DNA of 64,000 nucleotides, from NCBI GenBank assembly GCA_033182465.1, contig CP137319.1:1116001-1180000 (forward strand), read 5' to 3'. Numbering within the stretch: position 1 is the first letter of the stretch; each line of letters starts with the position of its first letter. This document shows, in pieces, positions 1-64,000 of this stretch. This DNA comes from Sanghuangporus weigelae. Lineage: Eukaryota; Basidiomycota; Agaricomycetes; Hymenochaetales; Hymenochaetaceae. Under the pieces are notes generated by a model, which saw only the letters and a list, made by a program, of their open reading frames with translations, was not told the origin of the DNA and made no database searches. Both the position numbers and the translations under genes were made by a program.

Positions 1-1
1 T

Positions 2-1443
2 GCGCATGAGATGCCGGGTGGACAGTATACGAACCTCATGGTATGTAGACAGAATCCTTTTGTTACTCAGAACTCATCGCATTTGAATTCTCGTCTGTAG
101 TTCCAAGCATCGCAGCTCGGGCTCGGAACTCAATGGGCTGGTCTGTGATATCTTGATCTTGAAAATGCCGTCCTATCTGACCGCGCGAACTTGCAGAGAT
201 TAAACAGAAGTATATTGAAGCCAATGAGCTGGTGCGTGAGATACATAGCCAGCATTCACACATTTTTACTAATGGTTGTCCATAGTGCGGAGATCTTATC
301 AAGGTACATTGCCATCTCCGATCGTACCGCGAATCAATATGCGTATTGAATCATCCTTCTCTTCCATAGGTTACGCCTTCTTCAAAAGTTGTGGGAGACT
401 TCGCGCAATTCATGGTCTCAAACAAGCTATCAAAACAAGACGTCCTGGAGAGAGCCGAGCAACTCGACTTCCCTTCGTCGGTTGTGGAATTCTTCCAAGG
501 TTATCTTGGCCAGCCTGTGGGAGGCTTCCCGGAACCTCTCCGTACGAAGATCATCCGCGATAAGCCACGCATCGACGGTCGCCCTGGCGCAACTCTGGAA
601 CCATTAGACTTCAAGAAGATCAAGGCCGAGCTACGTGCGAAGTACGGCAAACACATCACGGATACAGACGTTACATCCTACGTGATGTACCCCAAAGTGT
701 TCGAAGAATATCAAGGATTCCTTGAGAAGTTCGGGGATCTCAGTGTTGTGCCTACACGCTATTTCCTTGGCAGACCCGATGTAGGGGAGGAAATGCACAT
801 TTCGTACGTTTTGGGTTTCTCATTCGAGCACAAAAAGACCGATAAGCTAAAAACATACATAACCCTAGGATTGAAAAAGGAAAGACCCTGATTCTTCGCT
901 TGTGAGTGGTGCACGAGATAAAGTTTGTGGACGTGAAACTCATGTGTGATTTTTACAGAATGGCAGTTGGTCCTGTGATTGAGGGTAAGGCGACTAGAGA
1001 TGTCTGGATCGAAGTAAATGGAGAGGTCCGTGCCGTTGCCGTGGAAGACAAGAACAGTGCAGTCGAGACGTTTACACGGGAGAAGGCGACTGCTGCTCCT
1101 GGTTCGGTCGGTGCACCGATGTCGGGTGTCGTAGTCGAAGTCCGCGTGAAGGAGGGCCAAGAGGTGAAGAAGGGTGATATTGTCTGTGTGCAAAGTGCCA
1201 TGAAGGTCAGTTTGCCTGCATTTTCTGACCTGTATATCTCGAAACTGATAAATTATCTCCGTCTTACAGATGGAATCTGCAGTCAGCGCGCCGGTGTCTG
1301 GCCACATCAGGCGTGTCGTTGTGCAAGAAGGTCGGTCCTTCTATTCATTCTCCTTTCTTTCACCCGTAATGACCACCGTCTCTTCCATTCCTTCAGGCGA
1401 CTCGATCTCACAAGGAGATCTGATTACCGAGATTGTTCACTAA
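2..1443 (+). CDS. PYC: Pyruvate carboxylase, C-terminal part (5' end outside window)
   Basis: ATP-dependent biotin enzyme that carboxylates pyruvate to oxaloacetate (anaplerosis). Exons read here: 2-40, 101-140, 197-231, 286-303, 370-803, 869-901, 959-1205, 1270-1330 and 1397-1443. They join in frame to 317 residues. The first exon carries HEMPGGQYTNL of the carboxyltransferase domain. The middle holds the conserved carboxylase C-terminal region (FLGRPDVGEEMHI), and the end is the biotinyl domain with the biotin lysine in VQSAMKME. The intron after base 1205 falls exactly after this lysine codon (AMK|ME). Introns are 54-66 nt. The stop is TAA. In fungi the enzyme is usually cytosolic. The next gene encodes a small protein resembling this biotinyl domain. 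Family assignment is certain; only the 5' boundary is missing. Confidence 0.97.
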
Positions 1444-1695
1444 ATAGAACTGCCCTCAACTGCTTTCGACCGTTCGCCCATTTTCTTGATGTATGTGTGA
1501 TATTTGCAAGGCAGAAAGAAAGTCCAGTAGAATTGTAACGTAACATAACGAGACGGAGGTGGTCAACCCAAGATGTAGTTTTCCAAGAAATGTCCTATAT
1601 ATATTGTACATCCTGTCTCATAGTTAAGGAATTTGTTCTATCACAGCAGTGCAGTCAACGAGCGCTGGTGCCGTGTAAGTCAAGAACCGAAGAAG

Positions 1696-2333
1696 ATGAC
1701 GTCTGGGTCACCTGAATTGCCTGATCTGAGACTGGGTAAGGTCCAACATCATAAGATCCGTATCCGATTTCTTGTGTCCTCATCACGCCTTGATCTTGAA
1801 CCTCCATCTTAAGCACGACCTCCTTAGCTCACCATCGAGGCAAACGTATGTACGTACCTACCCTTCCTTGATCTTGACCTCTTCTGGTCCAGATTTGACT
1901 TCCATTCCATTCTCTGTTGATGCCTTAACATTCTGAGCTAGCTACTTAGAACCGAGAACCCAAATGTCCAATCCGGTAATCGCACTTGGTCCACCTGGTT
2001 CAGGTGTCCAGACTCCAGTAAGTGGAGGAGGAACTCCCGATCACATAAAGATCGCCGCTCCACTGCAAGGGACAGTCAGTATGAAAGTTTCGGAAGGGAG
2101 TCTGTTGAAAGCCGGGGACGTCATTGCTGTTCAGATTTCGGCGAAGGTCGGTCCATTTGATTGACCAGAACGAAATATGTGCTTAATGATTCACTTTCTT
2201 CATTTATTAACTATTATGTTGTTAGACCGAGCTGGAAGTCAAAGCGCCTAGAGCTGGCTACATCAGACGTGTTGTTCCCGATGGGACGAGTCTAAACGAG
2301 AATGGCCAAATCGCAGTGCTCGAGGTGGTCTGA
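1696..2333 (+). CDS. Small stand-alone biotinyl/lipoyl-like domain protein
   Basis: Exons 1696-1735, 1950-2146 and 2226-2333 join in frame to 114 residues. Residues about 48-114 form a biotinyl-type beta-barrel like the C terminus of the pyruvate carboxylase 250 bp upstream: an AP..G half, a GD...VQ..AK hairpin and a mirrored AP..GYIRRVV half. The hairpin lysine (about K79) is kept, but the methionines of the usual AMKM target are replaced (SAKT). The intron after this lysine codon matches the carboxylase intron in place and phase; the carboxylase's next intron is absent. The first 50 residues are Pro/Gly/Ser-rich. No catalytic domain is present. Inference: an old tandem duplicate of the carboxylase tail; whether it accepts biotin is unknown. 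The first exon is the least certain part; ATG 1964 is an alternative start. Confidence 0.75.
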
Positions 2334-2481
2334 AGTGTTATCGGGAACGGACTTTGCACGGATGTGAAGATTAGTCTTGAGTGGGTAGGTCGGGGGCATA
2401 TATGTTGTATTGTATATTATGTCAGTTCCTGTCAAAGAATCCTTGTCAGCCACGAACTTTTCGAAATTCGTAGACATGAAC

Positions 2482-3892
2482 TTACACGAAGGTCCCTACT
2501 TCTTTGAGACGACTTGCGGTTTCCTCGTGGAGCCTCACAACAAGTTCCTGAACAGGGATTTGTTCAATGAACATATTAATATACTGTCCGAAAGCAGAGT
2601 ATAAAGAGTATTGACTTACAGCAGCAGGTTCGATCTTGTTGATAAGTCCAACACCGGTACCGGACCAAAGCAACATACCGTCCGGATCACCTTCCTTAGT
2701 GGCTTTCTGGCATAGCCCGCGGATCTTTTCAACGTCTTCACCTCTTTCATACAGTTCTACAATCTTATTCTTAAGCGCCCGCCCGTCCACGCCCTCAGGC
2801 CATCCTAAAGTTCCTAGCATAGAGTCAAATGCCATGCTGCGTACAGTGGAGGTTCCGTGTGCTGCAAGAAGCGCAGCTTTCTGTGCATCCGTGTAAAGCG
2901 ATTCGGGCGTGAGGAGAAAACGAGTTCCAAGGGCTACTCCCGAAGCACCAAGCGTAAGGATGGCAGCAATCTGACTGCCGGTTGACAGACCACCTGCCGC
3001 GATCACTGGAGGACAAGGCTTCTTGTGCTGGCTTGCCGAATTGCTGTTAAACTCATTCAAGATTTCGGGTATAAAGCTAAGTAAAGTGGGTGCGGCTCCA
3101 TGACCGTGCCCACCAGCTTCGATTCCTGTGAAGTGTGCAAGTAAGTTTTCGAGAAGAATGTTAAGAATCTAATTTGCCTTTAAGGCCAGAAGCATCCGAT
3201 CATCGTAGCCATAGAACAAAAAAAACGATACCTTGTGCAACAAGAACATCCGCATCCCATTCATACACCGCTCTTCGTGCTTCATCCAGTGAATTCACAA
3301 GAATGAATACTTTCGTCTTTCGCGGCTGCGATTTTCTTTCGTCCGAAGTCCGAACGACACGCACCCACTTGCCAAGATCGTTGCCGAATGCGAACCAGAC
3401 TGCAGCGACACGGGCTTCTAGAGCGATTGATAGCAACTCTGCAACCTTTCCATCGGGCTTGTCAAGTATCCACGCAAGGAAACCTACACCGATTGACAAA
3501 GTTTCGCGCGATCTATCGGACCCCGCCTTGGAACTGGCAGAGTCTTCCTGTAAGATTGAACGTGCCAAATCAAGCTCTTTCCGAAACGCCACCACGTCTA
3601 GGTACCCTGTTCGGACAAGTGGATTGCACGCGAAGTAGGAGTTGTGAAGATAAGCAGATTGAGTTTGGCCATGGCTGTAGAAATGTAACTTTACCTGCTT
3701 GTAATAAACCAAATCCTCCTGCGCGTGATACACGCGCGGCAAGCTCGCCGCCGCTAGCTCCCGCCATCGGAGCTGCAATAATTGGCGATGTGATGCCTCG
3801 AAAAATGGTGATTCAATCCCGATGTAAAATCGAACGAGGCAGAATAGAAAGATATGCATACCAAGCAAGCGTGTAATCGGAGTGTTGATCAT
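2482..3892 (-). CDS. Nitronate monooxygenase (2-nitropropane dioxygenase family)
   Basis: FMN enzyme that oxidises alkyl nitronates and detoxifies propionate-3-nitronate-like compounds. Exons in coding order: 3862-3892, 3695-3796, 3232-3606, 2620-3125 and 2482-2547, giving 359 residues in frame. Family marks: N-terminal ITSPIIAAPMAGASGGELA, the GFGLLQAG turn, the glycine/histidine motif GIEAGGHGHG, the FMN-phosphate region VIAAGGLSTG, and ALGTRFLLTPES. The TIM barrel is complete. Introns are 65-106 nt. The ATG at 3892 fits the usual family start (NTPITRLLG); an in-frame ATG at 4021 would add 43 unconserved residues. It is convergent with the upstream biotinyl-like gene and divergent from SmB, sharing a roughly 360 bp promoter. 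Confidence 0.93.
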
Positions 3893-4250
3893 TATTACTT
3901 CCTTATGCTTCGCAACTGGAAAAGAGAATGATAGTGCTACCGTTTCCGGTGCGTCTTTCGACAAAGACAAGTCGCAGTCGTTGCAAAGACTGATGCTTGG
4001 GGTTTGTGCATCATTAACCACATTATAAAGCCTTGAATCCCGCTATTCGCCCGTATGAGTCATTAGGTTGCTGTTCGGGTTGTCGAATCGAAAAAGAAAG
4101 ACGGGTTATGCAAAGTGACAGGCACGTGACCGGGGTTGTCCATATTTGTGACAGACTCTCAAAGCAATTGCAGTGCAGTGACTGCACAGATTTTGAACAG
4201 CAACGTCCACGTCCATCCTTCGCCATTAGGCGGACAATTGTTCTCCAATC
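3893..4250. promoter_or_regulatory. Divergent intergenic region between nitronate monooxygenase and SmB
   Basis: 358 bp separate the start codons of two divergently transcribed genes, so promoter elements for both must lie here. I see no clear TATA box and no repeat. The role is inferred from layout only. Confidence 0.5.
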
Positions 4251-5099
4251 ATGGTAGGCCTGGCGAGTCATTCAGTCGAGTTATGAGACATTGACTTTAT
4301 TACGTTTTTTTTCAGCCTCCTCCAAAATCAAAAGGCGGGAAGATGCTCTCGCTCATCAATTGGCGCCTAAAAATCACCCTCAATGACGGAAGGGCCCTCA
4401 CCGGCCAGATGCTTGCATTCGACCGGCACATGAATCTGGTTCTCGCCGATTGCGAGGAGTTTCGCCGTGTTAGGGCGAAGAAAAAGCCTGGTGATGAAGG
4501 CCCTGCTCCCGAGCAAGAAATCAAACGCACATTGGGTTTGGTCATCTTGCGAGGAGAGTCCGTCGTAAGCTTAAGTGTGGAGGGACCGCCGCCAGTTGTC
4601 GATGAAGATAAGAAGATGGCAGGAGTGCGTGTTTTTCTCTGTTAACTTCTTTCCTTCCTGTCAAAATGCCCGGAACAAGGTTGTGAACGCAGCTTTACTG
4701 ACGAACTTCTTTCATCATTAGATCCTTCCAGGGCCAGGCCGTGGAATGCCTGCTGGGCGTGGCATGGGCATGATGCCTCCAAGTACGTTAATGCTCTCTT
4801 TTACCCTATGAAAATAAGTGTCAATTCAACCCGCTCATCGCTTCGTTTACTGCAGTGGGTGCTCCCCCTTTTGCACGTCCTCCGGCAGCATTTGGGGGCC
4901 CACCGGGAATGCCAGGAGCGCCTCCTCCAGGGTTCAGGCCACCAGGTTTCCCTCCTGGTATGCCATTCCCACCTCCGCCAGGCTTCGGTGGTCCCGGAGC
5001 TCCTCCTCCTGGGTAAGGATTGTCAACCTTGCTTTGCACTACATGTTTTTTTACGCTAACCATGTTTCCCCCGATAGTTTCCAACCGCCGCCTTCGTAA
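4251..5099 (+). CDS. SMB1: Small nuclear ribonucleoprotein-associated protein B (SmB/B')
   Basis: Core Sm-ring subunit of the U1, U2, U4 and U5 spliceosomal snRNPs. Exons 4251-4253 (only the ATG), 4316-4624, 4722-4782, 4856-5012 and 5078-5099 give 183 residues in frame. The Sm1 motif (INWRLKITLNDGRALTGQ ... FDRHMNLVL) and Sm2 motif (LGLVILRGESVVSLSVEGP) are clear. They are followed by the Pro/Gly/Met-rich tail typical of SmB (GRGMPAGRGMGMMPP, many PPG and PPP runs). RG dipeptides in the tail are possible arginine-methylation sites. The first coding exon consists of the start codon alone, with an intron directly after ATG. The protein is nuclear. Confidence 0.95.
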
Positions 5100-8000
5100 T
5101 GGGACTCGAAGAGCAAATGGAATATGTCCCTTGGCTTGACGTGGGAACGTTTGGTACCTTGGGCTTCTGTACCTTCATGTCGGTAGAGGTGCATGGTAAA
5201 AAAAGTCGAGATTTGCGATTCCACATATACAGCATATTTCTGCATTCACGATATTCGTTTCCTTCTGACTCTTGTAACTTTTGATGTGTATCCCTCAAGA
5301 GGGCCAATGTTGATGATGCTTTCAGCTCTTTTCCGCGGGTTGTAGCTTCAACTGAAGGGCATCTTTCCAGTAGGATGGCAAGTATTCACCCGTCATCTCG
5401 ACACACTTATCACCATTATCTCCCAGGAGCCTTTTTCGTCAGTTCATTTGCGTCTGAGTTGACGCTCTGCTTTGCAATGTGCTCTACGCGTGTTGGAAGT
5501 GACTGTGAGTTCTCGGTGCTGAGGCTCAGCCAAATCTCTGTTTCAGGCCCTAGATATGTGAGAGTTCGAAAGTTCGAAGGTAGAATAGAATATCCTCAAA
5601 TAGCTTCTTCTCATACTATCCTTCGCGGCTCTGGAGGCAGTAACCTTGCTCTAACAAATATTTGCATGCTGTTATTCTTTTTCTTCTTCATCTTAGATAT
5701 GCAAAGCCATGTCACATCACAGGCACCGACTGGAATACTTCCGTTACTCAAGCCAAGATACGTTCTTCCCTATCGCTTTCTTCATCTTCGTCTACTGTCT
5801 GCTCAGCACAGGGAGCTCAGGGTCAGTAAAGTTACTGCGACCATCTAAGCGCGCCAACTGGGCGGAGACAGGCGGACAAAGGGTCTTACCGCCGGCCTGG
5901 TGGCTGTGTCTTATCGACTTATTTTGTATTTCTGATATTGTTTTCGTTCCTTTTCAATAATTTTTTCTATTCACGTAGTTTAATTTTGTTATTCTGTTGG
6001 GTTAAGAACATTTATTTTTTTATCTTTATGAATGGAGAATCCTTGCTCGGCACCTTCCGGTTTAGTTGTGCACTTGGATTATTCAGGATCGAAGCTAACC
6101 TTTAGATGTCCACCCCCGTCCCTCTTAGCGAGGTGAGAGCCGAACGCTCAAGGTCACCGAGCGCGGATAAGATACCAGTCCTTGATCACGGAAGTAAATG
6201 GATTTCATGTAGGATTGGATCGGTTGTCCTACAGATCGCTTCAATCCTCTTCAGCTTGGAAAAACATCCTTACGACCCTTTACAGCAATCGGACACTTCT
6301 TCGCTCATGCCTGCGACCAAATATGTTTATAGCCGTCTCCAAATATCGTTCCTGTGGATGCTGGAGCTCCAAGCGAGAGCGCCTCTGCAGCTGGAGATCA
6401 ATCTTATGCACTGCGTCTCTTGCGCTCGCAAAGTGCCGAAGTCATGAGATGATTAGAGTACAGAAACTGCGGGAAGTTCATTATATCGCCCATGCGCGGA
6501 AGCTTATTCGCCTGTTGAGTGCCTCGATCGGCTTGATCATCATCAATCCAGTAAGATGAATAATGGCCCTTGCGCTTTTATCTTCATTCTATTCTTATTT
6601 TGGCTAAATACGATGCAGCAGGAGAATAGGTGCCGTAATCTGTTTTGCTCTTGACTCCTCAAACGCCACAGTTACAAGGTTGCAAATTGTCCACGCAAGG
6701 CTCTCATGTGTGTTAGGCAACTTGCGGCTCTAACCTGAATAGGCGAACAATGCCTTCACTACAAGGCCTTGGCCCTGCATTGGCGGGTCCTCCTCGCCGC
6801 CTGTGAAGACGGAAAAGGCACATGCACCTGGATCCTTGCTCAGAACAAAGATGAGCTGAAGCTATTTCTAGTTTGCGTGCTTGTAAGAAATACTCTTCTT
6901 CAAAGGACCGGACGTTTCATCAATCCGCGAAGGTCGTTAGGGATCGACTGTTTTGTAAATACATCGCCTGTGCAAGAAGATTAGGCGCCCAAGATACTCA
7001 GATAGAACCCTTGTTTGAGTCCATATCAAGCCGGATGTTCACAGCCTCTGACCGCGCAGATTGGCTGCGATCCGGTGATATTTCTCCTCCTGTGTCTAGT
7101 ACAAAACAATGGTTATTAGTATACGTTTTGAGCAATGGACGACGATTGGACCGAATAAGATGTGCCGAGCTCAAAGCTGAGCACGACATGTCCACATGTA
7201 AGTCTTGCAAAAATGCCTATCCCTCTTCGAGAAATTAGCATGTGTGTTACTTATATTCCATAGAATTTAAATAATGATTTGCTGTTGAATCATTCAGGGA
7301 CGGCCAAATCATAGGACACTTGTTATTTTCCCGATGCTCAACGAGTGTAAGTCTGTGTGAGTTCGGGAATGTGGCGTAGGTGCGTATTTCTAGGCGGCAG
7401 ACTGCTAGCAAGTAACTGGGAAAACTTTTCGTCGGTGGATGGCCTGCTGAATGGTTATCTCGGAGCCTTACGCGCAGCGGCGCCAGCGAATTACCATCAT
7501 TCTTTGGAACTAATCAGTCAGTGTACCAAGATCTAAATGAAACAATGGGAGTTTACCCGCTCTCGGCCAAGCTGCGCCACAGGAATGAAGACGAAAGAAT
7601 CGTCAAACTTCAATCGAGCGCCTTCTCAGGGAACTTCCAGAGGGACACAGATTCCAGAGAGCAGAAAACCCTGTTTCTAAAGGTGATCGTCCTTGCCTTT
7701 CGGCGTCTTAACAGTAAGAGACGTTTAAGTGCAAGGGTCAAGCCCGGGTTCCGATCGTCCCTTCGGTATATCCCAGTCGTTGATAAATCGAAAAGAGGGG
7801 GAGAACGTAAGGCATTGGCTCCGAGAAGTACATGCACCATGAGCGCTCGTGTAGTCAGATCAGAATGAGACTGCATTGGATCAACTCGTGTTGCATTGCA
7901 AGCTACGGAAAATCAAGCAAATAATAATATTCTAGCTGAACAAAATCCAAGCTTTGAATGACCCAAATGACAGGTAGTGAAAAGGATCATTGGCTTGGAA

Positions 8001-9531
8001 GAATCCAAGTCTGAGGCACACCGCAGAAGGTGAGCCACAGAATCAATTTCTTCAATCAATTTCACAGTCGATCCCGTAGTCGTACCGAGTTCCGGCGGAG
8101 CTTTAGGCGTTTAGACACGAAACATCGGAAGACCTGCCGGAGAGCAGTAAAGCGGCGGGCATCAGGTGTCGGAGCTAGGGCGTTGGGTCGGAGAAATGGA
8201 CCGGACTGCTGCTTCGTCTCATGTTCCCGAGTTTGGAAGCCAAGGGCGGGGGAATCGCTTTGAATGAAGAGAAATCTGTTGCGATGAGTACGGAACATTG
8301 GCTATCTGGTCGCGGGCTTCGGGGTGGCTGTAAAGGCGCATCTCGGCGGGGGCAGGGGGAAGACAACGTGCGGCCATTTGCGGTCGTCGTTTGTATAGAC
8401 CAACGGATAATTCCGTAACTATTTGAATCCGTCCAAATCAACACCTTGATCCTCCGCGACCATCCAGAGAATTCCGCCAGAAAAGAATTTTAGCTGGACA
8501 AATGGGTCTGCCAACTTCAAGTAAACTAGGCACTGAGGTGGGGCATCACGGTCGCTTTGAGAAAGCAGGCTAGCTCATCGGCACAGAATCCGGCAGTTCT
8601 GTCTCGGTGAGAATAAGATAAGTAACTGTTACTGTAAATATCAGAACAGTCAGGAGACCCAACTTTAGACGTAACGGATCAGGATTCAGGACAGACTGCG
8701 AATGCTGGGGAACAGCGGGGAATGTATGCCAAATGATTTACGCTGCGTTTACGTCCAAATTTGTTTTAGTCTGCATAGCTATTTCAACCGACTAGAAAAC
8801 TATATGTTTAGGTTTCCATTAGGGATATGCAAGCCGATTGATAGGACGGAAGAGGATGGAAGGGACCATTCGGAAGCTGATACTTCACTGTACTTCGTCA
8901 AGGGCAGGAATCGGGAACGAAGCATACCACAGACTTCTGCTGCGGCGCGGGATCGCATCGTAAATATGCGTAAGTAAGATTGCTAACACCAGTAGGCAAA
9001 GAGCTGAGAAGCACCTCCCGCGAACGTTTATAGCGGACATGATCGAACTCGTGCACCGATAAGCACACGAAAGGATGATCGTGATCGGTTTCTTGTCCGT
9101 CAGTTCACGTGTGAACGAGGGAGCAATATACACTTTTCAAGCACTGATCGACAGACCTAGTGATGAATACGATTGAATATGCAGGACGTTAGCTCGGTAT
9201 GATGCGTGAGAACCGCCGATGAGTAGAGGATGACGGATGCAAAAGTCGTTGATCTAGAAGGATGGGAAAGATACACGTGTACTCGACGTTCTACGGTTCA
9301 ACTCCAGGACTGCGGGACAAAGTCAGAGATAAGGCGCCATGGTAGACCAAGATATGTTTCCGAAGAGAAAGAGCAGATACAACTTTTTACAAGTGTCTTT
9401 GGTTTCTGCCTTCGGCTAGTTATGTCCGTGGAACGAAACACAGCATGCAAGCAAGAACTAGTGAAGCCGAGGTCTGATTTATGTCGTGCCTTTAATAGGG
9501 GTAAGTTCCTGGAAATTTATGATAGGAAGAT
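5100..9531. other. Gene-poor stretch, no confident gene
   Basis: About 4.4 kb after SmB with only short overlapping ORFs on both strands (up to 157 codons). None shows a family motif, plausible splicing or a consistent frame. The first 200-300 bp probably hold the SmB 3' UTR. The rest looks like decayed intergenic DNA. No tRNA-like structure or long repeat was seen. Confidence 0.5.
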
Positions 9532-9533
9532 TA

Positions 9534-9919
9534 CAGCGTGTTCAGAAAACCTTGACAGTGTCAACTTTTCATATATATTTTTTGCTCAGGGTCCTGCCTT
9601 ATGGGAAAACCTCGGCTGCCCATTTTTGTGTGCAGTTATGCTATTACACTTCCCACCACAGCTTATCATCCCTCTTGCAATACCGGCAGAGACAAGCATT
9701 GCAAGCCATGTTGGTATTAAGTAGGTCATGCACTGTGCAGGACACAGAGTTCCCAGTCTGAATTGTATTATATTGTGTCTCTTAAACATAGTAGATAGTG
9801 TCGATCATTCGGGTTCACGCGGAAGTTGTGAGTGTGCGGCTTTCCCAAACCGGACAGCCGAGGCTAAGCGAAAAAAATATATGAAAAGTTGACACTGTCA
9901 AGGTTTTCTGAACACGCTG
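9534..9919. mobile_element. MITE, Tc1/mariner-like (TA target-site duplication)
   Basis: A 386 bp element. Its ends are a near-perfect inverted repeat of about 50 bp: CAGCGTGTTCAGAAAACC and on through an AT-rich tract near 9580, mirrored at 9870-9919. It is flanked on both sides by TA (9532-9533 and 9920-9921), the target-site duplication of Tc1/mariner/pogo transposons. No transposase frame fits inside, so it is non-autonomous. The near-identity of the two ends suggests a fairly recent insertion. Confidence 0.8.
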
Positions 9920-10092
9920 TAAAGAATGCGACGCAAAGGACTGAATGTTGGCGACGAGAGTATGATGCGAAGACGATGGAATCATCAGGGGCTCCTTCGA
10001 TTTTCGATAGAGAAAATGAGGGACTCGAAAAGCCAAACCCGATGACGAGGGCCAGGGTTAGCGTGAGGGGGGAGCTTTCATCACTTCCTTGA

Positions 10093-10822
10093 TGCAATAG
10101 TTTTTATTTACTGCGACCGGAGTCGTCTATTTCTTCCTCCGCTTCCAGAAGGGCAATTGCACCTGAGAGGTATGATATGACGTCGTCTCCAATCTGTTGA
10201 AGGTAACATAAATTGAGGTCACCGTCTAGCGCATAGAAACGTTCAAGCCATTCTCTCAATTAAGGATGTATTCGCCACGAGAAGGGCTCTGGTGAAAAGC
10301 GACATCAACGAAGGAGTTAAAAGCAGGGAACAAGACGGCAAATGCCGTTTGAGCGGCGGCGGAAGCAAACCTCGCCGCCACCATGCCGTCGGGTAAAACT
10401 CCCGCATTTGGCAGCAAGTAAGTATAATGTTTCACGAAAGCATTCTTGAATGTTATCAGAATCATCAAAATACGGAGCGCATTTGGCAGTAAGTAAGTAT
10501 AATGTTTCACGAAAGCATTCTTGAACGTTATCAGAATCATTAAAATACGGAGTAGACTCACTAGTCGATGCAATTTTCATTCATCCGTCCTTATCTGTCT
10601 ATGCGATGCTTCGCTTCAAGACTGCGCGATAGCCCAGCCTAAAGGAATCTCAACGGCATAACCATCCACACGTCTCTTGGTCGCAGATGTTGCAAAAAGA
10701 ACCCATTCATCTTTTTGTATGAAGAACAGGGGTATATTAAACTGGATAAGCTCAGATGATGTAGAAGTGAGAGAAGGTAGTCTGTGTTTGAATCTATTCC
10801 TGACGTGCAACGCTGCTCTCAC
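10093..10822 (-). pseudogene. Decayed or unresolved hypothetical coding region
   Basis: On the minus strand three stretches look coding but lie in different frames. From about 10822 to 10616 there is a 68-codon frame ending in GWAIAQS. From about 10400 to 10259 there is an Ala-rich frame (VAARFASAAAQTAFAVLFPA). From 10256 to 10093 there is an acidic frame containing LREWLERFYALDGDLN and ending EEEIDDSGRSK. A 75 bp tandem duplication lies between the first two. I recognise no family. It may be a broken gene or a gene with introns I could not place. Confidence 0.3.
10404..10553. repeat. Tandem duplication, 2 x 75 bp
   Basis: Unit 1 (10404-10478) and unit 2 (10479-10553) start GCATTTGGCAG and differ at only a few positions. 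Each contains TATAATGTTTCACGAAAGC. On the minus strand the repeat stays open (75 is divisible by 3) and repeats a peptide containing LITFKNAFVKHYTYLLPNA. Confidence 0.9.
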
Positions 10823-13800
10823 AGGGATGAATTGAAGCGCAACTGAGGGATGCGAAGCCCGCTCAGAAGCGAGCGCAGCCCTTGCTTCTGTTCATCTCAG
10901 GCTGAAAGCAGGATGGGCTTGTGAAGCAGACGTCACTCGTCGCTGAGTCTGGTGACATGGAACATTGGAAGTCCTGGGACAAGTTCCATCGTTATTGTGG
11001 TTGACTGTGTCAAGCAACCTCGTCGCGGGTTCTCCATTGTCATCTCCATGACTATCTCCAAGTCGGTGTTTTTTGATTACACAAAAGAACAGAAATCTCA
11101 GACAAGTATGGAGGTAATCTATTCACTCGAGCTCCTTGCATCCCATGAAGAAGTCAGAAGCAGGAGGAAGCTCAGAAGTCGGAATCAAGGCCTCCCGTGC
11201 AACCCCTTGTCCGTGGCAGTCCCATTCAGTCCCGCAGACCGAAGAGTGCCGTCGTGCACAAAGTGATTAATCGCCAGTTCTATCTGATTCTCGGGGGATG
11301 TTTACTATCTTTGGCTGCTCCAGACTGCGCCGCCGTCGAGATCCTTAGGTCTAGACGTCATGATGTACATGCCGTAGGTCTACTTCTCTGCAATCTACGA
11401 GATAACCCCTTCCAGACTATTACGGCCAGGTTACAGAGCTGGACTTCTTTGTAGGGTATCCTCCTCATCTCGACGTCAGCTTTCCCTAGAATGTTTGTCC
11501 TACGTGCTTCTTTGCTTCTTCTAATGAGCTGGCGGTGGTGCAGAACACATAATTTGTCTCTCAGTCTGTTTTCAAACTTACTCCTTTTCTCCACGTTCTT
11601 CTTTACTAGAACCATATGCGTTGTGGCTCAACTTGACCATCATTCGAAAATTTCGCATAATCAAATATCTGAAGCACGTCTGTGACGGCCATGAGCTGGA
11701 AACCGGCTTGAGAACACCGATGGGAAACAGGGTGTATATGATCCCTAAAATTCCCCCAAAAATCTTTTTTGAGAATAACTTTCTCCAACCTCGGGATGAA
11801 GGTGGAGAAACATCAACACAGCGAAAATTAATTAAAGAACAAAGCGTGAGTACGAGTGCACAGGTGGAGAGCGCCGATCAGGATCCTCGTACTTAATCTC
11901 CGACTCCAACAAGCCCAGGAACAGATCAGCAACGGGACCAACACAATACTTGCACAGCGTTCGCGATCTCATCAATAGCATCAGCGTCACCCTAGGCCGC
12001 GCGCAGTCAGTGCGCAGTCGTCTCGCTATCACTTGAAGCAAGCGAAGGCACCCCTCTTTCATGGGGTTACGGAAGCATCTGGAGCTCGGAGTTTTAACAG
12101 CATAACGCAATCCCGCTTTCTTTACACACTCTCGCACCCAAGCGTCTGCTTCCTTTGTTAAAAATATTTCGCGTATATGTTATGCGGACTTCTTATTTTC
12201 TTATTTCCACTCTAGATTGTATTGTGTGATACCGCCGGCGAACGCGAGGCGACCCGCGAGCGGCGCTCACTCAATATGGTCGTGCCTTCCGCTCATCCGA
12301 CGTTCTCTTCTCGAGGAAGAGATTTCAACCTCAGTGAGTCTTAACTTTTTTTAGAAAAGGCTTCTCTGGAGGTTGCATTCCTTGTGGCCTGGCCCAAAGC
12401 ACTAGTACTCCTTAGAACAGTGCAGGTCCCGCGCGAAGTCATGCTGGCTTTCGAAGTGAAATTAGCAAGGACTCTATCTACGTTTATCAGCGACGAATAT
12501 ATAGAAGGGAAGACCGAATATATACTCATGTTTCTCTCCTTCCTGAAGGGACCTTGCACGGCGGTAGGAGATAAGTCCTTCACATCCGTGCCAAGGACTC
12601 GTGTAACGTTTGGATCGATCATCAGGCAAAACTTATGGCGAATAATCCATAGAGTTCTCAGCACCTGCAGGGACATCTCCAGCTTGGCGTTGCTTATCTG
12701 TCATCCAAAGTTGTCTTTCCGAGCTGATGCGCTCCATACTTTTCTTAATGCTGATGTTGTTATTCACTCGAAGGAAAGGAAAGATCAAATTTTCATTGGC
12801 ATCAGACAGACGGGGAGACGACTCAAGCATCGTGACGTCGCCAAACCACTGTGAACCCGTCTGGATGATGGGGTGCAATGAGGGTTTACGGATCTTGGAG
12901 TGAATGAATGAATACAGTACTACATGGTGAGTTATACTGTATACTTGTAAGGGTTCCTGGAGTGAGCCAGGATCGCAAACCGTGAGTGAATAGCTCAACT
13001 CTTCTTTTCAACTTGGTTTAAAGGGCACCTTGTAGCACCTTATCCCACTTGTCCTAAAGCAAATACGTCTTCTCAACTTCTCAACTTCGCCGAAAGACCG
13101 ACAATGATCTATCTGTCAGGCCATCGTCTCACGCCTTGGGTCCTAGATACACAATGCGATTCAGCATAGCAGGATCTAAAGTAACGAGATAAATTACCTT
13201 TTGAAGATAATAGGTTATTGTATTACCGTAATTTCACCTAATTTCACTGACATGCGTTAGGCGCATGTTCAACGTGTATATTACGAGTTCTAAGATCACA
13301 TTACAAAAATATATGAAGCTCTACCTTTTGTGCACAGAAAGCGCCGACCCGCAGTCGTGCAAAAGCACCCGCCAGCAGACCCGACGTTGCCCGCGATTCC
13401 GGGCGCCGTGTGGTGGTCGGTCTCGGGGATGCGTAACGAGGTTCTGTAAATATACCGCAACATATATCGGAGTTCCATTTACACGAACATGTACTGCTTC
13501 CCTTTCTTGACTTGAGCTTCCTTCCGAATAAAGAATGGGGATTAAGAGACTCCCGAGAGGTATACACGTACAGAAAACACTTACGAATCGTAAGTAAACA
13601 GATAGACGGAAGACAAATATTAGCGGTATGACATGAAAGTGCTTTACTGTTATAGTTGACTTGGGGCGGATCAAGTCGCAGCGCCGGGCAGTTGAGAAGA
13701 AAAAACGGCATAAAGTACGCGGCGCTCACAGAGAAGTACGTCGGTATGGGAAATGAAATTGAAATTCAAGCCAAATGCAGAATCTTTGACGCCGATTTGG

Positions 13801-14440
13801 GCTTGCAGGTCTTTGTGATTGTGTGGGGTCAAACACACACGCCGCCGAAGAACACCAGGATAGAGTTGGCAAGACAAAGAGTGTGCGTTTCGTACTCCGC
13901 GTATATGCGGGTTGAGAGCTGGCACATACATACACGCAGGCATCGTATAATCCAAACTCCATACGTGGTCAGGATAAATCCCATGTACATTACAGGGATT
14001 CGGCGATACGGCATCTCTGCAGCATTAAAACTTCCCATTGAAGTCTCATCAGCAGGAGAAGTAGTAAAGAGCGGCTTCACATCCTCAAAGGGCAAGCTAA
14101 GAAAGGAGGATATTACTAACACTACAACCTTCCCGCACGTTCCGATTCCTTTCCATTGACACTACCCTGTGCGCACGTAGAAAAAAGCAGGTTCACGATT
14201 CTTCCTGTGAGAAAAATCTGAATTGCATTCGTCATCGTTGCGCGGGAAGTCTTCCAGTCGAAATCGGCACTTGCTTGTCTTGCAATAGCAGAGAAGAATT
14301 CAAGGAAGCAATTATGCTCACCCCATGCCCCTCTCTTCCTTCCCCTTCCCCTGGCTTGGTCTGGACCAGACTGATAAGCTGCATGGCAGTACCCGCACCG
14401 GTTGATCATTCCCATAAACGAACCAGATCGATTTAATTAA
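10823..14440. other. Gene-poor stretch, no confident gene
   Basis: 3.6 kb of short ORFs without recognisable domains. Minus-strand frames near 12341-12676 and 13829-14122 look slightly coding-like; the second is hydrophobic. Neither could be extended by plausible splicing. Nothing else of note was seen. Confidence 0.4.
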
Positions 14441-14449
14441 AGCTCTCGA

Positions 14450-15390
14450 TACATTCCGGAGGGAGAGAGAGCGGGATATGCGTAAAGAATACATTGAAAC
14501 CACACAGGAGTTCTAGACGTGAGATAGCTCGGTGATAACGATGGTCCTATTAGAAACGATATGGAAATTATGGGTCAGTTAAAGAAGCGAGCGTAGTAAA
14601 CGCAGGTTAGGATAGTGTACGACATGAAAATATGCAGAGAAACGTACACGTCACTGTTAACTCGAAACCAGAAATAGCCAAGGATGAGCCACATTAGGAG
14701 ATCCTATCGATACCAGAGATCCGCCGAAGTTGTGTAATTGTGAGTGTAATGCGCACAGGAACAGAGAACCCACGTCAACGAATGCAGCTCTGGCCTAGCC
14801 GTAGAATGACGCGGTCGCACAGATTCCAAGACTATCGGGGCTTCTTCCGTCTGGCAGGGCTGAACTGCAAGGTTCCTGCAGGTACATACTATTAGTAAAT
14901 AAATAGTATTGAGCTGGTGCTGAGAACGTAATCGATCAGACTCGTTCTCGACAGCGACGCGATGCTAACCCGGGATTAAGACAAGACGGCTAATGAGTTG
15001 CTAAGTTTGTGCATCCGATTCTTTGAGTTCAATGCTGAGAGTCCTCTCCATCTTTTCATTCGAGAGAGACAGGGATATCTAATCTTAAAGATGAGCCGCA
15101 TAGGAGTCTATAGACGTTAGATAGCACGATAAAAACGGCGCTCCTGGAATCGGTCTAGAAGCATGAGACGGAGACACTGCGAAAATTTTGAGGGTAAGGC
15201 AAGCTCAGGCGAGTATAGATAGTGTACAAAACGAAATGCTCAAGAAGGGAAGGGATGTACACATACGCATACAAGTTGCGTAAACCAGGAACCCAAAATA
15301 GCCAGTAATAAGCCACAATAGGAGAGCACGTCGATCCAGATCCCCTGGAAGTGTAACGTAAAATGTGAGTGCAATAGCTAGTGCACGAAT
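14450..15390 (-). repeat. Two diverged copies of a decayed, hydrophobic coding sequence
   Basis: About 14450-14765 and 15065-15390 align over roughly 300 bp. Shared blocks include the GA(C)GT(K)AGATAGC region at 14518 and 15115, AGTGTAC at 14615 and 15218, and an AATAGCCA...GAGCCACA-like block at 14673 and 15295. On the minus strand the second copy reads as a hydrophobic segment (LLLWLITGYFGFLVYATC) and then meets a stop; the first copy has stops in the matching frame. I infer two pseudogene fragments of a membrane-protein family or an old repeat. The family is not identified. Confidence 0.45.
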
Positions 15391-18300
15391 TCCGTTCTAA
15401 TCTAGTCGTAAAAGGATGCAGCCGCGCTGATCCCAAGATTTCCTTCGGTTCCTCAGGCACATACTGTGCTAGTAAGCAGCACAAGCTAATGTCGGAGTGC
15501 TGCAATGGATCAAACTCCTTCTGGCCTTGTGATGCGCTGGTGGCTTGGAGGAGGATGAATTCCTTGCACATCATGCATCTGAATCCACAGGGATGTTCGT
15601 GATCCCAAGGGCCGGTTGGCACATTCAAGTTCAGTTGATCTTGTTCTCCAGTCCAATATTTGTACGAAGATCCGAAACCACTGCACCGTCGATGGGCAAG
15701 TAATGCAATCTCAATGCGACTCGAAGATTCCTTTTTTCTCCTTCTTTTGTCTCTGATCGATCTAGATTCAAGATGCCCAGATAGGGCGGGGTAAAAAATG
15801 TCCTGGCTGGTAAGACAAGAGCAAGGGGCGAGGAATAGAGTAAGCAATAGAAAAGAGTCGGTCTCAGCGAGTTCTCAGCGTCGGTCTCTGATCCGTTACT
15901 CAGATACGCTTTCCGAGATCCGCTGCTGACCAGGCCGCGACGCTCGGAATGCAAAGCTAGCTGGAATGGAGGCGGCAGAGGCGCTACGGTCAGCGGATAG
16001 CATTTACGCTCTGAATAGCCGCGAACCGAGCCGAGACATGAGACATGTTCTGTCCGTGCGCTGGATGTTGCACAGCCGCATGCCATGTCAGTACGCACGT
16101 TCTAGAGCGCCTTGTCTCGGAGCCTTGGTGGGCGGCGCCTGTACCTAACCTAGTATTAATTAATGTGGCTGCAAATTTTTGAAATTATTACAAATGAATT
16201 AATGTGAATGAATGAAAAGGAGGAAAAACTTACAGTACTAGTGCTGGTGCTAGCGGTGGATATTAATGTAGATCTAGGAGAATAGGCAACGCAAACGATC
16301 GTTGTCTCGCAGCAGCATTAGGGTGCGGATGTCTGCAAACGTGCCAGGTACACGTACATCCGTGAGCGAGTGCGGGTAAGCCAATAAGTTCGTCAAACCA
16401 CCACAACGGCACGATGAAATTATTACCAATGCATGCAACCTTTACCGTCGGGCCAAGCTCCACCACCGGCGATGAGACGGGTCGGGCAATCTGGGCGCGA
16501 GTCGGTCCAGTCGGAAGTTGCCCGTGATCCGCCCACCCTATTGATTGTCGAGCCTGAATGCCCTGTGTTGCCGCAGTTACCGCAGCTACCGCGTGCGCTA
16601 ACCCTAATGCAAGACACATTAATTTCGAAATAGAAAGAAAAAGAAAAAGAAGAGAAAGAGAAAATTTGAGTGAATAGAGAAAAAGGGAGAAAAGGAGAAG
16701 ACCAAGCGAGTGATTGTCACTTTGTTCAATTGTGAAAAAAAAGACCTACCGCGTTGCGCGCGTGCGTGTCGGGTTGGATTTTTTTCATTGGACGCACCGA
16801 GTCAGAAGAAGACCAGGGAGTTAGTTGCATCAGCCTGCAAACGCAACGGACATCTTTGCCGCATATGTATTTGACCAAACGAAAAAAGGTACTTAGATAA
16901 AAGCGACCAGCGAAAAAAAGAAGATAAATCCAAATTCAAATCCAGTTGATCATGGAGTGCTCGGGCTCGGATTCCGATGGTGAATCACGAACAACCCTAA
17001 AACGTCAAGGCAGGGCCTGGCAGGCGCTTCGAACAAAGGAAGAAGAAAAATGTGAAAAATGCGAGCGTGGGCAAATAAGTGATTGATTTGCCGACGCGCG
17101 ACTCTGACTCCTCCCTCCTTCTTTCCTCCCGATTCTGTTCGATCAGGGTCGCTTGCGCCAAAAATAAAAACAAAAAAGCAAATAACAAAAACAAAAACAA
17201 TAATAATAATAAGTAAAGGTAGTAAAGGAAGACATGCCTAGGCCTAGGAGATAAGCTGTTTAGGACACGGCTTGGAATCCTTCGGGTTGTTCCGAACGTG
17301 TGAAGAGAAGACACGTCGAGACGAAAGACAGGTTGCTTGGAACCTCTTCATCCTTCATTTTCACGTTTAATGGATTTGGAACGCGTTTCATCGTTTCATC
17401 TCCATTGTGGCTCTTCGGGAGAAGAGAAGAGAAGCAAAGCATTATCCTGTCCAACGTCTTGTTTTGTCAGATTGAGAAGAAGTCGAAGAATCTACTACGT
17501 CTGAGTGTGTTAGGTCCGTGCGTGCGTTACTACGTATGTTTTAGTTACCATATGTTGTGGTTGATGAGGACCGCACCAGTACCACTCGTACGTACTGCCA
17601 GACCAGGTCTAAAGGGATTCGCGTGTACTTGTGACATATCATGACATATCTATGATGCCACGACGCGTCAAGAACTAGCACTAGCAGCACTACGATACAT
17701 ATCATGCGGGATTTGGAAAACAAATGCATGAAACAAACTGCGCGTCGAGTTCACCGATCATTATAACGGTGAGCTAACTAACGGAAAAATCGTGTCGAAC
17801 TATTAGGGCGAAGAGTTTATCCACCCTTCTATCATGTTCAGTCAGCGCCCCTCGAATGTGAGCTCCCTCGAATCCTCGTCGAGCATGTTTCCGATGCATT
17901 TTCAAGCACCAGTACGTCGCGAAGCCTCCATCGAGACTCTACCCGTCCGTGCATCCTATCCCAAAGCGAACTCTGGCGTTATGGCATTATGGCGTTCGTT
18001 CCGCGTTCCGTTTCGAAAGACCTTCTGTACCACCTGCCTTGCTGCCTGCCTGCTGCGCCTGCACCTGCGCTTCCCCGTGTCAATTTGTCATTCACATCTA
18101 ATCTACTTCATTAATTTTTTTTTCGGATTCAGGAGCGGGTAAACCCTGGCGTCTGTCTTGTGGCGGGCGGGCAGATGTCCTGCCCGTCCTCCTGTGTGTC
18201 TCGATCCGCTGATTATCCGCTCGTTCATAAGTACATATGAACATCCGTCCATTATCCGCAAAGAACCCGCAAGGAAGAGGTCCCTACATGAATAGGTACG

Positions 18301-20678
18301 GTACGTATAATTTCACCTATGGCCTAGCCTGATCGTACGTACGAGACAGACCGTTTCATAGTCAGTCAGTCAGTACCAGTCAGCGCCCATCGAGTCGAAC
18401 TTCATTCATCGCGCTTCGTGCATCGGATGAACCCGAACCCGAACCCGAACCCGAATCCGAGGCATCTTACTTTCTTTGATACTCACTTCGCATCGCATGG
18501 AAGACTCGACCGAAGACCGGCGAAAGAAGGGGGCACGGTACGGTCAGAGTAACGGTAAGTCCGAGTCCATATGATGTTTCCATATATACGTATATATGAT
18601 GGTGGCGGCTTGGATGGGGGGTGGGGAGCGGGTAAGGAGGGGTCTTGGTTACTATACATTGACGTAGACCGATATGTAGTGCCGACTAGTCCATAAGACC
18701 GCATGATCATCACAATCATGGCACAGCTCGAAGTGAAAGAAGTTAATTTTGCTCTTTCTTTAGCTTTAGGAGAGGCTAGTAAACACCGAACCTGTAGAGC
18801 CACTAGTCCCGACAAGACTGTAATGATCATCATCATCACATTCAGTATATGTATGTACATGAGTCGAGTGCTCGAGTCGAGGCCGAGATATTTTTGGTAC
18901 TTTGATACTTACTTTGATTCTTTTCACACACTCGGACGCGGACGAGTCGAGTCAAGTATTCATTCCCGTCCAATTTCCATTCATTCGATCAATCACTAAA
19001 ATTTTCGCCAAGTAATTTATGTTATGTTCGTTAAAAAATTTTCACTCTGGGTTCTGATGATAACTCTGTATGTGTATGTGTATTGATCTCGAGAGAGACA
19101 GATCTAGAAACACGGAATGGTATCGATATATCAAATCAACTATCGAAAAATAGAGACGAGAAAGAGAAATGTAATAAAAATCAAAGAAAAAAGACGAAGA
19201 AACTCTATGCGATTGATGAGAGACAGAAAAAAAAAGGAAACGAGTCGAAACGAGTGGTGTGGAACAATCCGGAGCTGATGATGAGAGAAACACGATGCAA
19301 AAAGAAACATGTATGATGTATGTATTGGATTGGAGTCGAATCAATGCTGGTGGTTGTCATATGGGGGGGATATCAGGGCGCAAGCCAATGCGAAAAGGGA
19401 AATGGAGAGAACGGGAGAGATATGTTAGTACAATAATTGTACATGATTGGGATTGGGATTGGCAGTGACGTTGTTTTCTTTTTTGGAGTCCGTTCGTTCG
19501 GTCATGTTTTTGGTAGCTGATGCAATTTTGATGGTGGAATGAAATGGAACGAGATAAAAAATGAGTTAAGAAGAATTTGAGTGTGAGTTGGGCTGATGGT
19601 AGACGAATCAAGCAAGCAAAAAGAAAAAAGACAGGGCGACGGTTGAAGTCGTGCGGCGCGAAGCGTAGGAAAGCTTGTGAGATCGATCGAAAATGTGTCG
19701 AAGGTCGCATGGAGATGATGATGAAGCAAAAAATGAGGAAGTATGAGAGGGACAAGTAGAAGTCGCCGTCACCGTGAAGAAGAACGAGGAAGAGGGAAAT
19801 CAAATTCTGAAAGGAGAAAGAATGAGAAGAAATGTATGGAACAAAAACCGATTCCCGATGCGAGGGTGAAGAATGAAAGGGCGTGAAGATGGATGGACAC
19901 GGACAGGGAAGAAAGGGGAGGCGAGAAGAACGACTCAGAGGTCGTGTGAGAGAGAGTCGACTCAGAAGACGTGTGTGCACGCATGCGAAGACGACAATGA
20001 TATTGAGCGGCGCGTCGGCAGCCGCCATGCACATGCGTCCGAAGTCGAAGGTCGGGAGGAACAGGAACGGAAAAAGAAGTCCTGAACTCTGGCGAGAGGA
20101 CGACCCCGACGAGAGAGCTGCGGCGGGTGGGGATGGATACGAGTGCGCAAATGAGGCTTGACTCGGCAATAATAGTAATTAATGCTAAATTGCATCTTTT
20201 GCACAGGACGAGGACGGAGGACGGGGAATGATGGCACCGTAACCGTGAGATGAAATCAAAGGATCAACAAAGTAAAGTCAATTCAAAGACCCAACCCAGC
20301 GCCATCAGAGAGAGAATACCCGCAGCTTGTTCCGCCAGCCCGGTTGCAATCCAAAGAATTTGCGAGTGTGGACGGAACGAGTACATCCGAACCCGACTTC
20401 CGTCCGGTGTCGTGTCGTCAGCGGCGTCCCGAGAGAACATGATGAGCGTTGTCTTATGTCCGGCGCCACACTCCGAGCTCGTACGGGCGGGAGATCGCGT
20501 AACGCAGAAGGTGTCTAGTCCGAGGTGAAGGTACGATGAGATTCTATGCGTCTATGATGAATGAGGGATCCAAATAGGAATACTGAGGGTGAAAGTTCGT
20601 TATCGTCGTCGTAGATCGGCGTCGTACACACCAACGCGTCTGGCGCGTCGCATGTGTCGCGTACGCAATTCTGGGCAT
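15391..20678. other. Gene-poor stretch, purine-rich on the + strand
   Basis: About 5.3 kb. A minus-strand frame of about 150 codons near 15400-15850 is Cys-rich at one point (CGFRCMMC) but has no identifiable domain. From about 16.6 to 20.2 kb the + strand is strongly A/G-rich (long GAAAGAAAAAG-like runs), with A-rich microsatellite sequence near 17160-17215. Open frames here are low-complexity artefacts. The part next to 20.68 kb probably includes the 3' UTR of the ECL1-like gene. Confidence 0.45.
18429..18460. repeat. (AACCCG)n hexanucleotide microsatellite
   Basis: About five copies of AACCCG in a row, the last imperfect. It is a simple repeat and not the fungal telomere unit TTAGGG. Confidence 0.85.
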
Positions 20679-22040
20679 TCACCGTCGCACAGCTTTTCGT
20701 CCCCTGGCTCTCCACGCCTCGAACTCTCTCAGCTCCCTCTCGCCCCTCTCGTCCTCGTTGGCAGCATCATCTACCGGTCGGAATCCCTTCTCGTAGTACG
20801 CAGGTCCGAATCGTACCCATCCTGTTTCAGCCTTCTCGCGACCAGCAATCCAAATCCCTCGCTTCGACACGTCCGAGATCGACTCCTTCAGATCAGAAGT
20901 CGGGATCACGAGCGGTGAACGGGCGTTTGCGAGTGGGACTCGCAGATCGAACACTGCTCGTCCTCGCTCGGGTTGCTGCTGCTGTTTCGGGATCGTCTCC
21001 TCTCTGTCACTGCCATTGCTCGCGCGGATAGTGAATCCCGAGCCACTGTTCTTGGAATTCGAATTCGTCGTGTTCGATCGCTGCACGGGTGAAGGGGGCG
21101 AAGAAGAGGAGGACGAGGATGGAGATGGCGAAGCGGGAACGGTAGTCGTCGTGGTCTTCACCATGATGTGTGCCGGCGCGTCGTGCTTCAATACTTGTGC
21201 GGAGCTGCCGTTGCCTGAACCCCAAGCACGGAATCGACGCGTGATGTTGTCAAGGACATTTGTTCTGGCCGGAAGCTCCGCTCGAACCTGCGTCTTGGTA
21301 TATCCATGGGTCGACTCGGGCACAGACTGCTCGTTGAGAGCACTGACGAGTGAGTACGTGCTAAAACTGTAGTTCGCGTCGGCGCCAGCCTCGCTGGCAC
21401 GAGGAGACGGGAGGGAAATGGGAGAGGAGGAGCGCAGGGAGGTCCGCGCGGGTTCGGTCGAGTCGGTGCAGAGGGCAGGGCCAGCAGGGCGTTGGCGTGA
21501 AAGTGGGAAATCGGGCTTTGCGTAGGAAGAAGACATGGCGGGGCCGATGCTGGGCGTCTCGATGGTGGGGCAGCCAACGGGGATGCGACTTCTCCACGCA
21601 CGGATCCCAGCGTCGTTGTACCCTGGCCATTGAGAGCGCGCTTCAAACTCGGCATCGACGAAGCGCTGCTGGGGTGCGTGATATTGTTGGGAAGTACGCG
21701 TGCGTGTGCTCCTCGCGACCCGGCGATGCGAGGATGTCGAGAGCTCAAGCCTCCGCGAGGAATTGGAAGGTCGCGGTAGTTGTTGCTGAGGGTGAGAGGA
21801 AGGCTCGCGGATGACATCGGAGGAGGAAGCGTCGTCGGAGATGGAGCTAAACTCCCCCGCGTAGGCATCCGCGTTCTCCATAGCGCGCATCTTGCACGTC
21901 CGCGAGCAATAGGCCTTTCCGTACTGGAGGAGAGGAGTGTCAGATCGAGAAAGACGAGCGGAGAATGTGTGAGGGAGGCGTCTCACCGAAGTTTCTTTGC
22001 TGCACGTCAAGCACCAATCCACGTTCATAGCGTCCATCAT
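20679..22040 (-). CDS. ECL1-like zinc-binding protein (lifespan/stress regulator family)
   Basis: Exons 21987-22040 and 20679-21923 give 432 residues. After removal of a 63 nt intron (GTGAG...CAG, 21924-21986) the N terminus reads DWCLTCSKETS|YGKAYCSRTC, a C-x2-C-x10-C-x3-C cluster typical of the Ecl1 family of small fungal zinc proteins linked to chronological lifespan and starvation responses. The rest is long, Ser/Pro/Arg-rich and probably disordered (a Ser run near the middle), with a charged C-terminal segment (GERELREFEAWRARGRK). The intron is a multiple of three with no in-frame stop, so the unspliced frame stays open. The gene sits alone in an 11 kb gene-poor region. Family call rests on the zinc cluster only. 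Confidence 0.75.
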   Translation of the reverse strand: MMDAMNVDWCLTCSKETSVRRLPHTFSARLSRSDTPLLQYGKAYCSRTCKMRAMENADAYAGEFSSISDDASSSDVIREPSSHPQQQLPRPSNSSRRLELSTSSHRRVARSTRTRTSQQYHAPQQRFVDAEFEARSQWPGYNDAGIRAWRSRIPVGCPTIETPSIGPAMSSSYAKPDFPLSRQRPAGPALCTDSTEPARTSLRSSSPISLPSPRASEAGADANYSFSTYSLVSALNEQSVPESTHGYTKTQVRAELPARTNVLDNITRRFRAWGSGNGSSAQVLKHDAPAHIMVKTTTTTVPASPSPSSSSSSSPPSPVQRSNTTNSNSKNSGSGFTIRASNGSDREETIPKQQQQPERGRAVFDLRVPLANARSPLVIPTSDLKESISDVSKRGIWIAGREKAETGWVRFGPAYYEKGFRPVDDAANEDERGERELREFEAWRARGRKAVRR

Positions 22041-25000
22041 ATTTTGTGAGAATGAATGATAAAAAGATGTTGCTGTCTGGTAGAAATGTCCAACGATTGT
22101 GAAGGCGGGAAGTATGAGGAGGAGGAGGAGGATATAAGTACGTACGTACTACGGCTGTGAATGGACAGCAAATCTCAGATTGTCCCGTCGCCGTTCTTTC
22201 GGGTTCAGGGTCCTTCCAATGTGTTCGATTCTCTGAACTCTAACATTTTATATTTCCTATTAATATTCCCTTCCTATTTACGGACGTATACCCAACTACC
22301 GTATTAGGAGTACGTCCTTTAGAAATGACACCTTCCATTCTGGGAAAGAACTCTGCACAGCTCTCCCTCATCACTGAGTCATCCGTTGTACTGCTGACGG
22401 TCGTCCGCGATCACTGTCGCTCGTCCTTGGCAACTGGTCACCTTCGCGTGTGTCGTCAACATCTCGTCATCCCTGCATCCTTCCGCTCCCATTGTCCTCG
22501 CTGTCTACTTTTTTGTATTGTATTCTTCAAGTTCTATGCCAACACAGCAACGATTTTCACTTTGATCGATAGCGCAAGCTTTGTTTTGGTGTCGCTCTTG
22601 CTCCACCGGCCTGTCCATGCTCATATCTTCAATCATCTTCACAAGCGTGCCCGTGAAGAACGTCGTCAGTGGCGCCGCCGCTCTCTGCCCCATTCAAGCT
22701 CAACAAGAGGTCGCCTCAAGGGTTGGGATACTTGAGGAACAATCGAGTGCACGCAGTTTTTTCGATGCATCAGTTATCAATATTTCTTCTGAGTTCTCTC
22801 CCTTCTTCCTTCATCTGATACTTATTTATGGATCCCTTGTCTCCGCCGTCCGCGTCGCCGACGACATTGCCAGCTCTGGCAACGAGTGCCACCCGTCTTA
22901 ACCACGATATTGTCCGTTCTTCACATCTCACATCATAGAACCCATCTTTGTGGGTCGTTTGAAACAGGGTCTCGAGGAAGGAAGGACGTGAATAGTGAAC
23001 AAAAGTGAAAACACAACGAAATAGAAGAGAAGGGGGATACAAAACGAAACGAAACGCAATGCAAGTGTCCAAAGCACTCGTTCAATGTACACTCAATGCG
23101 CATTCGCATTTTCCTTCTCCGTTCTCATGGCCATGCCCTTGTCTACAGGACCAAGGTCAAAATTAACATGAACCCCGATGTCCCTGCGCAAAACAATTGC
23201 TTCATAACTTACATGCCCTTCTCTACACACAATATTAATATGCATACCCAGTACCCTCATCTCCACGACGAATTTCCTGAACTTCACGAAGCGCAAGAAG
23301 CGAAACGAAGTTGTGAACAATATGGATTTTGATACCTACTTTGATGTCTGATACATCGAGAGTCGACAATCTGAGAGAGGAAGCATCACCCCTGCCCTAA
23401 CGAGCTTATCTCGCGCCATCTGCATCTTCTCCACCGCCGACGATACTAGTGGTAGATATCTCCATCTGGCTCTGGTTCATGGGTAACTGAAGAACCCAAA
23501 CAACAAATTTGACGCCTCACGGCTAGTCGTCGGCTACGGCTACGGAGTGGGACCTGAGCAAGGAACGGATTGACTTCGAAGCATCTTCGCCATATCATCA
23601 AGATACTTACATACATGTATGTTGTGTACGGCAAAGACGCTAACAAAGACGGCAGGACGCGTTATTCCGCCGCTCCCAGCAGGCCCACAGGCGCGATGGT
23701 GACCGGGAAGTAGCGGTTTTGCGCTTACCGTGACCATGACCGACCGTGTCCTATCCTATCCTATCAGTATCATGCTTCTTCCTGCCGTGCTTACTTCCTC
23801 GACTATCTGGCGTCCAATGCCCTTTTCAGGTTTTTCGAGCATCTTTGAATTGAGTTGGATTGAGTTGGCTAGATGGATGGACGAATACGGTTCTCTCCAA
23901 TCAAATCAGATCTTAATCCGGGTTGGGCTCGTACTACATTTCGGATGGCAATTGAGTGAGTAGGTCCGGTTAACGGCAATGGTTACGGCAATGCAGGACG
24001 AATTGCCTTTGTCTTCGCCGCTAGTGCTGAAGAAACAAATTGGGTTCGTGCTCGTGTTCGTGTTCGTGTTCATTGGATGCCGTGGGTGGTTTGAGTGTGG
24101 TTCGGTGATGTCCAGGACTCTTCTCGTCCCTTCGTCTCTCATCGGGGAGGAGATTCGGAGAAGCTAATCCATGCCGTCCATACATCCCAAATCTACTTCC
24201 AACACAACTCTACCCAACTCAATTGGGCACATCTGCAATCCCGGTTCGAGCTGTGCAGCCTTCTGTTGTTCAGTCGCGCTGAAGTTTCTTCTGTGTATCT
24301 ATACAGAATCTCTCTCTCTCCCGTACCCCAACTTTCCACCTTAACCTTACCAATCCTTCCCACCTCCCTTGCTTCTCCGCCTTCCCTGCTCTCCCCTACT
24401 CCCCCTTCCCTTCTTTTTGCTCTGATGGAGAGGAGGAAGCGTTGTTGATGGGCTCGATTTTTTTCTCGTTGGATCCTTGGTCCGGTTTGGTTCGAGTAAG
24501 GTTGGGTACGCGTTAAGGTGCAGCAACGTGTTGCAGTCGGCGTGTTCCCGTCTTGACGTGTTCTGCCAGTTCCGTCTTCCGTTTCGAAGAACCCAAGACG
24601 CGTATCTCCATGGTCCTTGCTGTTCTTCCTGCCAATGCCTGTGGTTCCCGCTAATACCGTCCCAACAATATTATACTCTTTACCGCTCCGTTCCCGCTCC
24701 AACAATAGACTATTGGAAGCCTACCTAGGGAGAACTCCCCGTGTCCGTGTCCGTGACTATGACTGGCTGTTCATCCTTTTTGCCTGCTGCCAGTGGTTGA
24801 CTGGCCTGGGATATCGATGATGATTGGATCACTATCGATCCAACTGGACTGAAAAAGCCTGTTTGCTGATTGGATCCTCCGGCTTTGATAGTTTCGATTT
24901 CAAATCGACGTTCTCGATGTGAAGTGCACGGGTGTGCCTTCTGCTGTCTTGCTTGCTAAGTTGCTTACAGATAGGATTCAAAGTCCAGAGTACCCCTGAT

Positions 25001-27350
25001 TGAACGCGTGAACAGCGCAGATCTGGTCCAGCCTTGGTTGGATTTTAGCTTTGAAGCTATAGGTTTTCTCCCAACTCAATTCAATTCAAGGCGAGGTGGG
25101 TGCTTCCTTCTTAATCAAGATTTCACAGTGCGGCGCCCTCCCGCCTGCCCTTGATCTTCTGTGTCTTACATCCGCTATGGATTTATTCTGGTCGTCTTAT
25201 TACAGCATGCAGCAAAGCCACACGACTACGCGAATACATACATACATATGTGCGTCCCGTTCTTTTCTATTCTTGCGCGTTCCGCAGTGCTTACTTGTTG
25301 TTCTCACCTATCAAACTCCTGTTCACTATCAAACCCACAACCGTGTCTGATTACAAAAGCGCCTACACATCTACGTTAGGCCTTTGAGGACCTTCAAGTT
25401 GGCTACCTCGCTTCTTTTGCAGTAACACACATCTTCGCGCCCCGCCCAGCTTAGCACTGGCCCATGCCCACGCCCACGCTCCAGGTCCCTTTTCTTTTTC
25501 CTTCATAATTATTTTCCAAGCTCTTCTTCCTACTTCCTTTCTGTTCTCTTTCTAAAGATAGTCGGCACCCCCAAGTTGCAAGTCCCACGCTCGTTTTGGA
25601 GTTACTCCCTCTCTACGAGCCTCCCACCTTTCGTTCCTTCCTCCCACGAGTTTCTCATCCTGCCACTAACTTACTCCCTCAAACTCTCCTACTCCCCACC
25701 GGATCTTCGAGGAAGGACGAAGGGAGAGCGAAGACTCTTCATATATGTATATATATGTAAAGTTGTTCTTCCCAGCATGGCACAGCATGCGAATACGAAC
25801 ACGAGATCGTTTTGATTTTCACCGTTTACGTTGGTTGTCTGTCCGTGTGCCTCGATTTTGATTTTGTTGCTCGGTTCTTCTTTTGAGGTCTCTCACCTTT
25901 TTCGAGTGTGGTCTAGGCGGGCTCTAAATCTGTGCTGTTCGTATTCCTGGTATTCCCTGGTGATATTCCCTGCGTCGGTGACCATCGGTCCTCCGTCGTC
26001 GATTAGTCGGTCGGGCGCACTCGGTCGAAGGAAAGTATTGAATAAGTAAGGTTTCTTGTGAGGGTGTCTGTCTCTATTGTAGGTAGCCTGCCTGATCTGC
26101 ATTGAACTCCCTTCCGCCCTTCTCCTGCGCCGCCTCGCCGAATCTGTTCTGATCCTGTTCTAGGACGGGAAGACGAACTAGGCTTTTTCTTGTTGTTACT
26201 GTTGTTCGCTGTTTCGTCTTCGCCAGTCAAATGAAACGGGAGAAGGCGAAGACACGACCGACCGAATGAATGAATGAATGCGCTATGTACGTCGTAAGTA
26301 CATACTGTACTATCCTCGTTACGTGCGAGTGCATCTCTCTCTTCCCGTTCCTTGTCTTTTTTTTCTTGTTACGTGTGCCTCTTCTGAAAAAAAAAAACTC
26401 TTCTCTGAACTCTAACCCTCTTCTGAGCAGGTTGCTATGCTTCTCGAAGCTGCTCGTTGGTGTGAGCCTGTGAGTCTTCCTCGTACCCGATTAGTACTGA
26501 TTGTTTTACTCTTTCCCTTCAACAGCCCAATGTATGTATATTGTATGTATTCCCGTCTGGATGCTCCCTTGCTCTCTTCCTCTTCCTCTTCTCATCTGTT
26601 CGTTTCTCTATTTCTCTTCTCGAGAGACTCGCCGATTTATTCTCATCTTTTTTTCCTGCCTTACATATGTCCTTTTCGTTCTTCCATATACCTGTTTTCG
26701 CTATTTGCATTAATATTTCCTTGCGGCTCGTTGTTTCTCCTCGCTTCCTCCCGAGAGCCCATCTTCTCTCACTTTAGGGCTCCCAAAGGATTTCGGCTTT
26801 CTAGACCCGAATTTCGTCATTATACATATACGTGGAGCGCCTTCGACTTGCCGCATCCGTACTTCCGCAGAGCAGTCCAAGTCCATCAACTAGAGCAAGT
26901 CATCAACGATGGCAGTAGATAATCTCAAAGACGGGAATCCAAAACAAGGTGAATATGGGAGGACGCAGGGCAGCTTGCCATAGCCCGAGTGCGAAGTTTT
27001 ACAAATCGAAATTTCGTATACGTCACTATAAATATACATACGGGTATGATGTGTGAACGACGACTACGATTGCATGTGAGGCGTTCCCGCCCGCCGCCGC
27101 CACATAAATGTGGAGCGGAGCGGCGCGTCATGATGGGAATCATTCTATATTTTAATCAATTGTACTATTTGTATATCAATGTATATGCGTGTACTTGTCT
27201 GGTCTTGGTATGATGATTGACATGTTTATCCGTGGCCGCGGGCCACACTGATCTGCTTAATATCATTCATGATTCATGATCTTCGTTGGGATGTCATGAT
27301 CTTATCGTCGGTGAAATGTAGATATACATCTGTAAGTATGGTTCGGTATG
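22041..27350. other. Long upstream region of the ECL1-like gene, pyrimidine-rich on the + strand
   Basis: 5.3 kb without a convincing gene. From about 24.2 to 26.9 kb the + strand is dominated by C and T (CTCTCTCTCTCCCG near 24310, many TTCC/CTTC runs). Simple repeats include a CCTAT run near 23750, a GTTCGT-like run near 24045-24072 and GAATGAATG near 26265. This probably holds a long promoter and/or 5' UTR of the minus-strand ECL1-like gene. Frames of up to 170 codons here are low-complexity. Confidence 0.45.
24654..24684. repeat. Dispersed short repeat motif, copy 1
   Basis: The block around CCCAACAATATTATACTC recurs near 51081-51115 and, less exactly, near 51461-51484. It may be the remnant end of a transposable element. 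No flanking structure was found here. Confidence 0.4.
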
Positions 27351-30300
27351 AATATATTAAGTAAATGAAATTATTATTATTCGAGTTCTATTTACTGGTA
27401 TTCTAGACCTAGCACTGCGAGAGTTCGGGCTTACCTCACTATTATGAAAAACATATATACGAACGACTGAGTCAAACAAGCGGCCGATGCGGCCGGGTCC
27501 GTAAAAACGGATCATGAAGTCAGAAGGTACAGTGCCCCGCCCGGAACCCTCGCAAAGCTTTAAGGGAAGCTTTAAGAAAGAGGTGTAGCCGGCGGTAAAC
27601 TCGGGGGCCGTCAGTCCGACGTATCGCCTATTGCAAGCTCCGTTCAATGGTAAGAAGACTTCGCCTATATAATACCAAGTCTCGCGTACGATCGCACTCT
27701 CCGCATTACGATCACTTCGTGCTGGACCACAAATATAATGTTATTAGAAAGAGAGTGGGGCGGAAAGAGAGAAGTAAGCGCCGAGTACCTGCGCAGCCGC
27801 AGCAATGCACAGCGCTGGTCGATCGAGAAATTTTGAAGATAGGACGAGAAGCAGAATACCGCCGAATGAGCATTCCCGCGCTCCCCTCGCGCTTCTAAAC
27901 TGATTATAGACTTAGCTTATCCATAGGAGAAGGTTGCAAGATAAAGGCCGAGATCGCACTGGTCGCACTATATCGCACCCTAAGTACCCGCAGACAGGAC
28001 TTCTCCTACTGAGGTCGTCTCGAAGTCAATGTCTTTCACTTGCTCAAACGCGAGTGCCCTGGCGCCTTGCTTGATCAGGTGCGAGCTTGCCGGCGGTACA
28101 TGTAGGTAAACGCCATTGAACCACCAAATCCAAAGCGCTTAGTAACAGAAAGTGACTGGAGGCGGGAGAAGCGCTTGTCGGCTGGATGTCGAGCACCAGT
28201 CGTCGCACCGGCCATCGTTGTGCAATGCAACAAAACCCTAAAAGTTCGCTCAAGAGAGAAGTCGATAAAATGGCGTCACGGAGGAACGCAATGATAGCCA
28301 AGATGCGAGGTTCGGTTTGTTTGATCTTCTGAGATAAAAATGGCAGAGCAGACGGAAGAAGGTCAGTCACAGCTCTTGCACCATGTTTCATCATGATGGA
28401 TGCAGAAATATAGACGATACCTCGCAAAAATGGACCCGATGAATAAAGAACTGATGAGTGTCTTCAGGGCAACTTGTATTCGCATTCTTGCGTTTCTGCA
28501 TGAACATCACCTGCTGCCAGGTCAGACCGTGCGCTGATTCGATTGCAACCCTCTCTAGTTTCATTGGCTTGCCGCTCCGAAGGATACGATCAAGACCGTA
28601 CTCCGCCTGCGGTACAAATCGAGCAGATCTGTGTGTTCTAATCTGTTATATGCTAAGCCCGCGCGCAAGTGCATACAGAATCTGAGAAAGGCACACAATA
28701 AGCACGTAGGCAAAGTGCCGTGATAGAAAATGATGTTGTCGTTGACCACAAAGCACTGCAGGGCCAGCACTGGCAGGCATCTTCGCCAGTAAAACGTTTA
28801 CTGTGTATATCCGCTCTAATTTTCTGTATCTCCGCAGTAGCCAAGACATTCTAGTTGCACATCAAAAGAACTGTAAAGAATTATTCGAACAGTGTTGCCA
28901 ATATGCCGAGTGAGAACGGTGTGCGAGATCCATAACAAATCAGCATGCGACACGCGGGAGGACGTAAATGTCTCCGCAACTGGTGAAGTCATATCTGCTT
29001 GTGAGCAACCTGGTTCGCTCACATCGAATTCCCGAAGCTAGGTTGATAAAATCAAGGTCAATGCCATTCGAGCGGAGATTTCCTTCCGTGATCTATTTGG
29101 ATATGATGGGATATCCGATTAGAGATCTAGTGGGAAGAAAAATGTCAAGGACTAGCTGAATTTAAGTAGACGAAATGCCTCTTGGTCTCACTTATAAAAA
29201 TAGAACTCGCACTGGTATTGGTTCATGGAGTCAATCTCAATCTGTGATAAAGGAGTCCTCATTCTGGTGTCATGACGAACGCGCTCTGTTGAGCTATTAT
29301 ATCAAGGGTATAAATTGCTCCAGTTGAATACGATTCGGCCGGAAATTTGTTGTCAGTTCTTTCGGACGGTACAGAGATCCTGCGTATACCCGGACGATAA
29401 GACTTTTCATGCACTGGAGGATGTGATTGGTGATTAGTGAAGTATAAAAGATACTCAATCAAGCAGAGATCGTACGCAAGATTTAAGACAAGAACAGCGC
29501 CGTAGAGCCGCCAGAACCCATCGTTCATCTAAAGCTAGGCGTACAGTACATATTGGTCCTTGATTGACTGCATAATAGGGTCTTGAAAAAAGACGATTGT
29601 GCTCGAAAGCGACGAGCGGCTGTTGTGCAAGTTTCGTTTTCTCACCATTCCAAGAGGAATCGTAAATTACTTGAAAATGGATTTGTGTCTGATCATGTGC
29701 TTCAACAGAAGGTAAAAGCAACACCGCGTAAACTCGGTCTCTCGACAAAACAAAGCATGATTCCGGATAAGTATCCGCGCAAGAGAATAAGGGTTTTGGA
29801 CTCGAAGTAGACCTGTACTCGGCGCCGCAGATCCACAACAAGTTACCGTACTATGCATTGTGTTTTGCGTATTTAGGGCGCCTACCTAATCACCAGAGGT
29901 CTTCGAGAGCGTCCGTCCAGAAGGTTCCTCGAAAACACAAACGCCACCGTCTTAAACGTGCCGTAACCGACCGCGACGTATCATGTGCTCGGAATCAGAC
30001 AGTTTTCATGGTATCCTCCTGCAGTTGATCCACGGTGTGAAGATTGCAACGCAGCTCGTTCAATCTCCGACCAGCCAGCTATGCAACCTTGAAGACGTAC
30101 GCGCTCCTCAAGTGCGACCTGGGCTGCCATGCGCGCCTGGACCATCTGAGGAGAGATATCCTGTGAATTTGAAATAACAAAAGCAATCAGCAAATCAGCT
30201 CTTACAATACCGACAACGCAAAGTGATAGAACTTTACTCGACGATGATGCAGAAAGACATCATAGTCAGCAGCACACGTGTGAGTCATCGACTAAAAAGC

Positions 30301-30620
30301 TTCTGACCGCAGATCTTGGGATGTTCTCCTAATCTCCCACCTACTGTCATTTGCTGTGAACAATGAAAAGTGTCATTTCACATAGCAGGATCCTCGGTCC
30401 ATTTCCATCCACAGAAAATCATGAGTCCATCATCAAATCACTTCTGTGGCGTCAGATGGGTCGTGAGAACCCCAAAATAACGACAACCGGCGGCAGCTAA
30501 GCGGCCGTCGAAGAATATCATGGCACAGGCTCGCCTAAGTTCCCACAGAAAGAATGATCAGATCTAGAACATTGAGAGACAACTGGCCACAGGCGAACGC
30601 AGAGCGCTTAGAGCGCTCTT
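27351..30620 (-). other. Gene-poor stretch with relics of a membrane-protein-like coding sequence
   Basis: Minus-strand frames look coding in pieces. A 28427-28200 segment (LLPSALPFLSQKIKQTEP) is followed by SRRLVLDIQ-like residues in a shifted frame. An acidic tail near 28075-27985 contains ALAFEQVKDIDFETTSVGE and then a stop. Another piece is near 29528-29450 (DGFWRLYGAVLVLNLAYD). I could not join these into one gene. Inference: a decayed copy of a multi-pass membrane protein family common in mushrooms. Confidence 0.3.
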
Positions 30621-30622
30621 CG

Positions 30623-32544
30623 TTAATGAACGAACAAACCAAGAAACGAGAAAATTAACAAACAAAATGGAACGCTCACATCCACTATACAGCCGAGCTC
30701 TGCGGGATCTAAATTGGGATATGCCATGTCGCGCGACCGCGCCGCGCACACTGCGCAAACTACACGCGCTGTTGAGGCGACTAGCCAAAGTACATCAAGG
30801 CAGGTGTTTTCCGGGACGTTTTTGTCATGAGCAAATTCTGATATCGGTCCCCTTGTATGCGTTCCTGAGGAGTCGAACGACTGATATTCGGCATCGACGC
30901 TGCGATGTGTATCCTCCGTATCATTACCCGACGAAAGAAGAATCGGAACATACTGTCGATGATGAAAATCAGAAATATTCTCTTCCTTTTGGGGCTGACG
31001 AGCCACTGATCCTCGGCCAGGGTAGTTGCGCGTATCCATGCCGGCTAAACTAGTTGTACCTGCTCTACTGTCCCGATGTTGATTTTCTTGTCCCAGGTCC
31101 CTGCCGCCAGCCGCCGACAAAAGCTCAATTTCGGAGTCGGAACTCGGATGCATTGCATCGTCAAACTCATCACAATAATCATGGAGGAGTACAGAAAGAA
31201 GCCCATCATCGGTCTTTTGACCCTGTCGACTCCTACCACGAGCAGATTCTTCGAGGGCAGAAATTTGCTTCTAGATGCAGAACATCAGTACCAGGAACTT
31301 GACCTGTGAATAATCGAGTCTCTAGCATTCACGTGGCTGTACACAACTCACCTCACTTTTATTGATGTTCCCGTCTTCACATGTCCCCTCGAATGCTTCT
31401 CCCGTTTCGAGAAATTCTTTTATGCCTGCTTGCTCGTCTCCCCAAGCGCGGATACGTTGGCGCAGACTATCACTTTGGTTCGAAACGGTGCTCTCCCTTC
31501 TCGCTCGCTTTCGCGGTCTGATGGGATACTCTTCGTATCGCTGAGACGTACCTATGAAGGGGTGTGAAAGTGCTTCTGAATCCCCTTTGCGTTCTAGTGC
31601 GATAGGACAGAAGACGGAATTTGAAGTACACGGACATCACGATGAGCGGTGAGCAAAATACGTACAAAACATCAGCGACCTGAATAACTTGAAAGTTGAT
31701 AACAAGGAAGCCGATTTTGTATGAATGCAAGGACTGATGTAAAACGACAAGAAAGGAGGAAAACGACTTTGACTGACCTTTGGCGATTGAGACAAGGTTC
31801 TTCACGTTGACATCTCCGCTGTCCGTCACCACGTTCCTCGATGCTGACGCCACAAAACCACTCCGTGCTTCTTCAGTGTCATCACAAGACATTTCCGCCT
31901 GCGAATTCGAGTCCAAATTCTCCAAGGACTTCTGGACGTAAAGTGCTTGCTTGAGGATAGTAATGTCTTCAGCAACAGAAGTACATTCGGCCGGTGCCAT
32001 ATCCACTTCTGAATGACAATTCGCATGAAGATGCGTTCCCAGTACTCCCACTTGAGAAGCGTATTCATGGAATATGCCGTCTCTCTCGTCTTCATCTCTC
32101 TTCGGCACACTGAATGAAGGTTCTGTCTCCGATCTTAGTCGGCAGACTGCATCCGGAGAGATATTGAAACATGGCCGCCACGCATGCAATGCCAACAATA
32201 CACAGAAGATCCAAAGATGGTGCGAGATTCTTGTTTCGCCATTTAGCGTAAAATATAGTTGCATACGCTTCCTTGACAAAGAAGGTGCCTGAAGAGACCA
32301 TGAAAGTGGAATGAGTTAAGTTCAGGGAACAAACAATAATGGAGGGAAAAAATAATAGCATTTGGAAGCGGTGAGAACCAGAAAATTCTTCAATAGGAAG
32401 CGCGCAAAGTTTAAGTCCGTCCAGGAACGGAACAGAAAGAATAAGCTCAGCAACAGGTGCCCCAGGCGAACTATAAACTTCCGGAGCTACTGGAACTAGG
32501 TGTTGCGAGACGCGAAGCAATGCCTTCTCGGAGGTAGCCGCCAT
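30623..32544 (-). CDS. Unidentified multi-exon gene, putative membrane protein (approximate limits)
   Basis: Several minus-strand exons look real but the full model is uncertain. They include a start-like segment at 32544 (MAATSEKALLRVSQHLVPVA), a hydrophobic segment near 32190-32150 (LDLLCIVGIACVAAMFQYL), and an acidic Ser/Thr-rich stretch near 32130-31800. A second hydrophobic segment lies near 31670-31620 (VADVLYVFCSPLIVMSVYFK) and is followed by basic residues (RPRKRARRE). A helical charged segment covers about 31520-31350 and a disordered tail continues to about 30700. Some splice junctions are good (GTGAGT at 31350-31340, TAG acceptor near 31275); one junction near 31550 would need an unusually short intron. 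I do not recognise the family. The gene follows the SET-domain gene on the same strand. Confidence 0.45.
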
Positions 32545-33045
32545 TCACATCTCCTTCGAAGATGCGGTTCCTCATATCCAGCCTCATGTCCGAGCGGCCG
32601 ATGAATTGACATTGAGTCTCCGCCGCTCCAAACTGATGGGACACTCGATTCTTATGCCGTCCCTGACTTTGTCAGAGAAAAAAATACCTTCTCTGGTGAA
32701 GCAAAGCAATGTCTGCAGAGGTGCAAGCGGTGAAGAAAAACCGGAGAATAAGATGGATAAGTCACAGACAACTTGGGTCGTCTCTCTCCAGCAAAAGTAG
32801 TTTGCTAGAAGATGAAAAATAATCACTTTCCATACTACGCTCAATAAGAGGCGGTGGGGTAAGTCGTGAGAGCAGAAAATTTTCCTCAATCATTCCCACC
32901 TCGATTGGAAAGAGGAAGAAAGAATATCTAAGGTCGTGCCAAAGCAACTCACGCTGATCCTACTCGCCGCTTCGTTACTGGCGCCCACCCTGCTGTCTAA
33001 TGCGGACAATGATATGTTAGGCATAAGGTACCTGTAAAGCATGCG

Positions 33046-35096
33046 TTACTTGCCGTAGATTCTCGTGTCGGATTCTGTTCTTGTATTTTCGGGTAAATAA
33101 ATCAAGTCCGATTCGGTGAAAATTGCATTTTCGCAATCCCATAACTCCAGCACTTCCTCAAGGTGCCGTAGGAGAAATTGACCCAAAGTAGGCACGGATA
33201 CGGTGTTTTCCTGGTCAGTGCTGGTTTGTTGCCGAGTTGAATCCTCTAGTCTAAGACGAAAATGCGAGCTCCCTAGACGCTCATTCGCAGCGCGCACTTC
33301 AGACGCCATTCCCTCAAGAATATTAGAGGTCGGGACTCGACTCTGAGATGTACACAACCCAAAGTCGTGTTTTTCAACAATATCTGTTGAGCTACCAAAC
33401 GAATCTGCAAAGCAGCATAGATTTGGGTAGTTCCAGGCAATAACATCGTTCTCGTTCACGTCCAGGACGAACCCATAACGCATAAGAAGCTGCGCATTTG
33501 TCAAATGCTCCCCATACGTGTTGAATATTTGAGTGAAAGGGAGAATAGGTGCATTCGTGACCATATCACACGTGTTTTCGAAGGTATCAGCGGCAATCGA
33601 AGGCGGCGAAGACGTATGCTCGCTGCTTTCTTCGTCTTTGGTGTCATGTGAGCATTCGTTTAGCGAACCACACAGCCGGCAAACCTCATGGTCGCTCTTC
33701 GTTACGAGAACCGAACCGAACCGAAAAAAGAGCATGTCAAAGATATCGGTAACGACAAGTATGAGTTGACTGATGAATAACATATGAATTCTCACACTCA
33801 CCTCAAGATGGACTTGGTTCTCCAGATTATGGTTAAAACTATTAGAATGATTAATTGTATCAGAGCAATGATGGACGCTAAGTTCTAGTAGCAAAAAGGT
33901 CTGCCTTGTTCACCACCCCATTTTGTCTTCCCGGTCCTTTCTCAAATTCCGGCGTATAAAATAGGAAACACGGAATACTTTTCAAATGGAAACAGAATAA
34001 CTTACGCGTCAGCAATCGGCACCATAGCAAGACCATGATACGCATCCACAATGAACGAACGAGAAGACACCAGTGAATACGCATGATTGAATCCTTCAAT
34101 GGTAGCGTGATCTCTCAAATTTGCATTTGCAAGTGCGGGGAGAGCGGTGAACTCGAAATAATCAAGAAGATCCTGTACGAAGGAGCGATGGATACCAATT
34201 AGCCAGATTGTCGCTCAAGCCAAAAACAGAAGAAGATGTACAGCTATAGCTGGAAATTCGCGGTGATTTAACAAGTCCGCCGAAGCTACCCTGAAGAGTT
34301 TGAGGTTCTCCAGAGTTGAAGTCTAGAAACTAGTAAAACCATTTAGATTCTCACCTTTATGGAGAGCTTCGAGCGGTCTCCTGAATCGGATGCGTTTGAT
34401 GGGCCCGATTTTGACGTCTCAACTTCGACCATGGTACCCTTAATCCAACTCAGGGCCAATTTCTCATCCTCACTGGTATCATACCAGAACAACGGAAGAG
34501 CGACATGCTTTGGTAATGATTCCAGGTAGCCGAACCATGGAGATGAGCTTCCCTTCAACCTATGTCAAGGGTTAGCAAAGGGTGATACAACGGAAGAAAA
34601 AGACGGGAAATGGAGGTCCAAAGCGATAATGATAACACGTGAGGGCCTGATGTAAATTATAACATCGGAACCAAGCCCAGATGGAGGAAACAGATGCCCG
34701 ATAAGAGCAAACGGACAATTACAGTTCACTGTAGAGCGCTAAGGCGAGACCCAGTTGTGCTTCTTTCCCGTAAGTTACTTGCGGTACGTGTTCTGCAAAC
34801 GAACAGCTCTTGATGGATAGAACCACCGACTTGGGTATGGAAACCACTGTGGCAAGTAGAATGGAATCAAATTTGCTTTTCAGTCAATTTACGAAATCAT
34901 TTCCGCAATATGAGTGGGCGACATAAGCGAGTCTAAACGTACATGTAGTGCGTGGCTCGATGAATCCGTCTCGTGCGACCACACAGATTGACCCGTCTTC
35001 GCCGCGGGCGACGCGTATTCTCGCGTCAATTTGTATTCCGCGTGTGCTGCACCATCGAAGAAGGTCGTCAATAAAGGGGTCGGAATCAGAAATCAT
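33046..35096 (-). CDS. SET-domain protein-lysine methyltransferase (Rkm4/SETD6-like)
   Basis: Exons in coding order: 34943-35096, 34723-34846, 34355-34559, 34006-34172, 33802-33838 and 33046-33696, giving 445 residues in frame. It has the split SET domain of the RKM/SETD6 class: an N-terminal strand region with IPKSVVLSI, then PWFGYLESLP and LPLFWYDTSEDE. The core has DAYHGLAMVPIADAFNHNLEN (NH of the SAM site) and FNTYGEHLTNAQLLMRYGF (conserved YG..N..LL..YGF). A cysteine pair (VCRLCGSLNEC) sits between core and C-terminal half. Such enzymes use S-adenosylmethionine to methylate ribosomal or nuclear proteins; the substrate here is unknown. An in-frame ATG at 35159 lies in probable 5' UTR. The 3' end is ambiguous: a further intron could extend the protein past 33046. 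Confidence 0.85.
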
Positions 35097-35334
35097 CTGT
35101 GAGCATGTCCGTGGATGTGGAGCGTGGAAAAGATGGAAGACACGCCAACACGACCACAAACGCGTGCTGTAATGCGTGACTCAGCCCGTCGCAAACATAA
35201 GTAAATACTGTATTAAATCATCCGTCCATCGTATAGTGTGTAAATGCATAGTATAACCAAATGAGAATATTAATGCCAGAAAAGCGGACATAGATAGCAC
35301 ATGGACAAATGGCTACGGGGTACGTATCACAAAA

Positions 35335-36408
35335 TCACTGTTCCTTCTTTTCTTCAGTGACATTTGTGACCTCGGCCGTTGTCTGCTTCTCTTGCTCTGC
35401 CAATTTCGCCAATTCCCTCGCTTCGTATCGTCGTGCGTACTGCTCGCCTCCCTTGTAATGTTCGTAAGAGTCAGAAACCGAATCCTCAGTTACGGAAACC
35501 AGAAACAACGGTTTTGGGGAAGGGGAATCAGAAAAAAAGTATGCCCGTTGGTTTTCCCGAGAAGCACAGAAAACCCTCCATTGCACTCTCGGCATTGGGA
35601 AGCACAGGACGGATGAACACACGTCCAGAGAAATGATGTATACACACCTGAAGAAAGAGTACGGCACCCAAAAGAACCATGATAATGGTGTTGCCCGCGG
35701 CCAAAATCCGCATAGCCTCGATGCGGTCCTCACGCGTATCGACATCAACAACAGGGTCTACGATAGTCCGCAGAGAGGGAATTGAGACGGACAAGTAGAC
35801 TCCGATGGCAAATACATATGCCACTGAGTGCACAAACGCATGATAAAGTGTCAGGATCCGGTAGAACAGAAAAGAACACAGAGATGCGTGCCTAATGAAG
35901 AGCCTTCGAAGAACATTGCAGTATCATCCCACCTGTGCAACTTCGCGACTAAACCCAGCACGCCGCATCCGATTATACTGTGCAGAAGAGCCTAAATCAA
36001 GATCCAGACCGTCAGTAACCGTGTTGAAGTTAACGAGCCACACTTCTCAATATACGGCACTGTGAGAAGGACAACGCACTCGTATCACCGGGGGAGCATT
36101 GTAGAAGGTCGTATAGAAAAAGAATCCATCCTCTACGGACTGTTCGTTTAGTTGTCCGAATAGCAGCTTGTGGTCTATCGTAAAGCATACGAAGAGTATG
36201 CCTTGGAGAAATGAAAAACGCCGTCAGAACCACCGCATCTGAATGACAACGAAGAAGAAGGAGACAATGAGGGCAGTCGGTATGGAGCAGTTGTTCCGCT
36301 CCGACTTGTTCACAGAACGAAGCTGGGAGAAAATTGTTGCAAACGGAGTCTAGACGTACCAAATGAAAAGCACACGCTCGCTAGGACGACGGCCTGCCTA
36401 AATCCCAT
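35335..36408 (-). CDS. SHR3: ER membrane packaging chaperone for amino-acid permeases (Shr3 family)
   Basis: Exons in coding order: 36360-36408, 36080-36201, 35892-35991, 35648-35823 and 35335-35451, giving 187 residues in frame. Shr3 is an integral ER membrane protein that folds amino-acid permeases and hands them to COPII vesicles. Seen: N-terminal MGFRQAVVLASVCFSFG segment, EDGFFFYTTFYNAPPVI, the KLHRWDDTAMFFEG loop, a TM ending in VYLSVSIPSLRTIVDPV, the DTREDRIEAMRILAAGNTI motif, a last TM, and a charged Glu/Lys-rich cytosolic tail (GGEQYARRYEAREL). Length fits the family. The third intron (35891-35824) appears to use a GC donor with AG acceptor. The gene heads a minus-strand run with the SET gene behind it. 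Confidence 0.92.
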
Positions 36409-37008
36409 TGTCTCCGTCGCTCTCCTCGGATTTCAGGTTTCTTCCCTCGGGGTCTGAGATTCTTGCACAAGGATGGTGACGGCAAAACGAGAGATGCGGC
36501 AAAGTACGGGTATCTATTGTATACGTGATGCCTTGTCAGGGACGCGGCATCTTTTTGCGCTCTTTTCTTGCTTCACCTTCAGCTGGACACGCACATCTCA
36601 CTATGGAGATACTTCGGTCCCTGCATTTGTACTCGTAAAGAGAGGTTCCTACAGCGATGTGTGATGCCGAGCGTCCGAATGCCAATTTATTTGCCGCAAT
36701 AGCGGTGTATCTATCGTGGCAGGTAACGCTTGAATCGCTTATCAATCCATGCATGACTTTTTTTTTCAAAGAAAAAGAGTAAGAAAAGAGATCAGATGAT
36801 ATTGTTGCCTTGCGTATTGCCATCTATTCGCGCGAAATCAACATCCATGTTCCATTGCGCGCCTGATTAAGGCGTCTAGGAAATCTCGTTATGAAACTAT
36901 GTTTCACCCCGAATCTGCATGAGCATTTGACAAATCGACAGCTATTCATTTGCTTTGTTTGTTTTAAATATGGTAAGTACAGTACAACAGTGTAACATCA
37001 CACAAAGC
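36409..37008. other. Intergenic region between SHR3 and NmrA-like copy 1
   Basis: 600 bp holding the SHR3 promoter and the 3' flank of the first NmrA-like gene. A T-run lies near 36758-36767. No further gene or repeat was seen. Confidence 0.5.
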
Positions 37009-38065
37009 TCAATTGCCATAGACCTCAAGAATGACGTCGACGACCTTCTTGGGCTTCCACTGCGGAAATTCGCTGTTCGCCAATTCCTCTGGCTTACCAG
37101 AAGCGCCCTCGCCCTTGTCCCACAACAAAAAGACTGTGGTGAGAACTTCACTCGGGTTCTTCTCAAGCCTTTCCTCTAGTTCTGAACGCGGACGGTGAGC
37201 AACCGATACGTTCTTGCCGGATCGTACTTTATAATCTTCGATAATCTGATTGAAGCTCTATTCGCACCGAAGTGAGTAATATAGATTTAAAGACAGTTAC
37301 GCACACCAGTACTGACCGTTCTGTCTCCTTCAATCCGGAAGATCTTCCACTCAAGCTTTTCTTTCGGAAGCTGAGTTAGGACATAGGCGACGAATCGGCC
37401 GATGTCGTGTCTGGTGGTCCACGAGATAGTAGAGGTGCCTTCTCCCGGAACCGTTATCTTCCCGTTAGTGAAGTCGAATCCGATGGCGTCCGCAAGTCCT
37501 CTGAAGAATGATCAGTCAAGTCCCAGATCACTCCTCAAATTGTATATTTTACTTCTGGAAAAGGAAATCCGCGAAACCACCGGTATAAAAAGCAGCATAG
37601 GGCAGGTTAATTTCGTTCTTCAATTTCTTCTTAAATGCGTCCTTTTCACCCCAAAAGCCTTCGGTAACACCGTCTGTAGCATTTCCAAACTCGGAGGGTA
37701 CAAAGAGCTTCACCCCGGCGGCTTTCGCTCCGGTCGCGAGCTCCAATTGAGGTCCGAGAGGCGAACCCGAAAGTGTTGAGACGACAACATCGATACTTGC
37801 GACGGCGGACTTGATCGAAGATGACGACGAGTAGTCAACAACTACGACTTTTGCTCCTTTCGTGACCAAGTCGTCGTGTCCGCTGGACTGTAACAAGACA
37901 ATAGGTAGGTGTGCGTGTAAGTAATTAACGACTGCAACTTACTGAACGTGATAAGATAGAGACAGAGGAGATAGCTCCCTCATTCTTCTTCGCAAGCAAC
38001 GCCTCTACGACGAACTTGCCGAGGCCACCAGCCCCTGCCACTGCGAAAGTCTTATAACCAGACAT
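37009..38065 (-). CDS. NmrA-like/isoflavone-reductase-like NAD(P)-binding protein, copy 1
   Basis: Exons in coding order: 37943-38065, 37553-37887, 37317-37500 and 37009-37257, giving 296 residues in frame. Atypical short-chain dehydrogenase fold: N-terminal Rossmann motif FAVAGAGGLGKFVVEALL, VDYSSSSSIKSAVASIDVVVSTL, then KLFVPSEFGNATDG, FYTGGFADFLFQ, and ISWTTRHDIGRFVAYVLTQLP. These proteins act either as NADPH-dependent reductases of aromatic compounds or as redox sensors like NmrA; the sequence does not decide which. First of five head-to-tail copies with the same four-exon structure. A TATATAAAG box lies about 75 bp upstream of the start. Confidence 0.92.
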
Positions 38066-38140
38066 TCAGTAGTTGAGTGTTGGATGAGATGATTGGGAAT
38101 GCGAGAACAACTTGAGATGCAAGGTAGTTATCTTAGCCCC

Positions 38141-38149
38141 CTTTATATA
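38141..38149 (-). promoter_or_regulatory. TATA box of NmrA-like copy 1
   Basis: TATATAAAG on the minus strand, about 75 bp before the ATG. A matching TATATAAG lies about 55 bp before the start of pseudogene copy 2 (39636-39643), so the promoter was duplicated along with the gene. Confidence 0.55.
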
Positions 38150-38507
38150 CACTAGATTCTCCGTCCATTGCGCGACTGTGCGCGATCGTGACGGTAGGTC
38201 ACCGCTTTGTAAACTTAGAAGTACCTTTTGGCCCTCGATCCGACCAAGGTCCCGACTCGGATGAAAAGCAGCCAAGGTGCATTAGTAATGTAATACAGAG
38301 TAAGCACCTATTATTTTTTCAGTGACAAATGTCGTGACTATGATGTAACAGGTTCGGATTCTTTTTCTACGTTTTACACGACACGGGGCCGAACCGTTCG
38401 AGTACTGTTCAATTCATCAACCCAGTGCAAGTTTGACAATCCGATCGATGAAACCATCTCGGACATTCCAAAATTTCATGGTCTCTTCTTTTTTTGACTT
38501 TGACTTC

Positions 38508-39583
38508 ACATTTATCAATAACTGTTTTGATGACTTTCTTTGGGTTCCCGGAATCCCGAGTCGCTGTTTGTCAGCTCATTCAGTCTTCCAACAATACCCT
38601 TTCCCTTATCCCAAACGTACGAAGCCGTCGTAAGATCGTCATTTCGGGTTCTTTCTCGCCATTTTCCCCGAGACCTAAGCGTGGCCTATGCGTGACTGTT
38701 ACTTCTTTTTCGAGCGGGCAATCCAAGTCTCCGCGATCTGGTTTCAACTCTGCAGTGAATTACCCAGTAAGTTTCGTATCAACAACTTATGTCTCGGTTT
38801 TGGCAGTGAGTATCCTGTCCGCTTCAATTTTGAAAGTTTTCCATTTGAGCTTTTCCTTTGGCAAACTTGTCAAAACATGCGCGACAAAACGACCAATATC
38901 CGGACGAGTTGCTCATGAGATTGGACTTCTACTCCCGGGACCGTTATCTTCTCACTTAGAAAGCTGAATCCGAAAACCGTATCAGAAAAGCTTCTGAAGA
39001 TACAGTGAATATTATCAATAATCATGTTTGCGATGGCCCATCGACTTCGTGGAACTTACTGTTGGAAGACCAAACCGTGAAGCCGTCGGTGTAGAAAATG
39101 GTGTAAGATTGATTTCATTCTCCTGAAAGTGTCCTTCTCCAAGTGACCTTCAATAGCACCCTACGAATTATTACCGAACTCAGGCGGTACGAACAGCTTC
39201 ACTCCGATTGCCTTCGCGCCTACTTCGAGAACCTCTTGTGCTCCGAGATGGCTTCTAATCGTCGAGATGACAATATAGACGCCTTTTAAGAGCGTATTGG
39301 ACCGACGATGCTGAAGTGTAGTCAACGGCTACGACTTTCGCGCCTTCCATAATCAAGGCATCATGTCCACCAGCCTATCATGGCACTTTCAAATCACTAA
39401 ACAGAAACTGAATGAAGACAGCAATTTACCGAGCACGACAGAATAGAGTTAAGTAAATATAATAATTTACTAAAAATTAGACGCAGGAAATAGCACCCTC
39501 GTCCCTCTTCGCAGTAGTGCCTCGACAATAAACTTGCCGGGGGAAACGGCCCCTGCACTTGCAAAGGACTTGTATCCAGACAT
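38508..39583 (-). pseudogene. NmrA-like copy 2, pseudogene
   Basis: All four exon regions of the family can be traced, from MSGYKSFASAGA at 39583 to a WEPKE-like remnant of the last exon near 38530, but the frame is broken repeatedly. Exon 1 loses a base around the LLAKK block and then meets a stop. Exon 2 starts intact (AGGHDALIMEGAKVVAVDY) and shifts after the ALKR position. The last exon ends in another shifted frame. An upstream TATA-like box remains. Confidence 0.85.
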
Positions 39584-40242
39584 TAATGCGAGGTATTGGA
39601 AGAAAAGTCCTTGCTAGAGATAGAAAACCATATCACTTATATATGTATCAAAATTGCACAATAATCGTTCAATACTGGGTCATGGAATGAGACGGATCTT
39701 TGCTTCCGGGAATCTTCACGGCACAAACGCGGTGAAATACATATTTTGATTGCTCTGCGGAAAACTGACATACCTTCACTTGTAAAGGAGAGCGAGAAAG
39801 GTACCTCTCGCAGTCGAAGGGACATCGATACCTAACTTAGTGAGTATCATTGAATCCTATCATAATCGGATTGGTGATTCCTAGGAGTTCCTGAAAGAAG
39901 CATACAATTTCTCACTCTTGCTGAACATCGACACCGCGAGTTCAGAACATACTCTTTATAGCAGTACCATCACCCTCTAAAAACCCATTGAATCAGAAGA
40001 TTATCTTTATCGTGTCTGTGACCCTCATAAACCTGAGGTTGTAGTCACATTCTCATTCTACATCTGCGATCGGAATAGCTTCTCACTATGCGCCACAATG
40101 ACACTCTACCCTAAAGTAGTTATCTCTGGCCAATCTCCTTCCGAAGTGATCCAGGTACAACAATGAAAGTTGCCATCAAATCTGTGTATCCTTTTAATGC
40201 TCGGAAAACAGGCAATAATACAAACCGAACATATTCGTTGGT
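39584..40242. other. Spacer between NmrA-like copies 2 and 3
   Basis: About 660 bp with the copy 2 promoter relic and the 3' flank of copy 3. No other gene was seen. Confidence 0.5.
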
Positions 40243-41292
40243 CTAGTTACCGTACTGCTCGAGAATAACGTCGATGACTTTCTTTGGGTTCCATCCCGGA
40301 AACTCGCTGTTTGCTAAATCCTCCGGTTTTCCAACGGCATCCTGACCCTTATCCCAAACATACAGGACCACCTGGAGATCGTCATTCGGGTTCTTCCTCA
40401 CCGTTTCCTCGAGATCGGAGTGAGGCCTATGTGTGATTGTCACTTCCTTGCCCGAACGTGCTTTCCAAGTCTCCGCGATCTGGTTCCAGCTCTAGAGCAA
40501 TTCAGTAAGTTATATATATCAGTAATATTTCTCGGCCCTAGAACTCACGATCCTGTCCGCTTCAATCTTAAAGGTCTTCCATTCAAGCCTTTCTTTTGGT
40601 AAAGCTGTCAAAACATGCGCGACAAATCGACCGATATCCAGTCGGGTAGTCCACGAGAGTGGAGCATCTCCAGTTCCTGAAACTCTTATCTTTCCGTTCA
40701 CAAAGTCAAACCCGAAGTATTCAGAAAGTCCTCTATTGAATACTTAGCGTCACCATATTCCATTCACAGCGAGAAACGTACGGCTGAAACATCCAATCGG
40801 CGAAGCCTCCAGTATAGAAGGCGATATAGGGTAAATCGATTTCATCCTTTAGTTTCTTCCTAAAAACTTCCTTCTTGGCCCAAACACCCTCTGTAGCGCC
40901 CTCTGTATTATTTCCGAATTCGGATGGAACAAATAATTTCACACCAGCAGTCTTTGCACAGACTGCAAGGACTTCTTGAGCTCCAAGAGGGTCATAGAGT
41001 GTAGTAGAGATGACCACGTCGACGCCTTCAAGAGCGTGCTGGACCGACGATGATGAAGTGTAGTCAACGGTTATGACTTTCGCTCCTTTCGCAATCAAAT
41101 CATCGTACCCGCCAGCTTATCATTTGATGTTAGTTGCTGCGGATGACCTGAACGAAGACAGCAGCTTACCGAGCGCGTCAGAATAAAGACGTAGGCGATA
41201 GCACCCTTATTCTTCTTTGCAAGAAGAGCTTCGACTATAAACTTGCCAAGGTTACCGGCTCCCACGACTGCAAAAGACTTGTATCCAGACAT
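40243..41292 (-). CDS. NmrA-like/isoflavone-reductase-like protein, copy 3 (probable splice-site lesion)
   Basis: Exon blocks in coding order: 41170-41292, 40782-41115, 40549-40732 and 40243-40491. The coding text is well kept: FAVVGAGNLGKFIVEALLAK, KLFVPSEFGNNTEG, FYTGGFADWMFQ, LSWTTRLDIGRFVAHVLTALP, ending ILEQYGN. The first intron is the problem. The other copies have AG|GCT or AG|TCC at its acceptor, but here one G is missing (AAG|CT), so joining leaves 890 coding bases, one short of a whole frame. Unless a rare alternative site restores the frame, the protein is cut short after exon 1. It may be a very young pseudogene or a sequencing error. Confidence 0.7.
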
Positions 41293-42128
41293 TCGGAAAG
41301 GAAAAGAACGATACAAAAAAGTTCTCGTCGAGTAGTTAGAACTCGAAACGACACCTCTTATAGGTCATGTCTACGCGGATGAGCTTGGCGGTGAGACACG
41401 ATTTGTAAAGCTGGGCTCCAATGAAGCAACGATCTCTAAAGTAGAAGTCAATCATTTCCGACACGGATGCGTCCTGAGTAATCCCAACTACAACAGCATC
41501 ACTGCCGATGAGGCATGTCACTACCAGTGAGATACGTCACTTTCTCTGATCTCGCTCAGAACCCTGGTGATGACAAAATCTAGACAACTTCACTAGGATA
41601 GACAAAACTTCAGAAGCATTCTTTTTCTGTCGATGAGACTTGAAGACGATTGATAAAATTCAAGTCAAGTTGCAAGCAGCGATCGTTCACGTTCAATACT
41701 GGATTGATTGGATCTTCGCTTCCGCCCTCCTTCCAAATGGAGAAATGCCATTTTATTAGCAGAGTAAGCAGTCAAGATTTTTCGCGTCTGCGTCGATCTG
41801 GTCTCTGCTAGTCTGCCGCATAATAGCGGTCTGTACAAGATCGAAACTGCTAATTCGGAAATTTTTGGAACGAATTGCAACTGCGTTCTTCTCTCCTGTT
41901 CCCATCCCGTAAGTGATTCTCATTGACGATAGACCTATCATCCTCGTAAGCCTGAGAGGCAGATGAGTTCTCATCTCGCATCTTGTGTTTTATCTCCCCA
42001 GTGTACAACTTATCGGCACCCGGGCTAACTGACGACCTTAAAGATTCAACTAGTAGTCCTCAAGAAGTAATCTCCTTCTACTGTGGCCCAGACAACAACG
42101 CAAGGCGACACCAGGTCTTCTAATCACC
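41293..42128. other. Spacer between NmrA-like copies 3 and 4
   Basis: About 840 bp. A short minus-strand frame near 41665-41880 has no recognisable domain. It contains the copy 3 promoter; TATAAG on the minus strand lies near 41357. Confidence 0.45.
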
Positions 42129-43128
42129 TTAATATGCAAGTATAACACCGATGACTTTCTTCGGGCTCCAAGTCCATTCCGGAAACTCGTCTTTTGCCAA
42201 TTCCTCTGCTTTTCCGGCAATCATGACGCCTCTGAGCTTATCCCATTCTAACTTCTAAGAGACACAGAGAGAGGTTATTCGGGTTCTTTGACACTATTTC
42301 CTGCAGGTCCAACTGCGGTTGTGACTTCTCCGCATGAGCACGCCTTCCACCTCTCCGCGATCTGATTCCAACCTTATCAGGATTCATTGGTAAGTAGTAT
42401 ATCATTATTTTTTTTCTTATCGCGGGAATCCGTAGCCCTATCTCCTTCGATCTGGGTGCCTTGCCATTCAAGCCTTTTCCTTGGGGAAGTTGTCGGAGCA
42501 TGTACAAGAAATCTACTGATATCCGATCGAGTGATCCATGAGATTGGAGCGTTTCCTAGTCCTTGCACCGTCGTCTGTTTATTTGCGAGGTCAAATCCGA
42601 AAAGCCCCTGGGGACTTGGAGGAGAATTTTAATGATCAATTTTAAAGAATCTGTTGGCACCTTGGAACTCACGGCTGGAAGACCAAATCGGAGAAACCTT
42701 CAGTATAAATGGCAGTGTACAGTCGATTGATGCTATCCTTCAATTTCTTCCTCAGAGCCTCCTTCTTGACCCAGATACCTGCAGTGGCACACTACGAACT
42801 ATTACCGAAATCAGACGAGACGAACAGCTTCACTCCGGCTGCCTTAGTGCCTACTGCGAGAACTTCTTGTACCTCGAGAGGGGAGTTGAGCACCAAGACG
42901 ACAGCGTCGAGTGTAGCCAACGGCTGTGACCTTTGCATCTTTCTCAACTAGATCATCATGTCCATCGGACTACCGTAAAATATCAATTCTCGGTGAATCG
43001 CATACAGAACGCGATAGAATGATGGCAAACGATTTAGTGTCAGAGTCCTTCTTCGCATGTAACACCTCAACAATAAACTTGCCAAAATTACCAGATCTCG
43101 CGACGACAAAAGACATGTATCCAGACAT
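42129..43128 (-). pseudogene. NmrA-like copy 4, pseudogene
   Basis: Exon 1 (43128 to about 43006) is open but its dinucleotide-binding glycine motif has degenerated (VVARSGNFGKF where the intact copies have GAG..GKF). Exon 2 starts SDGHDDLVEKDAKVTAV, then shifts frame and stops. Later exon remnants include ISWITRSDISRFLVHAP near 42540 and a shortened final exon with stop at 42129. Both frame and key residues are lost. Confidence 0.85.
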
Positions 43129-43558
43129 TCTGGAACTAGGGAGAAGCAATACAAAGGACGATACGACATCTTTGACGGGAACTCATTAGACAGGTCAGTT
43201 AGATATCTCAAATAAAATGCGATCTAACGGACACAATGTCTGTAAAGCTTCAGAGCTGTTGCCATTTTCCGATTCCAACGAATACTTCTGCAGTGTAAAA
43301 CTCGAAGGTGAAATGCACTGCTTATCGTCTACATTTTGTTGGCAGAATGATCGTGTAATTGTTCGGGCCTGATAGACTCTCAATAAAACTTTCGAAGACA
43401 TATTCTCAATGAAGATTGGACTCGATCAACAGCCTTGTAAGAATAGAAACTGGAGACTCGAAAGTTGGATGACATGAAAAACGACATTTAGAACATACCT
43501 AGTTAGACAAAAAAGATGAAGAGACGCAATGGCTTGTTGTGTGCTTATACTTATAAGA

Positions 43559-44615
43559 CTACTGCCCATATAGCTCAACCAAAGCATCGACAACCTTTCT
43601 CGGGTTCCAGTCGGGGAACTCGTAATTCGTTATTTCATCCGATTTTCCTACAAGTCCCTTGCCTTCATCCAGTCCCAGAATGAGTTGACTCACGAAGTTA
43701 GACGGATCTTTCGTCAAAGAATCCTCGAAATGGGATCGTGGTAGATGAGAGATTGCTACATCCTTTCCAGAACGCTCCTTCCAGTCATCAACAATCTGAT
43801 TATAGTTCTAAATAATACCCACGAGTTACTCCATAAGCTTTGCGTTGACTAATAAGTACATTTACTTACGGTTCGTTCTCCTTCCATACGGAAGGTACGC
43901 CATTCTATCTCGTCCTTTGGCAGAGCAGTCAAGATGCGCGCAAGATATCGTCCAATATCGACCCTGTGAGTCCACGAGATGGCAGCAGAGCCAGTGCCTG
44001 GAATCTTAAACTCCCCCTTTACAAAATCGAAGCCCATTGCTTCAGAGAACCCTCTTTATTCGAAGATAAGACAGGAGAATTCCGCATAAGTCTGAATGAC
44101 TTACCGAGCAAAAATATAATCAGGGAAAAGGCCCGTATAAAAGGCGGCGTATGGCAGATGGAACACGTTATTCAACCTCTGTTTCAGCTCGTATTTGGCG
44201 CCCCAAACACCGGCAGCTGGTCCGTCGGTCGGAAGACCGAACTCAGATGGAACGAATAGCTTGACACCAGCCGCTTTTGCAGCTAGCACCAAATCGTCCT
44301 GAACCTCAAGAATGTCATGTCCGATCGTTGAAATGACCACATCAACACCTGAAAGAACGGATTGAATCGAGGATGCCGAATTGTAATCAACGGCTACAAC
44401 TTTCACGCCTTTGGAGGCGAGATCTTTATGGTTATTAGCCTAGTAAGCATGCATGAGCACACAAAACTTGTGATGGATACTTTATGGCTTACAGAGCGCG
44501 ACAAGACTGTCACAGAAGAAATAACTCCAGCATTTTTCTTTTCAACGAGGCCGTCGACAACGTATTTACCAATAGCACCAGCTCCTACGACGGCGAAGCT
44601 TTGATATCCAGACAT
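43559..44615 (-). CDS. NmrA-like/isoflavone-reductase-like NAD(P)-binding protein, copy 5
   Basis: Exons in coding order: 44493-44615, 44105-44439, 43870-44053 and 43559-43807, giving 296 residues in frame, the same length and exon phases as copy 1. Rossmann motif FAVVGAGAIGKYVVDGLV, central KLFVPSEFGLPTDG, FYTGLFPDYIFA, and ISWTHRVDIGRYLARILTALP. The C terminus ends in VDALVELYGQ. It is clearly more diverged from copies 1 and 3 than they are from each other, so it may be the oldest branch of the array or be under different selection. The function is open between NADPH reductase and redox sensor. Confidence 0.92.
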
Positions 44616-44843
44616 TTCGTGGAATAGAAAGAATACTTCAACAACCGAGTGTCTGTAAATGAATGCTATTATTGAGTCGTATCATTCTGGCCCTATAAGT
44701 ATGATATGCCACCTCCATGCCTGTATAATCCTGTTGTCTAGTAAGCACACTGAATGAAAGTGTTGGTCTGTATTTTGGTTGGTCCGGTAACTTCGGCCTT
44801 GCGCGGCAAAAAAGTCATTGACCAAGCAATAGCATTAGTACCA

Positions 44844-44973
44844 CACACCGGGCAAAAACTCATTTTCGAACCGTGAAAATGTTACCCAGAATGGAAAAAG
44901 AGCCAATCGGATGAGAGCTCACCCGTTCCGATCAAAATTTCTAAGGGCGCGGAATGAGTTTTTGCCCGGTGTG
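44844..44973. mobile_element. 130 bp terminal-inverted-repeat element (MITE-like)
   Basis: Perfect 21 bp inverted repeats: CACACCGGGCAAAAACTCAT(T) at 44844-44864 and its reverse complement at 44953-44973. TAGTA occurs just outside both ends but separated by 1-4 bases, so the target-site duplication is not certain. The 88 bp interior has no coding potential. It lies between the NmrA array and the 3' end of the RhoGAP gene. Confidence 0.7.
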
Positions 44974-45309
44974 ATAGTATTAATAACGCGATCGGTAATC
45001 AACTCGGGGGTTACTCCGGCCGTTGGTAGCCGACAGGACAAGATTCGACTGCGCTAGTATTGTCTACACAATTTGCAAGGGGTATACATGATCTGAGAGA
45101 TTGGAGAGGGAAAATAAACGAAGAGGCGGCAGAATACGAAAACGCAACCAACAAGTAAAGCCATGATAAACAAAATGAACCAAACCTCAAAAGCAAATTA
45201 CGGACAGGAAGAAATTGTCTGAGAAATAAAAGGCGGAGGGGTAGTGGATGTCGGAGCGGGACAGATACTAGGAAAGGACAGATTTCAACTCCCGACAGAC
45301 GATGGGATA

Positions 45310-48300
45310 TCATCTCGAAAGTTCATGGGAGGGCCCGGAACTGTCCGACTGAGAGCCGAAAGTCGGTGTGTGATGAGGCGAGCTGCCTGAGGGTCGCGGT
45401 GATACTGGCAGGCCCTGAGGAATGCGACTTCGACGCCGCTCTGATTTTGATGTTGACGCAGAAAGATTCAGATTTAATCCACGTTTCGCGGCAACAGCAG
45501 AAGCACGAGATTTGCTTGGTGTCTCGCCTGCTTCCTCCGGTGGTGGGTGTATCTGCTCCCTATATTGCAAAGAAGGCGAGGTAGTGCGAATTGAAATCTC
45601 GGTCTCCGCATCAGTGATCTCAGAGTCACTTTCATCTTGATCATGAATGTAGGTTTCATCTCCTTCGTCGGAATGATCCTCGGCTGTAGCTTAATAACAC
45701 GCATCAGACAGACCGATCCAATAGAAAGAATTGGGAAATCGAGGCTCACAAGGTAAAGTCCTGCCCGACAAGCCGAGAAGCTCGTCGGCAGCCGCGTCAG
45801 AATATCGTTTGCTGTTACGTCGGCTGAGTCCATCAGATAAACGCCGAGGCGCGGGAGTCGTAGTATCTTCCTCCACAGATGAGTCGGACCCTTCGCCGTT
45901 GATGTTAAATACGCGATTGAATTCTCCAAGCATCAAGCTGAAGACTCCTGCAGGAATGCCGAGGGTAGGACTGAAAACGATACCGACATTGCGCATTGTC
46001 ATTTTGTTCACGTTCGAGTTCTGCACAATAAGAATCAGATGTGCCGTTAAAGCGCGAAGTAAGCTGTAGTTCGCAAGGGGCAGTTGAGAGACAAGCTCTT
46101 GCAACTCCCTGACACGATCTTGTGTATCTACAAAATCTAGCGGACACACTCGTAAAGCATCTTATGACAGAAAGGAGATATACATACCCATGACAGCGAG
46201 GAAGCGCATATGTAGCTCGCGAGTGAGGAGGCTTGCAGGAAGTTCTCGCAAAAACGTCTTGAGAAGGCCAGCAATAGCATGCGGATCTCGGACATCAGAC
46301 GCGAGCAGATCAACATCTCCCTCTGTCCAAAATGCATCGATACAGAGTTCTACTGTAGGTATATGATGGCATTATGCTCACCTGCGTTGAACTTGTCCTT
46401 CAAGTTCTTGATGACAGCCGAGCTTCCGCTTAGTCGGTAGATACCTTCTTCCTGATCCGCTTTATTCGCCTCCAAATACTGGATTGACCGGAAAACTATC
46501 GACGGTAGATTTGCAATTTGACTAACAGCTAGTGACTCTTCAAGTGGAACCCCAAAGACAGCTCTGGGCTGTAGCATTGGGACATTGGACGACTTGTCAG
46601 CTGATAGGAAGCATGGTCAGTACACATCGGACAAAACTCCAGACTATTGTCGCGACGCACCAGAGGTCCACCTCCAGAAAGCTCGAGAACGTGCTTTTCT
46701 CTCGCGATCGCTCGAAGGTTGTTCGGGAATAGGATCCTTGCCACCAAATTTGTACCCTGCAGGAATCGGTGTGCCGTTGATAGGGCCAGAAATTTTACCT
46801 AATCTAGTTGTGTCATCCTTCAGTGCAGGAAGGGAGACGATGGTGTTTGCCTTTTCTGGCGACGGGGGGCGATCCGTGGAAGAAGGCACGGAAGTTACTA
46901 GAGAGGGATAATAAGATGCACGAGTACGTTCTACTGGGCGACCAGTATCTGTAGGATGTGATTGTTTTGCAAGTGGTTGCAAATCCGGATAATAGCCTAA
47001 TTCGGAAGCCGAGCGTTCACTGCCGACAGAGGCAAGAGTCGGTGTAGTTTCGGAGAGTGTGGATGTTACAGGTAGGGAACTGGGTTGCAAGGTATCTTCT
47101 GCACTTGCTCGATCGAGCGAGCTCTTCCCAGAGCCCTCTATAAGCGGCAAGCTCGAGATCGATCCCTTATCAGCGGGTGATTTGGTTGGACTGACAGGAT
47201 CAATACTGGAAAAGAATTTCGCAGTAGAACTGTCCACAGCAAGTTGCGAAATGGGTATGGGCATTGCAGAACTCTTCTGAATCTGGTCCTTCGACAGTAC
47301 ACGTCGATTTGCGAGATCGGGTTGTGTCAACGAACTGGTCGATGCACGTGGTTGTAGGACAGTACTTTGGATGGAACTTGTCACAGGACTCGTGGAAGTC
47401 ACCACGGCCCTCTCATCCTCATTGTATGATCCCATCACATAACGGACTAAGACCTCTACCCACGCATCGCGTTCCTTATCGCTTTCCGCACAAAGAACGT
47501 GTCGTGTGTTCTGGCCTGCCGGCCCGCGTTTCTGTTCGATGATTAGGAACGCATGTCTGAACTCGTTCTCGTCGTCTAGATCGCCTTTGTTTCCCGACCT
47601 CTGCTGTCTTCCGATCTGTGCGCCTGTGATCTGGATAGATCCTAGATGAGCGCCGCCTCGCTGCTAACAATCAATGTAAAGCTCGATCAGAAGATTCACG
47701 GAATACGCACGCTCTCATAATACTCGAGTACCGGCCCTTGCAGAACGAAGTACCTGGTTTTCCATCCTCCAAAGTTCTTGCCCCTCTTCGTCAGGTAGCC
47801 CTCCTTGTAACCACTCTTCGTAACCGGTGAGCGTTCTCGTACGACATCCGAAGAGAAGAACACGATGATCTCGTTCTTATCTCTGATCGGCAACCTCATC
47901 ACAGATTGCAGGTACGCTTGGAGCATTTTCTTGCGCTGGTCGACCTTTGCGGGAGCGTGATCTTTGAAGAGCTTGTTGTCTGGGAGTGGCTCCAGCTTTT
48001 TTAACGTTGATCGACTGCATCTCGTCCGTAATCGACTGTCCAGAGCTAGTACATCAGAGTAGAACTTCTCGATCTAATATCATGAAACACGATCAGAGGT
48101 TGTGCCAAACACGAGGAACAAGCACCTTTCATGCTACGACCACGCACCTGCCATGACTCTTTCCCCACTACATGAATAGCAATCACGAAACTTAACACTT
48201 CTTTCCCCTTATCATTAGCCCGAATATGGTTTCCCAATACTTCGACCGATGATGTCTTGAGATCAGTATCTAAGAGGGGCATCTGGCGGAACGTGGCTGC

Positions 48301-50138
48301 TGGCTGGTTGGTAGACATGATGAAGGAGTCCACTTTGTCGCGGGTGCGTTTCGACCCCAGATCTGGTGCCAGGGTACTAGCTGAAGACGTAATCAAAGAC
48401 TCCGAAGGTAACAGTGATCCTGTCCTTCCATTATTGGTTCCACCAAATGTATCGACGCCCTGCGTACGAATGGGCGATTGCGGCTCTATGCCATATGTCG
48501 TGGGCGGTAACGGGAATTGGTCAGCTGTGGCCTTCACAGCAGGACGCGTCTTGGATTGCTGATGATTAGTCGCGTGACCCGGGGAGTCAGCATTGGGCGC
48601 CAATTGTTCCATGCCCTCAGGGCCCAGCTCGGAATCCGTTTCACGGGTGCGTGTATCTCCACTTCCACTCCCACGATGGTCACTTTCGCTATCATCTGTG
48701 GTATCAAGTTCGAGGAATGGTCTCGGACTCGCAGATTCATTTTCTCGGCCATCACTTTCTTCAGGCACTTGAGCTAGAGGAGGTTCGCCGTTTGTCTGAC
48801 GCTTCGCAGGATTCCAAGCTTCCCCAGATGCAGCGGCATGAGGTGATGATAGAGGGGAATCCGCCAAAGTGGCGTAGTATCTTCGCGCTTCATCGGGAAG
48901 ACTAATCCTACTTTCTCGAGATGCCATCCGACCATTACCAGATGCCAGATAGTTTGGTGTTAAATTGAATGATGATGAGCTTGTAGTGCTATTGCTCATA
49001 CCGCCCCCGGGAATGGTGTGGGTCTCTGGTGAATGCTTCACCTGGAGTGAGTGATTAGGGAAACTATACGCGGGTGAATTGATAGAGGGAATGAAAAGCT
49101 TCGATGTTGATGGCTTTGCCGTTACCAAAGGATCCTCGATTTCCTTCGCGTCTCCATTCACAATGATTTGGTGGCGAGGAGAAGGGTCCGAAGTTGAAGT
49201 CGAAGTCGAGGATCCAGACGGCAAGGACTCGGTCCGCGTAGGGATGACAAGCGGTGCGGGTGACGATGCACGCTGTATGCTTTTTGAAGCTGCATCACTC
49301 GTGTCTCGTTCATGAGTCGCTGACGAATCTGCAAGCGACGACGAAGGGGACGCCGGGCCATCACTACCAGTTGTTGAACTAGGTATCGTAAATTCGGGAT
49401 GGGTGTTGCTTCTCTCCCTCTGTTGCCCCTTCGTGTGGTCTCGAGACGCTATGTAAGGCGATGATGACTGAGAATTCTGACCTCGAGATGCAGCACGCAC
49501 ACGACCCGGACCTGGACCTGTGTAGAAAAACTAAGTCAGCACTTGAACTAAGAATGAGCATAAGCGCCCCGTTTTGTCTGCATACCAGGTCTATCTTCGG
49601 ATTGGTGACGAGGCGGCTTAGGCTTTGGGGTAGAATTTGTCTGGTGTGTCAGCTCTGAAGAAGACTTTTCATTCGTATCCATATCCATGTCGGTATTTGT
49701 ACTTGTAGTTCCATGTGCCAAAAGGCGCGTTCGTTTATCATCAAAATGCTCACTGCCGCTAGGACGCTCGTATTTAGCAAGCCTTGCGCGAAGTTGGTCC
49801 CTCTCGGCCCGTATCCGCTTCACGTCGCTTGCTGCCATTTGGTAGTTGTTGCGTTGCTTTTTGAGGTGGTTCCAAAGCTGAGAGTTTTGCGCACTAAGGC
49901 TGTTGCGCTCATGCAGAACCGACTCAAGTGCGGCGCGTAACGGGTCCGAAGCAGAAGCGTGAGCTGCTAGAACTTGCTCGATAGTTGTCGCGCTACTCAT
50001 TATTGAATCTTCAGCGTTGAATCCCGTCACTGAAGTTGAGTGTGCTAAACGCGTTGTGGACGGCGAAGAGCTCGAGTGCGATCGCGAAGAAGTGGCAGAA
50101 GGGGATGCGGTGAGGCGTGCGGCGACGGAAGGATCCAT
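45310..50138 (-). CDS. BEM3: PX-PH-RhoGAP protein (Bem3-like Cdc42/Rho GTPase-activating protein)
   Basis: Eight exons in coding order: 49586-50138, 48148-49517, 47711-48073, 46661-47663, 46382-46600, 46188-46322, 45750-46136 and 45310-45683, giving 1467 residues in frame. N-terminal Ser-rich region, a coiled-coil-like segment (about 55-125), a long disordered stretch, a PX domain (about 605-720), a PH domain (about 735-845, GYLTKRGKNFGGWKTRYFVL), a second disordered stretch, and RhoGAP (about 1112-1300). The catalytic arginine finger is in GIYRLSGSS (about R1152), and the NVNKMTMRNVGIVFSPTL motif is intact. This order matches yeast Bem3, which switches off Cdc42 at growth sites; PX and PH bind phosphoinositides. 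The first ATG with good context is used. Confidence 0.93.
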
Positions 50139-50565
50139 CGCATTTAAGAGCCGCGCACGGCGGTAGACGAGGAGACGAGATGCAAGGTAGGCAATAAAGT
50201 AGAGAAAGGTAGGAGTTAGAGCTAGCCAGTGAAGCGGAGGTTGCAACTAAGAAACGACGCGACGGCTCTGTCACACATGTCACATATCTTATTTCAATCT
50301 TTCTATTTCTAACTAAAATTAATTTCTACCCCTTTCTCCTGCCCTTGAACATACATCATCAACTGTGCTGTGAGTCAATTCGACCTTTGCACCCATATGT
50401 TTATTAGCACATGATTCAAGCGAAGAGAGAGAAGGCCGAAGAGCCCGGCGGTTCATACAGACACTCGTTCATTTCAGTTCGGTGATACTAGCCCAAGTAT
50501 CCCACGCACACGTATACAGAACTTCTACTGGATTCAATTGCCTATTCGCGCTCTTGAAGATCTTA

Positions 50566-51051
50566 GAGCCTGTTCGGCTGCAGCGTGATGTGAGATCGTG
50601 ATCCGCAACATGCAAGTGTGCAAGTTGAGGCAAATTGAGTACCTCAACCGCGTGGGAATATTTTTGCACCCTCGCGGCTGGTCCCAAACCCTCACTTTTG
50701 CTGAGAGCCCATAACACCATATTGCAGGCATGTAAAAATTCAATTTCAACTGGTGAGCAGTGTGCCCGTATGGATAGATTATTTTTGTAATTTTTAATTA
50801 ATTTTTTGTGGTTGAGTTGTCGTGTATGGATGAGATAGTGGCAGATGATGTGAGATACCGCTATCTGAAAAACAGGTCTGAGCTGCTTTAGGTCCATTTG
50901 GCAGGGAAGTCGCGAGATCGTGATGTGAGAACGTGATTTCTGAAAGTGCACCGAACGCTCACCAGAGTCACCTCAACCTCAGATCGCCCCTCTACGCGGC
51001 ATTTTTTGGCAGGGAGGAATATCTCAGATCACGCTGCAGCCGAACAGGCCC
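50566..51051. mobile_element. MITE, PIF/Harbinger (Tourist)-like
   Basis: A 486 bp element. Its ends are a 30 bp inverted repeat with two mismatches (GRGCCTGTTCGGCTGCAGCG...). It is flanked by TTA on both sides (50563-50565 and 51052-51054), the 3 bp target-site duplication typical of PIF/Harbinger elements, whose ends often begin GGGCCTGTT. The interior has subterminal repeats around GTGATGTGAGA. A minus-strand frame of about 160 codons overlaps it but shows no transposase features. Confidence 0.75.
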
Positions 51052-51080
51052 TTAAATAGCTTTCATTACACACATGTCAT

Positions 51081-51115
51081 ATACCGTCCCAACAATATTA
51101 TAACTCTTTATACCG
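51081..51115. repeat. Dispersed short repeat motif, copies 2 and 3 (second at 51461-51484)
   Basis: CCCAACAATATTATAACTC at this site closely matches 24654-24684. A shorter version, CCCACAATATTATATTC, lies 370 bp further on. Origin unknown. Confidence 0.4.
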
Positions 51116-52173
51116 TGCTTATCAGGAATTAACCCCCTCGGGAACTTTATCGGAGGCCAGTTTGATCCATCTCATTACTCTGAAGCCCGTCATCATCTGG
51201 TCTAGCCTTTAGGTTGCTTTGAAAATAGACTTACAATTGACTGGTTGCGGCCATAACTCGGAAAAGAGGCTATGTTTCATATTCAACATTCTTCGGTCCA
51301 GCTCTCTATCTTTGTCACCATCCAGTTTCTCCTGACGTGCTGGAACGGAATACAACATGCACATTTTTTTACTTCAACACGCTACTTTCCTTGCTAAGTA
51401 TGCTTCCCACTACCTTCCGCTTGACAACCAGGATCGACTACATCTATGTATACATAACCCACCCACAATATTATATTCTTTACCAGGATCGATTCTATGC
51501 AACGTGATGCGGCGCCACTCTACTCTTCTGCACCTTCTGCACCTTACTACTAGCAGCATCCGGGATAGCCGCCGGCGACCAGTATTCATATGCACGAGAC
51601 TCGTAATTTTTTCATCATGGAAATAAGCTGATTTGCACGTAGCGATATACAAATCTATTATTCCGTCTGCCTTTCAAATTGGTCGTTGATATTTGAAAGC
51701 CCTTTTAGCGGGCAAGTAAATTGGTCCGAGGATAATCACGAAACGAGAATCTGAAGTTAATAATTTCTTTGATATCAAGTCTTATCTTTATGATTGCTGT
51801 AGATTTAGTACTGCAGAAATGCAATCTATTACTGTTCTGGACCGTCCTTTTCCAAAATTCACCTTACTGGCCCAAAAGAAGTCAATCAGATTATGTAAGG
51901 AAAATCAAAGACACAGCCACTTTACTGACTCAACAGCATCCATCGTTTAACTCTTGCTGAACTCTTTTGCTACCTCGGAATCGGATTAGAAAATACGTTA
52001 CGGTATGCTAGGAAATCGGCTCGAACGTGGAGATTGTAGGCTCCTGATGCATCATTTGCCAGATCTTAAGACTATGTTTACTTGACGCTTGGACCGTTGG
52101 CGAGTTCGCGCGTCGGACGTCCTCAAGCTTTTGATCGTTTAAACGCTTTTTTTCGAGTTTCGTTCCCACATGA

Positions 52174-55100
52174 ATGTTACGTCCAATGGCAATCGCACAC
52201 TGCAGGATTAATGCACTCCGTCGTTGCGTCTTCTCCTTAGGTGACGCGTCGTTGACTTTCGGCAAGCACTACTGTTCTTCGAGGGCCTTTTCTTGGACTA
52301 CCACGCGTTATTTACATTCCGCTACATCCGGAAAGATAAAGGAGGAGGAAGGTAATGAGAAGCCAAGCCAAGTCAAGAAGGACATTAGTCTGGCGGCGCG
52401 CCATGAACATGAGCATGCGGTCATTTCGACGTTTGATCTGTTTAGTATTGGTGGTGCGTGATACTTCATATACTTTTCTCTCTTCTCTCAATCACCATTC
52501 AATCCACTGGTAGTCGGACCTAGTAGTTCGCATACCGTCGGCCCGATGCGTGCTGGAAACATCTTCATAAACGATCTCTCCGAGCTGGGGTTGCTCGAAA
52601 AAGTGCAGAGAGTGAAGATTAATCTGTATGTTCACCCGAATAAGTTTTGATACTCGTTCCGGATGCTAAACAAAGTTTGTAGTTATGGCTCGTTGGCTGC
52701 GACAGGTCAGTGATTGATTTTTGATTCAAATTTGACTCCATGGATTGAACGTCGGCGATGCTTACACTATTAGGGAAGGGGTATGTGCATCTTATTGATT
52801 TGCTAGCAACTTGATGTTGATTTGATGATAGGCATCATACGCCTCAAGCGATTCTTCTCGGCCTAGAAGGTTAGTAAACTCTCGTATCTTCTAGCCTGGC
52901 CCGCTGGCAGGAAGCTCACGTCTTTTGATGTCGAACAGGCTCTGATCCAGAAACGATTGATACTGGGACAATTCCATCACGCTACAAAGATATCTTGGAG
53001 AACAAGCATCTCATGCTCGGCGGGAAGCATCGTATTGTATATGATATGGATCGTGATATGCTTTGGCGATGGGATAAGGTGCTGAAGACTCATCCGAATG
53101 GCATGCGTTTCTCGGTGTTTGACAAAGAGGGAGACTTGTTAGCAACCAACGAATATTTCAGGTAGGTAAAATTGCGTCGTACGGTGGCGATACAATTAAT
53201 TGTCTGCAAGTGTTGGGGGCGGATTTGTGGTCAACGAGAAAACCAAAGGTTGGTCTTGCAAATATCTTCGGTAGTTTCGTCTAACCGTCCTTCAGCGGAC
53301 GAAAACTTGTTCTATAAGGGTGTCGACAAGCACAAGGTCGAACCCGCACGACTTGCCCAGCACGATCATGATGCTCGCCCTGATGCGACACTCCCTCCTT
53401 ACGTGTTTCATTCTGGTGACAGTCTTCTTGCACTCACCAAGGAGCATAATGTAGGGAATTCCCTATACCTTACTAAGGACGAGACCTAGACAATATTTTT
53501 CTAGATGACTATTGCCCAAATTGTTTACGACAACGAGAAATACTTTCATTCTGACGATATCATTTACGAGAAGGTACATCTATTTTTATTATTTTTATTT
53601 TTCATCAGCTTAACATGTTCCTTATGTCTGTCGATCAGCTTATGCGTATATGGTCTGTTATGGATGAATGCATCCGAAGTGGTGTAGCCACCCGGGAGAC
53701 GACTCTTCCGGGCCGACTAGGACTACAACGACGAGCACCAATGTTATACAGGCGGCTTATGCGAGGGTACGTTAGGTTTCGCGATAGATGCTTGTCTGAC
53801 GATCACTTTGTAAACGCAGATTTTACCCGGGCATATCTGCTCACGCCTCGTTTCCAGCTATCGCTGGCGGAGCTGCGCCTTCTGGCGTTTTAGATGCTCC
53901 GAATGGTCAAGACTCAAGTTCAAATGGACAGGAGAGCTCTTACCGGACCAAGAGTGGGCCGTTGCGAGCACCTCGCCCCACGCGTGTTGTTGGATCACTC
54001 GAACATCCTCTTTTACCGATGCCTCCCGTGCGTGTAATTTCAGGCGATGTCGTACAGAACACTCTCACTGATGGTCGTTTGCCTATAGAGAAAAACGCTG
54101 TTCTCAGCAATTGATTTCCTTTCATGTTACGCTATTGCTGTAAACGAGGTTAATGCTAGTGGTGGAAGGATCGTCACCTCTCCGACGAATGGAGCGGCTG
54201 GTGTTATCCCCGCAGTTCTGAAATACATAGTCGAGGTTATCAGTTTTCACGTGTTTTTCGCTCCGTTGCATTGCTCATGATATTGTTTTTCCTAGTTCAT
54301 CAGCGATGATCCTGAGAAGAGCATCATGACATTCTTGCTGACTGCAGCGGTACGCCCTCCGATCGTATACTTTAGTTGGTCAATAAGAGCCTGACGATAG
54401 AATATTCAAGGCTGTGGGCATGCTATTCAAACGAGGAAGCACGATATCCGCTGCAGAAGGTGGCTGCCAGGCCGAAGTCGGAGGTGCGTAATGCCGGACT
54501 TGATTCTTAAACATTCCTCTAAATAACAATTTGCTACGTAATTAGTTGCTTGTTCAATGGCTAGTGCGGGATTCGCGGCATGTATGGGAGGTAATATTTG
54601 ATGGTATCTATGTAGAACATACTGATTTATTGTATTTGGTGCTGAATAGCGTCTCCGGAAACAGTCCTTCAGGTTAGTAGTATTCGCATTAGCCTGGGCC
54701 CACCACTTTCAGAGCAAATTGCACTGATATGGTCTGACCTAGGCAGCGGAAATCGGTATAGGTACACCTTTGTCTTCTTCAAATGAAATTCAGGGTTTCT
54801 TGTATTCATCCTTTTGCGTCCAGAACACAACCTCGGCCTAACATGCGATCCGATTGATGGCTTAGTTCAGGTTCCATGTATTGTGAGGAAATCTCTGAAC
54901 TTTTAAGAATAGTCGACCCATGACTTTACAGGAACGAAATAGTCTAGGCGCGGTGAAGGCGGTAACTGCTGCGCAGATCGCGATGGCAAGCGATGGAATC
55001 TATCGTGTTACGCTTGATGAGGCGATTGAGGCGATGCGACTCACCGCTGCGGACATGAGCGTCAAATACAAAGAAACGAGCCTTTCGGTATGCATATTAC

Positions 55101-55320
55101 CTGTCTTTCCTTTTCACTTCAAGAGTTGATATACCATATACTCCTATTGCAGGGACTTGCGGTAAGCTTCGTCTCTTCGTTTATTCATTACGCGCAAGGA
55201 ATACTTAGTACTTCCTTATTTGCTTACAGACAACGGTCAAGATCCCTCTGTCTGTTCCGGCGTGGTGTGTATATTATCTTTTCAATTACGATTAGCCATA
55301 CTGAAAGATATGATAGTTGA
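52174..55320 (+). CDS. L-serine dehydratase, iron-sulfur type (single chain)
   Basis: Deaminates L-serine to pyruvate and ammonia using a 4Fe-4S cluster, a bacterial-type enzyme unlike PLP serine dehydratases. There are 22 exons, 634 residues, all in frame: 52174-52453, 52514-52625, 52683-52705, 52774-52780, 52832-52869, 52939-53161, 53211-53248, 53296-53450, 53505-53573, 53639-53766, 53820-54027, 54089-54235, 54296-54349, 54411-54483, 54546-54590, 54650-54672, 54743-54761, 54824-54882, 54932-55087, 55153-55161, 55230-55264 and 55317-55320. Beta domain: [15 protein letters not shown]. Alpha domain: [38 protein letters not shown]. Cluster cysteines are about C513, C555 and C566. The C terminus is a single Cys after PLSVPA, as in bacterial enzymes. 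The Arg-rich N terminus suggests mitochondrial import. The last exon holds only 4 coding bases. Confidence 0.93.
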
Positions 55321-56069
55321 GCCAAACGCTTATCAGACCATCTATAGAGCTAATTTATTCGCTACCATCTTGCTTTGGAGAGTAATGCTGATAGAGTCTT
55401 TGTTCATTGTTTTTATTCTATTTTCTTTTTACTCCTGGATCCAGTATTTTACAAGCTTCTTCATGTTGAAAAAGCCTCTGGAATTTGATAGACTGCGGTA
55501 GACTGCCTCTTGCGAATCATAAACTTCATGTTATACTTGTTTAGGTGAAGTGTGTAACGTAATGAATACCTGACGAGGTTAGGTTAGCGCGGCAAGGAAT
55601 CTTGATTGGCATCGATGAACACTGATCTTCAAATTGGTCCGCTGTCTTTCCTACCGTCATCCCGAGCTTTGATTGCTATTCTCAGCAACACCGTCGTTGC
55701 CCATACTTAGACAATTCGTGTTTAGCGGACCTCGTTTCTTGGTACGTATGTATCCCTCTTGCCAAGAGATATCATCTGGACCTATAGATCGATGGACAAA
55801 CACAATTGCTTCCGTTCCTTGCCTCCAAACGCATTTCAATTAAAGGATCTCGGCGACATCGGCTCGCGTCCTCGAGTACGGTTTTACGAAGGAATTCTTG
55901 ACAAAGTGACTTTTTTGTGGAGAATTGTCACAAAGGCTCTACTTCTCTTCCCGAAGAATTCTCTGGAATTGCTATCACCTTTCGTCTGTGAGTACGTGGC
56001 TTTTGATGCCCTTTAATGTTCTCGAATTCCTCTCAATTACTAACAACATTCCGTCCTGATTGACGAAGA
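55321..56069. other. Intergenic region between serine dehydratase and Zn2Cys6 regulator
   Basis: About 750 bp. Short frames only, no family motif. Holds the 3' UTR of one gene and the promoter of the next. Confidence 0.5.
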
Positions 56070-58439
56070 ATGCGAAATACGCGGCCCGCAAGAGGCGATT
56101 CATTCATCGTCATTACCAGTGAAGACGCGAAGGTTACCAACCCAAATAGGTTAGCTAGCAGTGCCCATGAGGCTCTTCAGCGTGGAAAAGCTTGTTTAGG
56201 TTGCAGGTATGAGTTCGCGAATAGCTCTGCGGAGTCGCTTCTCTGATCACTCTGCAAATAGGCGCCGAAAAATGGTACGCTTACCACGGGCGCCAGTGAT
56301 TTTTACATCTTGGCCTGATTATGTTGCGCTAGAAATGTGATGGGCTCCGCCCAGTCTGTACCCAGTGTAGCAGTCGAAATCGCGTAGACGATTGCGAGTA
56401 TACAGATGCTACTTCGGGACCGACTCGAACGCAAATCCTGGAAGAACAATTGGCACGGCTCCAGACTCGTCTCAAAGAGCTTGAAAAACCGGGACCCGGT
56501 AAAGCATCCATCCCGACAATTTCAATTAGCAAGCTATATACTTTGGGCGAATCCTCAAAAGCGAAGCCTCTGGATACGGATATTCTGAACATCCCAGATG
56601 CAGAGACCAAGCCTTGCGTGCATGGTCCTTCAGACACCATCGTGAAGGACGGAGTATGTAAACAAAGTGTCCGACATGAACCGGAGTTGTTTGGGACATC
56701 CGAAGAGTTGGCCTGGTGGGAACTTGAGGATCCACCTCCTCAAATCGCAAATATGCTGTAAGGTGATCTTGATCGTCGAGGGGAGTCAAGCAGTCTTAAC
56801 AGTCAACCCGCAGCATGCGCCTTTTTCTTCCAAATTCACACCAGCTGGGATTCGCTTTGAATGTCACTCGCTTCTTGGAATCTCTTTCAGCGGGTTCGGA
56901 CCATCCCACATATCCCCATCGTGGCCTGATGAATGCTATCTATCTTTGGGCATTAACACTTTCAAATGAACCAGGCTTTCGAGGTCACGAAAATGTATTT
57001 TTGCAGCGAGCGATTAACATGCTCCAGAATGTCATCGGTGGTGAAGTGGGTAGTTCTGGCGTTGTAAGCAAGATACTTGCCTCTGTCTCGTAATGCTGAC
57101 TCGTCGGTCCCAGGCAACCTTCCCCACAAGAGTGTTGCACGTCATGCAGGCTGAAGTGCTTATTGCTCAATACTTTTTCACCCACGGGCGCATCCTCGAA
57201 GGACGTTACCATGCAAATGCAGCAGTTTCACTCGCAGTAAGCTATGGCTTCCATCGCATCTCTGCTTCATCGTGCGTGGTCCCATCGCAGCCTATTCGAT
57301 CGGGTGTCTCGTCCAGCCTCGGTCTCCTTACCCAGACGTTACCTCCGGCAACGACCTGTGTCGAGTTTGGCGAACGCGTGAATGTCTTCTGGGCGGTGTA
57401 TAACATTGATCGCTGTTGGACTGTTGTTGGTAACCCGTGCATTATGTCTGACAACCCTGCGCATGGAACTCAAATTGATACCCCGTGGCCTTGGGACATG
57501 CATGAGTATGAAGCAGTTAGTCTCTTTTTTATCTGTTTTAGCTGGTCATTCTCACCTATCTCGCACTTCCTGCCATGCAGGTGGATATGAACGAGGAACC
57601 ACTATCCTTAACTCAATGCGACAGAACAATTCAACGTTTTCTCGCAGGAGAACCCCCTCCGGATGGTACTAATGATCAGTCGTACGCTGCGCTCAGGGTT
57701 AAGGCTTCCGCGATTCACGAGCATGTTCAGAAGCTGATTAATGCTTGGAAAGCAAGTACGTTCTTAATTGTCATCAATAAATCGTCCTTGCCAATTTAAT
57801 CTGAAAATTTCAGCCTTTCCCGGCACCCCTACGCGGCAGAGGATTGAGAGAGACATGCGAGATTTCTCGGGTTTCGTTACAGACTATATAACGTCTCTTC
57901 CGGAAGTGGAAACTCTGGAAGAATATATCACGTCGTCTGATGATCGAAGGACGATCTACGTCGTACAGGCACTTGCTAATACGTCAATGGTTTGCTTACA
58001 TGAAGTCTGGACAGAAGAGGGAAGCCTAGAAGATTCTGATATTTGCCTGCACGCTGCCTACGAGATTGCGCGAGTACCTCGGGCAGGAATAGATCAAGGC
58101 TTGTTTGATCCCGTGCTCGGGGTAAGAGATCTGCTGTTCCATTTGAAACCAAGAACTGACCCAATCCAGACGACTGGTATGATATTGGCATCGCTATTTG
58201 GGAGGGAGCTTATTCGAGCAAGGAGGACCGCGAAGACTCTTGAGGATATCAAAAGGTTGGAGAGAATAGAGGATGGAATGGAATTTCTCAAGCAGACGGC
58301 CATAATAGGCGCCGGACGTCCCGTTTATGGTGTGTCTTCCTTCTCTTTTTATGATTTTTATTATTGATCATTGGCGATCTCAGGTATCCAAGTTCCAAAA
58401 ATCCTCAGCATAATTGAAAAGGTCGAAAAGCGGAAGTGA
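56070..58439 (+). CDS. Fungal Zn2Cys6 transcription factor
   Basis: Exons 56070-56206, 56262-56274, 56333-56757, 56814-57063, 57114-57515, 57581-57755, 57814-58329 and 58384-58439 give 657 residues in frame. The Zn2Cys6 cluster is at about 42-71 with the spacing C-x2-C-x6-C-x6-C-x2-C-x8-C (KACLGCRRRKMKCDG), followed by a short coiled coil (ILEEQLARLQTRLKELEK) for dimerisation. The middle and C-terminal part is the fungal-specific transcription-factor domain (HQLGFALNVTRFLESL, VLHVMQAEVLIAQYFF, FWAVYNIDRCWTVVGNP). The cluster is encoded across three exons, one of them only 13 nt. The protein is nuclear and binds DNA; targets are unknown. It follows the serine dehydratase gene by 750 bp in the same direction. 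Confidence 0.92.
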
Positions 58440-58949
58440 CATGAGAATTATCATTGGTTGGATAACTACATTATCGCGTTATTATTTGGCTTTGTGCGCA
58501 TGTCTGTAGAAATATATTGCAGGGCTATGATACGTGTTGCAAACAGGCTAAGTTGTTTATAGGTACTTTATGTCTGATGTGTGTGGAAAAGGAGTCATAG
58601 GACAGAAAAAAGCACTAAGTGTAATGGGTTCAGGGTGGACGGCATATGCGAGAGAGAAAAAGTTCGGACATTGGCGCGCCAGGCGCAGGATGAGTATGGA
58701 GTCTACGCGTGGGGGAATGAGTTGGAAGCGGATGCGCAAACGTTGTAAGTGTGGTCTGCAGGCCCAATTACATAAACTGCGTTGAATGCTAAATTTAGTG
58801 TGATCTCAATTAAGTGTGCCGCTCAAGATGACACGTGATGAAGGCGCACAGCCATCCATACTTGTACTGCGTTAGTGACCGACCACAACGTACTCCTTTT
58901 TCCTTGTCGTGATTCTTCTCGACAATAACATCCGCTAGTTTTCCGAACC
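58440..58949. other. Intergenic region before the Rho gene
   Basis: 510 bp without a recognisable gene or repeat. Contains the promoter of the Rho GTPase gene. Confidence 0.5.
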
Positions 58950-60115
58950 ATGTCTCTTTGCGGAGAATCTTCCGTCAGTGCGTCCTTTGGACGAAATAAA
59001 GCAGTATGTTGGCCCAACACTTGTTTTGCGTGTGACGATAATCACCTCACGTTTGTTCCGTGTCTAGATACAAAGAAAAGCAGTGGTCGTCGGGGATGGC
59101 GCTTGTGGTATGGCCGCGGCTTAGAATAGTTTGAAAATACTCCTCTCATATTTCATCATATAGGCAAAACATCATTGCTGAACGTGTTCACGCGGGGTTT
59201 CTTTACTCAAGTCTAGTTCGTTGTCCCTGTCTTTGACATATTCTGGTTCTTATGTCTTTTGTAGCGAGCCAACTGTCTTCGAGAACTATGTCCAGGATAT
59301 GTACGTGGATGGCCATCTCATTGAAATGAGTCTTTGGGATACTGCAGGTACGGGATACGACATGAACACGCCCCGCTGCAAACAACCTCATAATTCTACA
59401 TTTTTGCAGGGCAGGAAGAGTTCGACCGATTGCGTTCTCTGAGCTACGCAGAGACACACGTCATCCTGATATGCTTCTCTGTAAGCGTTGTCTATTCTCA
59501 GGCAGTCTATTCTCAGGCAAAGAAGACTGAAATCCTTACTTCGCCAAGGTTGATAACCCAACGTCACTGGAAAATGTAGAGTCAAAGGTCAGTTCCCGTC
59601 TGTCATAATTTCTTATGTTCTCTTACCCGCACCTTCAGTGGATAGAGGAGATCCTAGAATACTGTCCAGGAGTGAAGGTGTGTTCCTTAATGTCCTTGGC
59701 CTATAGCTTGTGTTGACCTGGTTCTCTCCAGCTAGTTCTCGTCGGTGCGCACTTTTGTCTCCTTGCTAAGGCGCATTGCTGATATGACGTTATTCAGCTT
59801 TGAAATGTGATCTCAGAGATGATCCGAATGTCAGAGAGCGATTAGCCAGATACGGGGCACACACTGTGCAGTATGAAGAAGGTCTGGACGTCGCCCGACG
59901 GATACGAGCGTCTCGATACCTTGGTGCGTGCCTAACTTGGCTCCTTTCTATATTTTTACTCTTCTATTTACGATATCACCTTTGTTGTTTTGCGGACGTC
60001 AGAATGCAGTGCGAAACACAATCGTGGCGTAACGGAGGTATTCTATGAGGCGGCTCGTGTATCAATAAGTGCTCGTACCAAAGGGCAAAGTGGCGGAGGC
60101 TGCGTCATATGTTGA
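58950..60115 (+). CDS. RHO3: Rho-family small GTPase (Rho3-like)
   Basis: Ten exons: 58950-59003, 59068-59107, 59164-59215, 59265-59347, 59410-59480, 59549-59587, 59639-59677, 59732-59744, 59798-59923 and 60003-60115, giving 209 residues in frame. P-loop GDGACGKTS (about 27-35), switch I EPTVFENY (T52), [16 protein letters not shown] (Q78), ALKCDLR, and [12 protein letters not shown]. The N terminus [12 protein letters not shown] has the MxLCG start seen in fungal Rho3, which has a cysteine that can be palmitoylated. The C terminus is CVIC, a CaaX box, so prenylation at the plasma membrane is expected. Rho3 directs exocytosis and actin at sites of polarised growth. Exon 8 is only 13 nt, and exon 3 ends at an atypical GTTCGT donor chosen because it restores VYEPTV. 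Confidence 0.92.
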
Positions 60116-60619
60116 GCTGCTTCTAGCCTACTCTACTCTTCGTCCATCTATACTTTCTCGCTTTCGGTGCGTGGTCTCTGTCAATACAGTGCCCATCTCC
60201 TATGTGTCGTTTCTTTATCTCTATCTTCTGGGTGCTTCGGTCTATTGATCTTGCTTCTTTCTTTTGTTGCTTTGATAAACCAGGACTATTTTTCTTCAAG
60301 CAAATACTGTTTCCCATGGGGTAGTTATGTTCATGCTGCTATTATTTTCACCTCCCATCATCCGACTCATTGTACTCAGTAGTAAACATCACTGTCACAT
60401 GTATCCAGGCTTTCGTCTTATTTGTATACCCATCTAATTAAGTTCTTATGCCGTGCACCAAGTATGGAATTACTTTCAGCAATTTTATTAGTTCGTAGCT
60501 GGCAACAAGATTAATATTCAGACATTAATGTCAAAATTACCTGATCATGAGCCACGTGCCACAAACGCGGTGACGCGCCTGCGAATGATGCACATGTTGA
60601 CTTCTCTCTATACGCTACC
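60116..60619. other. Intergenic region between Rho3 and the PQ-loop gene
   Basis: 504 bp. Pyrimidine-rich just after Rho3, as in a 3' UTR. No additional gene was seen. Confidence 0.5.
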
Positions 60620-61730
60620 ATGCTTGCCGAATGGCTTAGAATCGTGTCCGCGATCGGCATGGCCGTGGGTCCTCCGTTGGTCTATGCAGACCAGACGATC
60701 TCAATTGTACGAAAGAAGTACGTCCGAGCCGTCACACAATTTCTTCCTCCACTTCCTATACTCACGCGCACTGTAGAGATTCAACAGGGTTCTCGAGAGA
60801 CGTTTGCGGAGTATTGTACGATTTATATATCTTATTTTTAAGCAGATGGCTATAGCTTCATAATCGCCAGGCTCATAGCAAATATTACACGTCTGTTCTT
60901 TTGGTTGGGGAATCGCTTTGAGCTCGCCTTGTTGGTTCAGTCAATCTTGATGATTCTGGCACAGGTACGAGGCTTTCTACAAGATGCTTCAGTGCATGCT
61001 AAAGTAGCTACAATAGCTAGGGCTGTTGTACATCTGCATGCTTTATCGACCTCGGCATAGCCCAGAAAACCTTGGGGTATCGACTCGACCATACTCATTT
61101 TGGCAATGGCCAACTTATTCACAACACATCGAGTTTTTGGCCGGCATGATGTATGTCTCCCTCATGTCCACTGCAGAACGTTTAGTTTCTCAACTATACT
61201 GCTTGATGCAGCCTAGTTCAAGCTATCCTATTCTTGATATTCGGGCGCTCCGAAATCTTCATAGATATACTCGGTTTCTTTGCGTTAGGTCTTGAAAGCA
61301 CTCTTCCTATTCCACAGTTCTTCAGGTGCGCCAAGGAAAGAAAGCCCGCCAGTAGTGCTTGACATTTGCATCTAGTAATCAGAAACAGAGATCATTATAT
61401 GGCTTCCGGGCCTCCACACTTCTTGGATGGCTTGCTGGAGATGCGTACAAGTGAGTTGATTTAGTTCACATGACGTGAGTACATCAACAGGCTATCACAG
61501 GACCGTTTATTTCTTCGCGCAAGGCTCTCCTTTGCAGTTCAAAGTTTGTGGTATCTTCCAGCTGTCCATAGACTGCGGTGAGTAATAACTAAGATCCATC
61601 AGCGTTGACCTTGACGTTCTACGTGTCAGCTATCGTTATCCAAAGATTATACTACGGAAACAAACCACCGCCTGCAACATCGGTCGTTGATGATGATGTT
61701 GAGCAGGCATTGGCATTGGCCGAAGAATGA
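60620..61730 (+). CDS. PQ-loop repeat membrane protein (SLC66A2/Any1-like)
   Basis: Eight exons: 60620-60717, 60777-60815, 60871-60964, 61017-61150, 61212-61325, 61376-61450, 61501-61577 and 61630-61730, giving 243 residues in frame. Seven-helix architecture with two PQ-loop motifs: IGMAVGPPLVYADQ at the N terminus and LGLESTLPIPQF in the second half. Also seen: GFSRDVCGVLLIANITRLFFW, FSFWQWPTYSQ variant, IFGRSE, and QRSLYGFRASTLLGWLAGDA, all typical of the PQLC1/SLC66A2 branch. In yeast the relative Any1 acts at Golgi/endosomes, opposing phosphatidylserine flippases. The short acidic C terminus (VVDDDVEQALALAEE) is cytosolic. The donor after VCGVL (GTACGA) was chosen because it restores the VLLIANIT motif. 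Confidence 0.88.
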
Positions 61731-61945
61731 GTTAGATATTTAAGCGAACACGTGCAATATTAGAGAGTAGTAATCGGGTATTCTAGGTAATCAAGTAGTT
61801 CTAATCGTGAGAATGGACTGCTTTATGAAGCGATCTACGTATACACGCACACCGCGGCTTCTCCGTTTGCCCATTCACCACTTTTGCTTGTACATCTTTC
61901 AAAGGACTTCGTCAACGCCGCCAGAGGCATCTACTAAGGCCCGAA

Positions 61946-64000
61946 ATGGCCGCGACGAAGCCCATCACATTTTGCGAGCATCTTCAGCTCTCAAGCCTTG
62001 GCATCCAGCCTGCGTCAATCTCCTTCCAGGTGAACAGAATTCGACACTCTGACACAACGACGCGTTTTTCCTGATCATGCATGTTGCAGACTTTGACGCT
62101 TGAGAGTGATCATTTCATCTGCGTACGAGAAAAGGTCAATGAACAGAACCAGGTTGTTATTATTGACCTCGCGGACGCCAACAATGTTCTTCGTCGGCCT
62201 ATCACTGCCGACTCCGCCATAATGCATCCCCACAAGAAGATACTTGCTCTGAAGTGTCCGTACTGCTTTTCCAACGTGCTCTTCTGTACTGACGTGCTCC
62301 TTCTCTATAGCTGCGCGAACACTGCAAGTATTTAACATAGAAACGAAGCAAAAGGTCAAGTCGCACATAAACAACGAGGACGTAGTATTCTGGAAATGGG
62401 TAACGGAGTCGACCATCGGGATGGTCACAGATACAGCAGTCTACCATTGGTCCATCTCTGACCAGACGTCTCCGCCCACAAAGGTTTTCGACCGACATGC
62501 GACTCTTGCTGGCGCACAGATCATCAACTATCGTGTGTCAGGCGACGGGAAGTGGATGGTGCTTATTGGTATTTCCGGGAATACGACAAACCCTTCTGCA
62601 TTTAAAGTCAAGGGTGCGATGCAGCTCTACAGCATCGAAAGATCAGTCAGCCAGCCTATCGAGGGCCATGCTGCTGCATTCGCAGAATTGAAACTCGATG
62701 GTCATCAATTCCCCACCAAGCTTTTCACATTCGCTGTCAGGACTGCAACCGGTGCCAAGGTATGGGCCACAAGCACGAGAAGACTAACTCTGACTAATGC
62801 ATGCCCATAGCTTCATATAGTCGAAATTGACCATCAAGCGTCGGATCCTGTGTTTGCCAAGAAGGCTGTTGATGTATTCTTCCCTGCAGAAGCGACGAAT
62901 GATTTCCCGGTAGCAATGCAGGTCTCAAAGAAGCACGGCATCGTCTTTTTGGTCACCAAATTCGGTTTTATTCATTTGTACGACCTCGAATCTGGTGCCT
63001 GTGTTTACATGAATCGTATCAGCGGGGAGACTATCTTCGTGACTGCGGAACACGAATTGACGAACGGAATCATTGGCGTCAACAGGAAAGGTCAGGTCCT
63101 CAGCGTTAGCGTTGACGAAACCGCTATCATCCCGTATATTCTTGGAACGCTCAACAACACAGAGCTTGCTTTCAAGCTTGCAAGTCGGGCGAACCTGCCT
63201 GGTGCAGATGATTTGTACATCAAACAGTACCAAGCTCTGTTCCAAAGCGGACAATTCAACGAGGCTGCAAAGATCGCTGCGAACTCTCCTCGCGGGATCT
63301 TACGAACGGCTCAGACGATTGAAGCATTCAAGACTGCACCTGCACCTCCAGGCGGATTGTCACCTATTCTTCAGTACTTCGGCATTTTGTTGGAGAAAGG
63401 AGAATTGAACCAGCTGGAGTCCCTGGAGCTTGCTCGACCTGTTCTCCAACAAGGTCGTAAGCAGCTTCTGGAGAAATGGCTGAAGGAGAACAAGCTCACT
63501 TGCAGTGAGGAGCTGGGTGATATCGTACGTCTCCATGACATGACACTTGCCCTCAGTGTTTATCTGCGCGCCAACGTACCGAGTAAAGTTATTGCTTGCT
63601 TTGCTGAGACGGGTCAAACGGATAAGATTGTCCTCTACTCGAAGAAGGTTGGATACACTCCGGATTATACTGCGCTCTTGCAGCACGTCATGCGTACCAA
63701 TCCGGACAAGGGTGCCGAGTTCGCCTCGCAGCTTGTCAACGAAGAATCAGGTCCATTAGTTGACATCGATAGGGTATGTACCGTTCTAATCTCGCAAAGA
63801 AGTAACCCATGCTTATTCGCCTTGATTTGTAGGTTGTCGATATTTTCATGTCGCAAAATATGATCCAGCCAGCAACGTCGTTCCTTCTTGACGCTTTGAA
63901 GGATAATAAGCCAGAGCAGGGTCACTTGCAGACACGCTTGCTGGAATTGAACCTTGTTCATGCGCCTCAGGTTGCTGACGCAATTCTTGGAAATGAGATG
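61946..64000 (+). CDS. CHC1: Clathrin heavy chain, N-terminal part (3' end outside window)
   Basis: Exons 61946-62029, 62090-62255, 62311-62759, 62811-63773 and 63833-64000 encode the first 610 residues in frame; the gene runs off the window. N-terminal beta-propeller: [40 protein letters not shown], and [20 protein letters not shown]. The linker and start of the alpha-solenoid follow ([39 protein letters not shown]). It forms the triskelion that coats vesicles at the trans-Golgi and plasma membrane; the propeller binds adaptor clathrin boxes. The donor at 62255 (GTCCGT) is inferred from frame ([12 protein letters not shown]). Confidence 0.96.

Follow-up and report, generated by a model that had tools for sequence, protein, structure and literature searches.

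A small gene for a stand-alone biotinyl-type barrel lies behind the pyruvate carboxylase (PYC) gene of Sanghuangporus weigelae. Several results support its descent from the PYC tail, comparison of the two coding sequences indicates that it is probably a selected gene, and its altered hairpin suggests, with moderate confidence, that the barrel is poorly biotinylated or not biotinylated at all. We regard the small gene as plausible, though not as categorically new.

Structure of the locus

The window, i.e., the whole stretch of 64,000 nucleotides that was analyzed, starts inside the PYC gene, whose stop codon (TAA, 1441-1443) was read directly from the sequence. The small gene follows on the same strand, with 252 bases between this stop and its ATG at 1696. 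Splicing of 1696-1735, 1950-2146, and 2226-2333 yields a product of 114 aa, in which K79 lies within QISAKTEL. Both introns of the small gene (214 and 79 nt) are of the GT-AG type, and neither the frame nor the splice sites are disrupted in the way that would mark a pseudogene. The features of the region are as follows, with the basis of each assignment in parentheses:

1080..1205, + strand: PYC exon, 3' part, ending in the biotin lysine (...VQSAMK) and encoding the first half of the PYC barrel (read and spliced)
1270..1330, + strand: PYC exon directly after the biotin lysine, MESAVSAPVSGHIRRVVVQE plus 1 base (read and spliced)
1397..1440, + strand: last coding exon of PYC, followed by the stop at 1441-1443 (read and spliced)
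1596..1604, + strand: TATATATAT stretch, with 91 bases between its end and ATG 1696 (motif only)
1696..1735, + strand: putative, uncertain exon 1 of the small gene, MTSGSPELPDLRL plus 1 base (splicing)
1828..1845, + strand: possible 18-nt mini-exon of an alternative 5' structure with a product of 120 aa (in-frame splicing)
1950..2146, + strand: exon 2 of the small gene, encoding a linker and the first half of the barrel, with AAG (K79) as its last codon (Pfam and splicing)
2147..2225, + strand: intron of the small gene, 79 nt, phase 0, GT-AG, with a PYC intron at the matching site (splicing)
2226..2333, + strand: exon 3 of the small gene, encoding the second half of the barrel and the stop codon (Pfam and splicing)

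A preliminary description of this DNA had proposed a stand-alone biotinyl barrel of 114 aa about 250 bp past the PYC stop. The exons, the strand, the gap, and the barrel are borne out, with the exception of the first exon (1696-1735), which is without independent support and leaves the 5' end uncertain. Its 214-nt intron is long in comparison to the last two introns of PYC (64 and 66 nt), and an alternative exists, in which the mini-exon at 1828-1845 would divide the long intron, in frame, into 92 and 104 nt. An alternative start at ATG 1964 in exon 2 would give a product of 96 aa that is all barrel and derives from the last two exons. An exact 12-nt repeat was observed inside the long first intron (1788-1799 and 1866-1877, 78 bp apart); it may reflect an internal duplication, which would account for the length of this intron. 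Upstream of the small gene, the TATATATAT stretch at 1596..1604 could be a promoter element that serves the small gene, or a 3' signal of PYC.

The surroundings include a convergent nitronate monooxygenase gene at window positions 2485-3168 on the - strand (Pfam NMO, E 3.4e-22), the 3' end of which lies 148 bases past the stop of the small gene. Clathrin heavy chain exons are located at 62253-63860 of the window on the + strand (Clathrin_propel, Clathrin-link, Clathrin_H_link).

The product of the small gene contains a Biotin_lipoyl domain (Pfam PF00364) with a score of 28.7 bits (E 1.2e-6), above the curated cut-off of 22.1, and in an alignment with biotinyl domains K79 aligns with the biotin lysine of the hairpin. 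Its best phmmer matches among solved structures are small carrier chains (1o78, E 4.1e-7; 1dcz, E 2.9e-6), and the entry 1z6h ("Biotin/Lipoyl Attachment Protein"), which we take to be a B. subtilis protein, was matched with only E 0.2. With 114 aa and 26.1 bits against the TIGR01235 cut-off of 1114.45, it is not a full pyruvate carboxylase, which would unite biotin carboxylase, carboxyltransferase, and biotinyl domains in a single chain, and it does not reach the cut-offs of the stand-alone biotin carrier equivalogs NF004547 (20.8 against 75) and NF006079 (14.9 against 95).

Descent from the carboxylase tail

Apart from position, four results favor the proposal that the small gene descends from the tail of PYC. 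A six-frame search of the own genome with the product of the small gene, extended to E 10, returned only the gene itself and PYC (E 0.04). The local alignment score of the product against PYC is 114, compared to a mean of 28.9 and a maximum of 55 in 2,000 shuffles, and against five other barrels it is 58 (methylcrotonyl-CoA-carboxylase (MCC)-like), 51 (succinyltransferase E2), 49 (urea carboxylase), 43 (acetyl-CoA carboxylase), and 43 (branched-chain-type E2). The best NCBIfam match covers positions 1073-1142 of the 1143 positions of TIGR01235, i.e., the extreme C-terminus of pyruvate carboxylase, at a score far under the full-length cut-off, as is expected for a fragment. Finally, in a tree of 15 rows, 8 of them loci from a scan of prokaryotic contigs (6 biotinyl and 2 lipoyl), the small gene product and PYC form a clade with support of 98/94; the branch lengths are 2.49 and 0, respectively, and the placement of long-branch rows, including the small gene product, is unsure. 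In a check for recent gene conversion between the two genes, the best 8-codon stretch had 20 of 24 bases identical (permutation p 0.019, uncorrected for multiple looks).

The intron argument, which the preliminary description had put forward, is weaker than stated there. A phase-0 intron does indeed lie directly after the lysine codon in both genes (after 1205 in PYC and after 2146 in the small gene), confirming the same place and phase. However, the succinyltransferase E2 gene of the same genome (L003, G000:C8), with a barrel that falls on the lipoyl side, has a GC-AG intron directly after its lipoyl-lysine codon as well (exon end GACAAG, intron start GCAAGT; L003:1621-1748). Since introns may thus have arrived at the post-lysine site more than once, we set the shared site aside as strong proof of descent. 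PYC furthermore has an extra intron (1331-1396) that the small gene is without.

We noticed post hoc that the 12-mer GAAGGTCGGTCC covers two splice donors that do not correspond to each other, namely those of the last PYC intron (1327-1338) and of the second intron of the small gene (2143-2154). It occurs in 7 copies in the 33.9 Mb genome, 2 of which are these donors, compared to 10 copies of a reversed-pattern control.

An altered biotin site

The hairpin of the small gene product reads SAKT in place of the AMKM of PYC. The comparison set consisted of ten biotinyl domains, four from this genome and six bacterial or archaeal ones from 18 fetched loci. All ten carry Met directly before the lysine (K-1), where the small gene encodes Ala. 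The loss of both flanking methionines, as noted in the preliminary description, is true relative to PYC; however, two other biotinyl domains of this genome likewise have Thr at K+1 (SMKT in the MCC-like and AMKT in the urea-carboxylase-like protein), and therefore only the loss at K-1 is unusual. Across the alignment, 12 of 23 conserved columns are retained in the small gene product, as are all 10 further, mostly hydrophobic columns. The changes in the other 11 conserved columns include conservative ones and ones common to PYC, and 3 fall inside the AMKM tetrapeptide.

Published work bears on the residue before the lysine. Its mutation in yeast PYC1 was reported to compromise biotinylation (PMC2753649). 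E. coli BirA reportedly does not biotinylate the AMKS of S. tokodaii (Sulfolobus), and the target lysine of Aquifex sits in ALKV (PMC3048393), so that Met at K-1 is not universal. With Ala at K-1, the small gene product is less likely to be an efficient biotin acceptor.

The target lysine itself was said to remain, and K79 is indeed present and aligned with its counterparts. However, its codon, AAG, fills donor positions -3 to -1, the last three exon bases before the GT, and splicing alone could hold the lysine in place. Its retention is therefore confounded and was set aside as proof of biotinylation.

Constraint on the copy

Between PYC and the small gene, 61 codons were compared. Identical bases number 34, 37, and 20 at codon positions 1, 2, and 3 (56, 61, and 33%), with part of the conservation at positions 1 and 2 stemming from the PYC branch. 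The pN is 0.43 versus a pS of 0.74, which is near saturation, and pS exceeded pN in 99.9% of 1,000 bootstraps. At the 26 residues common to both proteins, the same codon is used 8 times.

We compared these values with a neutral simulation (1,500 runs), in which a 61-codon copy drifts unconstrained and PYC changes synonymously only. At 0.5 substitutions per site, 0.3% of the runs matched the observed divergence at position 3; the share rose to 3.6% at 0.6 and to 10, 23, and 44% at 0.7, 0.8, and 1.0, making neutral distances of 0.6-1.0 compatible with position 3. At 0.6, 15% of the runs had no stop codon. Leaving indels aside, copies that had no stop and at least the observed identity at positions 1 and 2 made up 10, 4.3, 0.9, and 0.07% at 0.6, 0.7, 0.8, and 1.0. 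At the same distances, the chance of no frameshift is 2.6, 1.4, 0.76, and 0.22%, given an assumed 0.05 indels per substitution. If the two are independent, the joint chance does not exceed about 0.3% (with 0.03 indels per substitution it would be about 1%, and with 0.1 less; all of these rates are assumed). Because simulated neutral copies this old rarely keep both frame and similarity, constraint on the copy is likely for most of its life, and the small gene is probably a selected gene. The long branch of the small gene product (2.49) would fit relaxed constraint and, like the 11 altered columns among the 23 conserved ones, counts against this reading.

Codon usage was set aside as coding evidence. 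The small gene has no codon bias (z 0.52), and this is uninformative, as two of 11 stretches of real genes used as controls score similarly low (0.65 and 0.63), with the other nine at 2.3-6.0.

Other biotinyl and lipoyl genes and searches for relatives

A Biotin_lipoyl scan of this genome pointed to 8 places, none of them a second stand-alone barrel; as the scan proceeded exon by exon, split genes may escape it, and the small gene itself is also unlisted. Three of the names are backed by further matches: the succinyltransferase E2 by a family scan (TIGR01347, E 1.7e-66), the urea carboxylase by a neighboring exon with TIGR02712 as its best match (E 2.8e-16), and PYC by a Pfam PYC_OADA match in its tail. 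By eye, we take others to be an MCC-like alpha subunit, a branched-chain-type E2, an acetyl-CoA carboxylase, an E3-binding-protein-like gene, and a pyruvate dehydrogenase E2; family scans of three genes named by eye went no further than broader families (E2, biotin-carboxylase, or biotin-carrier). The BPL/LplA/LipB ligase family is represented in the genome by at least one gene, with a single match at G000:C2:692187-692534 (E 1.9e-21).

Searches for relatives of the small gene confirmed none of 8 pattern-matching stretches in IMG/VR (viral) and none of 143 in GTDB genome contigs (prokaryotic). A second GTDB scan with an alignment of PYC and the MCC-like protein retrieved 18 loci, of which 6 biotinyl domains entered the hairpin comparison and 8 loci the tree. 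The excluded rows were L023 (which meets masked bases), L027 (nearly identical to L034), and those of the lipoyl type or with half a domain; the two biotinyl rows left out of the comparison also read AMKM. In the literature, none of the titles and abstract beginnings among the matches listed describes a fungal gene for a stand-alone biotinyl protein derived from PYC.

Possible roles and alternative explanations

The explanation that we prefer, and to which we give about an even chance, is that the 3' end of the PYC gene was duplicated in tandem and that the copy turned into a small gene of its own, which selection kept for a stand-alone barrel that carries little or no biotin and binds a partner of biotinyl domains. 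Selection would have long retained the product in folded form (both its translation and this selection are what we infer), and the barrel would take biotin poorly or not at all. The partner, guessed from ancestry, would be one that grips biotinyl domains, either the biotin ligase or the carboxylase and carboxyltransferase sites of PYC, and the role would be that of a pseudo-carrier or modulator rather than of a CO2 carrier. A more specific version, in which this pseudo-biotinyl protein from the PYC tail occupies the biotin ligase or the PYC active sites without biotin and thereby tunes the amount of active PYC, is quite doubtful.

Rather unlikely, in our view, is a free-standing acceptor, whose K79 would be biotinylated by the ligase and which would store or sense biotin or act as the carrier of another carboxylase. 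The lysine kept at the hairpin, the MCC-like SMKT of this genome, which has the same residues at K-2 (Ser) and K+1 (Thr), the presence of a biotin/lipoate ligase family gene, the small carrier chains as best solved matches, and the ALKV site used in Aquifex (PMC3048393) would all agree with such a protein. However, it would have to accept biotin next to Ala in a position occupied by Met in ten other domains and reportedly sensitive to mutation in yeast PYC1 (PMC2753649), and its lysine codon may have been retained for the splice donor. The alternative splicing of PYC is very improbable: since both introns are phase 0, the exon ending in ...AMK could splice in frame to the last exon of the small gene and provide PYC with another barrel half, yet this requires an intron of 1020 nt, compared to 64 and 66 nt for the last two of PYC, and leaves the retention of the first barrel half (1950-2146) unaccounted for.

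Explanations without a present function differ in when function would have ended. A gene that was functional for most of its history and is now unexpressed, with breaks yet to accumulate, would suit the absent codon bias, the long branch, and the unproven first exon; the intact frame and GT-AG introns, together with all 10 further hydrophobic columns kept, speak against recent death, which we consider unlikely. A relic of the PYC tail that has drifted without function ever since the duplication, one of the options in the preliminary description, is highly unlikely. Evolution that is fast relative to PYC and the absence of codon bias would be in line with drift, but simulated neutral copies seldom stay intact at the observed divergence, even at the distance of 0.6, and less often farther out.

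If the small gene is expressed and conserved, it would represent a carrier domain that has separated from its enzyme, with the cofactor site largely lost and the fold pattern kept, and a simple natural case for roles of biotinyl domains other than CO2 transfer and for regulation of holoenzyme formation by decoys. If it is not expressed, it would amount to one old partial tandem duplication.

Comparison with known systems

The lipoyl domain of the succinyltransferase E2 of this genome (L003) is a related barrel and shares the intron directly after the lysine codon, whereas it differs in its ETDK motif, its GC-AG intron, and its score to the small gene product (51 versus 114 for PYC). By sequence, the transcarboxylase 1.3S subunit (1dcz, 1o78) and 1z6h resemble the small gene product in size and domain; unlike these small carrier chains, it is without Met at K-1, and it scores far under the NCBIfam carrier cut-offs. 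The BCCP domain of PYC (TIGR01235 C-terminus; PF00364) differs from the small gene product, which stands alone, reads SAKT for AMKM, is without the last PYC intron, and has a far longer branch, whereas the two are alike in sequence, barrel pattern, post-lysine intron, and adjacency.
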